DNA from: an alpha proteobacterium IMCC14465
GTDB lineage: Bacteria; Pseudomonadota; Alphaproteobacteria; RS24
Length of the DNA: 64,000 bases
Assembly: GCA_000293845.2 (NCBI GenBank)
Contig: ALYF01000006.1
Span: 1-64,000, forward strand
Direction of reading: 5' to 3'
Shown: positions 1 through 64,000 of the stretch, piece by piece
How the letters are laid out: each line of letters begins with the position of its first letter
Position numbering within the stretch: position 1 is the stretch's first letter
Made by a program: the position numbers and the translations under genes
Notes under the pieces: model-generated
What the model was told of the DNA's origin: nothing
The model's database searches: none
Seen by the model: the letters and a program-made list of their open reading frames with translations, nothing else

Positions 1-20
1 AACCCATCTCGGGTGCGCCA
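1..20 (+). tRNA. 3' end of a tRNA cut by the window edge
   Basis: The first 20 bases read as the end of a tRNA on the plus strand: last part of a T-loop, a T-stem strand (CATCT), acceptor strand CGGGTGC, discriminator G and encoded CCA. The acceptor strand is the same as in tRNA-Arg(CCG) at 3879-3955, but the T-arm differs, so it is a different gene. The isotype cannot be read because the anticodon lies outside the window. Confidence 0.6.
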
Positions 21-71
21 GATTCAAGTTTCAAGCACCGTGTTTCACGGCTCAAGCCATTGATCTTCAAG
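7..71. repeat. left arm of a 65-bp perfect inverted repeat
   Basis: Bases 7-71 are the exact reverse complement of 1276-1340. The outer 14 bases are the tRNA 3' end (TCTCGGGTGCGCCA); the inner 51 bases are downstream flank and include a short CCGTG-AAA-CACGG hairpin. The match stops at 6/1341 and at 72/1275. The two arms bracket the broken recombinase gene 93-1250. Confidence 0.95.
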
Positions 72-92
72 AATCTCGGAACTTGGGTCTTC

Positions 93-1250
93 CTAAATCA
101 CAATTTTTTGAAGCCACTTTTGCTTCACGACAAGGTCATACCCGTCACCATATGAGTGACCTATGCCAGAAGTGCTCCACCCCCCGATGGCATCAGAAAT
201 ATCTGATGGACACTCAACCGCTCGTAATCGATCACGCAAAGCATGCCGGAATGAATAAACCACACACCCGTCAGGAACTCTGGGCTTAAGCCATTTATTT
301 AGTGCCGCACTTGCTGAGTTGGCATTGCATTTAGACGCACTGGTGTAATTCGAGAAGGCGAATTGCGCTTCAGTCTGCATAATCTGTCCAGCCGCCCAAT
401 AACTTTTACCAATAAGTGGAACGAGCCTTTCGCTTGATGCGGTCTTAAGCTTCCGCCAAGGGTGCTTTTGGATAATCAAATGGGGTATTTCAGTATCAAG
501 CACGATATCTTCTTTTATTAACCCCAGTGCTTCTGAGAGGCGAAGGCCAGTATCGCTGATTAGAGCAAGTAGATGACGGTTTGGGTCATTCGTCGCTTCA
601 CATTCCGCCTGCAATATTTTGATTGTCTTTACAGGCATGGTTGGACGAGACTTTGACCTGTCATCGGCGGGGATAAATACTTTTGCGAATGGATTTGTGA
701 TTGGCAGTCCATGTTCTTGGATCGCCAAAGAGACAATAGATCGAATTGAAGCGAAGCACCTCTTCACTGAAGAAGAGGCAAGGCCTCTTTCAATCAAATG
801 GTCCCGAAAACTTGCCGCATCAGCAGACGTTAACTCACCAATCGAAGGATCACCAACGACAGCATAAAATTGTTCGATGTTACGCCGCGCGGTCCGCTCG
901 AACGCTTCGCCCTTACCATTGCCCTTAAGACGCAGGTAGAGGTCAAGAGCCTCAGATAGCGAGATTGACGTCTCACCGCTGGTTGGTCTCTCTAGCGTCA
1001 TCGAATGTTATGAGATTATCTCTTCGAGCTTCATGCCGTTCCAGAAGCTCTCTAGCTTTTCTGACAAAACAATTGCTGAAGCGATTGCCTTGCGACGCGA
1101 CTTCGTTTTAAGCGAAACGACAATCCGCTTTTTACCCAGTCGCTTTTGAAGTTCTTTTGGAATGCGCCGCGTGTAGTAGTAATGCACACCCCGCCGCCTG
1201 GTCAGGTATGTCCCATTTTGGTCCACCATCTGGTCTACCATTGAAACCAT
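93..1250 (-). pseudogene. tyrosine recombinase/integrase interrupted by one in-frame stop
   Basis: Two open segments, 1008-1250 (80 codons) and 93-1001 (302 codons), lie in the same frame and are separated by one TAA at 1010-1008 plus two sense codons. Read through, they give one phage-type integrase of about 385 aa. The N-terminal piece has the basic, Tyr-rich start typical of alphaproteobacterial integrases (TRRRGVHYYYTRRIPKEL). The rest holds a core-binding domain and the catalytic domain, with the first Arg in SDTGLRLSEAL, the Arg box as YSFRHAL (Tyr where His is usual), and a Tyr near the end (HSYGDGY). It is either a recently inactivated integrase, a stop that is read through, or a sequencing error. 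No attachment repeats in direct orientation were found around it; it sits inside inverted repeats. Confidence 0.8.
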
Positions 1251-1275
1251 GATTTATGCTCCTCAAACAAATATG

Positions 1276-1340
1276 CTTGAAGATCAATGGCTTGAGCCGT
1301 GAAACACGGTGCTTGAAACTTGAATCTGGCGCACCCGAGA
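1276..1340. repeat. right arm of the 65-bp perfect inverted repeat
   Basis: Exact reverse complement of 7-71. Its outer 14 bases overlap the tRNA-Arg 3' remnant that starts at 1327, so this arm joins the recombinase module to the attachment site of the neighbouring integrated element. Confidence 0.95.
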
Positions 1341-1374
1341 GGATTTGAACCTCTGACCTCTGCCTTCGGAGGGC
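1327..1374 (-). repeat. attL-type 48-bp remnant of tRNA-Arg
   Basis: Bases 1327-1374 are identical to 3879-3926, the 3' part of tRNA-Arg(CCG) from CCA through the T-arm to the 3' side of the anticodon stem and loop. The match ends where the copy reads GGATTC instead of the rest of the tRNA. Such a 3'-end duplicate is the usual trace of tyrosine-recombinase integration into a tRNA gene; the strand exchange probably lies near the anticodon loop. Confidence 0.9.
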
Positions 1375-1493
1375 GGATTCACTGGTTTTTTCTTCAAAAG
1401 CACTGTTCTCACCACTGATTAAATCCCTGTGACGCTATGCTGTTGATGACTTCTGTGTCAATGCTGTGTCATCATATTTATTCTTTGCACCAC

Positions 1494-2024
1494 TCACCAC
1501 AGTTCTGGTTTGGATAATGCCGCAACACATTCAAAATTAATCGGCATATCTATAGTTGCATTTCTATCCAGCATCATACCTGTCCAACCGAATGGGTATT
1601 CCAATGGGTATGGTGGAACGAACAAGCGTCCAATCTCTTCATTGAATCCGAACTGCCCATAGTAATCAGGGTCACCATAAACCAATAGGACACCAACTCC
1701 CGCTTTGGTGAGTGTATCTATTCCATAATTGATGAGTTTTCTTCCAACACCTTGTTTTTGATGTTCTGTAGATACAGCAAGTGGCGCAAGAATGTATCCA
1801 GAGATACTCGCATCAGATTTCAAGAATATGGGACTGTAAGACACATATCCAATTATTTGATTATCAACCTCTGCAACTAATGACAAAATCTTGGGAGATG
1901 AGGTTTCAGTGGAGAGGTCAAATGCAAATTGACTAATTTCTTCATTTTCCTCATCGGAGAACGAAGTTTCAAGAACCTTCTGCACAGATATCAAATCTGC
2001 GTTTTGAAATAATCTGATGTCCAT
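1494..2024 (-). CDS. GNAT family N-acetyltransferase (YhbS-like)
   Basis: A 176-aa protein with the GNAT fold signature: the acetyl-CoA binding motif A reads LAPLAVSTEHQKQGVGRKLI (about residues 80-100; Q-x-x-G-x-G). It is followed by a YGDPDYYGQFGF segment common in YhbS-type acetyltransferases. The family transfers acetyl from acetyl-CoA to small amines or proteins; the substrate here is unknown. It is the main cargo gene of the tRNA-Arg element and lies last before the attL repeat. Length is normal for the family. Cargo acetyltransferases often modify an antibiotic or a host protein, but nothing in the sequence decides this. Confidence 0.85.
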   Translation of the reverse strand: MDIRLFQNADLISVQKVLETSFSDEENEEISQFAFDLSTETSSPKILSLVAEVDNQIIGYVSYSPIFLKSDASISGYILAPLAVSTEHQKQGVGRKLINYGIDTLTKAGVGVLLVYGDPDYYGQFGFNEEIGRLFVPPYPLEYPFGWTGMMLDRNATIDMPINFECVAALSKPELW

Positions 2025-2080
2025 AATATCCCCGAAAGTTCAGTCTTAATGATAACAAAAGATGGACTTTTTGTATTTTT

Positions 2081-2422
2081 CTATTTTCGTAAAAGGATAC
2101 CTATTTGTTTATTAGTTCTTTCATTAAGCAACTGACCACTCACAATAATCGCAGTCATTGCACCTAGTTGTTTTCTCAATGCAATATTGGCATCACACAT
2201 TTCAATAAGACCTTCTTGAAGTCTTTTTATTTGTTCTTCAGTGGTCTCATTACTTCTAGGTCTTAAAGTTTGTTTTGCGTTGGATAAGTTCTGTTCAACC
2301 TTCTTTCCTTCATTCCTGGCGCGCATAGCATAAGCAGTAGCGACACCTTTACGAAGGAGTCTGGATTCTTTGAGTTCAATTGGTTCATCTAAATCTTGTT
2401 TAAGTTCTTTATAGGTTTTCAT
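2081..2422 (-). CDS. small basic helical protein of unknown function in the element
   Basis: Start chosen at the ATG 2422-2420 because AGGAAG lies a few bases upstream; the frame is open further up but without a better signal. The 113-aa product starts MKTYKELKQDLDEP, is rich in Lys, Arg and Glu, and is predicted helical with a possible coiled coil in the middle (residues 60-90). The opening resembles N-termini seen in some marine phage proteins (MKTYKE... followed by a basic helix), which would fit phage origin, but this is a weak likeness. No catalytic motif or membrane segment is seen. It lies between the GNAT gene and the hairpin-rich spacer, on the same strand as the integrase. Confidence 0.6.
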   Translation of the reverse strand: MKTYKELKQDLDEPIELKESRLLRKGVATAYAMRARNEGKKVEQNLSNAKQTLRPRSNETTEEQIKRLQEGLIEMCDANIALRKQLGAMTAIIVSGQLLNERTNKQIGILLRK

Positions 2423-2801
2423 TTTTTCTTCCTGCGGTTTGTCTAGACACACTAACCCTTCCGAGGGGTTAGCATGTCTGACAAATACCTGCGTATATGT
2501 CTGAGACACATCCAATCAGAGAAACCTAACTCAATAGGTAGGGTGGGTAATCCGATATCCCTTTAGACTCCACTAGACTACGGTGACGATACAGAACCGA
2601 TTGGATGATTGTCTGTATCGTCAGAGGGTGATGTTTCCCTCGTCCTGTTGGTAATGTTTCAACACCCCATCCAACTTTGGTGTTTCATAATAAGAAGGTG
2701 CTACCTAACCAAGTTCCGAACCAGATAGGTTCTCAATGGGTCTGTATGCTCAATGTAAGGAATTCTCTTACTCTATTATATATACGAGTAAGACTCTCAA
2801 C
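2423..2801. other. 379-bp spacer with four stem-loops
   Basis: No convincing gene beyond the upstream extension of the 2081-2422 frame. It holds several separate inverted repeats: TGACGATACAGA 2584-2595 with 2612-2623 (12 bp perfect), AACACC 2661-2666 with 2679-2684, GAACC 2718-2722 with 2728-2732, and CTTACTC 2767-2773 with 2786-2792. The last lies just past the integrase stop codon and may end its transcript, though no clear T-run follows. The others could form a structured RNA, or mark protein-binding sites of the element. Confidence 0.6.
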
Positions 2802-3788
2802 TTATTGAAAAATAATATATTTTTCGGATATTTTTTGCGGCATGAGATGGGTATATCTAAACAATTGTCTGATGTCCTTATGCCCTGAAATCAAAGCAAC
2901 CTCAGGCACTGTCAGACCATGTTCGAAGAATCGTGATATCGCCTCATGGCGTAGGTCATGAAACCTTAAATCTTGGATGTCTGCGTTCTTTTTCACCCTT
3001 CTCCACGCAAGTTGCAGGCAATTTGCCGTAATGGGGAAAACGAACTCTGTTTTTTTCTCTAGATTTTTTAGAACCTCGAAAGCATTTCGGGTCAATGGAA
3101 CAGTGCGGTCATCACCATTCTTCGTATTGGTGAGTTTGGCAGTCTTTTTAGTTTCATCAATATCCGACCAACGCATTTTGAGTATCTCTGACCTACGCAT
3201 TCCCGTCTCAACTGCGAAAATAATGATTGGTGCAATGAGGGAGTTCTTTTGTTCGAGTGCGATAGTTAATAGTCTCTCAAATTCATCATTTTCGAGTCTG
3301 CGGGTGCGTGGCGTATATGTGGAGGGTAATTCTATGAACTTGATTGGATTATCTGTCAGACCAACTCCGAGGATGCGAATTCCATAGTCCAAAACCCGTT
3401 TCATAAGGGTCAATTCACCCCTGACGGTGCATTGTTTTACAATTTCCAATCTGTCATTGCGGTATTGTTCATAATGACGAGGGGTGAGGTGTGCAACCTT
3501 GACCTGACCAATCCATGAATTTGCAAAACGATTCAATCGATAAGTCTCGGTTTGATAACCTTTGTGAGTTGGGGTGACCTTATCCCGATATTTCTCAATT
3601 AAATCTTTGAATTTGAGGTTTGGGGAAGATTTGGAAGTGTGCAGTGGCGCAGAACGAATGGCGGTTTCGGTCTCTCTGCACCAATCCAGTGCATCCGATT
3701 TTTTCTCAAAAGTTTTTGTGAAACTTCTCCATCCAGCAATCCTGACTTGAGCATTCCACTTTGTCCCTCTTCGTCTCACACAACCCAT
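2802..3788 (-). CDS. intact tyrosine recombinase (integrase) of the tRNA-Arg element
   Basis: A 328-aa site-specific recombinase. Start set at ATG 3788, with AAAGG upstream, in preference to the GTG at 3803. Residues 1-55 form an arm-binding region (MGCVRRRGTKWNAQVR), then a core-binding domain to about 150, then the catalytic domain. Catalytic residues are visible: Arg in VETGMRRSEILKMRW, the HDLRH box (His-x-x-Arg), His in ISGHKDI, and the nucleophile Tyr in LFRYTHL close to the C-terminus. It should integrate and excise the element at the 48-bp tRNA-Arg repeats. It lies 90 bp from the tRNA gene and reads away from it. It has little similarity by eye to the broken integrase at 93-1250, so the two arrived separately. 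Confidence 0.92.
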   Translation of the reverse strand: MGCVRRRGTKWNAQVRIAGWRSFTKTFEKKSDALDWCRETETAIRSAPLHTSKSSPNLKFKDLIEKYRDKVTPTHKGYQTETYRLNRFANSWIGQVKVAHLTPRHYEQYRNDRLEIVKQCTVRGELTLMKRVLDYGIRILGVGLTDNPIKFIELPSTYTPRTRRLENDEFERLLTIALEQKNSLIAPIIIFAVETGMRRSEILKMRWSDIDETKKTAKLTNTKNGDDRTVPLTRNAFEVLKNLEKKTEFVFPITANCLQLAWRRVKKNADIQDLRFHDLRHEAISRFFEHGLTVPEVALISGHKDIRQLFRYTHLMPQKISEKYIIFQ

Positions 3789-3878
3789 GACTTGACCTTT
3801 CACTGTGTCAAATCAGTGTCAAAACTGCGTCATCTCTGAAGAATACTGGAAAATTCACTGCGTAACCCGCAGAAACCT

Positions 3879-3955
<77 letters not shown>

Positions 3956-3966
3956 TAACAAGCAAA

Positions 3967-3994
3967 CTTATACACCAATGAGGGGCTAAGACAA
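3967..3994 (-). promoter_or_regulatory. likely promoter of tRNA-Arg
   Basis: On the minus strand TTGTCT (-35, 3994-3989) and TATAAG (-10, 3972-3967) are 16 bp apart. The -10 ends 11 bases before the tRNA 5' end, which fits a short leader. Assigned by match to the sigma-70 consensus only. Confidence 0.5.
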
Positions 3995-4178
3995 TGTTGA
4001 TAACACCACTGATATAACCACTAATAATAATGCCTCCAGTAATGCAGGTAGCAATGCCCATAATTAAGCCAATCATAATGTTTCCACATGCCCGATAAAT
4101 TTTTTCAATCGTGGCGAAATCATTATTGTGTCAACAGGGTAAAATATGCATGATGCGCCTAATTACATGGGGGATTTT

Positions 4179-5366
4179 ATGTCTAAAGAAGCAGTTATTG
4201 TATCAAGTGCCCGTACCGGACTGGCGAAATCAGGCCGCGGCGGCTTTAACATGACGCATGGCGCCACTATGGGCGGTCATGTCATTAAAAGTGTGATTGA
4301 ACGCGCTGGTGTGGATCCGGGTGAGATTGAAGATGTGGTTATGGGTTGCGGTTGGCCGGAAGGAGCAACTGGCAATAATATCGCTCGATTATCTGCGATG
4401 AGTGCCGGATGTCCTGATACTGTAAGCGGTGTAACAGTTAATCGTTTTTGTTCCTCAGGTTTACAAACCATTGCGATGGCCGCTGGTCAGGTTTTGACTG
4501 AAGATGTTCCGATGGCAATTGGCGCGGGCGTCGAGTCGATTTCCCTGGTTACCATGCAGGGTCCTAATATGAATAATTTCACCGAGGACAGCCTGATGGA
4601 AACGCATCCAGACCTATGGATGCCCATGATTGAAACGGCTGACATTGTTGCCGAGCGTTATAATGTGTCCCGTGAATCACAAGACGAATATGCGTTGCAA
4701 AGCCAGCAACGGATGGCAGCTGCTCAGGAAGCCGGTCTCTTCAAAGATGAGATTGTGCCCATGGCAACCAAAATGAAAGTCGTTAATAAAGAGACAGGCG
4801 AAGAGAGCATTGTCGATGCGGTGGTTGATCGTGATGATTGTAACCGTCCGGGAACAACGCTTGAGGGTCTGGCCTCTCTGAAGCCGGTGCGCGGTGACGA
4901 TAAGTTTATTACCGCCGGTAATGCCTCACAATTATCCGATGGCGCGGCGGCTGTGCTGGTTATGGAAGCCAAAGAAGCCGAGAAACGTAATCTTGAGCCA
5001 CTTGGTGCTTTCCGCGGTTTTGCCGTTGCCGGTTGTGCGGCGGATGAAATGGGTATTGGTCCGGTTTTTGCTGTACCGCGTCTGTTGGAACGTAAAGGCC
5101 TCACGGTTGACGATATCGACCTTTGGGAGCTGAACGAAGCTTTCGCAAGTCAGGCGCTCTATAGTAGAGATAGACTTGGCATTGATAATGAAAAATTCAA
5201 CGTTAATGGCGGTTCCATTGCCATTGGCCACCCGTTTGGTATGACCGGTGCGCGTCTTGTGGGCCATGCGCTCATGGAAGGCAAACGCCGTAAAGCCAAA
5301 AATGTTGTTGTCACAATGTGTATTGGCGGCGGCATGGGTGCAGCTGGGTTATTCGAAGTTTATTAA
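4179..5366 (+). CDS. acetyl-CoA C-acyltransferase (thiolase)
   Basis: Thiolase of 395 aa that cleaves 3-ketoacyl-CoA with CoA, or condenses two acyl-CoA. Start placed at ATG 4179 ([14 protein letters not shown]), which follows a GGGGGA ribosome site; the frame also opens at 4146. Visible signatures are the nucleophilic Cys in [16 protein letters not shown] (about residue 90), the His in [16 protein letters not shown] and the second active Cys in [15 protein letters not shown] near the end. Length is normal for the degradative FadA/PaaJ and biosynthetic groups, which cannot be separated here. The gene stands alone; 3-hydroxyacyl-CoA dehydrogenase, ETF and CoA racemase genes elsewhere in the window would fit beta-oxidation. 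A short GTGTGG/CCACAC stem lies 20 bases past the stop. Confidence 0.92.
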
Positions 5367-5502
5367 TAATAGCAAGCGGCTAGCGTGTGGTGCAAAATTG
5401 CCACACATTGTGTGTGAGTTAAATTTTTGACTATGCAAAATTAGATTTTAGTGAAAAACTTACGTAACGAATATTGTATTTGTATTAATAGGGGAGGGCT
5501 CC

Positions 5503-8082
5503 ATGAGCTTGAAAATGTACGCTAAGGGCAGTGTTTTAGCACTGGCAGGAATATTTGCCTTTACGGGTTTTGCATCCGCACAGGTGGATGAGATAACAGT
5601 CACAGCCAAAAAAAGGGAAACAGCTCTGGTAGATACGCCCATTTCTGTGGGGGTGATAAATTCTAAAGATTTAGAAATTATTGAAGCTAGTGATATTTCA
5701 GAAATTCAATTTTCTGTTCCATCAGTTAAATTTACTCAAAACCAATCTGCTCAAAATCAAACTGTATTTATCAGAGGTTTTGGTAACGGTACCAACAATC
5801 CTGGTATTGAGCCGGCTGTAAGTATTATTGTTGACGGCGTTTCTAGAACTAGAAATCAGTCAGCACTGAATGACTTAATCAGTGTCGAGCAAATAGAAGT
5901 TATCAGGGGCCCTCAGTCCACGCTTTTCGGAAGATCCTCATCAGCAGGTGTGATTAATATCAAAACAAAACTTCCAGAAGATGAATTCGGCGGTAAAATT
6001 AGTGCAACCGGTGGGTCAGATAATCTTATGAAAATCGCCGGAACGATTACCGGTCCTCTTTCTGACAACACACAATTTAGGCTTTCCGCATCAAAACAAG
6101 AGCGTGACGGCTACATTACTAATTCTGTAACAGGTAGCGATGTTAATAATAGAGATAGATATGCTGTGCGCGGTCAAATCTTTTCTCAACTATCTGATGA
6201 ATTAACAATGCGCATTATTGCAGATTACGACTCTTTAGATGAGAAGTGTTGTGGCATTGCACAATTAAATTCTGGTCTCATAGACGGTGCCTTGGTGCAA
6301 GCAGGAATATTAGCTTCCAGACCAGCTGTAGGATCTCATTCAGGCGTTTTTGGCGCAAACTTTGACCCCGTATCAAAGGCTGAAGGCAAAGGCTTATCCG
6401 CTCAGTTTGATTTAGATCTTGGATCTTCAACATTCACCTCCATTACTGCCTATCGTGAAAATAGTTTTCAAAGCAGTGCAGATGTGGATTTCCTAGCAGC
6501 AGATATCCTCGTTGAGAATACTGATACAGATTTCCAAAGCTTTACTCAGGAAATCCAACTTCAATCAGATGACAGCGGTGACTTCAGATGGTTGGTCGGC
6601 GCCTATTATTTAGACGAGGATATTGTTGCTGATAGATCCGTTTTATTCACGAATACTGCGGGTATCAGAAACGTTGTTAATACTCTTCTAGGTATTCAAG
6701 GCTCAAGTCTGAATGCTGTCGCCACTCAAGTTGCTCAGGGTACAATTGCTGGAGTTGCAGCTTTACCGAGTGCCATTCAGGTAGCTGCAGGATTTCCTAA
6801 CCCTGGGAACCCTCAAGTTGGTGCTTTCCTAGATGCAAATGGTAATCCTCTCGGGGCTGCCGCATTTACTGATCCAGCAACAGCTCTTATTGCAGCTGGC
6901 GCTGTAGAGCAGACGGTGGCAACTTTCCTCGGTACTAGCATTAATAATTCATGGTATGTTGCCGGCCAGGGCATTCAAGACACTGATTTTGATGTTAATA
7001 CTGAGACGCTTCAGCTTTATGCTCAAGTTGATTGGGATATTTCAGAAAATCTAACTATCGATTTCTCTGCTGCATATATTGATGACAAGAAAACTGTCGT
7101 CAGTGATGTAGATATCATTGATAATTTCTCTGAAATTCCTGTTGTTACAAATCCTGCAACCGCTGGATTGACAGCTATCCAGTTTTTCCCACAGTTTGTG
7201 AATTACCCAAATGCGGCCGAAACCGGTGTATTTGAGTCCAGCGAGGTTACCACCTCAACCAAATTAATCTGGGCTTTGGATGATGACACAAATATCTATG
7301 CGAGTTATTCAACTGGATTTAAACCTATATCTGTAAGTATTTCTACTGACCCAGCGGTTTATGCAGGGTTACCATTAGATCCTTCCAGATATCGCGCAGA
7401 ACCGGAAGAAGTAACTCTCTACGAAGTTGGAATGAAGAAACAATTAGATAATGGTTATGTTAACTTTACAGTTTTCAACCAAACAATTGAAAATTTCCAA
7501 AGTAACAATTTTGCCGGTACTGGCTTTAACCTTGCTAATGCTGAGGAACAGCAAAACGTTGGTTTTGAAATTGACTCGCTCATCTTCTTTAGTGAAAATT
7601 TCTTCACCACTTTGGGCTTGCAGTATGTTGACGCTGAATTTGTGAAGCATACTTTTGGTACTTGTGACAGAACACGCTCCGGTGACCCAACTGATGATTG
7701 CGCCCCAGGTAAAATCTACAGAGATATCAGCGGAACAACTCCGGCGAGTATTCCAGATCTAACATTTTCTCTAACCGGTAATTATAGATTTGATGTGTCA
7801 GAAACAACTGACGGGCTTTTCAGAATTGAATATTTCCATGAAGCTAAGCATCAGGCCACAGATACTGTTTCTGAGGCTATTGCGCCAAGAGAAATTGATA
7901 TGTTCAACGCAGCTTTAAACTTCAAGAATAGAGATAATGGACTTTCTGTTACTCTATGGGGAAGAAATATAAATGATGAAGAGTTCATCCAAACTGCTTT
8001 TAATGTTCCAGGCTCTGACTCACAAGCTGCCTATCCAGCTCCGGGAGCTATCTACGGTATTACGGTCGCTAAAGAATTCTAA
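5503..8082 (+). CDS. TonB-dependent outer membrane receptor
   Basis: An 859-aa receptor preceded by a strong GGGGAGG ribosome site. Signal peptide 1-26 ends FASA-Q; then a TonB-box-like EITVTAKKRE, a plug domain (about 45-160, with VDGVSRTRNQ and VEVIRGPQSTLFGRSSSAGVINI-type motif) and a 22-strand barrel ending in Phe. The family takes up siderophores, vitamin B12, glycans or other large ligands with TonB energy; the ligand is not readable. An Ala/Val-rich segment around residues 390-480 is a long, low-charge external loop or insertion. Codon use differs from neighbours: AT-rich, with many AGA arginine codons, which suggests transfer or a distinct expression class. A strong terminator follows. 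Confidence 0.92.
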   Translation: MSLKMYAKGSVLALAGIFAFTGFASAQVDEITVTAKKRETALVDTPISVGVINSKDLEIIEASDISEIQFSVPSVKFTQNQSAQNQTVFIRGFGNGTNNPGIEPAVSIIVDGVSRTRNQSALNDLISVEQIEVIRGPQSTLFGRSSSAGVINIKTKLPEDEFGGKISATGGSDNLMKIAGTITGPLSDNTQFRLSASKQERDGYITNSVTGSDVNNRDRYAVRGQIFSQLSDELTMRIIADYDSLDEKCCGIAQLNSGLIDGALVQAGILASRPAVGSHSGVFGANFDPVSKAEGKGLSAQFDLDLGSSTFTSITAYRENSFQSSADVDFLAADILVENTDTDFQSFTQEIQLQSDDSGDFRWLVGAYYLDEDIVADRSVLFTNTAGIRNVVNTLLGIQGSSLNAVATQVAQGTIAGVAALPSAIQVAAGFPNPGNPQVGAFLDANGNPLGAAAFTDPATALIAAGAVEQTVATFLGTSINNSWYVAGQGIQDTDFDVNTETLQLYAQVDWDISENLTIDFSAAYIDDKKTVVSDVDIIDNFSEIPVVTNPATAGLTAIQFFPQFVNYPNAAETGVFESSEVTTSTKLIWALDDDTNIYASYSTGFKPISVSISTDPAVYAGLPLDPSRYRAEPEEVTLYEVGMKKQLDNGYVNFTVFNQTIENFQSNNFAGTGFNLANAEEQQNVGFEIDSLIFFSENFFTTLGLQYVDAEFVKHTFGTCDRTRSGDPTDDCAPGKIYRDISGTTPASIPDLTFSLTGNYRFDVSETTDGLFRIEYFHEAKHQATDTVSEAIAPREIDMFNAALNFKNRDNGLSVTLWGRNINDEEFIQTAFNVPGSDSQAAYPAPGAIYGITVAKEF

Positions 8083-8110
8083 TTTAGCTACTTACTAATC
8101 ATGATTTTGA

Positions 8111-8138
8111 AGGGCGGCTTTCGGGTCGCCCTTTTTTT
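8111..8138 (+). terminator. rho-independent terminator after the TonB receptor gene
   Basis: AGGGCGGC pairs with GTCGCCCT (8111-8132, about 9 bp with G-T pairs, loop of 4) followed by seven T. It lies 28 bases past the receptor stop codon. Confidence 0.93.
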
Positions 8139-8439
8139 GCTTAAATTTGAAAATTCCTGATTGGGCAAATAAAGCTTATGCGCCAGTTTGTGTTTCACTC
8201 AAGATGAAGGCATGAACCGTGTGAAGCTATAAAGGTGTTCACTGTGTCTTTGGGGAGTTCTTAACGTTTGATGCCAGCGTAAATGCCGGAGAAGATACGT
8301 CTGATTATGAGAATTTTTGATTGGTCCGATAGCCTATGAACATCTTAATCGCACAATCAGCACCATTTAAATTTACTTCACATATTAAAAAAAGTATATC
8401 CTAGGGAGCTTAAATTCATAACTAGTTCGAGTAATCCAA
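8139..8439. other. intergenic region upstream of malate synthase
   Basis: About 300 bp between the terminator and the malate synthase start. No open frame with a ribosome site, no RNA fold and no clear operator seen. It presumably holds the promoter of the next gene. AGGGAGCTT at 8403-8411 lies too far from the ATG at 8440 to be an obvious ribosome site. Confidence 0.5.
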
Positions 8440-10611
8440 ATGCAAAACCGTATACTTATAAATGATTTACACGTTGATGAACTCTTAGCTGATTTCGTCG
8501 CCAATGAAGCCATTTCCGGTTTGGACATTACCGCAGAACAATTCTGGCAGGCCTGTTCAAATATCCTGTCGAAACACGCGCAGACAAATAAAGAGTTGTT
8601 AGCCAAGCGCGACGAGCTTCAAAAGCAAATAGATGATTGGTTTACTGAACATGCGCATCAGGCATTTGACGCCGGAGCGTATCGCGCGTTTCTTGAAGAT
8701 ATTGGGTATCTTCTGCCTGAGGGGGATGCGTTTTCAATTGAGACAGAAAATGTAGATCCTGAAATTGCTGATATTGCTGGCCCACAACTTGTTGTGCCGG
8801 TTAAAAATGCCAGATATGCGTTGAATGCCGCCAATGCAAGATGGGGCAGTTTGTATGATGCGTTTTACGGTACGGATGTTATCTCCCGCGAGGGCGATTT
8901 AGCGCCTGAGGGAGGCTATAATCCGGTTCGCGGCGCTGAGGTTATTAAGCGCGCCAAAGCGTTAATGGATGACTTTATCGGGCTGAACAATGCCAGCCAT
9001 GCCGATGTGACCAGCTATGATATTACAGAGGGCGCATTGCGGGCGACTTTGGCGTCAGGCGAAACGACGGGGCTGGTCTCGCCGGAAAAGTTTATCGGCT
9101 ATCAAGGGTCTGCGGATGCGCCAAGCTCTCTTTTGTTATGCAATCATGATTTGCATATCGACATAATCATTAATCGGGAGCATCCGATTGGTCGGGATGA
9201 CCCGGCGGGTATCGCGGATGTCGAACTTGAATCAGCTGTAACAACCATTATGGATTGTGAAGACTCCGTTGCGGCTGTCGATGCCGAAGATAAAGTTGAG
9301 ACCTATCGCAATTTGCTTGGTTTGTTACGCGGTGATTTGGCGTGTGACATGGTCAAGGGTGGTAAAACAATCACAAGGTCACTGAATAAAAACCGCGATT
9401 ATATCTCTGCCAGTGGCGCGCCTGTTACGCTGAGAGGTCTTAGTCTCATGCTTATCCGAAATGTTGGGCATTTAATGACTAATCCCGCCATTCTGGATGC
9501 TGATGGCAATGAAATCCCTGAAGGCATTATGGATGCGCTGATGACCGGTCTGCTGGCTTGGCATGATTTGAACAAGGCAGACGCTGCATCAAAAAATAGC
9601 CCGGCAGGGTCGGTTTATATTGTGAAGCCGAAAATGCATGGGCCAGAAGAAGTGGCTTTTTGTAATCAGCTCTTTGCCGATGTGGAAGCTGAGCTTGGCC
9701 TCAAGCCATTGACGCTCAAAATTGGGATTATGGATGAGGAACGCCGCACAACGCTTAATCTGAAAGAGTGTATTCGTGCTGCCAAACAGCGTGTGATTTT
9801 CATCAATACAGGTTTTCTTGACCGCACGGGGGATGAAATTCATACCTCTATGATGGCAGGTCCGATGATACGAAAAGCGGATATGAAAGCCTCGTCTTGG
9901 TTAACGGCTTATGAAGACTGGAATGTTGATGTTGGTCTTGAATGCGGTCTAAAAGGCAAGGCACAAATCGGTAAGGGCATGTGGGCCATGCCGGATTTGA
10001 TGGCAGATATGCTGGACACTAAAATCGGGCATCCAAAAGCCGGCGCGGATTGTGCTTGGGCGCCATCCCCTACAGCTGCAACCATTCACGCTGTGCATTA
10101 TCACATGGTGGATGTGGATGCTGTTCAAGATAGCTTAGCATCGCGCTCACGTGCGTCGATTGAGGACATTCTATCCATTCCTGTAGCAGAGCGCCCGAAT
10201 TGGGGTGCTGAGGATATTCAGCAAGAGCTGGATAATAACGCGCAGGGTATTCTGGGTTATGTTGTGCGCTGGGTCGAGCAAGGTGTCGGCTGTTCCAAAG
10301 TGCCGGATATTCATAATGTCGGCCTGATGGAAGACCGCGCAACGCTCAGGATTTCCAGCCAGCATATGGCGAACTGGTTGCATCACGGCATTGTTGATGA
10401 GGCGCAGGTTATGGAAACGATGAAGCGCATGGCGGCTATTGTTGACGGTCAAAATGCGGGTGACCCAGAATATAAGCCAATGGCAGATGATTTGGATGGT
10501 AGTGTCGCCTTTCAGGCGGCATGTGATCTGGTGTTCAAAGGCAAAGAACAGCCTAGCGGTTATACCGAACCTTTACTGCATCAAAGAAGGTTGGAATTTA
10601 AAGCTCTTTAA
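8440..10611 (+). CDS. glcB: malate synthase G
   Basis: 723 aa, the usual length of isoform G (isoform A is near 530). It condenses glyoxylate with acetyl-CoA to malate in the cytosol, in the glyoxylate bypass or glycolate use. Landmarks: [17 protein letters not shown] (about 265-282), the catalytic Arg region [15 protein letters not shown] (about 427), [12 protein letters not shown], and [21 protein letters not shown] with the conserved Asp/Cys/His near 530-550. No isocitrate lyase is seen in the window. It stands alone on its strand with a long upstream region. Confidence 0.96.
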
Positions 10612-10631
10612 GCCTCAGCAATCCAAGAAAT

Positions 10632-11099
10632 TTAAGACGCTGTATTACGCCTTATCATGGTGTTGATATAGCTGAAAGTGAGAGCCGCAATTGCGCTACA
10701 GGCTGATAAGGCGATAAATCCTATGATGGTGCGGGATGCCCCGATAGGCGTGACACCGAGCAGGCTGTTCATCAATGAGAGGGCTGTAATAGCTGAGACA
10801 AAGCCTGCAGTCACATTGATGATATGATGAGAGATGGGAAGCATTCTGGATATGCGAGCCGCCACAATCAGAGATATTATCAGGCCAATGCCAAATATCG
10901 CTGAATAAAGCGGGAAGAGGTTAACCAAATCATGACCAAGGGTTGCCAGCCAAACACTTGCAGGCACGTTGACCCCCAGTGCAATTATCTCCAGCATGGC
11001 AAAACTGGAGATTAGCGTGATGCCCAGCAGATTTAATACCAGCATGGCAGGCACAAAAGCATAGGTGAATGTCAGAATTGATTTTATAATTTTTGGCAT
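10632..11099 (-). CDS. small four-helix membrane protein, unknown function
   Basis: 155 aa with four hydrophobic stretches at about residues 8-35, 55-82, 92-115 and 125-148, and short basic ends (RRNTAS). No motif recognised. Length and pattern resemble many unassigned inner-membrane proteins. It is divergent from the sugar dehydrogenase gene and convergent with malate synthase, so no operon context helps. It starts right beside the AT-rich repeats at 11107-11164. Confidence 0.65.
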   Translation of the reverse strand: MPKIIKSILTFTYAFVPAMLVLNLLGITLISSFAMLEIIALGVNVPASVWLATLGHDLVNLFPLYSAIFGIGLIISLIVAARISRMLPISHHIINVTAGFVSAITALSLMNSLLGVTPIGASRTIIGFIALSACSAIAALTFSYINTMIRRNTAS

Positions 11100-11106
11100 A
11101 ATAAAC

Positions 11107-11164
11107 TTTTAAAACATTATTTTTAAAAACACTATCTTCTAAAACATAATCTTCTAAAATAGGC
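11107..11164. repeat. four imperfect 16-bp tandem repeats in a divergent promoter region
   Basis: Successive units of the form CTTCTAAAACATAAT recur four times with changes (CTTTTAAAACATTATT, TTTTAAAAACACTAT, CTTCTAAAACATAAT, CTTCTAAAATAGG). They lie between the divergent genes at 10632-11099 and 11188-12297. They could be a regulator-binding array or simple AT-rich slippage. Confidence 0.6.
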
Positions 11165-11187
11165 GGATATAATTTATATCCAGAAAT

Positions 11188-12297
11188 ATGATGAATATGA
11201 AATATCTTGCAAGCTTATTTATAACTCTCTTTATGACTGGTTTTTTTGCTTCCACTCACATGGTGGCGGCAGAGGATTACCGTTTGGTGAAAATCACCGA
11301 TGAGCTAGATATGCCGTGGGGTCTGGCTTTTCTACCAAATGGTGATTTGCTTGTGACGGAGCTTTCTGGCTCTTTAAGACGCGTGCGTGATGGCAAAGTC
11401 TCAGCGCCTATCGGCAATGTTCCCGATGTTCTTTATGACGGTCAGGGCGGCTTGATGGATGTTGTTCTCCATCCTGATTTTGCAGAGAATAATCTCGTCT
11501 ATCTGACCTATGCGGCTGGCACGCCTGAAGCTAATCGTCTGGTATTGATGCGGGCACGGCTTGCCGATAAAACCTTGGAAAACCCAGAAACGCTGTATCA
11601 AACACAAAACAGAAATCGCCCTGTGCATTTTGGTGCGAGGCTGGTTTTTTTGAATGATGGCACATTAATTCTGACCCATGGCGATGCTTTCGATGAGCGC
11701 GAAAAGGCACAGGATTTAAGCTCTTCGACCGGGAAAATACTGCGACTAACAGAAACAGGGGACGCGCCGCCAGATAACCCTTTTATTGGTCAATCCGGTA
11801 GTCGACCTGAAATCTTTAGTTATGGGCATCGTAACCCGCAGGCGGTTGTTTATGACCCGCAAACAGACCGGATATATGCACATGAGCATGGGCCCCGCGG
11901 GGGGGACGAGTTGAATTTGATACGCCCTCGTGTGAATTATGGCTGGCCGGCGATTACTTATGGCATTGATTATAGTGGTGCGAAAATTTCACCCTACACG
12001 GCTCTGCCGGGCATGGAACAGCCCTTGACCTATTGGGATCCGTCAATCGCGCCTTCGGGCATGACCCTCTATCAGGGCGCTATGTTCCCTGAATGGCAGG
12101 GCGATTTGTTTATGACCAGCCTGCGATTTAAAAACGTCTATCATGTTGATATGCAAGACGGGTTACCAGCTCAGCAAAAGACGCTGTTTGGGGAGATTAA
12201 TCAACGCTTGCGGGATATTCGTACCGCCCCCGATGGTAGTCTCTATATCCTCGCTGAGGGGAATAAGGGTGCTATCTGGCAGGTTTTGCGTAAATAG
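11188..12297 (+). CDS. PQQ-dependent aldose sugar dehydrogenase-like protein
   Basis: 369 aa, exported: signal peptide 1-29 ending MVAA-E. The remainder is a six-bladed beta-propeller of the soluble glucose dehydrogenase/YliI (Asd) group: [30 protein letters not shown], the PQQ-pocket His in [36 protein letters not shown] and GPAI-like [12 protein letters not shown]. The family oxidises aldoses in the periplasm with PQQ and passes electrons to the respiratory chain. No PQQ synthesis genes lie in the window. ORF start is the first of three Met codons and could be a few residues off. Confidence 0.92.
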
Positions 12298-12365
12298 CGG
12301 CAATAGGGCTGGACGTTTCACTGCTTCTGGCCTATAAAACCACAAATATTTTATGGAGTTTCAAA

Positions 12366-12545
12366 ATGGCTGTACCAAAGCGAAAAACGACACCGTCCAG
12401 ACGCGGTATGCGACGTGCTTCTGATGCGCTGAAAAATCCTACCTATGTGGAAAATCCCGATAGCGGCGAATTGCACCGTCCGCATCATATTGATTTGAAA
12501 AGCGGTATTTATCGTGGTCGTCAGGTTATTGAGCCAAAAGACTAA
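12366..12545 (+). CDS. rpmF: 50S ribosomal protein L32
   Basis: 59 aa: [20 protein letters not shown] at the start, then a C-terminal part with [20 protein letters not shown]. This is the alphaproteobacterial form of L32, which lacks the zinc cysteines found in some lineages. It is part of the large ribosomal subunit. TTTATGGAG lies a few bases before the ATG. The stop overlaps by 4 bases the end of the convergent pabC-like gene. The usual partner plsX is not next to it. Confidence 0.96.
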
Positions 12546-13396
12546 ACGTCAATAACCACTCCCGATTTATGAATTTCTGAAATCGCCTGCATTGCGGGCG
12601 ATTTTTCTTTTGTCACACCATTTATTTCTACCACAGGGACTGCGCCTGTCAGGCTGTTGCAGATGAAAATATGCGCGGCTGCCTGAACGCGGGCTAATGT
12701 CAGACTTTCTTCTCTTATCGGCGCACCATCCAGATTACCGCGTGTGAGTATTTCACCGCGTATAATGCCATCTAGCGTCCCGTCACTTAGAAGCGGGGTT
12801 CGCCATTGCTTGTTTTCAAATATAAAAATATTTGCCGCGGCGGCACAGGTCACATGACCGACTTCGTTTAACAGTAAGGCTTCATCCGCACCTGCTGCCA
12901 CAGCCTCTTTGCGGGCGAGGATATTATCCATATAAGAAAGCGACTTAATGCGGCTCGTTAGGTTAGCGGATGGGCGGCATAGGGTGCTGATATGTAAGGT
13001 GACGGATTTTGGCGGCGGCGGGCAGGGGGCGGCTGTTAAGAGCCAGTTTGATTGCGCGTCTGGGCTGATAGCTAGCCCGCGCCCACCATTACCCCGACTA
13101 ACACCACGACTAACGGAGAGCCGCAGCACAAAGGCTTGCGCCGCGTCAGTCTTATTATTTGAAACCATATGATGGATGAGGTTTTGGCCTGCCGCATGAA
13201 TATCATGGGCGGTATAGGGTGTGTTTATCTCCAGCAGGTCAAGCGCTGTGGTCAGACGTTTCCAATGGTTTTCAAAAAACGCGACGCCCGCGCTGGTTGC
13301 ATAAAGCGTTTCAAAAACACCGTCACCAAGCAGAAAGCCTCTATCTGATGGCGAAACTGTGCCGTTATCTTCGAAATTACCATTCTGCCAGATCAT
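12542..13396 (-). CDS. pabC: aminodeoxychorismate lyase-like class IV aminotransferase
   Basis: 284 aa, fold-type IV PLP enzyme. The PLP Lys is in [19 protein letters not shown] (about residue 150), followed by [23 protein letters not shown] and [11 protein letters not shown], typical of the ADC lyase/BCAT/D-amino acid family. Its place 3 bases after pabA, which follows pabB, supports 4-amino-4-deoxychorismate lyase making p-aminobenzoate for folate. A branched-chain aminotransferase role is possible by sequence but less likely by context. Opening [20 protein letters not shown] fits the family. Confidence 0.87.
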
Positions 13397-13399
13397 GTT

Positions 13400-14017
13400 T
13401 TATCCAGCCTTACTCATTTCAGGCATTTCATCTGGCGTAAAACGACGATGTGGGATGCCCGCACAAGTGAAAAAATTAGAGAGCAGAAGATGCCCGTTTT
13501 GCGTCAAAATACTTTCGGGGTGGAATTGATAGCCGTAAACTTTATCGGCATCATTTGCTACTGCCATCACAACCTCATCAAGAGAATGTGCAATTTCAGT
13601 CAGTCCTTCAGGTGTCCGGGTGACGCAAAGCGCATGGTAGCGCGCGGCTTCAAATGGCATAGCGAGCGTGTCAAACAAAGCATGATGATTGTGATAAATG
13701 TCGTCAGATACACCATGGCGCGGCTGTGGGGCGCGGTCGACTGTGCCGCCATAAGCTACCGCAATCGCCTGATGCCCAAGACACACACCCAAAATAGGTA
13801 TTTTGCCACGAAAATGGCGGACAAGTTCTATACTGATACCAGCTTTTTCAGGCGTGGCGGGGCCGGGGGAAATGATGATGGCTTGTGGGGCTAGCTGCTC
13901 TATAGTTTCTAAATCAACCGCATCATGACGCAATACCGCGCGGTCAAGGCCTAGCTCTCCGATATAACGTGCGAGTGTATGCACAAAGCTGTCATAATTA
14001 TCAATCAGTAAAATCAT
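13400..14017 (-). CDS. pabA: aminodeoxychorismate synthase glutamine amidotransferase (component II)
   Basis: 205 aa class I glutamine amidotransferase: MILLIDNYDSFVHTLARY, PGPATPEKAG, the nucleophile Cys in LGVCLGHQAIA (about residue 79) and the His-Glu pair in YQFHPESILT (about 170). It gives ammonia from glutamine to PabB. The same protein can serve anthranilate synthase in organisms with one copy. Start overlaps the pabB stop by 4 bases, so translation is coupled. Confidence 0.92.
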   Translation of the reverse strand: MILLIDNYDSFVHTLARYIGELGLDRAVLRHDAVDLETIEQLAPQAIIISPGPATPEKAGISIELVRHFRGKIPILGVCLGHQAIAVAYGGTVDRAPQPRHGVSDDIYHNHHALFDTLAMPFEAARYHALCVTRTPEGLTEIAHSLDEVVMAVANDADKVYGYQFHPESILTQNGHLLLSNFFTCAGIPHRRFTPDEMPEMSKAG

Positions 14018-15471
14018 GTTGCTATTTTCTTGCCCGCTTGCACCTTTTCAGGCGCACCAATAGCATTCATTAGCCCTCGGGCTTTGTCCAGCGTTTCCAG
14101 ATATTCCGCTTCGGGTTGACTATCGGCGACAATACCTCCGCCAACTTGAAAGGTGATTTTTTTGTCTCGAATAATAGCGGTGCGGATGAGTATGTTCATA
14201 TCCATGGCACCGTCAAAACCGATATAACCGAGTGCGCCCGTATAAGGCCCACGGCAATTATTTTCCAGTTCAGCAATAATCTCCATGGCGCGGATTTTTG
14301 GCGCGCCGGATATCGAGCCGCCGGGGAAACAGGCCTCCAGCACATCGGGCGGGGTTAAACCATTGCGGAGCTTGCCGGAGATAATAGACACAAGATGATG
14401 CACCGTCTCAAAGGACTCGGCCTGACACAGGGCGGAGACTTTCATACTGCCGTCCTCGCATATTCGAGATAAATCATTGCGTAAGAGATCAACAATCATC
14501 ACATTTTCAGCCTTGTCCTTTAGACTCGCCTCAAGCTCTGCCAGTAATGCTTTATCAATTATAGGGTCTTCACTTCGCGGGCGCGTGCCTTTTATCGGGC
14601 GGGTCTCTACATTTTGCTGATTACATTCCAGAAAGCGCTCCGGTGAGGCTGACGCCAACACCCAGCTCCCGAAATTGGCATAGGCGGCGAAAGGGCCCGG
14701 CGAAATGTGCCGCAGACGCGTGTAATAGCTCAGGGGCGTGTCATCTGAGGCGATGTGACCGCTAAATCTGTGAGATAAATTCGCCTGAAAAATATCGCCG
14801 GCATGGATGTAATCAATGACCTTTTGCACCCGTGATTTAAAAACAGAGGCCTCTATATCGGCAGTTATGTTGCCATCTTTTTTGCCGGATTCTGGAAAAT
14901 ATGCGGCTGGAATATTGGGCAGGCCATGCAAGGTCTTTTTAAGATTTTCAATTTTGAGACGGGCGAGATTACTGCGTTCTGCGGCGCCTTGTGCTGGAAA
15001 ACCTGTTGAGAAGACAAAACAGCGATGCGTCTGGTGGTCAAAGCCAAGCACGAGGTCATAAAAGCCAACGGCCAAATCGGGAAGTTGTGTGTCGTCAATG
15101 GCATAGGGTGGTTGATGCGGTGGGAGTGTTTCAAGGCTCTGTGCCAAATCATAACCAAACAGCCCAGCTACGCCGCCTTTAAAGGGGGGGGCGTCAGGCC
15201 AATGGGTTTTTAGCCCTATCCAGTCTTCCTGCCATTGATAAAGTTTTGTTTTGAGTTGAGCGAAGGGGTTATCGGACGGGTTTTTAAGGGCAAAGGTCTC
15301 GAATGGGTCATGCATTATAAAACTGTAACGCCCTGCAGGGTGTTGTGTGTCGGCGGAGTCCAGCCATATGGCATAGGGCTTTTCGGCAATCGCGGAGAAA
15401 TAAGCCAGCGGGTCAACCCAGTGGAGTTCTTCCGCAATCGCCCCACTTGCCATGATATGCGTGTCGATCAT
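14014..15471 (-). CDS. pabB: aminodeoxychorismate synthase component I
   Basis: 485 aa chorismate-binding enzyme. The C-terminal two-thirds carries the conserved ETRPIKGTRPRS with the Lys that marks PabB (TrpE has Ala there), then DLLRNDLSRICEDGSM, FPGGSISGAPKIRAMEII and GALGYIGFDGAMDMNILIRT. It aminates chorismate to 4-amino-4-deoxychorismate with ammonia from PabA. First gene of a pabB-pabA-pabC operon that contains all three steps from chorismate to p-aminobenzoate. The N-terminal region is variable and the exact start is less certain. Confidence 0.92.
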   Translation of the reverse strand: MIDTHIMASGAIAEELHWVDPLAYFSAIAEKPYAIWLDSADTQHPAGRYSFIMHDPFETFALKNPSDNPFAQLKTKLYQWQEDWIGLKTHWPDAPPFKGGVAGLFGYDLAQSLETLPPHQPPYAIDDTQLPDLAVGFYDLVLGFDHQTHRCFVFSTGFPAQGAAERSNLARLKIENLKKTLHGLPNIPAAYFPESGKKDGNITADIEASVFKSRVQKVIDYIHAGDIFQANLSHRFSGHIASDDTPLSYYTRLRHISPGPFAAYANFGSWVLASASPERFLECNQQNVETRPIKGTRPRSEDPIIDKALLAELEASLKDKAENVMIVDLLRNDLSRICEDGSMKVSALCQAESFETVHHLVSIISGKLRNGLTPPDVLEACFPGGSISGAPKIRAMEIIAELENNCRGPYTGALGYIGFDGAMDMNILIRTAIIRDKKITFQVGGGIVADSQPEAEYLETLDKARGLMNAIGAPEKVQAGKKIAT

Positions 15472-15515
15472 TATGTCCCGATTATGCTGTTAGTTACTGG
15501 CATGACGCTGAACTC

Positions 15516-16289
15516 TCAATAATTGTCTTTAAGCGTTCGAATCTGGGCAAAGACATCGACCAAATTCGCGCCGGTCATACCCAGATGCTTTTGAATGGAC
15601 GCATCTCCTGCCCGCAGAAACGGGTTCGTCGCAAGCTCGGTTGCTATAGAAGCCGGGACGGTAGGCTTATCTGCGGCTCTGAGTGTTTCAATTTCTGCAA
15701 CTCGGTCAGCGAGGTTTTGATTATCCGGATCTATTGTCACGGCGAAACGTGCATTGGCCTCGGTATATTCATGGGCGCAATATATGAGGGTCTCGGGTGG
15801 CAGATTGGTGATTTTCTTGAGTGAGGCCCACATTTGTTGCGCCGTACCTTCAAACAGACGCCCGCAGCCGAGCATGAATAATGTATCGCCGACAAAAGCA
15901 CAGCCATTCTCGCAAAAATAATAGGCGATATGGCCTTTCGTATGCCCGCCAACATTGAGGATGCGTATTTGGGCGTCGCCCAGTGTTATCATATCGCTAT
16001 CGTCGAGTGCTTCATCCAATCCAGGGATTTTGTCTGCATCTCCAGCAGGCCCGTATATTTTACATCCCGTTTTTTCTTTAAGTTCCAGATTACCGCCCAC
16101 ATGGTCATAATGATGATGCGTGTTGTAAATGGCGGTAAGGTTCCAGTTTCTGTCTGCTAAGGCCTGAAGCAAAGGCGCAGCATCTGGCGTGTCGATGCTG
16201 GCGGTTTCGCCACTGGCGGCATGATGCACCAGATAGCCGTAATTATCATTCAGACAGGGGATTTGGATAATGTCTATTTCTTGCATCAC
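15516..16289 (-). CDS. gloB: hydroxyacylglutathione hydrolase (glyoxalase II)
   Basis: 257 aa metallo-beta-lactamase-fold thioesterase. Metal motif NTHHHYDHVGGN (THxHxDH) near residue 56, then GGHTKGHIAYYF, VGDTLFMLGCGRLFEG and IYCAHEYTEANARFA. It hydrolyses S-lactoylglutathione to lactate and glutathione in methylglyoxal detoxification. The C-terminal HAGH domain has TNPFLRAGD. It is divergent from the methyltransferase gene at 16361, a common neighbour in alphaproteobacteria. Confidence 0.95.
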   Translation of the reverse strand: MMQEIDIIQIPCLNDNYGYLVHHAASGETASIDTPDAAPLLQALADRNWNLTAIYNTHHHYDHVGGNLELKEKTGCKIYGPAGDADKIPGLDEALDDSDMITLGDAQIRILNVGGHTKGHIAYYFCENGCAFVGDTLFMLGCGRLFEGTAQQMWASLKKITNLPPETLIYCAHEYTEANARFAVTIDPDNQNLADRVAEIETLRAADKPTVPASIATELATNPFLRAGDASIQKHLGMTGANLVDVFAQIRTLKDNY

Positions 16290-16360
16290 ATTTTAACCTT
16301 CTTTGAGTTAATTTAGCCTGTCTATAAGTAATTTGCCATTTGTTCTGCTAAGTTATTTTT

Positions 16361-17095
16361 ATGCGCTTTGATATTCTGGATTTGAAAGAATTTTACGACG
16401 GGCAAATCGGGCAGCTTGCGCTTGAATTATTGTCTGAGCGACTTGTTGACAGATGGCCGTCTCTGAAAGACCAAAGGCTGTGTAGCATTGGCTATGGCCT
16501 GCCTTATATTGAACGCAACTGGCCCGACGATAACGCCACTGCTTTAATGCCAGCCATTATGGGCGTTGTGCCATGGCCTGCGGGTAAGAAAAACAAGTCT
16601 GCACTGGTTAATGAAGTGCATCTGCCGCTGGCGGATAATTCTGTCGATAATGTTCTGATTATTCATGCGCTTGAAGTGACATATGACCCTGAAACCATGA
16701 TGCATGAATTATGGCGCGTACTTGTGCCGGGCGGTCGTGTGTTGATTGTCGTGCCGTCGCGAAGTGGTATCTGGGCGCGCCGAGACATCACGCCATGGGG
16801 GAGTGGTCGTCCCTTCAGCCGCCGTCAGTTGCGGCATTTATTGCGCGATGCAGGTTTTTCGCCCATGGACTGGTCGGCATGTCTGGCAGCGCCCCCTACA
16901 CGTTGGGCGCCTATGAGACGCATTGCAAAAATCGTGGAACGTCCGATGAGGCGTGTTTTGCCGCAGCTATGTGGGTTAAATATTGTGGAGGCTCAGAAGC
17001 TGGTATATGCCCCGGTTAATCGTACGAGAAGTCGATCATTTGTGCTGAAGCCGGTATCGAGACCGGCGTTTATTCCGCGAATGGATAAGTTTTAA
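16361..17095 (+). CDS. class I SAM-dependent methyltransferase, substrate unknown
   Basis: 244 aa methyltransferase of the type found beside gloB in alphaproteobacteria. The SAM motif I is weak (LCSIGYGLPYIE near residue 43), but the later segment VDNVLIIHALEVTYDPETMMHELWRVLVPGGRVLIVVPSR (in parts) is the standard motif II-III pattern of class I enzymes. The tail is basic. Substrate not known. It converges with metW with only 2 bases between stops. Confidence 0.82.
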   Translation: MRFDILDLKEFYDGQIGQLALELLSERLVDRWPSLKDQRLCSIGYGLPYIERNWPDDNATALMPAIMGVVPWPAGKKNKSALVNEVHLPLADNSVDNVLIIHALEVTYDPETMMHELWRVLVPGGRVLIVVPSRSGIWARRDITPWGSGRPFSRRQLRHLLRDAGFSPMDWSACLAAPPTRWAPMRRIAKIVERPMRRVLPQLCGLNIVEAQKLVYAPVNRTRSRSFVLKPVSRPAFIPRMDKF

Positions 17096-17097
17096 AT

Positions 17098-17745
17098 TTA
17101 CATCTCTTTTTGTGAGGAGACGACAAAGAGTGCTTGCTCGGCGATTAAGTTCATTAAAGGGCCTGCAGAGCTTTCCACATGTTTGACTTTATCATTCGAC
17201 AGAATGAAGCTTTTTTCGATTTGCAAACCCAACTCATCGCAAAGACCAATAAAATCCTCAATCGTGCAGAGATGAATATTCGGCGTATTATACCATTGTG
17301 CATCCAGTGTGGATGTGACCGGCATACGGCCTTTAAACATGAGATAAAACCGCACCCGCCAATTGGCAAAATTCGGGAAAGACACAATCAGCTTTTTTCC
17401 TATGCGTGCCAATTCTTGAAGCACCGAGTCCGGGCGCTGCGTGGCCTGTAAGGTTTGACTTAAAATAGCATAGTCAAAACCATTATCGGGGAAATGCTTG
17501 AGGTCTCTATCAGCGTCGCCTTGCACGACTGACAGACCGCGCGCCACACAAGCATTCACGCCAGCCTGAGAGATTTCAACACCTCTGCCATCAATATTTT
17601 TTTCGGATTTCAGCAGGTCAAGTAAATCACCTTCGCCACAACCAATATCCAGAACCCGGGCTCCACTTGGAATAAGGTCGCAAATAAGCTGTAAATCCTT
17701 ACGCTCTGACACGCTTAATGAATGGATTGAACGGGTTTCACTCAT
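17098..17745 (-). CDS. metW: methionine biosynthesis protein MetW
   Basis: 215 aa methyltransferase-fold protein: [17 protein letters not shown] (residues 33-49), [36 protein letters not shown]. MetW is needed with MetX for homoserine O-acyltransfer in many proteobacteria. Its ATG overlaps the metX stop by 4 bases, the classic metX-metW pair. Confidence 0.94.
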
Positions 17746-18929
17746 GTCAGACCTCGCATGTCTGACTCGCCTGTCACGCCCCGGTCTTTAGCGACTGACC
17801 TTAAAAAACCGTTCAGGGTTTTAAACATTTCCGGTTCATCGAGCAGAAACGCATCATGCCCTTTATCGCTTTCAATCTCGACAAAACTGACATTCGCGCC
17901 AGCGGCATTGAGAGCGCGGACCACATGGATGCTCTCGGATGTTGGAAACAGCCAGTCACTGGTGAAAGACACAACGCAGAAGCGTGTATCTGAATTTGTG
18001 AAAGCCGCCGCCAGCTTGCCGTCATGCTCGGCGGCAATATCGAAATAATCCATGGCGCGGGTTATGTAGAGATAGCTATTGGCATCAAAGCGTTCCACAA
18101 AAGTAAAACCCTGATGACGCAAATAGCTCTCTATTTGGAAATCTGCTTCAAAGCCATAGCTCAGGGCGTCACGGTCTTGAAGATTACGTCCAAATTTCCG
18201 CGTTAAGGCAGTTTCCGACAAATAGGTGATATGTGCCGCCATGCGTGCCACCGCCAACCCTTTGCGGGGCTGGGTTTTTTCTGCGTGATAATTACCGCCA
18301 TGCCAGTCAATATCCGCCATAATTGCCTGACGGCCGACCTCGTGAAAGGCGATATTTTGCGCTGAATGACGCGCAGAACCGGCAATAGGAATCGCACTGA
18401 AAACTTTTTCGGGGAATGAATTAGCCCATTCCAGCACCTGCATCCCGCCCATAGATCCGCCAATCACGGTTAGAAGCGAGTCAATGCCCAGCGCGTCGAG
18501 CAATTTGGCTTGTGCGCGCACCATATCCGTGATGGTGATGACCGGAAAATCCAACCCATATGGTTTTCCGGTTGCCGGATTGATGCTGGCAGGACCTGTT
18601 GAGCCACTGCACCCGCCAATAACATTACTGCAAATGATAAAATATTTTTCTGGATCGAGTGGTTTCCCGGGCCCAATCATGGTGTTCCACCAACCAGGGC
18701 GCTCGGTCATTGGGTTTTCACCCGCAGCGAATTGATCGCCGGTCAATGCGTGACAAATGAGAATCGTGTTGGATTTATCCTTGTTCAGCTTGCCCCAGCT
18801 GCAATAGGCCACAGTAAAGGGTTGCAAGCTTTCGCCGCTGACCAATTGCAGGGGAGAATCAAAAACATGAACTTTGCTTTCGCCCGCAATAGGCTCTTTA
18901 CCTGACTTATCTAGCTGTATTTCCTGCAT
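17742..18929 (-). CDS. metX: homoserine O-acyltransferase MetX
   Basis: 395 aa alpha/beta hydrolase. Motifs: the nucleophile Ser in [15 protein letters not shown] (about residue 160), [18 protein letters not shown], Asp in [11 protein letters not shown] and His in [14 protein letters not shown]. It acylates homoserine (acetyl or succinyl; the specificity cannot be read safely) as the first step of methionine synthesis. The leader was checked for a SAM-II riboswitch and none was recognised. An inverted CGTAAAT...ATTTACG pair (about 18938-18994) in the divergent region toward chorismate mutase could be an operator. Confidence 0.95.
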
Positions 18930-19037
18930 AATTATCCGTAAATGACGCGAACTGTTAAAAATGTCAATCTATGCTTTGATTTTAAGTATTTACGCTATTA
19001 TGACTACCATTCTTAGGTACATGTTGGATAGAACAAG

Positions 19038-19829
19038 ATGACTGAAGAGACTGAACAGAAAATGCTCGGCTTAGAAGATATTCGTGAGCAGATAGACGAA
19101 ACAGATAGAGCTATTTTGGAATTGTTGGCGCAACGCTCGCAATTAGTGTCTTGTGTTGCCGAGGTTAAGGCTCAATCCGGTGATAGCCGGATATTACGTC
19201 CTGCCCGTGAAATCGTCCAAATGAGGCATTTTCTGACTTGGTTTAAAGAACGGGGGCTGGCTATGCCGGTTTCCGGTTTTTCGGCTATTTGGCGCGAAAT
19301 TATCGCGGCTTCGGTTAGTCAACAGACGCCGCTCAAGGTGATGCATATGTCCGACACGCTCACCACAGCACGCGAGAGGTTTGGTAATGCTGCTGATTAT
19401 GTCGAGGTCAATCATCCCGACGATGCGCTGGGCAAGCTTGATGCGCATGCCAATAGGATTGCGGTTTTGCCGTTTAAAAATTCAGATTGGTGGCAAAGCC
19501 TGCCTGAAGGTATGAAGATTTTTGGCGCTTTGCCATATTTAAGCCCGCTGAGCAAAGGGGATGTTCAATCGCTTTGTGTCGGTTGTATCGCTATTGAACC
19601 ATCTGGTGAGGATGTGACTTTGTTGAGTTGCCCGAAAGAAGATGGGCCAGAAAATGACTCGGCAGATGACTTGGCTGAAAATAAAGACGCGCATATTTTG
19701 GCCAGTTCAGACACACATCACCTCATTATGGTTGATGGGTTTATGAATACCGATAGGATTGGTGATGTGGTAGGCAGTTTTGGAAGTCTTGAAATTATGG
19801 ATGCTCTTTTGGTCGGAGAGAAAAGCTGA
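19038..19829 (+). CDS. chorismate mutase (AroQ) with a C-terminal extension
   Basis: 263 aa. Residues 8-95 are an AroQ helical chorismate mutase (LEDIREQIDETDRAILELLAQR, later RPAREIVQMRH), which turns chorismate into prephenate. The remaining 170 residues are not a recognisable ACT or prephenate dehydratase domain; segments such as NRIAVLPFKNSDWWQSL are shared with other alphaproteobacterial forms as far as I recall. First gene of a three-gene unit; its stop overlaps the hisC start by 1 base. Confidence 0.9.
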   Translation: MTEETEQKMLGLEDIREQIDETDRAILELLAQRSQLVSCVAEVKAQSGDSRILRPAREIVQMRHFLTWFKERGLAMPVSGFSAIWREIIAASVSQQTPLKVMHMSDTLTTARERFGNAADYVEVNHPDDALGKLDAHANRIAVLPFKNSDWWQSLPEGMKIFGALPYLSPLSKGDVQSLCVGCIAIEPSGEDVTLLSCPKEDGPENDSADDLAENKDAHILASSDTHHLIMVDGFMNTDRIGDVVGSFGSLEIMDALLVGEKS

Positions 19830-20926
19830 TGTCAGGTCCGCAACCTAAAAACGGGATTATGGACTTGCCACCTTATGTTGGTGGTAAAGAGTCTCTGCCC
19901 GGACAGGAAAAAATATTTAAGCTATCGGCGAATGAAAACCCCCTTGGTGCCAGTCCCAAGGCGCTGGAAGCCTATCGCATGGCTGGAGAGAATCTGGAGC
20001 TATATCCCGACGGGCATAGCGTGGCTCTGCGCGAGGCGCTTGCTAAGGCGAACGGTTTGGATGTGAATAAAATTGTTTGCGGTTTTGGTTCTGATGAGCT
20101 TCTGCAGATTATGGCGACTGCCTACTTACAACCCGGCGATGAGGCTATTCATACCGAACATGGTTTTCTGGTCTATAAGCTGGCAAGTCAGGCAACAGGT
20201 GCACGGCCTGTAAGTGTGGCCGAAACCAATCTGACGGCAGATGTGGATGCTATTTTGGCTGCGGTGACCGAGAAGACAAAAATTGTTTTTCTGGCAAATC
20301 CCAATAACCCGACTGGTACAATGATTTCGGCTTCTGAAGTCCGTCGTTTGCATGCCGGTTTACAGGATAATATATTGCTGGTGCTGGATGGCGCTTATGC
20401 AGAATATGTCGGTACGGCTGATTATGAGGACGGATTTGCGTTAGTTGAAGAAACACAAAATGTTGTGACAACGCGCACCTTTTCTAAAATATACGGTCTG
20501 GCGGCGCTTCGATTGGGGTGGGCTTATTGCCCTGCACCGATTGCGGCTGTGGTCAATCGTTTGCGTGGACCGTTTAATGTTTCCACACCGGCTCAGCTGG
20601 CAGGCATTGCCGCGATAGAAGACCAAGCGCATGTGCAAGCGTCCATTGCGCATAATAATGAATGGCGAGACCGGCTCTTCCAGCAAATAAGCGGTGCGGG
20701 GTTTGATGTTTTACCAAGCCAAGCCAATTTCTTGCTGATTAAATTTGACCCTGAAAGCAGTTGGAGTGCGGCTAAAGCTGAACAAAAACTCAATGAGCGC
20801 GGGCTTATTTTGCGCGGGCTGACAGCCTATGGCTTGCCGAATGCGCTTCGCCTGACAATTGGCACGGCTGAAGCCAATATGCTGGTTGCAGAGGTGTTTC
20901 AAGAAATGGCTGAAAATCATGGATAA
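19829..20926 (+). CDS. hisC: histidinol-phosphate/aromatic aminotransferase
   Basis: 365 aa fold-type I PLP enzyme: KLSANENPLGASPKALEA, FLANPNNPTGTMIS, DGAYAEYV, and PLP Lys in TRTFSKIYGLAALRLGWA (about residue 216). It transaminates imidazole-acetol phosphate in histidine synthesis, and the setting between chorismate mutase and TyrA suggests it also acts on aromatic keto acids or prephenate. Start coupled by a 1-base overlap; the end overlaps tyrA by 8 bases. Confidence 0.94.
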   Translation: MSGPQPKNGIMDLPPYVGGKESLPGQEKIFKLSANENPLGASPKALEAYRMAGENLELYPDGHSVALREALAKANGLDVNKIVCGFGSDELLQIMATAYLQPGDEAIHTEHGFLVYKLASQATGARPVSVAETNLTADVDAILAAVTEKTKIVFLANPNNPTGTMISASEVRRLHAGLQDNILLVLDGAYAEYVGTADYEDGFALVEETQNVVTTRTFSKIYGLAALRLGWAYCPAPIAAVVNRLRGPFNVSTPAQLAGIAAIEDQAHVQASIAHNNEWRDRLFQQISGAGFDVLPSQANFLLIKFDPESSWSAAKAEQKLNERGLILRGLTAYGLPNALRLTIGTAEANMLVAEVFQEMAENHG

Positions 20927-21854
20927 ACCGCATATCGCTCTCATCGGCATGGGTCTTATCGGGTCATCTATCGGGCATGCGCTCAAGCGTGGCGATTTGG
21001 CGGCGCAGATTACCGGTTATGCCCGCAGTTCACAAACGCGTCAGAAAGCTCAAAATATTGGCTTTGTTGACCACGTCGCGGACACTCTGCAAGAGGCCGT
21101 TACGGGGGCAGATATTGTATTTCTGAATGTGCCGGTGGGGATGATTGCCGATATTGTCAAAGACATGGCGGCGTCACTAAAGCAGGGCGCGATAATCACG
21201 GATGTTGGCTCGGTTAAAAAATCTGTCATGGATGCTGTTAATGCTCATTTGCCGGAACATGCTGTTTTTGTGCCGGCGCACCCGATTGCTGGAACTGAGC
21301 TTTCCGGTCCGGAGGCGGGGTTTGCTGAACTATTTGATAATCGCTGGTGTATTCTGACGCCTGATGCCGATACGGATAAGCAAGCTGTGGCAACTATTTC
21401 GGATTTATGGCAGGCCATGGGGTCGGATGTGGAAATCATGGATGCTGACCACCACGACCTTGTGCTGGCGATTACGAGCCACGTGCCGCATTTAATTGCG
21501 TTTAATATTGTCGGTACGGCGGCAGATTTGGAAGCCGTGACGCAAAGCGAAGTGATTAAATATAGCGCGGGTGGGTTTAGAGATTTTACCCGTATCGCGG
21601 CATCTGACCCTGTTATGTGGCGGGATGTGTTTATGAATAATGGTGAGGCAGTGTTAGAAATGCTCGCCCGTTTCAGTGAAGATTTGACGAGTCTACAACG
21701 TGCTATCCGATGGAAAGATGGTGAGGCGCTTGAAAAACTCTTTTCACACACGCGCGATATCAGACGTAGCATTGTCGAAGCGGGGCAGGACACAAATGAC
21801 GCGAATTTTGGTCGTGGCGAGTCTCCACATAAATCTGGCCATAAATCCGATTGA
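20919..21854 (+). CDS. tyrA: prephenate/arogenate dehydrogenase
   Basis: 311 aa. Start placed at ATG 20919 (MDKPHIALIGMGLIGSSIG), so the nucleotide-binding GxGxxG lies at residue 10 as usual; a longer frame from 20859 would run deep into hisC. Other marks are PAHPIAGTELSGPEAG and SHVPHLIAFNIV. It oxidises prephenate or arogenate with NAD(P), leading to tyrosine. Together with the two upstream genes it covers chorismate to tyrosine. Confidence 0.94.
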   Translation: MDKPHIALIGMGLIGSSIGHALKRGDLAAQITGYARSSQTRQKAQNIGFVDHVADTLQEAVTGADIVFLNVPVGMIADIVKDMAASLKQGAIITDVGSVKKSVMDAVNAHLPEHAVFVPAHPIAGTELSGPEAGFAELFDNRWCILTPDADTDKQAVATISDLWQAMGSDVEIMDADHHDLVLAITSHVPHLIAFNIVGTAADLEAVTQSEVIKYSAGGFRDFTRIAASDPVMWRDVFMNNGEAVLEMLARFSEDLTSLQRAIRWKDGEALEKLFSHTRDIRRSIVEAGQDTNDANFGRGESPHKSGHKSD

Positions 21855-21869
21855 CGTTTAAAGTTTTAC

Positions 21870-22844
21870 TTAAAGCTTAGGTGCGGGGCCTATATCAAGT
21901 GGCCCGAAAAATACACGCCCTTGCTTAAAAGCAAGCGTAAGAGGGAAGGTGTCAGTTTCTGACGTTCCTTTTGTGATGGACCCTGTTTTAAGCTGAAGCG
22001 CGAAAGAGAGGATGGCAACTTGATCCGCGGTTAAAAGTCCATTGGTCTGCAAGATGCGCAAGACAGATGTCATATTCTCGAAAGTCAGATTCAGCGTGCC
22101 ATCAAGATAGCCTTGCTCATTTCGCCCTAATTGGCCGTTACCCTGAATACCGAGGCGTTCCTCGGCGGATAGGTTGATATCCAGCTTCATAGCATCGAGA
22201 GTGATACTGTTCCTATTTGCAGGGAGTCTGGCTTCCATAATTGTCTTATTCAGACTTAGAATTTGTTGATTATCTGTCTCCGTGACAGCGAGATTATTGG
22301 CATCAAATAAAAGACGCGTCTGACGCGCTTCAATAGGCAGGCTGTAAAATTGTATATGCTCGGATGTGATGTTCATCCCTTCTGCAAAAGCAGGGCGCAC
22401 GGCGAAGCGGGGTTTTTGCAAATCCACAGAAATACGGGCATCGGCAAAATAATCTTCTCCCTCTTTGGTCATCACATGGCTGGCTTGTAGAGCCTCTCCT
22501 GTGAGGGTTAGACGGTCGCCAGACTGGCCATCAAATTGTATGCCCCCCTCTGCCCAGATGATTGTGTGATTAAAGTTATAAAACATGCGCGTGGCAGTCA
22601 GGCTGTCACCGGAGAGGTTTCCTTGGGGCAAACGAAAGACATAGTCAGCCATAATTATACGATACTGGCTGGGGAAGCCGCCGACAGATAGTGAGCTGAA
22701 ATTAATATCTGGGTTTTCGTGCAGTGATTTTTTAATCTGGGCAGCCCCCATAAACCAAAATCCGGTGGCCGTGAGCGCCAGCGTCAGGAGCGCGATATAA
22801 GGCCAGAGTAAAGCGCGTTTTCTTTTTGTGGTTATTTTGGTCAT
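21870..22844 (-). CDS. DUF2125-type membrane-anchored protein
   Basis: 324 aa: one N-terminal membrane segment (residues 10-32) and a beta-rich exported domain (FSSLSVGGFPSQYRI, YSLPIEARQTRLLFD). This fits the DUF2125 family of alphaproteobacteria, often found near tyrA; function unknown. Its ATG overlaps the stop of the DUF218 gene by 1 base (TAATG), so the two are co-translated. Confidence 0.8.
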   Translation of the reverse strand: MTKITTKRKRALLWPYIALLTLALTATGFWFMGAAQIKKSLHENPDINFSSLSVGGFPSQYRIIMADYVFRLPQGNLSGDSLTATRMFYNFNHTIIWAEGGIQFDGQSGDRLTLTGEALQASHVMTKEGEDYFADARISVDLQKPRFAVRPAFAEGMNITSEHIQFYSLPIEARQTRLLFDANNLAVTETDNQQILSLNKTIMEARLPANRNSITLDAMKLDINLSAEERLGIQGNGQLGRNEQGYLDGTLNLTFENMTSVLRILQTNGLLTADQVAILSFALQLKTGSITKGTSETDTFPLTLAFKQGRVFFGPLDIGPAPKL

Positions 22845-23473
22845 TATGAGAGCGACATATGATCCCCTGTCAGGTCGAACAGGGAGAGGAGATAGCGGAC
22901 ATATTCACCCAGTAAAAGGGTCAGAGTACCAGGATAGCGCCACCATGATTGAATCTCCACCCCCCGCGCGTTAACAGGATAGGGATGAATCAAAACATTG
23001 GGAATGACCCTGCGAAGCTCTATCAGACTGCGCGGAATATGGTGAGTGCTGGTTACCATAATAATCGACCGATAGCCATGGACACGCACCCACATAGCCG
23101 TTTCTCCAGCATTGCCGACTGTATTTGTAGCGCGGTAGTCTAGGTCAACACAGCATGCGATTTTAGCCGCGTCAAATTCGGCGAAGCTTAAAATCTTATC
23201 CATATCGGCAGATTTATGAACCCCTGATACAAGCGCCCGTTTAGCACGCCCTTCGCCAAGAAGGGCCAGCCCTTGACGAATACGTTCATCAGACATGCCT
23301 GTCAAAATGACAATGCCGTCGGCGGTTGGTTTTTCAGGCGTGTTTATCGCATCATAGCGCCGCCCCTGAGCGAATAGTAAAAAGCTGATAATGAATAAAA
23401 CCGACAAGCCAATGGCGATATATAAAAGGGCGCTGAGCCAGATTTTGTTCTGGCGGGGAGGGTCAAGTTTCAT
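22844..23473 (-). CDS. YdcF/ElyC-like DUF218 membrane protein
   Basis: 209 aa with an N-terminal membrane helix (residues 12-32) and a DUF218 domain: GIVILTGMSDERIRQGLALL, RALVSGVHKSADMDKI, NTVGNAGETAMWVR, IIMVTSTHHIPRSLIELRRV. DUF218 proteins act in the envelope; E. coli ElyC supports peptidoglycan precursor supply. Next to ftsE-ftsX and co-translated with the DUF2125 gene, in keeping with an envelope role. Exact function not known. Confidence 0.87.
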   Translation of the reverse strand: MKLDPPRQNKIWLSALLYIAIGLSVLFIISFLLFAQGRRYDAINTPEKPTADGIVILTGMSDERIRQGLALLGEGRAKRALVSGVHKSADMDKILSFAEFDAAKIACCVDLDYRATNTVGNAGETAMWVRVHGYRSIIMVTSTHHIPRSLIELRRVIPNVLIHPYPVNARGVEIQSWWRYPGTLTLLLGEYVRYLLSLFDLTGDHMSLS

Positions 23474-23489
23474 ATCGGCACCTCAAGAC

Positions 23490-24338
23490 TCACAGTGCTT
23501 TAGCCAGTGTTCGGATAACGAAGTTTCTGATAATCAGCCACGTCATCAAAATGGAAAGAACGGGAACGCTTAATAGCAGAAGATAGAATTGCATATCTTC
23601 CATATCTGTCATCAGGGTGAATAGCAGATGAAAAATACTCGCCGCGGCGACATAGCCAATGGCGCAGGAAAGCAAAGAGAGGGTCAGGAATTGTCTCTCA
23701 AATTGACGCGAAATAAATTTATCTCGCGCGCCAATGAGGTGCAGCACCTCGACAGTTTGCTTATTTGTTCCTAAGCCTGCGCGCGTGGCAAAAATAATCA
23801 CGGTTGCTGTTGCGATGGTGACGAGTATCAATATCAAACTGGCAAGCACTCTGAGGGTTTGCACGCCGCGCTCAAGATTTTGCCGCCAACGCCCATGCGT
23901 GTCCAGTTTTGCGCCGGGTGCGACCGCGCTTAATTCAATGCGCAGCCCGTTTTCATTAAATCTCTGTTCTTTATTAAGAGAGACATCAAGCATGACGGGA
24001 ATTGGCAAATCGGCGGTTACATTGCCTGTGCCGAGCCATGGCTCCAGCAGGCCAATCAGCTTTTCTTCAGGAATAATCTCATAGGTCTTAATGCCACGGG
24101 TTCTTTTCAGCACGCGCTCAACGGCTTGTAATTGGTCACGCGCCGTCAGATTTTCCGTATCTGTGATTTGTATGGTGACGGCGCCGGTGGCTTGTGTGAG
24201 CCAGTTATGGGCGGCTTTATTGACAGATAAAACCGCACCCAGTGCTAGGCACGCTAGAAAACACATCGTTGCGGTGACCGCGCCAAGCGCAGGTCCGGCA
24301 ACTGAATTTCGAGGTAATATTTGGGAATTGCCGGCCAT
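23490..24338 (-). CDS. ftsX: cell division protein FtsX
   Basis: 282 aa. Start set at ATG 24338 because it overlaps the ftsE stop by one base (TAATG); the longer frame to 24410 lies inside ftsE. Four membrane segments: one near residues 20-42, three in the C-terminal half (about 165-190, 215-240, 250-272), with a periplasmic domain between. With FtsE it forms the ABC complex that controls cell-wall hydrolases at the septum. Confidence 0.92.
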   Translation of the reverse strand: MAGNSQILPRNSVAGPALGAVTATMCFLACLALGAVLSVNKAAHNWLTQATGAVTIQITDTENLTARDQLQAVERVLKRTRGIKTYEIIPEEKLIGLLEPWLGTGNVTADLPIPVMLDVSLNKEQRFNENGLRIELSAVAPGAKLDTHGRWRQNLERGVQTLRVLASLILILVTIATATVIIFATRAGLGTNKQTVEVLHLIGARDKFISRQFERQFLTLSLLSCAIGYVAAASIFHLLFTLMTDMEDMQFYLLLLSVPVLSILMTWLIIRNFVIRTLAKAL

Positions 24339-25018
24339 TAATATTCCCCATAGGTCGGGACAAGACTGCCTTGCTCCAAATGCAGGCGAGGATAGGGGGA
24401 GCCTTCCCATAATTGTTTGTCATGTGTCGCAATCAGGATGGTTGTGCCTTGTTTGTTTAATTCAGCAAAGAGGCGCATGAGCCGCATGCCGATTTCCGTA
24501 TCGACATTGCCTGTGGGTTCATCAGCGATAATCACATTAGGACGCCCGACAACGGCACGCGCAATCGCGGCACGTTGTTGTTCCCCACCTGACAAGGTTG
24601 TCGGAAACGCATTAATGCGGTCGCCAAGGCCAACCCAGTTCATCAGTTCCAGAATATTACTGCGATATTGCGTTTCCTTGATGTTGCAGACCCGTAAGGG
24701 GAGTGACACATTTTCGTAAATGGTTAAATGGTCAAGCAGACGAAATTCCTGAAAGACCACGCCGATACGGCGGCGAATTTCGGGTAATGCCGCGCGTGGC
24801 AGGCGGGCAGAGTCTTGGTTAAACAGAAAGACTTTGCCACCGCTGGGTTTGCCGGCGAGGAAAATCAGTTTGAGCAAGGATGTTTTACCTGCGCCAGATG
24901 AGCCGGTAAGAAAGTGAAACGATCCGGGTTTGAGTTCAAAATTTATGTCCTGCAAAACATCCGTATTGTTATCGTAACGCAGAGATACATTTTCAAACCG
25001 GATCAAACCTGCCTCCAC
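24338..25018 (-). CDS. ftsE: cell division ATP-binding protein FtsE
   Basis: 226 aa ABC ATPase: Walker A GSSGAGKTSLLK (residues 38-49), Q-loop FQEFRLLDHLTIYENV, signature LSGGEQQRAAIARA, Walker B NVIIADEPTGNVD and switch His in LIATHDKQLW. Drives FtsX. First of ftsE-ftsX-DUF218-DUF2125, all on one strand. Confidence 0.95.
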   Translation of the reverse strand: MEAGLIRFENVSLRYDNNTDVLQDINFELKPGSFHFLTGSSGAGKTSLLKLIFLAGKPSGGKVFLFNQDSARLPRAALPEIRRRIGVVFQEFRLLDHLTIYENVSLPLRVCNIKETQYRSNILELMNWVGLGDRINAFPTTLSGGEQQRAAIARAVVGRPNVIIADEPTGNVDTEIGMRLMRLFAELNKQGTTILIATHDKQLWEGSPYPRLHLEQGSLVPTYGEY

Positions 25019-25050
25019 ATTTCATGATGCCGTGTCCCTATCTTGACAGC

Positions 25051-26319
25051 TTATGCTTTTTTGAGCCAGTCGGGAACTTTTTCAAGCGCCAATATATCAT
25101 CATATTGCGGACGGGCTCTGATAATTTCAAACTTTTCGCCATCAACCAGAACTTCGGGCGCACTCAGGCGGGTATTATAGCTCGATCCTAATGTAGCGCC
25201 GTAAGCCCCGCAGGTAAAAACAGCCAGCAAGTCGCCTTGTTGCGGTTCGGGCAAATGTCTTTCAGAGCCGAGAAAATCTCCCGTTTCACATACAGGGCCG
25301 ACGACATCCCAGACATCTTCATCATTCGCATTGGTGATGACGGGTTGGATGTCGTGATAGGCGCCATAGAGCGTCGGGCGCATTAATTCTGTCATGGCGG
25401 CATCGACAATAATAAAGTTTTTCGCCTCGCCTTTTTTGGTTCTGATAACTGAAGTCACCAAAATACCCGCATTGCCCGCTATCAGACGCCCTGGTTCGAG
25501 AAAAATACGACAGCCGCTATTGCCAAAAATCTCGCCAATCAGATTGGCATAATCTTCGGGGGATGGCGGATGGGCGTCATCGGGCGCATAGGGAATGCCT
25601 AACCCGCCGCCCAAATCAAGCGTTGTGATGTTGTGTCCGGCGTCAGTGAGCTTTTCCAGGAGACCTGCCACTTTAACAAAAGCGTTTCTGAAGGGGGTCA
25701 GTTCGGTAATCTGACTACCAATATGAATATCAATGCCAATAATTTCCAGTCCAGGGAGTGTGGCGGCTTTGGCATAGCTGGCTTCGGCTTCGTCCCACGC
25801 AATGCCGAATTTGTTCTCGGCTTTACCCGTCGAAATTTTTTCATGCGTGCCAGCATCAATATCGGGATTAACACGCAGAGAGATGCGTGCAGTTTTGCCC
25901 TCTTTCACTGCGACGTCTGAAAGCTGTTCAAGTTCGGCGCGGCTTTCAACATTAAATTGCGCAATATTGGATTGCAGAGCAAAAGCCATTTCCGCTTCGG
26001 TTTTGCCAACACCTGAGAAAACGATTTTTTCAGCAGGAATACCGGCAAGCAGAGCGCGTCTTAACTCACCTTCGGAAACAACATCCGCCCCCGAGCCTAA
26101 ATTGGCAAGTGTGGCGATAACACCAAGATTGGAATTGGCTTTCACGGAATAACAAATGGTCACATCATTTTGTGCAAAAGCGTCTTTGAGCCGCATGTAA
26201 TGCTGGGTGAGCGTGGCGGTGGAGTAACAGTAAAAAGGCGTGCCAATGCGGTCAGCCAAGGCTGTCACATCTATATTTTCGGCAAAAAGCCTATCCTCAC
26301 GCCTATTAAAATGATGCAT
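25051..26319 (-). CDS. lysA: diaminopimelate decarboxylase
   Basis: 422 aa fold-type III PLP enzyme: PLP Lys in ICYSVKANSNLGVIATL (about residue 60), HIGSQITEL, GGGLGIPYAPDD, FLEPGRLIAGNAGIL, and CGAYGATLGSSYNTR near the end. It makes lysine from meso-diaminopimelate. Follows the tiny lptM gene with 12 bases between them. Confidence 0.96.
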   Translation of the reverse strand: MHHFNRREDRLFAENIDVTALADRIGTPFYCYSTATLTQHYMRLKDAFAQNDVTICYSVKANSNLGVIATLANLGSGADVVSEGELRRALLAGIPAEKIVFSGVGKTEAEMAFALQSNIAQFNVESRAELEQLSDVAVKEGKTARISLRVNPDIDAGTHEKISTGKAENKFGIAWDEAEASYAKAATLPGLEIIGIDIHIGSQITELTPFRNAFVKVAGLLEKLTDAGHNITTLDLGGGLGIPYAPDDAHPPSPEDYANLIGEIFGNSGCRIFLEPGRLIAGNAGILVTSVIRTKKGEAKNFIIVDAAMTELMRPTLYGAYHDIQPVITNANDEDVWDVVGPVCETGDFLGSERHLPEPQQGDLLAVFTCGAYGATLGSSYNTRLSAPEVLVDGEKFEIIRARPQYDDILALEKVPDWLKKA

Positions 26320-26331
26320 GGATTATGTGTC

Positions 26332-26469
26332 CTATTGTGATGAATTCATGATGTTATCGGTTATATTCGCCTTTTCGGGCATAGATAAATCACCTTTGAC
26401 GCCACAGGCGGACAAAAAAAATGCGCTACCAATCATCACATATATAAATCGTCGTGCAAAATACGTCAT
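26332..26469 (-). CDS. lptM: small LptM-type lipoprotein
   Basis: 45 aa. Signal peptide with lipobox FFLSACGVKGDLSMP (Cys 22), matching the short LptM/YifL pattern (LxxCGxKGPLxxP). The family helps assemble the LptD-LptE lipopolysaccharide translocon in E. coli. Its place between argH and lysA is the common one. GGACG lies 8 bases before the ATG. Confidence 0.88.
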   Translation of the reverse strand: MTYFARRFIYVMIGSAFFLSACGVKGDLSMPEKANITDNIMNSSQ

Positions 26470-26502
26470 ATCTTTATCGTCCAACCTAATTTTGCTCTTT
26501 AT

Positions 26503-27888
26503 TTAAGCGTTCTTTAATCTGCCGAGCCAAGCTTTTGCTGCCGCCTTAACATTCTCTGGTGCTGTGCCACCATGGCTAGTCCGGCTGGCAACCGAGTTTT
26601 CAGTGCTGAGCACATCAAAAATATCTGCCGTGATACGTTCATCAACTGCCTGCATATTTTCAAGCGATAATTCATCCAGCCTGCACGCTTCTTTCTCGGC
26701 AAGTTGGACAATCTGACCCGTAATATGATGCGCTTCCCTGAACGGGACATTTCCGACCCGTACGAGCCAATCCGCTAAATCTGTTGCCGTTGAAAAACCT
26801 TCTTGCGCTCTAGTCGCCATAGCCGAGGCATTAATTTCCATGACCTGCATCATGCCGGACATCGCCGCGAGGCAAAGCGATAGATTATCAAGCGCCTCAA
26901 ACGTGCCTTTTTTATCTTCCTGCATATCTTTCGAATAGGCGAGGGGGAGACCCTTCATCACCACTAACAAAGCAGTCAGATGGCCGATGAGGTTGCCGGT
27001 TTTGGCTCTAATTAATTCAGCCGCATCGGGATTTCGTTTTTGCGGCATGATTGACGAGCCAGTTGAAAATGCATCCGGTAAAATAAAAAACCCGAAAGGC
27101 GCGGAGGCAAAAACAACAATTTCTTCAGCCAGCCGGGATAAATGTGTCATGCAAATCGTTCCCGCAGATAGTGTTTCCAACACAAAATCTCTGTCGGATA
27201 CGCTGTCGATGGAATTATCCGTCGGCTTATCAAAACCAAGCGCTTTTGCGGTCTGATGCCTGTCAATTGGGAAAGACGTGCCTGCCAGCGCTGCTGCGCC
27301 GAGGGGAGATTGATTTAATCTGGCCCGTGCATCGTGCAATCTACCCTTGTCGCGCTCTAGCATCTCTACATAGGCAAGCAAATGATGCCCATAAGTGACG
27401 GGTTGCGCGATTTGCAGATGTGTAAAGCCGGGCATGAGCGTCTCGGCATGGCTGAGGGCTGTTTCTGCCAGAATGGTCTGCAGCGCTTGAATTTGCTGAT
27501 GCAAATGGTCGATTGTGTCTCTGATATAAAGTTTTAAGTCGGTCGCAACTTGATCGTTTCTGGATCTGGCGGTGTGCAATCTACCCCCTGCCGCACCGAT
27601 AATATCGGATAGCCGCGCCTCGATATTCATATGAATATCCTCAAGAGCTCTTGAAAAGGTCATCTTACCGTCGGAAATTTCTTTCTCAATTTGCGTCAGG
27701 CCGTTTAAGATAGACTGACCGTCTTCTTGAGACAAAATGCCGGTATCCATGAGCATTTGGCAATGCGCCATTGATCCTGCAACATCTTGATGTGCAAGTC
27801 GCTGGTCAAATCCGATGGAAGCATTAATTTCTTCCATAATATCATCGGGCCCGTCGCCAAACCGACCGCCCCACATTTTTTGGCTCAT
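26503..27888 (-). CDS. argH: argininosuccinate lyase
   Basis: 461 aa, normal length for the fumarase/aspartase superfamily member: [35 protein letters not shown] and the signature [16 protein letters not shown] (about residue 275-290). It splits argininosuccinate to arginine and fumarate. Followed by lptM and lysA on the same strand and divergent from the TlpA-like gene. Confidence 0.97.
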
Positions 27889-27918
27889 ATTAAACTCCTA
27901 AGGGAAGCATATAGAAAC

Positions 27919-28596
27919 ATGACAAAACCGACACCAAAAATAAGACTTTTGCCGATAATTATCATTATTGCCTTCCTAAGCGGCGTTGCGGCTTTCTACA
28001 TGACCACACCCCCATCTGGCAACCCTGATGATGCGGTATATGCAGAAGAAAATGCCGATTCCGGTCGCACCGCCACGGCGTCACCCTATGCGCGCTATGC
28101 AACGGGCAATTTAAAGAAAATGGTGTTTCACAAAACACCTAAAACCCTCAAAGAATTATCCTTCTTCAATGCTTTGGGTGAAAGCGTTGGGCTGGATGTG
28201 TTTGCAGGTCATTATGTGGTGTTGAATTTCTGGGCGACATGGTGTGTGCCTTGCCGAGAAGAAATGCCGTCTCTCGATGCGTTGCAATCACATTTTGAGG
28301 GGCAGACGCTCAAAGTCGTGGCGTTGAGTACTGATAGCGGAAGTGCAGACAAGCCGAAAAAGTTTCTTGCGGATTTGAATATTGAGGCGCTGGAATTCTT
28401 CCATGACCCTAAAAGTCAGGCAGCGCGGGACACGGGGCTTTTTGGGCTGCCGACAACTTTACTTCTCGACAAACAAGGGCGTGAAATTGGCAGACTTGCA
28501 GGGGAAGCCGTTTGGGATGCGCCGGAAGTTAAAGCGTTTTTAGAAGCTTTGATAGCGGAGACTATTTCAGTTGAAACGGATGCTTCCAACCCTTAG
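27919..28596 (+). CDS. tlpA: TlpA-family thiol-disulfide oxidoreductase
   Basis: 225 aa. Start at ATG 27919 with AGGGAAG upstream; the frame is open further but runs into argH on the other strand. N-terminal membrane anchor (residues 8-29), then a thioredoxin fold in the periplasm with [20 protein letters not shown] (CVPC active site), [14 protein letters not shown] and the cis-Pro loop [10 protein letters not shown]. Such proteins reduce apo-cytochrome or copper-chaperone cysteines. Convergent with the hydroxyacyl-CoA dehydrogenase gene with a 4-base overlap. Confidence 0.92.
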
Positions 28597-29468
28597 CGGG
28601 TCGCAACAGGACTTTCGCCGGAATAATCATAGAAGCCCTTATCGGTTTTCACACCCAGCCAGCCAGCTTCGACATATTTTGTCAGTAAGGGGCATGGGCG
28701 ATATTTGCTGTCCCCAAGACCATCATAGAGAACTTGCATGATGCTGAGGCAGGTATCCAGCCCGATGAAATCGGCAAGTTGCAACGGCCCCATTGGGTGA
28801 TTGGCACCCAGCTTCATGGCTTTGTCGATACTCTCAACAGTGCCGACCCCCTCATAAAGGGCAAACACAGCTTCATTAATCATAGGCAAGAGAATACGAT
28901 TGACGATAAAGGCCGGAAAATCTTCGGATACGGCAGATGTTTTGCCAATCCGCTGAACCAGTTCCTTGCAGCTTTCATAGGTTTCATCTGACGTGGCAAT
29001 GCCTCGGATAATCTCAACAAGTTGCATTACCGGCACCGGATTCATGAAATGCATGCCGATGAATTGTTCCGGCCGGTCGGTGACAGAGGCCAGCCGTGTG
29101 ATGGAAATTGATGACGTGTTAGAGGCGATAATGGCATCAGGCCCAATAACGGCACAGACTTCTTTTAAGATGGATGTTTTCAGCTCTTCATTTTCTGTCG
29201 CGGCTTCAATGACCATATCCGCATCGGAAATATTGTTCAGGCTGGCGGCAATATGAATTTGCCCAAGCGCTTTGTCTCTTTCCGCTTCGGTGATTTTGTT
29301 TTTTGCCGCCTGACGGTTCAGATTTCCGGTAATAGATGCAATACCGTTTTCAATCCGTTCGACAGAAATATCATTGAGTAAGACATCGCATCCGGCGAGG
29401 GCAAAGACATGCGCAATGCCGCTACCCATTTGCCCTGCACCAATAATCGCAATCCTATGGATGCTCAT
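28593..29468 (-). CDS. 3-hydroxybutyryl-CoA dehydrogenase
   Basis: 291 aa single-function 3-hydroxyacyl-CoA dehydrogenase. NAD site [19 protein letters not shown] (residues 7-25), [24 protein letters not shown], catalytic His in [17 protein letters not shown] (about residue 139) and [18 protein letters not shown]. It oxidises 3-hydroxyacyl-CoA, or reduces acetoacetyl-CoA. It lies downstream of the ETF genes on the same strand, fitting acyl-CoA oxidation. Confidence 0.94.
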
Positions 29469-29506
29469 AAAACTCTCCCAACAAGCAACCCTATGGATGC
29501 TTTAAG

Positions 29507-30433
29507 TTACAGTGCGCTGTCGAGTTCAGGAACAGCGTTGAAAAGATCCGCCACAAGGCCATAATCCGCGACCTGAAAAATCGGCGCCTCTTCATCCTTA
29601 TTAATGGCAACAATGACTTTTGAGTCCTTCATGCCGGCCAAATGCTGGATGGCGCCGGAAATGCCGACAGCAATATAAAGCTCAGGTGCGACGACCTTAC
29701 CGGTTTGACCGACCTGATAGTCATTCGGCACAAAGCCCGCATCCACTGCCGCGCGTGATGCGCCAACAGCCGCACCCAATTTATCGGCAACACTTTCTAG
29801 AATGGTGAAATTATCACCGGACTGCATGCCACGCCCGCCGGAAATAACAATCTTCGCAGATGTCAGCTCAGGGCGGTCGGAAACAGTCAATTCTTCACCA
29901 ATATATTCGGAAATGCCTTTATCACCTGTGCTGGTCAAGTTTTCAATAGTGGCAGACCCGCCTTCACCGGCTATCGGAAAAGCGGTCGCACGCACGGTCA
30001 TGATTTTCTTGGCACTTGAAACTTTCACCGTCTGAATGGCGTTGCCGGCATAAATCGGGCGCTCAAATGTATCAGCGTCAATAACGGCTGTAATGTCTGA
30101 GAGTTGCGGCATATCTAAAAGCGCGGCAATCCGTGGCATAAAGTTTTTACCATTGGTGGTTGCGGCGGTAATAATGGCGCTATAGCTCTCTGCCAGGCTA
30201 ACGACGAGATCCGCAAGCGGCTCGGCAAGGAGTTTGGCGAAGGCCGCATCATCGGCTTTCAGTACCTTGGCAACACCATCAATCTTGGCCGCATCGGCAA
30301 CCGCATCGGCGCAATTTTCGCCAGCGACGAGAAGATGGACATCATTGCCCAGTGCAATCGCCGCTGATAAGGCTTTCTTTGTAGCGTCTGCAATGGTCTG
30401 GTTATCATGTTCGGCAATTACGAGAGTGTTCAT
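29507..30433 (-). CDS. etfA: electron transfer flavoprotein alpha subunit
   Basis: 308 aa. C-terminal FAD domain: [39 protein letters not shown] (in part) and [18 protein letters not shown]. With EtfB it takes electrons from acyl-CoA dehydrogenases to the ubiquinone oxidoreductase. ATG overlaps the etfB stop by 4 bases. Confidence 0.97.
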
Positions 30434-31182
30434 GACAGGACTCCTGCTTCATTTTTGAGTTTATCAACCAATTCTTCAACGGTTTCGACTTTAACACCAG
30501 CTTCACGCACTGGCGGCTCGGCGACTTTAATGATTTCAATCTGTGGGGTGACATCAACACCAAAATCTTCAGGTGTTTTTTCATCAATTGGCTTTTTCTT
30601 CGCCTTCATAATATTCGGCAATGACGCATAGCGTGGTTCGTTCAAACGTAAATCCGTCGTGACAATGGCGGGGAGGTTAAGCTTGATGGTCTGGAGACCA
30701 CCGTCAATCTCACGGGTCACACCAATGTGACCGGCTTCAGGTTTAATCTCTGAGGCAAAAGTCCCTTGCGGCCAACCCATCAGAGCCGCCAACATTTGAC
30801 CGGTCTGATTATTATCACCATCAATCGCCTGCTTACCGAGGATAACGAGGTCTGGGCTTTCAGCTTCGACAACGCCTTTCAGCAGTTTAGCAATAGCGAG
30901 TGGTTCAACCTCGGCATCCGTCTGGATAAGAATGCCGCGATCGGCGCCCATAGCCAGAGCTGTTCTGATGGTTTCTTGGGACTGAGCCGGGCCGATAGAA
31001 ACGGCGATGACTTCAGTTGCCGTGCCTGCTTCTTGAAGGCGAACAGCCTCTTCAACAGCAATTTCACAAAAAGGGTTCATTGACATTTTGACATTCGCCA
31101 AATCAACACCGGTTTGATCGGGTTTGACGCGAATCTTCACATTGTAGTCAACGACACGTTTGACGGGCACTAAGATTTTCAT
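30430..31182 (-). CDS. etfB: electron transfer flavoprotein beta subunit
   Basis: 250 aa. Start set at ATG 31182 ([20 protein letters not shown]), the conserved N-terminus; the frame opens 16 codons earlier without support. Family marks: [37 protein letters not shown] and AMP-binding residues. Pairs with etfA in a coupled operon. Confidence 0.97.
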
Positions 31183-31336
31183 CGTAAAGTCCTTAATTTT
31201 CAATTTCAGGTTTATAATCAAACCTGACACTTAATTTAATGCGGAAAATAGCCATCTGGCGTAAAACCGTCAATTATTACATTAATAAGTAACCGCGACG
31301 AATTGGCCTAGTTCAAATGACCTGACATCAGCCCAT

Positions 31337-31927
31337 TTAGGAGCTTCTGGTCGCACCCGGTTGCCATAAAACATCTGCCTCACCATTATTATTCGCTACT
31401 CGACCAGCAACGAAGAGCAAATCTGAGGCGCGGTTAATATATTTCTTAGTGACCTCATTAATTTCATCCGTGTTATTTTCATCGGAAAGTCTTATGAGAT
31501 TCCGCTCGGCACGTCTGATAATCGTGCGGGCAAGATGCAGAAACGCTGCTGCAGGCGCGCCGCCAGGCAGAACGAAAGAAGTCAGCGGCGTCAAATCTGC
31601 ATTCAGCATATCAATTTCTTGTTCAATACGGGTCACTTGCTCGGGGAGAATGCGGAGAGGCTGAAATGAGCTATCTTTATCTGGTTCAACATTTGGCATC
31701 GCTAAATCCGCGCCCAAATCAAACAAATCGTTCTGAAGACGCGCGAGAATATCATCCAAAGGTGAGCCCTTAGTATGTAAACGCGCCATCCCGATTGCGG
31801 CATTAGCCTCATCAACAGCGCCATAGCTTTCAATTCTTAAATCATATTTCGCACGTCGGGAGCCATCAGCAAGCGCGGTCGTCCCGTCATCCCCTGTACG
31901 GGTGTAAATTTTGTTTAGGGTAACCAT
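31337..31927 (-). CDS. PduO-type cob(I)alamin adenosyltransferase
   Basis: 196 aa. Start at ATG 31927 preceded by GAAGG; the frame also opens at a TTG slightly upstream. Motifs: KIYTRTGDDGTTALADGSR (ATP site), ESYGAVDEANAAIG, FVLPGGAPAAAFLHLARTII-RRAER, and YINRASDLLFVAGRVAN. It attaches the adenosyl group to cob(I)alamin. Sits beside etfB and a twin-membrane-helix protein, as in other alphaproteobacteria. With cobS/cobT in the window it supports cobalamin use. Confidence 0.93.
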   Translation of the reverse strand: MVTLNKIYTRTGDDGTTALADGSRRAKYDLRIESYGAVDEANAAIGMARLHTKGSPLDDILARLQNDLFDLGADLAMPNVEPDKDSSFQPLRILPEQVTRIEQEIDMLNADLTPLTSFVLPGGAPAAAFLHLARTIIRRAERNLIRLSDENNTDEINEVTKKYINRASDLLFVAGRVANNNGEADVLWQPGATRSS

Positions 31928-31994
31928 GTCTACCTTCAAAAATATATGTTTCGATTTAACAGTGACAGGCGTTTTATAGCAAGATTATAATATT

Positions 31995-32564
31995 TTAGAA
32001 TGTACGGCGAACCCTAATGCCTGCATTCGTCAAACCGTTATTCGCAGCGCACAAACCAGCATTAGACATGTGGGTTACCGTGGTCATAAGGCTGTAATTG
32101 GTGCTTAAACGCCACCCTAATGAGAGACTTTCTCTGAAGTTTAAAGGGCAACCATAAGCGCGGTGGGCTTCGCGTCCCCCAGCTAAAACTGTATCGGGGT
32201 CTTCTTCACCATCATGGAAGGCTGCTCCAAAGAAAATTTCGGTATAGAATCTGTCAGAAAAATTATATTGCCACGCCATGCCGCCATAAAATTGGCTGGT
32301 ATCATTATCCGTATTAATCGTGGCACCAATAACTGGCTGAGGTGACCAAGGAATTTTGTCGAGCTTAGCAGCGAAAAGCACTTCAACATTGATGCTGATG
32401 CTGTCTTCAATCGGATCAGACTCAACATCTTGTTGCATCACGCCAAATGTAAAGCTATCGGCAATATTTTGAGAGTTGTCTTGAGAACTTTGAGCCAGTG
32501 CGGAAGAAAAAGGTTGAAAAATAATGGTGAGAGCCATGAATAGCCCTGTAACAAAGAAATGCAA
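31995..32564 (-). CDS. PagL-like lipid A 3-O-deacylase family outer membrane protein
   Basis: 189 aa. Signal peptide 1-24 (SSALAQ), then a small beta-barrel ending in Phe. The C-terminal half has LNFRESLSLGWRLSTNYSL and THMSNAGLCAANNGLTNAG, which matches the His-x-Ser-Asn box of PagL/acyloxyacyl hydrolase proteins with the catalytic His and Ser. PagL removes the 3-O acyl chain from lipid A. The acidic member of the triad is not obvious. A single Cys in the N-terminal half of the box region (GCPL) and another (LCAANN) may form a disulfide. Confidence 0.72.
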   Translation of the reverse strand: MHFFVTGLFMALTIIFQPFSSALAQSSQDNSQNIADSFTFGVMQQDVESDPIEDSISINVEVLFAAKLDKIPWSPQPVIGATINTDNDTSQFYGGMAWQYNFSDRFYTEIFFGAAFHDGEEDPDTVLAGGREAHRAYGCPLNFRESLSLGWRLSTNYSLMTTVTHMSNAGLCAANNGLTNAGIRVRRTF

Positions 32565-32630
32565 TTTGCTAATCCCTAAAAGTTAGTAATATTTGAAACT
32601 AAATATTAATCTATTTCTAAGCAAGTATTA

Positions 32631-32816
32631 TTAATTACTGAAATAGACACCGCACATTACAATGATGATTGTGAATAGCTGAAGGCCGACACGCCACCGC
32701 ATGAGACGTTGAGATGTGTTTGGGCTGCCATTTCTGAGCATATTTGCAAGACCTGCCAATAAAACCAGGCTTACAGCCACAAGACCGGCGGGAATAAGAT
32801 AGTTGAAAATAGTCAC
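32631..32816 (-). CDS. small twin transmembrane (HIG1-like) protein
   Basis: 61 aa with two membrane helices (about 5-25 and 41-59) joined by a basic loop NGSPNTSQRLMRWRVGLQ. This is the bacterial twin-transmembrane/HIG1-like family that is commonly near a cobalamin adenosyltransferase and ETF. HIG1 proteins act on respiratory supercomplexes in mitochondria; the bacterial role is not settled. Confidence 0.82.
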   Translation of the reverse strand: MTIFNYLIPAGLVAVSLVLLAGLANMLRNGSPNTSQRLMRWRVGLQLFTIIIVMCGVYFSN

Positions 32817-32834
32817 TCTAAAATCCTCTTATTT

Positions 32835-33722
32835 TTAAGTCGTGAGGGGTGGCAGTAAATCGTCAATGAGCTGCGCAGGGGCGTAACCTTGTGCGCGGTA
32901 ATACTCAATACCTATATCACCCGCGCGTTTTGACAAGCGACGCCCATCCGCTTCACGTACAAGTTCGTGATGATAATAAGCCGGTTCAGGATATTCCAGT
33001 AAGATTTGCAGGATACGATGAATATGGGTTGCGCCTTGTAAATCCATACCGCGTGTGACGAGGGAAATATCTTGTTCGGCATCATCTACAACCACGCTGA
33101 GATGATAGCTGGTTGGTATCTCTTTGCGTGCCAGAATGACATCTCCATAAAGACCAGAATTGACGTCAATGCTTTCCTGCTTAGAGGCTTCGAAATAGGA
33201 GAGATTGGCTTGTTTCTGTCTGGCGCGTTTTGCGGCTTTTTCGCTATCCAGCCGCCAAGCATATGTACCGCCCTCCCACATCATGGCGTCTCTTTTCGCT
33301 GAAGAAATATCTTTATACAAGCCCGGATAAATTGGTGCGCCATCCGGGTCGACAGGCCATGCTTCGCGCCCACCGGGTTGCGCATTTATATAATCGCGAA
33401 TATCTGCACGGCTTGCCCAGCACGGGTAAACAACATCCATATCCCGCAATTTGTTAAGAGCCGTCTTATAAATATCAAAGCGTTCCGATTGAATCATAAC
33501 AGGTGTTGGCCATGATAGCCCGAGCCATGCAAGGTCTTCATAAATGGCATCAATGAAATGAGGCCGCCGACGCCCAAGATCAATATCCTCAATCCTAAGA
33601 ATAAACGTGCCTGCCCCGGCGAGCTTATGCGCCATTAATGCCGAATAGGCATGCCCGAGATGTAATTTGCCATTCGGACTCGGAGCAAAACGGGTGATAT
33701 GGGCCGTGGCTTGCAGTGTCAT
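32835..33722 (-). CDS. gluQ: glutamyl-Q tRNA(Asp) synthetase
   Basis: 295 aa, a glutamyl-tRNA synthetase catalytic core without anticodon domain. HIGH-type motif FAPSPNGKLHLGHAYSALMA (residues 11-30), RIEDIDLGRRRPHFIDAI, DVVYPCWASRADI and the KMSKS-like RLSKRAGD near residue 262. It loads glutamate onto queuosine in tRNA-Asp. Some zinc-site cysteines of the E. coli enzyme are missing, a known variation. First of a left-going set followed by the twin-helix gene. Confidence 0.92.
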   Translation of the reverse strand: MTLQATAHITRFAPSPNGKLHLGHAYSALMAHKLAGAGTFILRIEDIDLGRRRPHFIDAIYEDLAWLGLSWPTPVMIQSERFDIYKTALNKLRDMDVVYPCWASRADIRDYINAQPGGREAWPVDPDGAPIYPGLYKDISSAKRDAMMWEGGTYAWRLDSEKAAKRARQKQANLSYFEASKQESIDVNSGLYGDVILARKEIPTSYHLSVVVDDAEQDISLVTRGMDLQGATHIHRILQILLEYPEPAYYHHELVREADGRRLSKRAGDIGIEYYRAQGYAPAQLIDDLLPPLTT

Positions 33723-33895
33723 GCCGCCACTATATAGGGTGGAGAATTTGAGGCAAATCGCAAAATAGGGGAAAAATTTGCATTTTGTTGGAAATTTGTA
33801 AGAATAATGACATGTTTAATATGTCTTCTATAATCATAGTAACTAAATGATTCGTATTCAGTCACATTCAATAAGCTCAGAGGGGTTTTAAGGTT

Positions 33896-34501
33896 ATGCA
33901 GCGCTTGATGGATAAAAAGTCCCAGGCTTTTTTATCTTCCGATCACAGTCGTTTTCAAAATCCTGAAAGTTGCCCTGCACTGGTTCTCAATGCAGATTAC
34001 CGCCCTCTCAGTTATTACCCGCTGTCGCTTTGGGCATGGCAGGACACGCTCAAAGCTGTGTTCCTAGACAGGGTTAACATTGTTTCAGAATATGAGACCA
34101 AGGTTCACTCTCCGACGACAGCCATTCGCCTGCCCAGTGTTGTCTCGCTTAAAACCTATGTGAAGCCCCCGCAATATCCTGCCTTTACCAGATTTAACGT
34201 CTTTTTGCGGGATAGCTTTTCGTGTCAGTATTGCGGGTCCGAGCAAGATTTAACATTCGACCATGTTGTGCCGCGCCGTGTGGGTGGGCAAACCACATGG
34301 GAAAATGTTGTTGCCGCTTGTTCGCCTTGTAATCTCAGAAAAGGGGGGCGTCTATGCAAGGAAGCCTCTATGTTCCCGCAACATAAGCCGCGCCAGCCAA
34401 CTGTTTATGAATTGCATGATATTGGTCGCCGCTTTCCGCCGAATTTCCTTCATGAAAGCTGGCAGGATTATCTCTATTGGGATAGTGAGCTTCAGCCGTA
34501 A
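33896..34501 (+). CDS. HNH endonuclease family protein
   Basis: 201 aa. The HNH/zinc region is SCQYCGSEQDLTFDHVVPRRVGGQTTWENVVAACSPCNLRKGGR (cited in parts): CxxC, DHVVPR, N and CxxC (about residues 110-152). The N-terminal part (LVLNADYRPLSYYPLSLWAWQD) is the conserved opening of a widespread single-copy alphaproteobacterial HNH family that is not linked to phages. Cellular role unknown. AAGG lies just before the ATG. Its stop touches the convergent coq7. Confidence 0.9.
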   Translation: MQRLMDKKSQAFLSSDHSRFQNPESCPALVLNADYRPLSYYPLSLWAWQDTLKAVFLDRVNIVSEYETKVHSPTTAIRLPSVVSLKTYVKPPQYPAFTRFNVFLRDSFSCQYCGSEQDLTFDHVVPRRVGGQTTWENVVAACSPCNLRKGGRLCKEASMFPQHKPRQPTVYELHDIGRRFPPNFLHESWQDYLYWDSELQP

Positions 34502-35059
34502 TTAAATTTTTTCGGAAACTTTAATAGCCGAGCGACAGCCAAATCTAATAAGAGACCTCAGGACTTCATAGCCCTTCATTTCTTCAGCACCGTGTTCGAT
34601 GGCGGTGTGACGGTGTTCGGCTTCATCGGCACGAAATTCTTCAATCATCTCACGCAGTTCAGTTTCTTCGCCGGTTTTTTCAAGCTCTTTAATCTGGTCG
34701 GCATAATGCGTGTCGATGACTTCCTCAACTGCGGCGGTGCAGGCCATGGCGGCTTTTTCGCCCATCAGTGCCGTGACAGCGCCAAGGGTAAAACCGGCGG
34801 CATCCCAGAATGGCGCGAAGACAGTCGGACGGATATTTTTTTCAAGGATAAGCTTGTCGAAACTATCCATATGGGTTTGCTCTTGCTCAGCCATATGTGT
34901 CACCAGTTTGGCCATATCGGCTTTCTTGTCCGTTTTGCCAAATACGGCCAGCTGGCCGCGATAGATACTTACGGCGCCATGCTCACCGGCATGATCAACG
35001 CGAATCATTTGTTCGATTTTACCTGATAGTTTTCTGGATTTTGATGTTGCCATGCTCAT
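34502..35059 (-). CDS. coq7: demethoxyubiquinone hydroxylase Coq7
   Basis: 185 aa di-iron hydroxylase. Ligand motifs: IRVDHAGEHGAVSIYRGQ with Glu/His, MAEQEQTHMDSF (ExxH), VEEVIDTHYAD and RADEAEHRHTAIEHGAE (ExxH). It hydroxylates C6 of demethoxyubiquinone, in place of the flavin enzyme UbiF. Start overlaps the DedA-DsbB gene stop by 4 bases. Coq4 at 40555 is a second oxygen-dependent-type quinone gene. Confidence 0.95.
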   Translation of the reverse strand: MSMATSKSRKLSGKIEQMIRVDHAGEHGAVSIYRGQLAVFGKTDKKADMAKLVTHMAEQEQTHMDSFDKLILEKNIRPTVFAPFWDAAGFTLGAVTALMGEKAAMACTAAVEEVIDTHYADQIKELEKTGEETELREMIEEFRADEAEHRHTAIEHGAEEMKGYEVLRSLIRFGCRSAIKVSEKI

Positions 35060-36048
35060 GACTTCCTATGTCTCTTATATAAGATAGGCAAACTTGCGAG
35101 CAAGGCAAGGCCGAGGCTTGCCAACATATTATATCCCGCAAGAGAAAGACCAAATAGACGCCATGGCGCTTCACTGCATGATGGCGGCGCGTCATTTTCT
35201 AGAGATTTAATCAGCTCTTCAATATTTGTAATTTCCATCCTGCCTCCTACACAGGAGGATGGCCCGGGCCAATAGCCCCATTCAATGCCTGCGTGATAAC
35301 CGCCATAGGCGGCATTAGCTAAAAATATGAGCGTGAGAAGCATAAAGCTGGCAGAGGACAGGGTTGGTTTTTTTGTCCCCGTCAGGGCGGCGATAAGGCC
35401 AAGTGGCAGGGCGACATAAAAAGCAATGCGTTGATTGAGACATAGCGGGCAGGGGGCGAGGCCCATTAAATGTTCAAAGCCAAAAACAGCGGCGAGAATG
35501 CCAAGACTGCCAAGGCTTATCATGATGCCACGCCGCAAGGGATTAAATAACCAAAGGCGAATATTAATCATTAAGGCGGCTGTCACGCCATAAAACCTGA
35601 TGGTGCGCCCGATGATGCAGGCCACCAGAAAACTTATCGGCTCCATTGCCACAACACCGCTGGCAATCGTGGCAACTTTGAAAGGCACGAAACTTATGGC
35701 GCTGACAATCACAATCCAGAAACCCCAATCTGCGTAAAAGCTCGTAAATTTATCAAACGCGGCTTGCGCGCCATAGGCGTCGAGAATGGGTGACCCGATA
35801 AGCTCAAACAAATATCGCCCGATGATATATCCCAAAATGGCGCCGAGAACTGACGCCAGCGTACAGATAAAAGCGTAGAACCAAGCGCGGGATTTATCTG
35901 CCAGCACCATGGGCGCGAGCATCACATCTGGGGGGATGGGGAAGAACGAGCTTTCAATGAACGAAACCCCTGCCAGCGCCCATTTCGCGCGCGCATGGGT
36001 GGCAAGAGACTGACACCATTCATAGAGTTTTTTTAAAGACTGTCGCAT
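35056..36048 (-). CDS. fused YqaA/DedA-type membrane protein and DsbB oxidoreductase
   Basis: A single 330-aa frame with two domains. Residues 1-165 match the YqaA/DedA (SNARE-associated) group: FFPIPPDVMLAPMVLADK, LGAILGYIIGRYLFE, VPFKVATIASGVVAM, GRTIRFYGVTAAL. Residues 175-330 are DsbB: four membrane helices, CPLC at 200-203, and the second Cys pair at 266 (PSSCVGG) and 291 (PSCSEAPW). DsbB passes electrons from DsbA to ubiquinone. In related genomes these are, as far as I recall, two adjacent genes. The next gene coq7 overlaps by 4 bases, linking a quinone-using enzyme with quinone synthesis. Confidence 0.9.
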   Translation of the reverse strand: MRQSLKKLYEWCQSLATHARAKWALAGVSFIESSFFPIPPDVMLAPMVLADKSRAWFYAFICTLASVLGAILGYIIGRYLFELIGSPILDAYGAQAAFDKFTSFYADWGFWIVIVSAISFVPFKVATIASGVVAMEPISFLVACIIGRTIRFYGVTAALMINIRLWLFNPLRRGIMISLGSLGILAAVFGFEHLMGLAPCPLCLNQRIAFYVALPLGLIAALTGTKKPTLSSASFMLLTLIFLANAAYGGYHAGIEWGYWPGPSSCVGGRMEITNIEELIKSLENDAPPSCSEAPWRLFGLSLAGYNMLASLGLALLASLPILYKRHRKS

Positions 36049-36259
36049 TATGTATTAAATTGTTTATTGAAGTGCTTGGCGCCCCTATTGGCGCTCCTCT
36101 AACTATGAACAAAACCTACTCATTAATCTTGGATTTGGAAAGATAATTTAAAACCTGTCGCCGCGCGGGTCGTGATTTTATGATTTATTGCTTTCGGGTG
36201 AGACACTGAAAGTCATTCTGGACGTGCTGAAACTTTCTGTTATATTGCACGCCTGCACG

Positions 36260-36346
36260 GCCCTCGTGGCGGAATTGGTAGACGCGACGGATTCAAAATC
36301 CGTTGCCTTCACGGGCGTGCCAGTTCGAGTCTGGCCGAGGGCACCA
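36260..36346 (+). tRNA. tRNA-Leu (anticodon CAA)
   Basis: 87 nt with long variable arm and encoded CCA. Acceptor GCCCTCG/CGAGGGC, D-arm with GGAATTGGTAGACGCG, anticodon loop TTCAAAA giving CAA (reads TTG), T-arm CAGTTCGAGTCTG. A TATATT -10-like box lies at 36241-36246, with no convincing -35. Confidence 0.96.
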
Positions 36347-36514
36347 AACTTTCTTCACAAATATCCCCATCTGGATATTTATGATGCACATTTTGACCTA
36401 ATTTGTAAAAAAGCAGAATTTCCGCCATATTTTGCAATTTTTTTCACTTAAAACACAACAAATTCATAGTTGCTTAATATAGTCGGGCTATATTAGTTCG
36501 TATTAGGAAATGTG

Positions 36515-36829
36515 ATGCGTCGATTAATTTTGTTTTTTGTCATAAGTCTTTATCTTCCCCAGCCCGTTTTTGCAGGGGGGATTACGTTTGTCGGCGCGGC
36601 CACAACGCATTGCGAATTATGGTCAGATGACAAAAATGATAATGGCAGACGCTATTGCCGCCGCCGGGCTGAAACACCTTCCTCCAAACCTTCTACATGC
36701 CGCTTAAAAGGCAAGACTAAGAAAGAAGGCATTTGGAATTGCGTTTATAAGCGCGCCGGATGGAAGCGGATGGACAAAAAAATGTCGATGGAACCCGGTT
36801 TTGCTTGCCCTGGCACAGTTAAGTGCTGA
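36515..36829 (+). CDS. small secreted cysteine-containing protein
   Basis: 104 aa from ATG 36515 (AGGAAA upstream; a GTG one codon earlier is the alternative). Signal peptide 1-21 (PVFA-GG), then a basic domain with six Cys: HCELW, RRYCRRR, STCRL, WNCVYK, FACPGTVKC. The even number of cysteines suggests disulfides in the periplasm or outside. Not recognised. It lies just downstream of tRNA-Leu on the same strand, at the left edge of the accessory pocket. Confidence 0.72.
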   Translation: MRRLILFFVISLYLPQPVFAGGITFVGAATTHCELWSDDKNDNGRRYCRRRAETPSSKPSTCRLKGKTKKEGIWNCVYKRAGWKRMDKKMSMEPGFACPGTVKC

Positions 36830-36842
36830 GCTGTTTCCACTC

Positions 36843-36974
36843 TTATCTATCTTCTTTCTCCTCTTTTGAGCGATTATCCCGCTGTTGTTTGTAGAAGGGT
36901 TGCATGACGGCACGGATTGCTTCTTTGAAGAAGTAGCAAAATCCTAAGATGGTGCCGCACGCCCCTAATCCCAT
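36843..36974 (-). CDS. possible small single-helix membrane protein
   Basis: 43 aa from the ATG at 36974 (MGLGACGTILGFCYFFKEAI) to a TAA at 36843; the frame stays open upstream to a TAG near 37021 (reading LIQQFLQLTPWVQVF), where only GTG or CTG starts exist. One membrane helix and a charged tail (QQRDNRSKEEKEDR). No ribosome site seen, so it may be a remnant. Placed after the MotA-like gene on the same strand. Confidence 0.42.
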   Translation of the reverse strand: MGLGACGTILGFCYFFKEAIRAVMQPFYKQQRDNRSKEEKEDR

Positions 36975-37083
36975 GAAGACTTGCACCCACGGTGTGAGTT
37001 GAAGAAACTGCTGGATAAGTGATTTGAGAAACTAGTGAAGAGATAAGACATTTCAGTCTAATCACTGTCATAACGGCTCAAAT

Positions 37084-37440
37084 TTATTCTGGTTCACTGA
37101 ACGTAATCGCAACAAGCTTCAGCATGTACCCATAAAAAATAGTTGTCATCGCAACGGCAAAAGCGGGGGCTATATTTGACATATTGCCCCAGTCATCCTG
37201 AGTTGAATTCGTCATGATTGTAATGAGACCAATAATTGTTCCAATCCAACCAAAATAAATAGTACCGTCTCCAAACTGCCGGACATAAGCACCTTCTTGA
37301 CCCTTTAGTAAAGCAAATCCAACCCCGCCTCCAAACACCATAATGAAGCTGTTAAGATCTATGAAAGCATCCGCACCGAGCGTTACTACTGCCCCGCCGA
37401 CAAGAAGAAAACAAATAGCCAATCCCAAATATCTTTTCAT
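37084..37440 (-). CDS. 118-aa MotA-like membrane protein lacking the cytoplasmic loop
   Basis: Start ATG 37440 with TTGAGG eight bases upstream. Residues 1-45 resemble MotA helices 1-2 (DAFIDLNSFIMVFGGGVGFALL, like the MotA Phe-x-Asp-x-x-Ser...Val-x-Gly-Gly pattern). Residues 60-112 resemble helices 3-4 (FGWIGTIIGLITIM, then MSNIAPAFAVAMTTIFYG). Between them is a short 15-residue link where MotA has about 100 residues of torque-generating cytoplasmic domain. MotA/ExbB/TolQ proteins form the proton or sodium channel scaffold. No MotB-like partner or flagellar gene is in the window. It could be a small channel scaffold of a new complex. Confidence 0.75.
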   Translation of the reverse strand: MKRYLGLAICFLLVGGAVVTLGADAFIDLNSFIMVFGGGVGFALLKGQEGAYVRQFGDGTIYFGWIGTIIGLITIMTNSTQDDWGNMSNIAPAFAVAMTTIFYGYMLKLVAITFSEPE

Positions 37441-37566
37441 TTGACCTCAAGTTGATTAATTATGAACCACTCAGATAAACGTAACTTTTTAAAAAGGGTG
37501 AATCTGTTTACCATTTTGCGTTTAAAAGCGCAACTTGGTGAAAAAATGAGAGCTACATTTTCTTGA

Positions 37567-37848
37567 TTATTCAAAAGTGAGTGTTTCACGCTTAAAATAA
37601 TAATCATCAATGCCGCACTCTTTCCAAGCAAGTCGGATTAATCTGTTACACTCATTATCCGTGTCAGCCCAGAACGTATTTTCTTCATACGCCTCATAAC
37701 TCTCAGACAAAACAAGGCATCCCATTTTACCGTCTGAACGCATGCCGCATCGTGTAAATATACTATTTGGTTGGTTGATACCAATGTTTGGAGTGAAAGC
37801 AGGGAAAGAGTGGTTGTCTTCTATGGTTATCGTTTCCTGTTTATCCAT
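37567..37848 (-). CDS. hypothetical acidic protein
   Basis: 93 aa, soluble, acidic, with four Cys (FTRCGMRSDGKMGCLVL, DNECNRLI, KECGIDDYY). Not recognised. No clear ribosome site before ATG 37848. It overlaps a plus-strand candidate (37823-37942), and both cannot easily be real. It sits on the same strand as the MotA-like gene with 126 bases between. Confidence 0.5.
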   Translation of the reverse strand: MDKQETITIEDNHSFPAFTPNIGINQPNSIFTRCGMRSDGKMGCLVLSESYEAYEENTFWADTDNECNRLIRLAWKECGIDDYYFKRETLTFE

Positions 37849-37942
37849 CGCATTTTTTTCATTTATTCATTACATCGTTTTAGGAAAGTTTCATCCGTGG
37901 GCTAAAATGCCTGAAAAGAAAAACGAACAAACAGATAGATAA
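37823..37942 (+). CDS. alternative small membrane protein on the plus strand
   Basis: 39 aa from ATG 37823 (the frame opens at 37742): one membrane helix (VIVSCLSIAFFSFIHYIVLG) and a charged tail HPWAKMPEKKNEQTDR. The design is like that of the 36843-36974 product, whose tail ends KEEKEDR. No ribosome site. Conflicts with 37567-37848 at the start. Reported as a low-confidence alternative. Confidence 0.28.
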   Translation: MVIVSCLSIAFFSFIHYIVLGKFHPWAKMPEKKNEQTDR

Positions 37943-38036
37943 GTTAGTGAAGAGATAAAACCACCACTTGATGGTCTATCTAAATAATACGCAGTTTGAG
38001 ATAATGAGTCGTGATTGAGTAGATTTGTTTGGTGCA

Positions 38037-38165
38037 TTACTCTTCCTTGTAATCCTCTTCGAGAATTCCCTTTTGTTTCAGGGTCTTTATAAGTTTTTCT
38101 AGTCGGACTAATGCTACAACCCCGACCATTCCAAAAACAAAACCCATTACTGCTAAACCGTCCAT
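38037..38165 (-). CDS. 42-aa small membrane protein
   Basis: MDGLAVMGFVFGMVGVVALV followed by RLEKLIKTLKQKGILEEDYKEE: one membrane helix and a charged amphipathic helix. This layout is found in a small-protein group in marine gammaproteobacteria, as I recall, usually unannotated. AAGAAG lies upstream of ATG 38165. A longer open frame on the same strand (37891-38235) is a shadow of it. It may be a partner of the MotA-like gene. Confidence 0.65.
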   Translation of the reverse strand: MDGLAVMGFVFGMVGVVALVRLEKLIKTLKQKGILEEDYKEE

Positions 38166-38580
<415 letters not shown>

Positions 38581-39153
38581 ATGACCGAATTCGAACAAGC
38601 ACGACTAACTTATCTTATTATTATTCTCGTTTTTATTGTTTGCTCATTTGGTTTTTATTATCGCAAAAATTTTGAGAAAATATCTCGGCATTTTTTATCT
38701 TGGTGTTTGATTTTTATTGGTCTTGTTACGGCTTATGGTTTTAAAGATGTTTTAATCGCCGCGCTTTTCCCTTATATCGGTCATCAAACTGGCGAGACTT
38801 TTGTTTATTCAAAAGCGGAAGATGGGCATTTTTATCTTCAGCTAGTTATTAATGGTGAGAAGGTTAAATTCCTGCTTGATACAGGCGCCACCAATCTTGT
38901 TTTAAATAAAAAAACGGCTGAGAGTGTAGGGTTTGACCTGAATGCATTATCTTATAATTTAAACACCTATACCGCCAATGGTATCTCAAGAAGTGCCAAA
39001 ATTCTCATTCAAGAAATTAAAATAGGGACTTTATATGAGCGTGATGTCTCGGCGATGGTGGCAGAAGGGGATTTATTCATGCCGCTTTTAGGTATGACAT
39101 TTCTGAGTCAATTTGGCGAAATAAGCATTAATGGCGATAAGCTTACTCTTTAA
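38581..39153 (+). CDS. membrane-anchored retropepsin-like aspartic protease
   Basis: 190 aa. Two membrane helices (about 10-28 and 38-60), then a retroviral-type aspartic protease domain with VKFLLDTGATNLVLNKKTAE (catalytic Asp in DTGA, about residue 100) and LLGMTFLSQF near the end. It matches the TIGR02281 clan AA family common in alphaproteobacteria; acts as a dimer in the periplasm. Substrate unknown. Confidence 0.9.
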   Translation: MTEFEQARLTYLIIILVFIVCSFGFYYRKNFEKISRHFLSWCLIFIGLVTAYGFKDVLIAALFPYIGHQTGETFVYSKAEDGHFYLQLVINGEKVKFLLDTGATNLVLNKKTAESVGFDLNALSYNLNTYTANGISRSAKILIQEIKIGTLYERDVSAMVAEGDLFMPLLGMTFLSQFGEISINGDKLTL

Positions 39154-39203
39154 AAATAGACCCCGCCGCATCAACATATGAGGCGCATGCCTCACGATCG
39201 GCT

Positions 39204-40403
39204 TCAATCGGTGACATTATAAGCATAGACTTTATCGAGCTGATAGGTCAGCGCGGGCGGAAAAATGCGCGTGCCTGCAAATAAGGCGTTACGGGCCAAT
39301 GCTTTGATGCCGGACGCATGGTAAAGCGCGGCATTGCGGCGGGATATGTCATAGAGACTTGCCACGCGTTTTTGGCGTTTTTGTTGAAACAGGGCCAGCC
39401 CGTCTGTCAGCGATGCGGTATTTTCTAAAGAAGTCGCGATGACATAAGCATCTTCAATCGCCATTGCCGCGCCCTGCGCCATAAACGGCAAAATAGGGTG
39501 ACACGCATCCCCTATTAAAACCGTGCGGGAATGATGCCATTTTGGGGGGGCGGGGCGGTCAAACAGCCCCCATAAATAAGTCTCGGTACAGGCTTGGAGA
39601 AGTGACTCGACCGCACTGTCCCAGCCCGCAAAAGCCCTCCGTAATGTGTCGATATCGCCCGGTAGCATCCAGCTTTCTTCGGTCCATGCCGCGCGCTCTT
39701 CGACAGCAATGAAATTTATGAGTGAGCCTTCTCTTAGGCGGTAGGCAACGACATGTTTGCCCGGGCCGACCCATACGCTCACGCCCTCAGGCGGTTGTAT
39801 CTTGAGCTGGTCGGTTGGCACCAGCCCGCGCCAAGCAATCTGTCCGGTGAAATCTGCCGAACCGCCAGCTGGATTATGCGGGTGGAGCGTTTTGCGTATT
39901 TGAGACGACAGGCCATCTGCCCCGATAAGAAGGCCTGCTGAAAATTTATTACCCAACTGTGTGTTCACAACAACCGCCGCATCAGTTTCTTCATATGTTG
40001 TGATTGTTTCATTGAATAAAATCTTGATGCCAGCCTCATTAGCGGCCTTAAAAAGCACGTCGATTAAATCCGCACGATGGCAATGCCAGTAGCCCGCCCC
40101 ATATCGGCGTTCAAACTCAGCGCCCATCTTTTGGGTCAGCAGGGGCGTGCCGGATTGGAAGTCCCGTATCGCCAATCCAGCGGGGATGTCAGCTTTGGGT
40201 TCGAGCCGGTCACTCACGCCAATCGCGGTCAACACATGCAAGGCGTTCGGGCTCAGCTGAATACCCGCGCCGACATTTTGCAAGGCGGGGGCTTGTTCCA
40301 ACACGGTGACGTCATGTCCGGATTGGCGTAAGCACAAGGCGGCCGTTAAACCGGCAATGCCGGCGCCAGCGATGAGTATAGTGTGTTTGTCGGCCTTAGA
40401 CAC
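39204..40403 (-). CDS. FAD-dependent monooxygenase of the UbiH/salicylate hydroxylase type
   Basis: 399 aa class A flavin hydroxylase. FAD site ILIAGAGIAGLTAALCLR (residues 9-26), DG motif IGADGLSSQIRKTL, and GD motif VLIGDACHPILPFMAQGAAM with EDAYV. The set SPNALHVLTAIG is typical of salicylate/3-hydroxybenzoate hydroxylases. Divergent from coq4, so a ubiquinone ring hydroxylase role is possible; an aromatic-degradation role fits the sequence at least as well. No other aromatic catabolism gene is nearby. Confidence 0.85.
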   Translation of the reverse strand: MSKADKHTILIAGAGIAGLTAALCLRQSGHDVTVLEQAPALQNVGAGIQLSPNALHVLTAIGVSDRLEPKADIPAGLAIRDFQSGTPLLTQKMGAEFERRYGAGYWHCHRADLIDVLFKAANEAGIKILFNETITTYEETDAAVVVNTQLGNKFSAGLLIGADGLSSQIRKTLHPHNPAGGSADFTGQIAWRGLVPTDQLKIQPPEGVSVWVGPGKHVVAYRLREGSLINFIAVEERAAWTEESWMLPGDIDTLRRAFAGWDSAVESLLQACTETYLWGLFDRPAPPKWHHSRTVLIGDACHPILPFMAQGAAMAIEDAYVIATSLENTASLTDGLALFQQKRQKRVASLYDISRRNAALYHASGIKALARNALFAGTRIFPPALTYQLDKVYAYNVTD

Positions 40404-40554
40404 GTTCCCGAAACCTTCTCGAAACCTCTACCAATTTGATGCGCTTATTTGTCTCTGCCTAGAAGTCTGTTTAAAACGCCTATTTGCATCATAATTGATT
40501 GAATTTGTTCTCATAACATTTATGTTTGCGATAGTTAAATTATTGAGGTTCATT

Positions 40555-41319
40555 ATGGCGGAGAATTCATCTAAGTCGGCAGGTAAAGCCCCTGGTCTTT
40601 TTGATGCTATTGTGGCGGTTAAGCGGTTGATTGCTGATAAAGAAGATACGTCGCAAGTCTTCACTATTCTTGAGGCATTGGGCAAAAAGTCTGCAGGCAA
40701 AAGCTGGCAAAAGTTTAAAAAGCATCCGAATTATTCTTTGCTGCGCGAACAGCCTCCTTTGATGAATTTTCTGTGCGATCAAAAATGGTTGGCCTCGCTC
40801 CCAGAAGGCAGTTTGGGTCGGCAGTATCTTCAATTTCTGCAAAACGAAAATATTTCAGCAGAGGGTCTTATGGAGGCCAGCGAAAAAGGTTTCAGCGGAT
40901 CGCGTAAGTTGGCAGATGAAATTTTGGAATTTCACCATCGTCAAAGAGATGCGCATGATTTATGGCATGTGATTACAGGATATGGGCGCGACCCGCTTGG
41001 TGAATTATGTCTGCTGGCTGTGTCCTATCGTCTGCTTGGCAATCCAGGCTTGTTGCTGATTATTCTTTTTGGTGGTCGGCATATTAAGAAGCATAATCCG
41101 GGGTTTAAATTCTGGAAGGCGATTGGTGAAGGCTTTCGCCATGGGCGTGAGATGGTCTGGTTGCCGGCAGTAGATTGGAAAGAAGTCCTGCCCCGCCCGA
41201 TTGAGGAAGCGCGAAGCATGTTGAACATCCAGACCCCTGAACTCTATCAGGATATTATCAAAGCGACGCAAGATCAGGGTGGCATTCATTTTGACGAGCA
41301 GTTGAGCGCCGCTGAATAA
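40555..41319 (+). CDS. Coq4 family ubiquinone biosynthesis protein
   Basis: 254 aa. Start at ATG 40555 with GAGG upstream (frame open from 40495). The diagnostic Coq4 metal motif HDxxH-x11-E is exact: His134-Asp135-Leu-Trp-His138 and Glu150 (AHDLWHVITGYGRDPLGEL). Coq4 has been assigned the oxidative decarboxylation at ring C1 in mitochondria. Bacterial Coq4 is found mainly in alphaproteobacteria. With Coq7 this suggests a eukaryote-like ubiquinone route. TAATG overlap with the next gene. Confidence 0.88.
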   Translation: MAENSSKSAGKAPGLFDAIVAVKRLIADKEDTSQVFTILEALGKKSAGKSWQKFKKHPNYSLLREQPPLMNFLCDQKWLASLPEGSLGRQYLQFLQNENISAEGLMEASEKGFSGSRKLADEILEFHHRQRDAHDLWHVITGYGRDPLGELCLLAVSYRLLGNPGLLLIILFGGRHIKKHNPGFKFWKAIGEGFRHGREMVWLPAVDWKEVLPRPIEEARSMLNIQTPELYQDIIKATQDQGGIHFDEQLSAAE

Positions 41320-41669
41320 TGCTCAATGTTTACGGCCTGAAAAATTGTGATACCTGCCGTAAAGCCTTGAGCTGGTTGCAGTCTGAAAATATTGCCCACC
41401 AGTTTTTTGACATCAGAAAAGACGGGTTCACCGAAACAGACCTTAAACGCTGGCTGGCAGCTTTGGGGCATGAGCAACTCATTAATCGTCGCGGCACGAG
41501 CTGGCGTAATCTTGACGCCGCTGTTCAGGAAAGTCTGAGTGAGAAAACCGCCGCCGCGCTAGTGCTGACTGAACCGGCCTTGATGAAACGTCCGATTTTT
41601 GATGATGGCAATAAATTTGTGATTTGCGGCTTCAAAGCTGAACAGCAGGATGCGCTTAAATCTCTTTAG
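41319..41669 (+). CDS. ArsC/Spx-family (YffB-like) protein
   Basis: 116 aa thioredoxin-fold protein: YGLKNCDTCRKALSWLQ (CxxC, residues 10-13), FFDIRKDGFTETDLKRWL, LINRRGTSWRNLD and KRPIFDDGNKFVICGF. The YffB group lacks proven arsenate reductase activity; its role is unclear, perhaps glutathione-linked thiol reduction. Co-translated with coq4 and convergent with tusA by a 4-base overlap. Confidence 0.9.
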   Translation: MLNVYGLKNCDTCRKALSWLQSENIAHQFFDIRKDGFTETDLKRWLAALGHEQLINRRGTSWRNLDAAVQESLSEKTAAALVLTEPALMKRPIFDDGNKFVICGFKAEQQDALKSL

Positions 41670-41893
41670 TTTTTTAAAACAATAAACTCTACAAAATCTT
41701 CTTTTTGATTAACATGAAGTAATTCATGTCCGGCGGTCTTGCAGAAATGCTCGACATCTAGAGGGGCTACAGGGTCATCCGCCCGTAAAATAATTTGTTC
41801 ACCTTGTGATAAAGCGTCCAGCGCTTTGCGGAGTTTGAGGACCGGAAGGGGACACTTCAAACCCGTCGCATCTAAAATTTTTATATCCTGCAT
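41666..41893 (-). CDS. TusA-family sulfurtransferase
   Basis: 75 aa from ATG 41893 (MQDIKILDATGLKCPLPVLK), with the active Cys in the CPxP box (residue 14). The frame opens 12 codons earlier, inside the 3' end of the glycosyltransferase gene, which is less likely. TusA-type proteins relay sulfur for tRNA thiolation and cofactors. Confidence 0.92.
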   Translation of the reverse strand: MQDIKILDATGLKCPLPVLKLRKALDALSQGEQIILRADDPVAPLDVEHFCKTAGHELLHVNQKEDFVEFIVLKN

Positions 41894-41906
41894 CAGCCTG
41901 AGGTTA

Positions 41907-42644
41907 TCAATCCAGCCAGTAATCTTCAATCCACGGGCAGGGTTTTGTGTATTTATAGATTTTCTTCCAATATTTGCCTTCTACAGGCCATTTTCCGACC
42001 ATTGCTTCGTCAGGGTCGGGTTTGCCGGTAAAGGCGACAACCGATGTATTCGGATCAGGTATGGCTGTTTGAAAGAAGTTTAACGGCCAAGCTGGCATAA
42101 TGGTGTGTTTGAAACTGACAACCCAATCAGCCGGCCAATAAACCATTTTGCCGACAGTATCGCTGATATATTTTTGCGATATGCCATATTTCTTTTCAAT
42201 CTTGGCAGGGTCTTTATTGAAGTCGTCAAAGATATGCTTGTAGCGCCCGACGGGAAACCGATAACACGACGTGTTGCCAATATTTTTGCCGATTTGCGTC
42301 CAGTTCTCAGCGACACAATATTCACCCGGTTCATAATCAAAAAAACGATCTAGATCTCCGCAAATCACAATATCTAAATCCAGATAAAGGACATCTCCCT
42401 CTAAATCTCCCAGTGGGTATTGCCAAAGGGATACTTTGCGAAAGGGAGGGCTGTGCGGGTAATCCGGTAGATTAACAGGCGGGATGTCTCTGGTAATCAC
42501 ATCTTCGTCAATACCAATCACATCATCTGTAAAGCAGATTAGACGCGTGGGGCGTTTATTGTAACGCTTAATCGCCCGGTTCATACGGTTCACATATGCC
42601 GACCCGTAGCGGGTTCCCCACTTGATACAAATAACTGTCTGCAA
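41907..42644 (-). CDS. putative glycosyltransferase
   Basis: 245 aa, nucleotide-sugar-type fold. VICIKWGTRYGSAYVNRMNRA at the start (in part) and a DxD motif in GDVLYLDLDIVICGDLDRFF (about residues 83-102), then WPADWVVSFKHTIMPAW. Similar to hypothetical glycosyltransferases with capsule or LPS roles. Donor and acceptor are not known. Followed by tusA with 13 bases between. Confidence 0.75.
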   Translation of the reverse strand: MQTVICIKWGTRYGSAYVNRMNRAIKRYNKRPTRLICFTDDVIGIDEDVITRDIPPVNLPDYPHSPPFRKVSLWQYPLGDLEGDVLYLDLDIVICGDLDRFFDYEPGEYCVAENWTQIGKNIGNTSCYRFPVGRYKHIFDDFNKDPAKIEKKYGISQKYISDTVGKMVYWPADWVVSFKHTIMPAWPLNFFQTAIPDPNTSVVAFTGKPDPDEAMVGKWPVEGKYWKKIYKYTKPCPWIEDYWLD

Positions 42645-42694
42645 CGCAACAACTCAACTCAACAAATACAATACTGACGTTCATAAAAGAATTC

Positions 42695-42744
42695 GGGGGC
42701 TTATGCAAACGCATCAACGTTAGGGGTTTTGCATAAGCCACCCC
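42695..42744. terminator. strong hairpin between cytochrome c and glycosyltransferase genes
   Basis: GGCTTATGCAAA (42698-42709) pairs perfectly with TTTGCATAAGCC (42728-42739), extended by GGG/CCC with one bulge; loop of 18. It lies 23 bases past the cytochrome c stop on the minus strand and may end that transcript, though only a weak T-run follows (CGAATTCTTTT). Confidence 0.6.
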
Positions 42745-42766
42745 AACTGACATTAAAAGATGAAAG

Positions 42767-43186
42767 TTACTCGGCTGACGCTTCTTTGAGATAAGCGATA
42801 ACATTGTGACGGTCTGTTTCTTTACGAAGACCCGCAAAAGCCATGCGCCCACCTTTAATTACTTTGCGTGGATTTAAGAGATATGCATCTAGCAAAGTTT
42901 CAGTCCAGACAGGGTTGTCAGCGGCAAAAGCCATCAGACCTTTGGAGTATTTGAAACCGTCAACACTGCCGACCTGACGGCCAATAATATTATTCAAATG
43001 TGGCCCAACACGGTTTTTCGCGCCGGCACCAACAATATGACAGGATTTGCATTTTTTAAATACTTTGGCGCCAGCAGCCGCGTCGCCGATTGGGTAATCT
43101 TCTGCCGAGGCTTGATGGGTAAAGGGTAGGCTAAGCAAAAATAGCCCTACTAGAAAACTTGTGAAAGTGAACGATGTTGATTTCAT
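42767..43186 (-). CDS. class I cytochrome c
   Basis: 139 aa. Signal peptide 1-28 (QASA-ED), heme motif CKSCH (residues 46-50), GPHLNNIIGRQVGSVDGFKYS and the axial Met in KGGRMAFAGLRKE. It is a soluble periplasmic electron carrier of the c2/c550 type, likely between the bc1 complex and oxidases. Single gene. Confidence 0.95.
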   Translation of the reverse strand: MKSTSFTFTSFLVGLFLLSLPFTHQASAEDYPIGDAAAGAKVFKKCKSCHIVGAGAKNRVGPHLNNIIGRQVGSVDGFKYSKGLMAFAADNPVWTETLLDAYLLNPRKVIKGGRMAFAGLRKETDRHNVIAYLKEASAE

Positions 43187-43249
43187 CGATTATCTCCTTA
43201 CGAATTTTAAATTATTGAAAAATGAATAGGCAACATTCAAGAATATTCT

Positions 43250-43858
43250 TTACGGAACCAGCCATTCCATTTTTACAGGGGTTTGTGTGAGATCAAAATA
43301 GGCACGTCTATGACCTTTTGCCGCGAGGTAGAGCCACTCGATTGTTTTCACTTCAGCGGTAACTGGCGCAAAATTAATTTCACCATCCTGAGTTGCGTCG
43401 GCATCGAAAACTGCCTCATAGGGGTCGTCAATCGGACTGCCCGGGGAGGCTGTGACCTGATAGCATTCTCGGCTCATGGGGCGGGTCGCTGTCCAAGCTT
43501 TTTCAAATCCAGCCCCATCAATGAGTTTTAGGTCGACATCAAGGCGCAGTTGAATTTTCATAGCTGCATCATAGCAATGGATGGCTGCAAGTGGGTTCTT
43601 GGCCAATTCTAGGACTTTAGAAGAGCGTTTATCCGTATGAAAGCGCAGAGATTGTTGTTCAATGTCACATCCACGTAGAACCACCGTTCTTAAATGAGGG
43701 GCGTTGTTGGCGCCGATGGTTGCAATGGTTGGGGTATGAAAGGCAGACTTACGATCTTTCACGCCACGGGCAAGTAATGCCCATGCATAGGTTAGCGTTT
43801 CCTCAAGATTATCATAGCAAGAGAGGGGCGCTGGGGGTATTTTGGTTTTGGTATTCAT
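43250..43858 (-). CDS. pyridoxamine 5'-phosphate oxidase-family flavoprotein
   Basis: 202 aa FMN-binding split barrel: SAFHTPTIATIGANNAPHLR, TVVLRGCD, LRFHTDKRSSKVLELAKNP (FMN phosphate contact), and IEWLYLAAKGHRRAYFDL at the end. It belongs to a PNPOx-like group of alphaproteobacteria, not clearly the true vitamin B6 enzyme (PdxH has a different C-terminus). Substrate unknown. Confidence 0.88.
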   Translation of the reverse strand: MNTKTKIPPAPLSCYDNLEETLTYAWALLARGVKDRKSAFHTPTIATIGANNAPHLRTVVLRGCDIEQQSLRFHTDKRSSKVLELAKNPLAAIHCYDAAMKIQLRLDVDLKLIDGAGFEKAWTATRPMSRECYQVTASPGSPIDDPYEAVFDADATQDGEINFAPVTAEVKTIEWLYLAAKGHRRAYFDLTQTPVKMEWLVP

Positions 43859-43922
43859 ATGCTTGATATAGTTTTTTTTTGCGCATCAGGCGAGGTAAAT
43901 TCAGTTAATTTTGAGGTGAGGG

Positions 43923-44450
43923 ATGGAAAAAATCAGTTTGGAACGAAATCTGAAACACTGGTTGATGTGTGTCGTCGTTTTTGTTGGTGCCACATTTGCG
44001 GTTAATGGCCTTGTCGCCATGAATTGGGTCGCCATGAATTGGGTCGCCATGAATTGGGTCGCCATGATTGGCTGGGAAGGTGGTGATGCGGCTTTTACTG
44101 ACGGTCCAAATCGTTTGCCGCCCGGTTGGGTCATCGGTCTTGTCTGGACAATTCTGTTTATGGGTATGGCGAGCGCATTCTGGTTGCTGGCCTCATCTGA
44201 GGAGGCAGGTACAAGACGCAAGGCCGGTGAGGTTTTGGTATTTTCCCTGTTTTGTCTCTCCTATCCGATTTTCACAATGGGATTTAGCATTCCCTTTTTG
44301 GTATTTGGAGGCAATTTATTGTGTATCGTCTGGTCATCTTATTTGACGGGCGTATTACGGGATATCTCTCATCCGGCATCAGTCTTAATGTTGCTACCGG
44401 CTCTATGGGTATGTTTTGCGACCTGGGGGCTGGTGACACCGCTTGGCTAG
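43923..44450 (+). CDS. TspO/MBR-like membrane protein with a pentapeptide repeat
   Basis: 175 aa with about five membrane helices. TspO-type marks: LPPGWVIGLVWTILFMGMAS (residues 64-83, in TspO PPGWVFG.VWT.LY) and LLPALWVCFATWG. TspO binds tetrapyrroles and regulates their use in bacteria. Between helix 1 and the PPGW box, residues 31-50 hold VAMNW three times and VAMIGW once, from a 15-bp DNA repeat. Later Trp/Asn residues of classical TspO are partly changed. Confidence 0.75.
   Translation: MEKISLERNLKHWLMCVVVFVGATFAVNGLVAMNWVAMNWVAMNWVAMIGWEGGDAAFTDGPNRLPPGWVIGLVWTILFMGMASAFWLLASSEEAGTRRKAGEVLVFSLFCLSYPIFTMGFSIPFLVFGGNLLCIVWSSYLTGVLRDISHPASVLMLLPALWVCFATWGLVTPLG
44013..44071 (+). repeat. 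15-bp tandem repeat inside the TspO-like gene
   Basis: GTCGCCATGAATTGG repeated three times exactly (44013-44057), then a fourth copy shortened by one base (GTCGCCATGATTGG). In frame it encodes VAMNW units. Units of 15 keep the frame when the number changes. Confidence 0.95.
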
Positions 44451-44489
44451 CCAGTCAAATATCTAGAAGCGTCAAGAAGGGAAGCTAAA

Positions 44490-45617
44490 ATGGGTCAAGG
44501 GCCTTTAAACGGATTACGCATTATTGAATTTGTCGGTATTGGGCCTGGCCCTTTCGCCTCCATGCTTCTGACGGATATGGGGGCTGAAGTCTTAAGTATT
44601 TACCGTAAAGGGACAGAAAAAAATGCACTGTCGGATATTGCATCAAGGGGCAGGAAATCAATTACGCTTGATGTGAAAACCCCTGCAGGACAGGCCGCTG
44701 TGATGCGTCTTGTCGCGGCGGCAGATGGGTTGATTGAAGGCTTTCGTCCTGGTGTGATGGAACGGCTGGGGCTTGGGCCGGATGACTGTCTGGCAATTAA
44801 TAAAAAACTGGTTTACGGGCGCATGACTGGCTGGGGTCAGACCGGACCGCTATCGCATGCGGCCGGGCATGATATTAATTATATCGCGCTCACTGGTGCG
44901 CTGGCAGCTATCGGCTCTTCGAATAGGCCAATCCCACCGCTAAATTTGGTTGGTGATTTTGGCGGCGGGGCGATGTTTCTGGCTATGGGCATGTGTGCCG
45001 CTTTTTTTGAAGCTGAACGTTCTGGTGAAGGTCAGGTCATTGATTGCGCTATGACAGATGGATCCGCGTCTCTTATGACGTTCTTTTTTAATTTTATGGC
45101 GCAGGGACTTTATAAGCCGCAACGCGAAAGCAATATGCTCGACGGGGGCGCGCATTATTACAATACTTACGAGACGTTGGATGGAAAATTCATTTCTATC
45201 GGTTCTATCGAACCACAATTTTATGCCGAGTTGAGAGACCGCCTTGGACTAACGGATAAAGATTTTGACCATCAGCATGAGTCAGAAAAATGGCCTGACT
45301 TAAAAAACAAATTAGCCGCGGTTTTTAAAACCAAAACACGCGATGAATGGGATGAAAGCTTGAGTGGTACGGATGTATGTTATGCGCCTGTCTTGACGCT
45401 GGATGAGGCCATTTCGCATCCGCATAATAAAGACCGGGAGACCTTGATTGAGCGTGATGGGGTGGTGCAGCCAAATGTGGCACCTCGTTTCAGCAGAACA
45501 CCCGGTGCAATTCAAGGTGCGCCAGTGACACCTGGACAACATAATGATACGGCACTTCAAGGCTGGGGGTTCACTGATGACGAGGTTGAGGCGTTAAAGT
45601 CGGATAAGATAGTTTAA
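44490..45617 (+). CDS. CaiB/BaiF CoA-transferase family, likely alpha-methylacyl-CoA racemase
   Basis: 375 aa. [29 protein letters not shown] (in part), [18 protein letters not shown], and the racemase catalytic pair His in [13 protein letters not shown] and Asp in [15 protein letters not shown]. It inverts the 2-methyl group of acyl-CoA so branched chains can enter beta-oxidation. GAAGGGAAG precedes the ATG. Confidence 0.92.
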
Positions 45618-45648
45618 GCAGCTCTTATTTAAAGTTGATTTTTGTTTT

Positions 45649-47109
45649 ATGATAGTATCGAAAATTATGACGGATAGACGTATTTTTAAGACATATTTGC
45701 CAGGACTTCTGGGGCTGATAATCTCTTTTTGTTCGCTCACAGCATGTGCGCCTGTTAATCAGGCTGCGGCTCAAAAGCAAAATTCTATTAATCATCCCGA
45801 TCATAAAAAAATTATTCGAGCTTTTGGTGGCGTCTATGAGGATTTTAAAGTCGGAAGCTATGTTGCCGGTTTAAGCCTTAAAATCGCCAAATCTTCAGAT
45901 GACCCGGTGTCAAAATATCGCGTCACGGTTTTAGATAGCCCGCAAGTGAACGCTTTTGCGATGCCGGGCGGCTATACTTATGTTACGCGGGGGCTGTTAG
46001 CGCTTGCCAATAATGAGGCCGAAGTTGCTGCTGTAATGGGGCATGAAATTGCTCATGTTACAGCCGCGCATGGCAATGAACGCCAACGTACTGCAATCGG
46101 CACGACGGTACTGGCAACGGTCTTGGGCAATGTTCTTAATAGTCGTGTGGCCAATCAGATTATAGATATTGGCGCGACCGGATTATTGGCTGGGTATAGT
46201 CGAAAGCAAGAATATGAAGCTGACGAGCTGGGTGTGTTGTCGCTTCATCGCGCCGGATATGACCCATATGCAGGGGGTGATTTTCTGGCCGCTATGGGAC
46301 GGATGAGTGAGCGCGAAGCACGGCTAAGCGGCGGCAATCGGATGCTAGGATGGTTCTCGACGCATCCCGATACGGGGGATAGGGTGTCAAAAGCGCATAA
46401 AATTGCTGCAGATTTAATTGCCAATTCAGAGCAGCAGCGCAATCGGGGCAGGGCGGCACATCTGGCGGCGATTGACGGCATGCTTTATGGCGACGCGCCC
46501 GATGAAGGCTTTATTCGTGGTCAGGACTTTTTACATCCAATATTAAGGCTTCGTTTTTCTGTTCCTGATAATTTTCAGCTGATTAACAGTACCCAAGCGA
46601 TTTTTGCCAAAGGGCCTGATGGCGCCATTATTAAATTTGATATGGCAGATGCTGATCAATCTCCTCGCGCTTATTTGACCGATATATGGGCGGCGGATTT
46701 GCGTCTTAAAGATGTGAGTGAGATAAACGCAGAACTGGACGGCGTGACAGCCATTCATGAGCAATCAGGTAATATATCGCGGCTTGTTGTGTTGCGTGCT
46801 GGGGAGGGACGGGTCTACCGATTTGTCATGCAAGCACCGGCATCAGCTTTCTCGCCATTGGATCACGGGTTCAAAGCCACGGCTAGGAGTTTTAAAAAAC
46901 TGTCCGTCACAGAAGCTGGGAAACTCAAACCGTTGAAGATTAAAATCCTTACGGTCCGCGAAGAGGATAAGCTTCAGGATTTTGTCTCGCAGATGAGAGG
47001 CGTTGAGGCACCAGAAGAAATGTTCAGGATATTAAACGGATTGTCTCCGTCAGAAATTCCTGTTTCAGGAACCAAAGTCAAAATAATTACAGACTCGCAA
47101 ATATTCTAG
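45649..47109 (+). CDS. M48-family zinc metalloprotease lipoprotein with LysM-like end
   Basis: 486 aa. Lipobox CSLTAC (Cys 33) after a membrane segment, zinc motif MGHEIAHVTAAHG (HExxH at 132-136) and the third ligand in KQEYEADELGVL, then FSTHPDTGDRV. The C-terminal part (KIKILTVREEDKLQDFVSQM, then LNGLSPSEIPVSGTKVKII) is LysM-like. Related to BepA/LoiP-type periplasmic proteases that handle outer membrane proteins. The start could be the Met at 45667. Its stop is 2 bases from that of the convergent rpoH. Confidence 0.9.
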   Translation: MIVSKIMTDRRIFKTYLPGLLGLIISFCSLTACAPVNQAAAQKQNSINHPDHKKIIRAFGGVYEDFKVGSYVAGLSLKIAKSSDDPVSKYRVTVLDSPQVNAFAMPGGYTYVTRGLLALANNEAEVAAVMGHEIAHVTAAHGNERQRTAIGTTVLATVLGNVLNSRVANQIIDIGATGLLAGYSRKQEYEADELGVLSLHRAGYDPYAGGDFLAAMGRMSEREARLSGGNRMLGWFSTHPDTGDRVSKAHKIAADLIANSEQQRNRGRAAHLAAIDGMLYGDAPDEGFIRGQDFLHPILRLRFSVPDNFQLINSTQAIFAKGPDGAIIKFDMADADQSPRAYLTDIWAADLRLKDVSEINAELDGVTAIHEQSGNISRLVVLRAGEGRVYRFVMQAPASAFSPLDHGFKATARSFKKLSVTEAGKLKPLKIKILTVREEDKLQDFVSQMRGVEAPEEMFRILNGLSPSEIPVSGTKVKIITDSQIF

Positions 47110-47110
47110 T

Positions 47111-48010
47111 CTATGGAAGCAGACCTGAGCCAACCGGATCGCCATTGGTCGTTTTGATCAAAGCATGTTTCAGCTTATCCAGTGCTTGATGTTCAATCTG
47201 GCGGACGCGCTCTTTCGATATGCCCAGCTTTTGACCAAGACATTCAAGCGTGACATTTTCTTCACCAAGACGCCGCTCGCTGATGATGCGATATTCACGT
47301 TCGCTTAGGGTATCCATGGCTTCTTTAATCCAGTTACGACGCACTTGGCTGTCTTTGTCTTCACTGACAACTTCGTCAGGAAGTGGACCATCGCAAACTA
47401 ATAGGTCTTGCCATTCGAGGCTATTGGCTTCGCCATCAGCTTCTGACATGGGCGCATTGAGGCTTCTGTCATTGCCGGAAAGGCGGCCTTCCATGGTTTC
47501 GACATCTTCAAGTCTGACGCCAAGTTCTTTCGCGATGAAAAGACGGCTTTCATGAGTCATATTATTCTGACCGCCATCATTAATACGAGCGCGAAGGCGA
47601 CGCAGGTTGAAAAACAAGGATTTTTGAGCCGCAGTCGTTCCGGTACGGACAATCGACCAGTTTCTTAAAATAAAGTCCTGTATCGAAGCGCGTATCCACC
47701 ATGAGGCATAAGTTGAAAACCTAACACCGCGCTCAATATCAAATCTATCGGCAGCTTGCATCAGGCCGATATTGCCTTCTTGAACCAAATCACCCATTGG
47801 CAGGCCGTAATGACGAAATTTTGTCGCCATGGCAATCACGAGGCGCAAGTGAGCTGAGGTCAACTCATGTAGCGCCTTTTCATTTTGTTCCTGCCGCCAC
47901 AAACGGGCCAATTCTAACTCATGCTCCTGTTCGAGGAGTGGCACTTTCATGGCGCCTTTAAAGTATCTGCGGTTAGCTGCGAGTGTTTCTTGTGTGTCAA
48001 TATGGGTCAT
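47111..48010 (-). CDS. rpoH: RNA polymerase sigma-32 factor RpoH
   Basis: 299 aa sigma-70 family group 3. Region 2: HLRLVIAMATKFRHYGLPMGDLVQEGNIGLMQAADRF (in part) and RFSTYASWWIRASIQDFILRNWSIV. The RpoH box QKSLFFNLRRLRARI follows, and the C-terminal HTH SKERVRQIEHQALDKLKHAL is region 4.2. It directs heat-shock transcription. AGGAGA lies 7 bases before ATG, next to a short TTTGC/GCAAA hairpin that might modulate translation. Paralogues (RpoH1/RpoH2) are common in alphaproteobacteria; which one this is cannot be told. Confidence 0.95.
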   Translation of the reverse strand: MTHIDTQETLAANRRYFKGAMKVPLLEQEHELELARLWRQEQNEKALHELTSAHLRLVIAMATKFRHYGLPMGDLVQEGNIGLMQAADRFDIERGVRFSTYASWWIRASIQDFILRNWSIVRTGTTAAQKSLFFNLRRLRARINDGGQNNMTHESRLFIAKELGVRLEDVETMEGRLSGNDRSLNAPMSEADGEANSLEWQDLLVCDGPLPDEVVSEDKDSQVRRNWIKEAMDTLSEREYRIISERRLGEENVTLECLGQKLGISKERVRQIEHQALDKLKHALIKTTNGDPVGSGLLP

Positions 48011-48072
48011 AACAATCTCCTATTTTGCTTTACGCAAAGAAAAGGAGACCGGTTCACCAAAAAAGGGTGTGA

Positions 48073-48114
48073 GGATAATATTTTTTAAAAAATAGGGGAT
48101 AATATTTTTTAAAA
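48073..48114. repeat. 18-bp direct repeat between carD and rpoH
   Basis: GGATAATATTTTTTAAAA occurs at 48073-48090 and 48097-48114, a 24-bp period. It lies in the rpoH leader or promoter region, after the carD stop. Could be a regulator site pair or an AT-rich spacer. Confidence 0.85.
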
Positions 48115-48152
48115 TTTAGGCGCAGGCGCGCAGATTGTAGCTTTTGAAGAGA

Positions 48153-48989
48153 CTATTCTTCTTCTGATGTCTCTTCTGTTGGTGCGGTTTTGGCCGTTGC
48201 TTTGGAAAGCACATCCTCCAAATTAGCGGCGGCGACCTCAAGTTCGGTTTTGTTAATTGCCGCGACTTCCCGCGCCATTCTGTCGAGTGCTGACTCATAG
48301 AGTTGACGTTCAGAATAGGATTGCTCGGGCTGATTTTCATTCCGGTACAGGTCACGAACAACTTCTGCTGTGGCGACCAAATCCCCTGAATTAATTTTAG
48401 CCTCATATTCCTGCGCTCTGCGGCTCCACATGGTGCGCTTAACGCGGGCGCGCCCGCGCAATGTTTTCATAGCGCCAGACATCATGGTTTTATCGGCCAG
48501 CTTGCGCATGCCATTTTCAACCGCTTTATCAAGCGGCAGAAGAAGCGTCATTTTTTCTTTATCGAAATTAATAACGAAAAGCTCCAACTCCGCATCACCG
48601 AATTGTTGGTTAGAAATCTCGCTAATCTGCCCAACGCCATGCGACGGATAGACGATAAATTCGTTCACGCGAAATCCCTTAGCGGCCTTACGGTCAACCT
48701 GTTTGGCTTTTGCGGGCGCTTTTTTAGCGGGTGCTTTAGTTGCTGCCTTAGGTGCGGGTTTTTTGGCCGCGGGCTTTTTAGCGGGCGCTTTGGCCTGAGC
48801 TTTGGCTGGAGTTTTAGCTGGAGTTTTAGCGGGTGTCTTTTTAGCAGGTGCTTTAGCGGCAGGTTTTTTTGCTGTGGCTTTTGCAGGCGCTTTTTTAGCT
48901 GGTGTTTTTGCAGCAGTTTTAGCGGCAGGCTTTTTTGCGGCAGGCTTTTTCGCTGCGGTCTTTGATGTTGGTTTTTTGGTCGTCGCCAT
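48153..48989 (-). CDS. carD: CarD-family transcription regulator with a histone H1-like tail
   Basis: 278 aa. Residues 1-98 are a low-complexity Lys/Ala/Pro/Thr tail of repeats such as KKPAAK and TPAKTPAK, like the histone H1 C-terminus or AlgP. Residues 104-270 are CarD: FRVNEFIVYPSHGVGQISEI (RNA polymerase-interacting Tudor-like domain), then a helical part with RVKRTMWSRRAQEYEAKIN. CarD stabilises open complexes at rRNA and other promoters. The tail should bind DNA without sequence preference. Located beside rpoH and ferredoxin. Confidence 0.93.
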   Translation of the reverse strand: MATTKKPTSKTAAKKPAAKKPAAKTAAKTPAKKAPAKATAKKPAAKAPAKKTPAKTPAKTPAKAQAKAPAKKPAAKKPAPKAATKAPAKKAPAKAKQVDRKAAKGFRVNEFIVYPSHGVGQISEISNQQFGDAELELFVINFDKEKMTLLLPLDKAVENGMRKLADKTMMSGAMKTLRGRARVKRTMWSRRAQEYEAKINSGDLVATAEVVRDLYRNENQPEQSYSERQLYESALDRMAREVAAINKTELEVAAANLEDVLSKATAKTAPTEETSEEE

Positions 48990-49051
48990 TATTTAGATCC
49001 TTTAGCCGTTTCCCGCTTGAATTACCTATCTACCAAATTGGAGAGTTAGGT

Positions 49052-49390
49052 TTAGTCGCCCTCGCCGGGTGCCTCGCTGAAAAACTTATCAAACTTATCG
49101 GTTTGTTTCAAAAAATCATCCGCATCAGCCGGTGCATCTTTTTTGAGCGTAATATTCGGCCAGATATCTGCAAATTTAGTATTTACTTCGAGCCATTTTT
49201 CCAGCCCGTCTTCCGTGTCGGGTTTAATGGCTTCTGCTGGGCATTCTGGTTCACATACGCCGCAATCAATGCATTCATCAGGGCTAATGACTAACATGTT
49301 TTCACCCTCGTAAAAACAGTCAACCGGGCAAACCTCGACACAGTCTGTATATTTACACTTAATACAAGCATCGGTCACAATATAAGTCAT
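49052..49390 (-). CDS. fdxA: 7Fe ferredoxin FdxA
   Basis: 112 aa. Cys pattern [18 protein letters not shown] and [16 protein letters not shown], giving one 3Fe-4S and one 4Fe-4S cluster. Acidic C-terminal extension typical for the group. Cytosolic electron carrier. Sits between carD and the TerB-like gene. Confidence 0.96.
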
Positions 49391-49451
49391 GCTTTATCCA
49401 TTCTAGCTACGTTTCAGCGGACATTTCTGCCCATTAAATCCAACTCTGGAA

Positions 49452-49901
49452 CTATTTAAGTCCCAGGCTTGTTGCCGCTCTTTGACGTGCGGCGCCAGTT
49501 TCAATATCGGGAACATGTATAAGCCCGGAAATGCGACGAAGCAAGTTTGCCTCGTAATCATCCAGCCTGCCATCTGAGAGCACAACCATCCAAAGTTTTT
49601 CAATCAGAACAATTTTCTGAGGCAGCTCGTAATGGGCGTTAATTACTTTTGTCCATTGGTATAAGTCATTGGCATCAGACTCAAGCGTATCGGCAAGCGT
49701 CATAAGTTCCTGCGTTTCATCTTCAGATAGGCTGAAGCCATCCTGCAGGATGTGGTGCAATGTCTCTATTTCAATACCGTCTGCCTGTCCGTCAAGACGG
49801 GCGGCATGGGTCAATAAGGCTGCGGCGGCTAAAGATAATGCGTCATCCGTCTCCGGTGTGACCTCAGGGCTTTCAAACAAGCTTTTCAGACGATTAAACA
49901 T
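49452..49901 (-). CDS. TerB-family protein
   Basis: 149 aa all-helical TerB fold: LAAAALLTHAARLDGQADGIE, LHHILQDGFSLSEDE, ALIEKLW-type core LIEKLWMVVLSDGRLDDYEANLLRRISGL (in part). Acidic metal-binding residues cluster in DGxxDxxE segments. This is the small COG4103-like group found in alphaproteobacteria, not the tellurite operon. Function unknown. Confidence 0.88.
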   Translation of the reverse strand: MFNRLKSLFESPEVTPETDDALSLAAAALLTHAARLDGQADGIEIETLHHILQDGFSLSEDETQELMTLADTLESDANDLYQWTKVINAHYELPQKIVLIEKLWMVVLSDGRLDDYEANLLRRISGLIHVPDIETGAARQRAATSLGLK

Positions 49902-49922
49902 GGGGTTGAAATATTGTCATTT

Positions 49923-50249
49923 TTACATTTTGGCAAGCAGTTTATGTTGCGCAACCTCATCCGGGTCCTCTTTCGGGGTGATGTCTTCATAGAGGTTTTG
50001 CGCCTCTTGTGCCGATCCTCGTCGGTTTCCTAAATCCAGAATCCGAATAACACGAACCTGCTTGCCTTGCGCGAAGGTCAAAATATCTCCCACCCGAACC
50101 GGATCGCTTGATTTTTTCATTTTCTTACCATTCAGCCGAATGCGCCCTTCATTGGCGCGTTTGGTGGCAAGAGAGCGAGTTTTAAAGAAGCGGGTAAACC
50201 AGAGAAATTTATCAACTCTGAGGCTGTCAGTCTCCGTCATATGGCTCAC
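49923..50249 (-). CDS. S4-domain RNA-binding protein (Hsp15-like)
   Basis: 108 aa. S4 domain: LRVDKFLWFTRFFKTRSLAT, then KRANEGRIRLNGKKMKKSSDPVRVGDIL (in part). Resembles Hsp15, which rescues 50S subunits with stuck nascent chains after heat stress. Its ATG overlaps the helicase stop by 4 bases. Heat-related setting with rpoH downstream. Confidence 0.92.
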   Translation of the reverse strand: MSHMTETDSLRVDKFLWFTRFFKTRSLATKRANEGRIRLNGKKMKKSSDPVRVGDILTFAQGKQVRVIRILDLGNRRGSAQEAQNLYEDITPKEDPDEVAQHKLLAKM

Positions 50250-52972
50250 TTATTATTATCCTTGAGGCTTTGAAGCACGGCGAAGGGGGAATTGGGGTCC
50301 ATTTTCTTTTCAGGCTTTTTATGAGCCGAGGACTTAAAACGCCCTTTATCTGCATGTTGTTTGTTTTTATTGCCCGAAGGTTTTTTCCCAGCAGCTTTTT
50401 GATGTGACGCCTTTTGTTTGGGGTTAGGTCGTCTGGTCGCGCGTTTTTTAGGATACCATAATAGCGTAACTAGTGGCGGTTGCGTTTCCTCATATTGCTC
50501 GGCTTCGCTTATGTTCACTTCTGAATCATCAGGCGCGTTTTCGCTAGATGGTGGAGAGGTTGCCTCTTGCGGTTTTGGCTTGGCGCCATAACCCAGCCCT
50601 TTCAGGATATCCGCCATTTCCTCATGACTGCAGCCCATCAGGGAAACCATATCAGCCGTGATTTCAAACTCATTGCTCTTATCATTGGCTTCAATGGCTT
50701 TGCGAATAAGGTCAGCCAGCCTTTCCAGCATATCCAGCCGGATGGCGCGCTTGCCATACACTCTGAAGCCGAGAGATCGGTAAAACCCGTCCGGTAAATC
50801 TTTATGACGCGCACACGATGTCAGACCCGGCGCGGGAGAAAGTGCCAGATCCTCTGCGGCTTTACGGTTGTTGGCATATGACCAGAGCATAGCCAGCGCG
50901 CGCGCAGGATTAGGTTTTAACAGGGCAGGCATGAAAATATCATAAGTGCCAAAGCGCAGGCCGAGCTTTCGTAATCCAGCGCGTGCCGGTTGGTCCATAT
51001 CGGCAAGGGTATCTGCAATATTCGCGCGCGGGATATGTCCGCCATGTTCCACAATCTGAAAAGCCAGGCCCCGCGCCAAACCATTAAGACTGTCATCATT
51101 TTTTAGGGTGATGAGGGGCGCAAGTAATGTCTCTAAATGGTGTCTGACAAAAGCCGTCAAACGCGCTTCGATTTGATTGCGCGGTGTCCCGACAAGACTT
51201 TCATCGGCAAGGAGCTTGATGGCAGGAGAGAGCAAATCGCGCCCGGCGACGAGGTGGGCGATACAAGATTGATGCCAAAAAATCTCTCCCTGCTCATTGA
51301 GTTTTAGATCATCATCGCCACATGCGGCAAGTTCGCTCGCGCGGTTGCGGAGTTCGTGTCCGACGACTTTTTCGATGGCAGCCCTGACAGTGCGGGGCGG
51401 GGAGTTGGTCATACGATTATCTTTGGTAAAATGTAATCCTTCAATACGGCCCGCATATTCGCCTTCAACATGCACGTCACCTGCCGCATCAATTTCGGCC
51501 TCGGCTTCAGCGCGGCCCTGTAGCCGTTTTAATAAAATAGATGACCTTGTGTCCACAAATTGTTTCATCAAGCCCTGATGCAAAGCATCGGACAGCTTAT
51601 CCTCAACCTGACGTGCCTGAGCCTGCCATTGGCGCTGATTTTCGACCCAACCAGTTTTCTGGGTGACATAAGTCCAGGTTCGGATATGGGCGAGGCGGGA
51701 GCCAAGCGTATCGAGGTCGCCATCGGTTCTATCACATCGTGCTATGCGTTCTTCTATCCATTTGGCAGGCAGAATAGCTTGGTCGCCGGATAAGAATAAA
51801 AAAATGTCGCCCAGAATGGAGGCATGTTCGCCGATAATGGTTTTTCTAAAATCAGGTATCTGCGCGACCTCCCAGAGCAGACGGATGATATTTTCGTCCC
51901 CCGCGCGGTCTAGGATGGACGGGTCAGCGGTCATCATATTCAGCGCCTGCATATCAATCGTAATCGGCACGCGCATAAGGCCTCTGGTTGGCGGCGGTGC
52001 TTCGAGTGAAATTTTCAGTGCCTCGACAGATGAAAAATCAAGATTGGGATTGCGCCACATTAGGCGGCGTATTGGCTCGAAAGTGTTGTTTTCAATCTGT
52101 TCGACCAATGTTTCATCAAGCGGAAGCATTTCGCCTGTGACCCCAAAAGTCCCGTCAGTTATATGGCGTCCGGCACGTCCGGCAACTTGTGCAAGTTCTG
52201 CTGCCCCCAGTTCGCGGTGATTTCTGCCATCAAACTTGCGCGTCTGAGCAAAGGCAACATGATCGACATCCATATTCAGCCCCATACCAATAGCGTCGGT
52301 GGCAACCATGAAGTCAACTTCTCCAGATTGATACATATCGACTTGGGCATTGCGTGTGCGCGGGCTTAGCGCGCCCATAACAACTGCTGCGCCGCCTTTT
52401 TGCTGGCGTACGACTTCGGCAATCGCATAGACGCTATCGACTGAAAATGAGGTGATGGCGGTACGTCGGGGCAGGCGGGAAAGTTTTTTTGACCCTGCAT
52501 AGCTCAGTGTGGACAGCCGAGGTCGTGAAATAATATGTGCCTTGGGTAGGAGTTGTTTGACCATGGGCACCATGGTTGCTGCGCCGAGTAGCATGGTTTC
52601 TTGATTGCCGCGCGCATGCAGTAGGCGGTCAGTGAAAATATGCCCTCGTTCCGCATCTGCTGCGAGTTGAATTTCGTCAATCGCCATAAAATCAACCGAC
52701 TTGCTAATCGGCATGGCTTCTACTGTGCAGATATAATAAGCCGGATCGGGCGGTAATATTTTCTCTTCACCGGTAATCAGTGCCACCTGACCCGCGCCTT
52801 TAAGTTTTACAATGCGGTCATAAACCTCCCGTGCGAGCAGGCGCAAGGGGAAACCAATCATGCCGGTTTCATAACCGAGCATGCGTTCAATGGCGAGGTG
52901 GGTTTTCCCGGTATTGGTGGGACCCAGTACAGCCGTAACAGGGCTAGACGCATGAGAAGAATAGGAAGACAT
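50246..52972 (-). CDS. SUV3-like superfamily 2 RNA helicase
   Basis: 908 aa. Walker A AVLGPTNTGKTHLAIERM (residues 14-31), DExH box FMAIDEIQLAADAERG, motif III-like MLLGAATM, and motif VI ELAQVAGRAGRHITDG. Similar to mitochondrial Suv3, which unwinds RNA in the degradosome. A long Lys/Pro-rich tail (about residues 830-908) probably binds RNA. First gene of the helicase-S4 unit, divergent from rpmB. Confidence 0.92.
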   Translation of the reverse strand: MSSYSSHASSPVTAVLGPTNTGKTHLAIERMLGYETGMIGFPLRLLAREVYDRIVKLKGAGQVALITGEEKILPPDPAYYICTVEAMPISKSVDFMAIDEIQLAADAERGHIFTDRLLHARGNQETMLLGAATMVPMVKQLLPKAHIISRPRLSTLSYAGSKKLSRLPRRTAITSFSVDSVYAIAEVVRQQKGGAAVVMGALSPRTRNAQVDMYQSGEVDFMVATDAIGMGLNMDVDHVAFAQTRKFDGRNHRELGAAELAQVAGRAGRHITDGTFGVTGEMLPLDETLVEQIENNTFEPIRRLMWRNPNLDFSSVEALKISLEAPPPTRGLMRVPITIDMQALNMMTADPSILDRAGDENIIRLLWEVAQIPDFRKTIIGEHASILGDIFLFLSGDQAILPAKWIEERIARCDRTDGDLDTLGSRLAHIRTWTYVTQKTGWVENQRQWQAQARQVEDKLSDALHQGLMKQFVDTRSSILLKRLQGRAEAEAEIDAAGDVHVEGEYAGRIEGLHFTKDNRMTNSPPRTVRAAIEKVVGHELRNRASELAACGDDDLKLNEQGEIFWHQSCIAHLVAGRDLLSPAIKLLADESLVGTPRNQIEARLTAFVRHHLETLLAPLITLKNDDSLNGLARGLAFQIVEHGGHIPRANIADTLADMDQPARAGLRKLGLRFGTYDIFMPALLKPNPARALAMLWSYANNRKAAEDLALSPAPGLTSCARHKDLPDGFYRSLGFRVYGKRAIRLDMLERLADLIRKAIEANDKSNEFEITADMVSLMGCSHEEMADILKGLGYGAKPKPQEATSPPSSENAPDDSEVNISEAEQYEETQPPLVTLLWYPKKRATRRPNPKQKASHQKAAGKKPSGNKNKQHADKGRFKSSAHKKPEKKMDPNSPFAVLQSLKDNNK

Positions 52973-53168
52973 TTGATTTTTATCTGCTCACAGAGGCGGT
53001 TATTTTGCAAGTATACTGACTGAAAAAGGAAAAAAAATAGATAAAACAGAACATAGATGGAACATAACGTGTCCGAATCACTTACATAGTAGCACTTCCC
53101 CATTCGTTCACGACTAAATGTGGTGTGTTTTCTCTTACTTAGTTTTAACTGGGCTTTAACCGGATATG

Positions 53169-53197
53169 TTGATTCGGTCATTTTTGAACCTCATAAT
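53169..53197 (+). promoter_or_regulatory. predicted promoter of the candidate small RNA
   Basis: TTGATT (53169-53174) and CATAAT (53192-53197) separated by 17 bp; 4/6 and 5/6 matches to the sigma-70 consensus. Start would be near 53204. Confidence 0.5.
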
Positions 53198-53203
53198 CGG
53201 GTA

Positions 53204-53358
53204 TTTTCTCCCTCACATTTATGTGAACAGACGTGTTTGGCAATTGAAGACCGTTTCTGGGATATTCTAATCAAACAGCTTGCTGTTTTACCCGTCGGTA
53301 GCAACGTAAAAAACTTCTCCCTCCCCCTCACAAGTAAGTTGCTACCGACGTTTTTTTT
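53204..53358 (+). ncRNA. candidate small RNA with two CU-rich segments
   Basis: About 155 nt from the predicted promoter to a T8 run, in the 528-bp gap 52973-53500 between the divergent helicase and rpmB genes. Contents: a CU-rich stretch TTCTCCCTCACA (53205-53216), a TCACA/TGTGA mini-hairpin, an AAACAG-CTTG-CTGTTT hairpin (53273-53288), then a 13-bp stem whose 32-nt loop holds ACTTCTCCCTCCCCCTCACA. The CU-rich pieces are complementary to Shine-Dalgarno sequences and recall the CCUCCUCCC-loop stress RNAs of alphaproteobacteria (CcsR/cuckoo type). It could instead be a leader or attenuator of rpmB. The rest of the gap holds nothing clear. Confidence 0.5.
53293..53358 (+). terminator. long-stem rho-independent terminator
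   Basis: CGTCGGTAGCAAC (53293-53305) pairs perfectly with GTTGCTACCGACG (53338-53350), followed by eight T. The loop is 32 nt and pyrimidine-rich. No protein gene lies upstream on this strand, so it ends a non-coding transcript. Confidence 0.85.
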
Positions 53359-53500
53359 ATTTTCTTTTTCAATCAGGTTTAGCTTTTTTCCATATCAGCC
53401 ATTGAAGGGCTTGACGGAGAGGGAACTCCCCCATATAAAACCGACCTTGGAACCATTATGTCGTTTGTAGACATATGTACCTTTTTACTTGGAGAAAAGA

Positions 53501-53788
53501 ATGTCTCGTGTTTGTGAATTGACTGGCAAAGCAGTTATGTCAGGTAATAATGTGAGCCACGCTGTTAACAAAACGCGGCGGAAGTTTCTCCCCAATTTGC
53601 AACAGGTCAGCCTGCCAAGTGAGAAACTAGGTAAAGCCCTGAGGTTCCGCATCAGCGCTCATGCCCTTCGTACTGTTGAGCATGTTGGCGGTATTGACGC
53701 CTTTTTGGTTAAGGCTAAAGACGCACAGCTTTCACCACGTGCGCAGAAACTCAAAAAACAAATCACTTTAAAGCTCGCTGCATCCTAA
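53501..53788 (+). CDS. rpmB: 50S ribosomal protein L28
   Basis: 95 aa from ATG 53501 ([20 protein letters not shown]), with TTGGAGAAAAG upstream; a Met four codons earlier is not supported. Later [20 protein letters not shown] and [17 protein letters not shown] are the normal L28 pattern. Alone in its transcript here. Confidence 0.97.
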
Positions 53789-53876
53789 AATTTTGTGCTT
53801 TGCAGCTTAAAAAATAAGAAATGCGAATAACCGCGTCTAAATAAGAAAAAATGTGGACCACCACATTAAGAATAAA

Positions 53877-56402
53877 ATGCAAAATTATAAGTCTTCCCGC
53901 ATCCGTGTTTATGGCGCTGCAGTAATAAGTCTGGTGCTTGCCAATTTTCCTCCACGGCTTGCCGCGCAGACTTCACAGGGGCTAGCCGCGCAGACTTCAG
54001 ATAATGAAGTTGTTAATGAAATCGTCATATTGGGTAGCCGGACATTATCACGTTCGGTACTGACAACACCGGCGCCGATTGATTTTTTGTCTGCTGAAGC
54101 ATTGGGGGACAGCGCGCAAGCTGAAGCCGGACGCGCTATTCAAAGCCTCGCGCCCTCTTTTAATTTTCCGTCAACCTCAATTGCCGATGGTACGGATGCG
54201 TTGAAACCTGCAACTCTGCGGGGGCTGGGGCCAGATCAGACTTTGGTTCTGGTGAATGGGTTGCGGCGACATAAATCGGCTCTTTTGCATGTCAATTCAT
54301 CCGTTGGGCGTGGCACGGCGGGTACGGATATGAACGCTTTGCCACCCAGCTTTTTTCAATCGGTAGAGATTTTGCGCGATGGCGCATCCGCCCTTTATGG
54401 CTCAGATGCGATTGCCGGAGTTATCAATCTGCGTCTGCGTGAGAGGGGTGATGGTGAGGCGATTATTTCTTACGGGCAGACCTCGGCTGGAGACGGTGAG
54501 CAATATAGGCTGGCATTGAATAAGGGTTTTGAGTTGCCTAATAATGGTTTCTTATTTGCTGGTTATGAATATCAAGACCGTGAAAAAACCAACAGTGCTG
54601 GTCTATCCGGCACCCGCCATTATGCTAATAGCGACCCGGCAAGCTGTAACGCAAATGAGAATAGTGGTTGCGATGGGCGCGAATTTACCGCCAATCGGCG
54701 TAATATGATTGTTGGTGATCCCGATAGTGAGCAAAATGCTGTTTTGTTGAATGCCGGCATGGATTTTTCATGGGGTGACATTCGAGCTTTCGTTAATTGG
54801 TCACAACGTGACAATCAAAGCACGAGCTTTTTTCGCCAGCCAAATGATGCCAATCGCAATGTGCCGGAAATTTACCCTGACGGTTTTTTGCCGCAAATAA
54901 ATACCGATATTGAGGATGTATCGGCTGCGCTTACGACTTACTTTGATTTATCCAGTTGGGACTCTAGCCTGTCTTATGTCTATGGCGAAAACAGTTTTGA
55001 CTTTTTTATTGATAATTCGCTGAACGCAAGTTTTGGTGCTGCCAGCCCGACAAGTGCCGACTCTGGTGGGTTGGTATATGACGAACACGTTCTGGGCTTT
55101 GACACGCGGGGAAGTATGAAGGGCTTTGATGTAGCTGCCGGACTGGAATGGAAACGCGAAGGCTACCAAATTCGTGCCGGTGATTTGCTGTCTTATATTC
55201 ATTGCCGTCAAGTATCAGACCATCAAGTACCAGATCCTACAAGCGCATGCGACAACAGCAAGTCCGGCGGGATACAGGTGTTTCCAGGATTTCGCCCCGA
55301 AAATGCATTGTCGCGAGAACGCGACAGTTTTGCCACTTTCGCTGAAGCCTCGCAAATGCTCGGGGATGTGCTGATAAGTGGGGCTGTGCGTTTTGAAGAT
55401 TATGACGGTTTTGACGAGGTTCTATCGGGACGCCTATCAGGGTTCTATGAGCTGAATTCCCGCCATGCATGGCGCGGGACACTCAGCAATGGCTTCCGCG
55501 CCCCGTCCATGCACCAGCTTTATTTCAATAATGTCAGCACGCAATTTGATAATGCGGGGATGGCGAGCGAAACCTTGACGGCACGCAATGATAGTGCGCT
55601 GGCAAACGCATTGGGGATTCCGGTTTTGTAGGAAGAAACAGCCTTCAATCTTTCATTGGGCTATGTGTTTACCCCAGCCAATAATATTACCCTGACGCTG
55701 GATGCCTATCAAATTGACATTGAAGATCGGATTATACTTTCCAATCAAATTGTGGGTGCTGATTTGGACAGTGAATCCCGTCAGATTTTCTCCAATGCCA
55801 GTGCCACAAAAGCGCAGTTTTTTATTAATGGCCCCGATACGCGGACGCGCGGATTGGATGTGGTTGCCGAATGGTCCCCGCAAATATCGCATGGCACATT
55901 GGATACAAAACTTGCATGGAATATGACTGAGACCGACATCACCAGCGATTTCCGATTACAGGGCTTGTTGAACGGCTTGACGCAGGACGCCTTATTCACT
56001 GACCGTGACCGCGATATTATCGAAGCTTGGCAACCTGAAGAGCGCCTGACTTTCAAGCTGGATTGGCGGCTGAACAGATTTATCGTGCAAGGTGATGTTA
56101 ACCGTTATGGGCGCTATTTGTCATCGGAAGGTCATGGGAGCCGCTATGTTTCACAACAAGATGATGCAGCTTTTATTTTCAATCTGCGCATTCATTATGA
56201 CATCACACCAGATACGCGTTTGAGCCTATGGGGTGATAATATTACCGATGAATATCCTGAGAAAAATACCATTTCAAACGCGCGAAGCGGGAGCATTAAG
56301 GACATTGTTGATAGCCCGGGGGTATTTCAATATTCGCGCCGCACGGCTCCCTATGGTTTTAACGGGGCTTTTTGGGGCATGAGCCTTAAGCAGCGTTTCT
56401 AG
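53877..56402 (+). pseudogene. TonB-dependent receptor broken by one amber codon
   Basis: One frame from ATG 53877 (a GTG lies at 53853) to TAA/TAG 56402, interrupted only by TAG at 55629-55631. Before it (585 codons): signal peptide ending LAAQ, plug with ATLRGLGPDQTLVLVNGLRR and VEILRDGASALYGSDAIAGV (typical plug motifs), and part of the barrel. After it (257 codons): EETAFNLSLGYVFTPANNI to the C-terminal GMSLKQRF. A single CAG-to-TAG change explains the break. The first half alone would lack the end of the barrel and the terminal Phe needed for assembly. Ligand unknown. Confidence 0.88.
53961..53999 (+). repeat. 24-bp-period duplication at the signal-peptide cleavage region
   Basis: GCCGCGCAGACTTCA occurs at 53961-53975 and 53985-53999, giving LAAQTSQGLAAQTSDN. 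It doubles the likely signal peptidase site of the broken receptor. Confidence 0.85.
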
Positions 56403-56451
56403 CGTTAAAGCTGCTCAGCTATAATGCGGATGATTGGCGAATAGACCCGTA

Positions 56452-58374
56452 TTACCTGACAGGTGTTTTATCCATTTTGGTGCTTAGGCTCGATGACGCT
56501 GCCTGCAGCATACTCTGGGTTTTAGGCATCATGGACATGCGCTTATCTGTTTGATTGGCGGGGAGAGTGTCATCAAACAGCTCTGCCAGTTTTTCAGTCA
56601 TTACGCCGCCCAGCTGTTCGGCATCGACAATTGTCACCGCGCGGCGATAATAGCGTGTCACATCGTGACCAATACCAATGGCAATCAGTTCCACGGGGGA
56701 ACGGGTTTCGATTTCTTCAATCACCTGGCGTAAATGTTTTTCCAGATAATTACCTGCATTGACGCTCAAGGTGCTGTCATCTACCGGCGCGCCATCGGAA
56801 ATGACCATCAGGATACGGCGTTGTTCGGGGCGTGCCATTAAACGCTGATAGGCCCAAACCAGCGCTTCGCCATCAATATTTTCTTTGAGCAGGCCTTCGC
56901 GCATCATCAGACCTAAATTCCGTCTTGCGCGGCGCCATGGAATATCCGCTTGTTTATAGACGATATGGCGTAAGTCATTCAGCCTACCGGGATGCGCGGG
57001 TTTGCCATCCGCCATCCACGCTTCTCTGGCTTGTCCGCCTTTCCAAGCGCGTGTCGTAAAGCCGAGTATCTCGGTTTTCACGCCGCATCTTTCCAGTGTG
57101 CGCGCGAGAATATCAGCACTCATAGCGGCAACTGTAATCGGGCGTCCGCGCATGGAGCCGGAATTATCTATCAGCAATGTAACAACTGTATCCCGGAAAT
57201 TCATATCGCGTTCCATTTTGAACGATAGCGGATTGCCGGGGTCTACGACCACGCGCGATAGACGTGCGGCATCCAGATAGCCTTCTTCGAGGTCAAAATC
57301 CCATGAACGGTTTTGCTTGGCTTGCAAGCGGCGTTGAAGTCTGTTCGCCAGTCTTGAAACCGCACCCTGCAAATGACTAAGTTGCTGGTCGAGATAGGTG
57401 CGCAGGCGATTAAGTTCTTCGCCATCACATAAATCTTCGGCTTCTACGGTTTCATCAAAGCGGGTGGTGAAAACTTGATAGCTGGATTTGGTTGCATCAG
57501 GCGCACCGTCTGGGCGTTGAGAGCGCACGGCTTCGCCAGCCTCTTCGCCTTCGGCATCCATATCAACTTCTTCGCTATCCATTTGGACGGTTTGTTCTTC
57601 GCCCTCCGGCATTTCACTGCCGGTTTCCATATCTTCAGAACCGCTGCCTTGCTCCTGCTCGGCTGACCCGTCCTCGCCATCATTCTCGTCATTATCATTA
57701 TTGCTTTCGTCGCCAGCATCCTCGCCTTCATCAGATGCATCCGTGCCTTCGGAGTCGATAAGTTCGAGATCTGCGAGAAGCTGGCGTGTTTTGGCGGCAA
57801 AAGCAGTCTGGTTATTCATGATATCAACGAGGTCATCCATGCCCTCGCCAATGCGTTCTTCAATCCATTCCTGCCACGCTGTAACAGTTGGCTGGGCGGC
57901 TGCGGGGGGGTGTTGACCTGAAAGGCGCTCACGCACGAGATAGGCCAGCGCGACATCCATAGGGGCATCTTCGCGTTGTGTTAAACTTGCCAGACCTTCT
58001 TTTTCACAAATGGTCTGGTGCATGAGTTGAAGATTCTCAGCAACGCCGGGCATTTGATTGGCGCCGATAGACTCGTAGCGGATATTCTCAAGCCGGTCGA
58101 AAATCGCGCGGGCATCCGGCTCGACCGGTCTATTTTTAGCACTTAAGGGCTTGTCGTGATGGGCGAGTTGCAAAGCGATGCTATCAGCTTGTCCCCGCAA
58201 AAGCGTGCGCTCCTTAGTCGGCAAATCCCTTGGCGGCAAGGGCAGGCGCACACGGTTACCGACCACAGATGGTGTTTCGGTTCCAAAGGTGACATCCAAT
58301 TCATCATTCTCAGCCAAAGACCGCATGGTCTGACTGATAGCTCTTTTGAACCTGTCAATTGTCTCTTCTGTCAT
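56452..58374 (-). CDS. cobT: cobaltochelatase subunit CobT
   Basis: 640 aa. N-terminal helical part, a central acidic stretch (about 205-290, rich in Glu/Asp such as [20 protein letters not shown]) and a C-terminal von Willebrand A domain with [25 protein letters not shown] (about 415-430) and [15 protein letters not shown]. With CobS and CobN it inserts cobalt into hydrogenobyrinate diamide. CobN is not in the window. Start overlaps the cobS stop by one base. Confidence 0.95.
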
Positions 58375-59363
58375 TAGGAGGCAAGAATGTTAACGGCCTT
58401 CTCGGGAAGGTCTTCGCCAAAACACCTTTGATAAAATTCTGCGACTGTCGGGCGTTCAAGCTCATCGCATTTGTTTAAAAAGGTTAGCTGGAAGGCGAGG
58501 CCGATATCTTCGAAAATTCGCGCATTTTCGGCCCATGTCAAAACCGTCCGCGGTGACATGACGGTTGAGATGTCCCCATTCATAAAAGACGCACGTGTGA
58601 GGTCGGCGACCTGCACCATATTGGCGATGGTCTTTTGACCTTCGGCATTATTAAAATCTTTTTCTTTCGAAAGGACGATTTTCACTTCTTCCTCATGTGG
58701 CAAATAATTCAGGCTCGTGACGATATTCCATCTGTCCATCTGGCCTTGGTTAATCTGCTGCGTCCCGTGATAGAGGCCCGACGTATCGCCAAGGCCGATT
58801 GTGTTGGTTGTCGCGAAAAGTCTAAACCATGGGTGCGGACGCAGAACCTTATTCTGGTCGAGCAAGGTCAATTTGCCGGAGACTTCGAGAATACGCTGGA
58901 TTACAAACATAACATCGGGACGACCGGCATCATATTCGTCAAAAACCAAAGCGACAGGTCTTTGCAGAGCCCAAGGCAGAATGCCTTCTTGGAATTCAGT
59001 AATCTGTTTTCCGTCGCGTAAAACAATTGCCTCTTTACCAATCAGGTCAATCCGGCTGACATGACTATCGAGATTGATGCGGATACAAGGCCAATTCAGC
59101 CGCGCTGCAATTTGTTCGATATGGGTGGATTTACCTGTCCCGTGATAGCCTTGCACCATAACGCGCCGGTTATTGGCAAAACCGGCAAGCAGGGCGCGTG
59201 TTGTTTGGGCGTCAAAAAGATAATCATCGTCAAGCTCGGGAACATATTCGCATGATTGAGAAAATGCTGGCACTTTCAGCGCACTTTCAAACCCGAAAAT
59301 ATCTCCGACATTGACTTCAATATCGGGTTCATTTGGCATGTCTGAATTACTTTCGGCAGTCAT
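58374..59363 (-). CDS. cobS: cobaltochelatase AAA+ subunit CobS
   Basis: 329 aa MoxR-like AAA+ ATPase. Walker [18 protein letters not shown] (residues 73-89), Walker [15 protein letters not shown], sensor [19 protein letters not shown]. It forms the ATPase ring with CobT. Operon cobS-cobT, with the DnaJ-domain gene 63 bases upstream. Confidence 0.96.
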
Positions 59364-59426
59364 TTATAGTTCCTTATCTTTAACGCGAGAAAATTACGAT
59401 AGAATGTTAACTAGGTCGCAGGGCGC

Positions 59427-60008
59427 TTAACAAAAGCCCGAAGCCTTTAAATAATTATACGCTTGAATGACCTTATTAAGTTTTTCTTCATAGCTCCGGT
59501 CGCCGCTATTGGCATCGGGGTGAAACTTTTTGATACGGGCTTTATAACGCGTTTTGACGTCTTCTGCTGTTGCAGTTTCATCCAGCTCTAACACCTCAAG
59601 CGCGCGCTTCTGGCCAGATGAGGCGCGTTTGGCCAGTGCCGGAGCTTTGCCCTCTGCAACCTCAGATACCAAATCATGTGGATCTTGCCATTGCCAGTTG
59701 CCGCTTTGACCGGGGGTGTTTCTATTGGCACCCATGGTCCATGTGGGGCGGTGGCCTGTCCGCGCGCTTCTTTGAAAGGCTGCAATATCGGCCTCGCTCA
59801 TGCCTTCAAAAAAATTGAAGCTCTGATTATAGCTTTTAATATGCGTCAGACAGAAATAACGCTTATCCGAACTGCCTTCAGCAGCAGGTGCGGGATATGA
59901 TCCAACTTCACTGCAATCGGGCCAGTCACAGGTAACCTGTGCTTCAACTTCGTTGCCGCCCTTCTTGCTTATTCGTATTGAGTCAAAATATTTTGATTTC
60001 AGGTTCAT
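59427..60008 (-). CDS. DnaJ-domain protein
   Basis: 193 aa. The J domain is at the C-terminus (about 133-193): ALEVLELDETATAEDVKTRY, FHPDANSGDRSYEEKLNKVI, with the HPD triplet. The N-terminal part has Cys residues (TCDWPDCSEVG, YFCLTH) that may bind zinc. This form is usual in alphaproteobacteria next to bolA and cobS. It probably stimulates DnaK on a specific client. Confidence 0.92.
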   Translation of the reverse strand: MNLKSKYFDSIRISKKGGNEVEAQVTCDWPDCSEVGSYPAPAAEGSSDKRYFCLTHIKSYNQSFNFFEGMSEADIAAFQRSARTGHRPTWTMGANRNTPGQSGNWQWQDPHDLVSEVAEGKAPALAKRASSGQKRALEVLELDETATAEDVKTRYKARIKKFHPDANSGDRSYEEKLNKVIQAYNYLKASGFC

Positions 60009-60102
60009 TACACTGATAATCTAGTTTGCAGTGGATAAAAAAAACAGTCTTTTGTCTCAACAATTTGTATGTTTTTGAGAATTAGACAGTGAAGGAAACT
60101 TT

Positions 60103-60390
60103 ATGGCAGTAGTTGATATGATTATCAAGAAACTTGAAGCACGTTTTGCCCCTGAATATCTCAATGTTACGGATGAGTCACACCGTCATAAGGGGCATGC
60201 GGGGTCGCGTCCAGGCGGGGAGACGCATTTTTGGGTAAAAATTACGTCCTCTCATTTTGATGGACTCAGCCGCATAGAACGACATCGGCTGATTAATGAC
60301 TGCCTTTGTGTGGAACTAAAAGGCCTTATTCATGCGTTAACCGTGAAGGCAAAAACACCTGCCGAAGCGGCTGAGGCTGAAAACAAATAA
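60103..60390 (+). CDS. BolA family protein
   Basis: 95 aa. FAPEYLNVTDESHRHKGHAG, ETHFWVKITSSHFDGLSRIE and RHRLINDCLCVEL; the conserved His and Cys for Fe-S binding with a monothiol glutaredoxin are present. Roles in iron-sulfur trafficking and stress morphology. GAAGGAAAC precedes the ATG. Confidence 0.94.
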   Translation: MAVVDMIIKKLEARFAPEYLNVTDESHRHKGHAGSRPGGETHFWVKITSSHFDGLSRIERHRLINDCLCVELKGLIHALTVKAKTPAEAAEAENK

Positions 60391-60393
60391 TCT

Positions 60394-61677
60394 TTACGTT
60401 TCGTCGGAAACTGTCTTGTCAGGTTTAATTTCAAGCTGGGTAATCTGATTTCGTTGGCGGGATATGATTCTGAATCTAAAGCCGTAAAAAACAAAAACCT
60501 GTCCCGGTTTAGGGATGGCGCGCGCTTCATGAATCACCAATCCGGCAATGGTGATGGCCTCGTCATCTGGTAAATCCCAGCCTGTCTCGCGATTTAAATC
60601 CCGCATTGTCATGCTACCGTCAATCAACAGACTACCATCTGCCGCTGGTATCAGAATTTTTTCCTTATTGTCATGCTCGTCATCAATCTGTCCGACAATT
60701 TCTTCAAGAATATCTTCCAAGGTGACAAGACCCATCAAACCGCCATATTCATCCACGACCAGCGCAAAATGCGCTTTGCGCGCCCGAAAGGCGTTGAGCT
60801 GTTCAGCAAGCGAGGTTGTTTCAGGGACAAACCAAGGCGGCGATATAAGCGCGCGTATTTCCACGCCCCGCGCACCATCGGGGGTTGCGGCGAGGGCGCG
60901 TAACAAATCCTTGGCATGGAGAATACCGATAATATTTTCAATCTCATTTTCCCAGAACGGGATGCGCGTATGTGGGCTTTCCAGAACTTGACGCACAATT
61001 TCCTCTGGCTTGAGGCCAATATTAATCATCATCATGCCCTTGCGATGCACCATGACATCTTCAAGGGTGAGGTCTTTCAAATCGAGAATACCGCCCAGCA
61101 TGTCGCGGTCACCTTTTGTCACTGCGTCTGTGCTGTGGTGCATATCAATCGCACCTCTAATCTCTTCATGTGCGGGCCGCATACTGTCAGCATCTTCGGC
61201 ATTAAATCCGAGAAGGCGCATAATCCCACGGGCAATGAAATTAAGGGCCAGCGTGAAGGGTGCGAAAATCCAAACAATAAAACGCATAATTCCCGCTACG
61301 CGCAAGGCTGTATTATCAGGGTTTAAAATCGCATATGTCTTTGGCAATACTTCGGCAAATATGACAACCACACAGGTCATGACCAGCGTGGCATAAACCA
61401 CACCCGTATCTCCAAACAATTTCAGGAATAAAGATGTTGCCAATGCCGAGGCCATAATATTGACCAGATTATTGCCGAGCAAAATTGCACTAAGCAATCT
61501 TTCATGATGCTCCAGCAAGCTGTTAACCCATTGGGCGCGCTTATCATTGTCTTTTGCTAATTGATACATGCGCGCACGCGAGGTGGCTGTCAGTGCTGTT
61601 TCAGAGCCAGAAAAAAAGCCGGATAACAAAATAAGAACCAGAATAATCAGCCCAAGGATAAGAAAGGAAGAGACCAT
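60394..61677 (-). CDS. HlyC/CorC-family membrane transporter (DUF21-CBS)
   Basis: 427 aa. DUF21/CNNM membrane part (residues 1-180, three to four helices, FFSGSETALTATSRARM), a CBS pair (about 195-330, VHRKGMMMINIGLKPEEI, FALVVDEYGGLMGLVTLEDI-LEEIVG) and a C-terminal CorC domain (GWDLPDDEAITIAGLVIHEA). This family is linked to magnesium or cobalt efflux. It follows aroB by 2 bases. Confidence 0.94.
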   Translation of the reverse strand: MVSSFLILGLIILVLILLSGFFSGSETALTATSRARMYQLAKDNDKRAQWVNSLLEHHERLLSAILLGNNLVNIMASALATSLFLKLFGDTGVVYATLVMTCVVVIFAEVLPKTYAILNPDNTALRVAGIMRFIVWIFAPFTLALNFIARGIMRLLGFNAEDADSMRPAHEEIRGAIDMHHSTDAVTKGDRDMLGGILDLKDLTLEDVMVHRKGMMMINIGLKPEEIVRQVLESPHTRIPFWENEIENIIGILHAKDLLRALAATPDGARGVEIRALISPPWFVPETTSLAEQLNAFRARKAHFALVVDEYGGLMGLVTLEDILEEIVGQIDDEHDNKEKILIPAADGSLLIDGSMTMRDLNRETGWDLPDDEAITIAGLVIHEARAIPKPGQVFVFYGFRFRIISRQRNQITQLEIKPDKTVSDET

Positions 61678-61679
61678 GA

Positions 61680-62810
61680 TTATCCCTGATTGTGCAAAAA
61701 CGCGGTTAACTGTGCGGCAGATACTTCATTTGTGATAAAGGCGTCGCCTATCGCTTTCATAAGAATAAACGTCATGACGCCTTGGCTGACTTTTTTATCT
61801 TGCGCCATGGCGGTGACGAGGTCTTCTGCCGCGAATGGCCCACCTGTTACGTCTGTTTGACTGACCGGTAATCCGGCAGCTGCGAGATGGTTGATGAGAG
61901 CCTGCGCGTCTTCTTCTGGGCATAGGCCAAGATGCACGGAAAGACCCACGGCTTGCGCCATGCCGAGGCCGACAGCTTCGCCGTGCAATAACTTATCTGA
62001 ATATCCGGTCAGGTTTTCATAGGCATGGGCGAATGTATGACCGAGATTGAGCAAAGCCCGCGCCCCTTCTTCTTTTTCATCTTGCGCGACAATATCGGCT
62101 TTGGTTTCACAGCTTTTGGCGATGGCATAGCTCAAAGCTGCGCACTCCCGGTTTTTGAGCGCATCACGATTATCTTCCAGCCAGTCGAAGAATGCCCGGT
62201 CACAAATGGCGGCATATTTTACAATCTCGGCATAGCCAGCATTAAACTCCCTATCCGGTAGGGTTTGCAGCGCGTTGAGGTCCGCCAAAACAAGCGAAGG
62301 TTGGTGAAAAGCGCCAATAAGATTTTTCCCTTGAGGGACGTTGATACCGGTTTTGCCGCCGACAGAACTATCGACTTGCGCTAAGAGAGTTGTCGGAATT
62401 TGAACAAACCGCACGCCGCGCCGTAAAGTTGCCGCCGCAAAGCCGGTTAAATCGCCAATCACACCCCCACCCAGCGCTATCATCATATCCTGACGCTCGA
62501 CTTTCTCATCAAGCAACCAGTGGGTGAGCGTCTCTAGGCCTGAAAAACTTTTGCTGGCCTCACCGGGGGGCATAATTTTTGTGATATGGGCAATGCCCGC
62601 GCCATCCAAGCTGGCTGTCAAACTGTCCAGATGCGCCGCGGCGACGTTTTCGTCAGTCACAATGGCGACAAAAGGGCGTTTCAACAAAGGTGATATTAAA
62701 GTCGGGCATGACGTGAGCAGTCCCGCGCCGATATGGATATCGTAGCTTCTGTTAGGGCTTGTTGAACCTGAAAGGCTCACATTCACTTTTTTCAAACCGG
62801 TTTCACTCAT
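61680..62810 (-). CDS. aroB: 3-dehydroquinate synthase
   Basis: 376 aa. NAD region ALGGGVIGDLTGFAAATLRR (residues 95-114), PTTLLAQVDSSVGGKTGIN, NAGYAEIVKYA, zinc ligands in LNLGHTFAHAYENLTG and LLHGEAVGLGM. Second step of the shikimate pathway. Starts directly at the aroK stop. Confidence 0.97.
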   Translation of the reverse strand: MSETGLKKVNVSLSGSTSPNRSYDIHIGAGLLTSCPTLISPLLKRPFVAIVTDENVAAAHLDSLTASLDGAGIAHITKIMPPGEASKSFSGLETLTHWLLDEKVERQDMMIALGGGVIGDLTGFAAATLRRGVRFVQIPTTLLAQVDSSVGGKTGINVPQGKNLIGAFHQPSLVLADLNALQTLPDREFNAGYAEIVKYAAICDRAFFDWLEDNRDALKNRECAALSYAIAKSCETKADIVAQDEKEEGARALLNLGHTFAHAYENLTGYSDKLLHGEAVGLGMAQAVGLSVHLGLCPEEDAQALINHLAAAGLPVSQTDVTGGPFAAEDLVTAMAQDKKVSQGVMTFILMKAIGDAFITNEVSAAQLTAFLHNQG

Positions 62811-63395
62811 TTATGTCGTATCCGATTTCACAAGAATACCCTGATTTGTGAGTATGTCAGAAATGTCTTTAACTGTTTGCGGGCGTTGTCCGTCTTCACA
62901 CTCAACCACTATATCTGCTTCGGCGTAAACAGGGTAACGTTCATCCATTAATCGGGTGATTGTTTCTTCAATATTACCCTGTGCCAGAAGGGGACGTTTT
63001 TCAGGTCTTTTACTGACACGCCTGATAAGGGTCTCGCGGTTTACTTTTAGCCAAATTGAAAACCCTGATTGGAGAATAATCTCTCTTGTCGCGGCATTGG
63101 CAAAAGCACCGCCACCCGCGGCGATAATAGCGGGCGGTCCGTCTAGCAATCGTTTGAAGACGCGTTTTTCACCGTCTCGGAAAGATGCTTCACCATGTAA
63201 TTTAAAAATTTCCGGAATGGTCATCTTGGCAGCTTTTTCAATCTCGGTATCCGAGTCGATAAAACGCGCACCAATATGCGCCCCAAGCATTTTACCGATG
63301 CTGGATTTGCCGGCTCCCATCATGCCGATAAGGATAACGGATTTTTCAAGTTTTCCGTTGGGTCTTGGTTTTACGTCCTTTTTCTTACGGGTCAT
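62811..63395 (-). CDS. aroK: shikimate kinase
   Basis: 194 aa. Walker A ILIGMMGAGKSSIGKMLGA (residues 21-39), shikimate-binding FIDSDTEIEKAAKMTIPEIF, GEASFRDGEKRVFKRL, AAGGGAFANAATRE and the lid RVSKRPEKRPLL. Followed by aroB in the same operon. Supplies the chorismate used by the pab and chorismate mutase genes. Confidence 0.97.
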   Translation of the reverse strand: MTRKKKDVKPRPNGKLEKSVILIGMMGAGKSSIGKMLGAHIGARFIDSDTEIEKAAKMTIPEIFKLHGEASFRDGEKRVFKRLLDGPPAIIAAGGGAFANAATREIILQSGFSIWLKVNRETLIRRVSKRPEKRPLLAQGNIEETITRLMDERYPVYAEADIVVECEDGQRPQTVKDISDILTNQGILVKSDTT

Positions 63396-63561
63396 ATAAC
63401 CTTATCTAGCTTTGCAGAATTTTCCCGTCTACTGAAATATTACCTTTAGCCCAATCTGCCATTCTCATGCCTTATTTGGTGGGTATAAATGTGCCGATTG
63501 TCGAGATATGAAAATTGAATTAGTCTGAGTAGAATAAGTTCGATTTCTAAAGGAAAATAAA

Positions 63562-63693
63562 ATGCGCATAGCGATTGGTGTTGTTGTCCTGCTTGTTACC
63601 CTTATCTGTATAACTGTTTATATGGCGCAGGCCATTCAGCCAGAAATTGAAACAACGGTTGAAATCATACCGTCTGAAAAACTCAATAAGTAA
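63562..63693 (+). CDS. 43-aa membrane-anchored protein
   Basis: MRIAIGVVVLLVTLICITVY, then an exported tail MAQAIQPEIETTVEIIPSEKLNK. Strong AAAGGAAAA ribosome site before the ATG. Single N-terminal helix. Divergent from aroK. A small AATCC-TTCG-GGATT hairpin begins at its stop codon. Not recognised; may belong with the secreted gene that follows, 27 bases on. Confidence 0.7.
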   Translation: MRIAIGVVVLLVTLICITVYMAQAIQPEIETTVEIIPSEKLNK

Positions 63694-63720
63694 TCCTTCG
63701 GGATTGATGGATATGAAATA

Positions 63721-64000
63721 ATGCCTTTCAGGTCAGCTTTTGTCTTTTTGTCTGTATTTATTCTGGCGGGTGCCGTTTCGGTGTCTCCTCATTTGACAAA
63801 TGCAGCGGCAAAAGAAATCGCGCGCCGCGCACCGCTGAATATTATCCCAAAGCCGACCGAGGTGGTCGCAGCGACGGACCGCAAGGCACGCATAAATAAT
63901 AGATCTGAGACCGTGCTGCCGAAATTGGCTCCCGGCGGATTAAGCATCAAGCGCCCGATACGCAATGTTGCAGCTTTGCCGGGCGGCAAGGGATTGGTGC
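63721..64000 (+). CDS. exported protein, cut by the window end
   Basis: Open from ATG 63721 to the window edge (93 codons, no stop). Signal peptide 1-33 (VFLSVFILAGAVSVSPHLTNAAA), then a basic Pro/Arg-rich region (IARRAPLNIIPKPTEVV, LSIKRPIRNVAALPGG). No domain can be called from this part. CDS extends beyond the window. Confidence 0.65.
   Translation, partial: MPFRSAFVFLSVFILAGAVSVSPHLTNAAAKEIARRAPLNIIPKPTEVVAATDRKARINNRSETVLPKLAPGGLSIKRPIRNVAALPGGKGLV

Follow-up and report, generated by a model that had tools for sequence, protein, structure and literature searches.

At most testable loci of one clade of tyrosine recombinases, inverted P' arms enclose the integrase gene (int), and at seven closed loci the cargo is enclosed by inverted P arms. 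This architecture itself is well supported. We read the inverted repeat at the left end of the window (the whole stretch of DNA that was analysed, 64,000 nucleotides in length) as the P' half of a second attP, which the element would carry in inverted orientation. It is probable that the integrase recombines both attP sites, in the manner of the yeast 2-micron plasmid, and that the inner site also serves as a landing site. We infer that the paired attPs may drive inversion or amplification.

The inverted repeat and the integrase gene of the window

The arms at positions 7-74 and 1273-1340 make up an inverted repeat of 68 nt that has a single mismatch (99% complementary) and a spacer of 1198 nt. 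It contains the exact 65-bp inverted repeat around an integrase gene (7-71 and 1276-1340) that was reported in the initial annotation and is confirmed here. The last 14 nt of tRNA-Arg(CCG), TCTCGGGTGCGCCA, are present in both arms, as had also been stated. The features of this region are the following:

1-74, + strand: site C, inverted attP-like, inverted repeat with 1273-1340; 1-10 P-side flank AACCCATCTC, 7-20 core (tRNA-Arg 3' end), 21-74 P' arm
96-1250, - strand: DUF6538 and tyrosine-recombinase integrase gene, interrupted by an in-frame TAA
1219-1240, - strand: doubled GGTAGACC/GGTGGACC motif at the beginning of int, candidate binding site of the arm type
1273-1327, - strand: P' arm of site D (attL), adjoining the tRNA fragment, inverted repeat with 20-74
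1327-1374, - strand: displaced 48-nt 3' fragment of tRNA-Arg(CCG), att core, 100% direct repeat of 3879-3926
3879-3955, - strand: intact tRNA-Arg(CCG), the target gene (ARAGORN)

Only the right one of the two arms borders tRNA sequence, namely the displaced 48-nt 3' fragment. This arm, D, is an attL, in which the tRNA-Arg 3' fragment is joined to the P' arm of the element; the same arm follows tRNA-Leu or tRNA-Arg in relatives, where the joined tRNAs are whole. The left arm, C, is a reversed copy of attP (P flank, core and P' arm), located ~20-25 bp past int. Its outer flank, AACCCATCTC, matches the attP flank of relatives and not the tRNA T-arm AAATCCTCTC. The earlier suggestion of two tRNA ends placed head to head was therefore abandoned, the left arm being a copy of the element's attP with a flank that is not tRNA.

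The proposal that the repeat encloses an integrase gene held with respect to the protein family, but had to be corrected with respect to the integrity of the gene. The R-K-H-R-W/H-Y signature of tyrosine recombinases was found, with the Phage_integrase domain and the conserved R, K, HxxR, W and Y in the relatives, but the reading frame of the window copy is broken at 1008-1010 by an in-frame TAA, in place of which the nearest relative, intact here, has CAA. Because of this TAA the window copy has probably lost its autonomy. The doubled GGTAGACC/GGTGGACC motif at the beginning of int is retained in int-less relatives and is repeated on the P side.

The 2.5 kb at 1375-3878 constitute a separate element at the same tRNA-Arg, with 48-nt direct repeats on both sides, its own Phage_integrase gene (2802-3803) and a GNAT gene. 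It appears to have been inserted between tRNA-Arg and the integrase element under study, since 1327-1374 is a perfect direct 48-nt copy of the 3' part of the tRNA.

Base 1 of the window is the first base of its contig, one of 16 in a 1.92-Mb genome, and nothing is readable beyond site C; the P arm and the cargo of the element fall outside the contig, and its attR was looked for in its own genome assembly and was not found. An assembly artefact at the contig end might be suspected, as the left arm occupies the first bases of the contig, but it is hardly conceivable: the identical junction with the same spacing occurs in another MAG (G002, locus L010), and a finished genome as well as single-contig genomes have the same architecture. 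For the family, this explanation was rejected on account of the finished genome. The contigs of L022, L025, L026 and L191, like that of the window, stop within int or shortly past the second arm, as expected if such repeats break assemblies.

Distribution of the inverted arms and their identity

Of 28 loci of one integrase clade that could be tested, 24 have inverted arms around int; a locus counted as testable if at least ~1.5 kb, or site C itself, was present downstream on the contig. The arms are 48-113 nt in length and 82-100% identical within a locus, and they are found next to tRNAs for Arg, Leu, Gly, Phe, Thr or SeC. The loci include the finished megaplasmid of Ruegeria sp. TM1040 (arms of 85 bp, 100%) and the single-contig genomes G404 and G238. 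Two of the four exceptions (L009 and L024), which lack arms, belong to a tRNA-Leu(GAG) lineage of the window's own family; L101 has a 17-nt repeat only, and L100 has the core only, yet with a 383-bp inverted P arm. Since the same kind of repeat recurs at related integrases, including those in finished genomes, a chance origin of the repeat in the window can be excluded. The initial view that inverted recombination sites flank a tyrosine recombinase and that the element is not a simple direct-repeat island proved right.

In controls with an adjacent tRNA or tmRNA and identical processing, such arms were present at 0 of 16 Arm-DNA-bind_3 integrases and at 0 of 17 other DUF6538 integrases. In the IQ-TREE phylogeny, the short (~385-aa) DUF6538 integrases form one clade (support 99/97), which is distributed over several families of Alphaproteobacteria. 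No close relatives were found in phages or, by protein or pattern, in viral contigs; when viral contigs were scanned with a profile, one more locus was obtained, which has an 84-bp inverted repeat.

Within a locus, the identity of the P' arms has a median of 100% over 50 nt, versus a median of 27% between loci, which is the chance level (a few close relatives reach 72-94%). The layout is thus old and the identity of the arms young, indicating that the arm copies have been homogenised, in line with the earlier suggestion that they are kept alike by recombination.

At all 26 loci with an intact adjacent tRNA the start of int is the tRNA-proximal end, and no flipped int segment was found. This orientation would fit integration via the attP beside the int start, where the doubled GGTAGACC-type motif lies. 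It also bears on the initially proposed on/off switch, in which D x C recombination would turn int of the 1.2-kb core on or off in the chromosome. The sites on either side of int are indeed inverted and have the core and the P' arm in identical form, as a switch would have it, but the uniform orientation goes against it, as does the finding that in many elements the doubled motif is present at the int-start attP (D) only and C is devoid of it. We consider such a switch very unlikely.

The cargo segment, attR and int-less relatives

At seven closed loci, the sequence beyond C is repeated in inverted orientation at the far end of the cargo, over 197-1148 bp and with 97-100% identity:

TM1040: 1148 bp, 100%
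G404: 394, 197 and 320 bp
G238: 383, 291 and 304 bp

At two further closed loci, L093 and L097, no convincing P repeat was found within ~48 kb. In TM1040, the far P copy ends in the tRNA-Phe core, direct relative to the tRNA, and is thus the attR; at L098 of G238, the far P copy likewise ends in a direct tRNA core. For the window, the corresponding position lies beyond the contig. The P repeats of the closed genomes and the attR together give the element as tRNA.core-P' / int / P'.core.P (inverted attP) / cargo / P.core, and the integrated order would accordingly run from the tRNA 3' end and core through P' arm, int, inverted attP (P' arm, core, P arm) and cargo to the P arm and core of attR. 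The 1.2 kb around int are one segment of a larger element; in closed genomes, a cargo segment enclosed by an inverted repeat of its own comes next.

The cargo of TM1040 includes a type I restriction system, that of L098 an AEP primase/DUF5906 protein (primase/helicase) and, by eye, a sugar-transport-like operon, and that of L099, again by eye, a DNA methyltransferase-like gene with associated genes. The 1148-bp inverted P repeat of TM1040 (L209, 29102-30249 and 39398-40545) holds a whole BRO-family gene, present in two copies under one protein accession. L100 of G238 contains a 931-bp inverted repeat (100%; 13271-14201 and 16303-17233 in reverse-complement coordinates), with the copies 2.1 kb apart. 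In the 60-kb joined region of L098, two attR-like P.core copies (22834 and 41751) follow one int, suggesting tandem or composite islands. A colinear block of ~9.5 kb and about eight genes, most with 72-84% amino acid identity, has opposite orientations relative to int in L094 of G404 (12982-23437) and L101 of G327 (14394-24922). It was set aside as evidence of cargo inversion, the G327 copy being not clearly within an element.

Among close relatives, G002 carries a unit like that of the window at tRNA-Leu(CAG), with 86% nucleotide identity and also with the 1198-nt spacing, in the order tRNA, arm D, intact int and inverted arm C (arms D and C 92.6% identical). Its C arm carries the acceptor end of tRNA-Leu and that of the window the acceptor end of tRNA-Arg; both arms thus match the tRNA at which the unit stands. 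The sequence AACCCATCTC is found past C in the two units, is unlike both tRNAs and occurs again upstream of the core at further attP-like sites in this family. The place of this flank can be seen in the canonical int-less element of G026 (three contigs), which has tRNA-Leu.core, P' arm and int-start remnant at one end and P arm, flank and core at the other, the core copies being direct (attL ... attR). Site C is therefore a copy of attP turned round, and the initial alternative, an inverted duplication of a tRNA with its downstream flank, did not hold, as the duplicated unit in the relatives is the attP of the element and not host flank.

Int-less elements are common in the family and are sited at tRNA-Leu or tRNA-Arg (L060 6606-10858, L063, L064, L065, L067, L068 and L073, as well as L008 7390-7670 on contig C5 of the window's own genome). 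They keep the P' arm and the first ~60-70 nt of int, including the doubled GGTAGACC motif, as if they were mobilised in trans. At site C of G002, direct copies of 103 nt enclose a 4.95-kb segment that has a P' arm and an int-start remnant of its own; this is the arrangement to be expected if an int-less relative had inserted into C. A further int-less P'-start unit is found beyond C in G020, inverted in the same way (a possible second insertion). The segment from tRNA to C is 95.5% alike in G002 and G020, compared with 67% for the chromosomal flank, and the cargo beyond C is unrelated; the int segment and the cargo thus have separate histories, which suggests that the two segments exchange independently.

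These insertions, and the frequency of int-less elements in the family, could also mean that the inverted attP beside int serves mainly for capture, with int-less elements (a P' arm with a remnant of the int start) accumulating there as on an integron-like platform. We regard this as improbable, because there is one clear case only and most closed elements have, between their inverted P arms, a single unique cargo instead of an array.

In the reading that we favour, that of a second attP used by the integrase, attL x attR excision would yield a circle with two attPs in inverted orientation, which, as deduced from integrated copies, would divide it into one segment with int and another with the cargo. 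The integrase could then recombine the two attPs and flip int relative to the cargo, as Flp does at FRT in the 2-micron plasmid. Recombination between the copies would keep the arms identical, and the inner attP would double as a landing site for int-less relatives. Double rolling-circle replication of the 2-micron kind would explain why the repeats have been retained as well as why they are identical. Only tentatively do we propose such a counterpart of the yeast plasmid in bacteria, in which inversion between the attPs would lead to double rolling-circle replication and amplification before transfer, with the repeats kept identical; this strikes us as doubtful.

Alternatively, the layout may be a passive relic, an ancient inverted attP duplication fixed in the clade, in which the inner site has no role and the arms are kept identical solely by homologous recombination or replication template switching between them. 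With 0.2-1.15 kb, the P arms have a length sufficient for homologous recombination, and the lack of a flipped int among the loci examined is consistent with a relic. On the other hand, P' arms of just 65-97 bp are likewise kept identical, most members of a deep clade retain the layout, and the inner site of G002 took an insertion with att-type boundaries. Such a relic is unlikely, though not far-fetched.

Comparison with known systems

Integrons have a cassette array with attC sites beside intI. The elements described here resemble them in having, beside the integrase gene, a recombination site that received inserted DNA, but this site duplicates the element's own attP in inverted orientation, and the insertions at C comprise one in G002 and a possible one in G020, with no arrays. 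RIT elements (recombinase in trio) have three tyrosine recombinase genes between inverted repeats. The likeness lies in tyrosine recombinase genes between such repeats, but here there is one integrase, together with tRNA 3' ends; three adjacent tyrosine recombinase genes were not present in the window and its relatives, in which each unit has one integrase. Tycheposons and other int-bearing tRNA islands are satellite-like elements of marine bacteria, and they share with the present elements the tRNA anchoring, the tyrosine recombinase, the satellite-like character and the marine hosts. We know of no inverted attP pair in Tycheposons or similar marine tRNA islands. Tycheposons and marine int-bearing tRNA islands are named in PMC10872708.

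Within the one library of non-subscription papers that was searched, no account of paired inverted attPs in integrative elements was found, and DUF6538 was not mentioned. The closest likeness in integration is to tRNA-targeting tyrosine-integrase islands, both of the Islander type (PMC4383910) and the Pseudomonas I23/I44/I55 islands (PMC12595487), in which the integrase adjoins the tRNA, the core is at the tRNA 3' end, attL is accompanied by a direct attR (found here in TM1040 and at L098 of G238), and the cargo is of the defence type. The difference is a second inverted attP between int and the cargo, so that both attP halves occur twice, as inverted repeats. The elements thus behave as tRNA-targeting integrative elements in which one defining feature, the single attP, fails, 24 of the 28 loci having a second, inverted one. 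One attP and direct repeats at the ends are the rule by which integrative elements are found and bounded, and a clade with an inverted attP breaks this rule. A second inverted attP in a widespread clade also helps to explain why contigs stop beside these integrases.

The nearest model for the mechanism is the yeast 2-micron plasmid, in which 599-bp inverted repeats carry the FRT sites. Inversion by Flp produces two isomers of the plasmid and can initiate double rolling-circle replication, a process that is recombinogenic in its own right (PMC3147054, PMC7710549). There, as predicted here, inverted sites within identical inverted repeats cut a circle into two segments, one of which carries the gene of the tyrosine recombinase (PMC3147054); for the present elements, the two sites within repeats would follow from integrated copies in closed genomes. 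Unlike the plasmid, these elements are integrative and bacterial and have asymmetric tRNA-based att sites. The clade thereby offers a bacterial system for testing the 2-micron amplification model.
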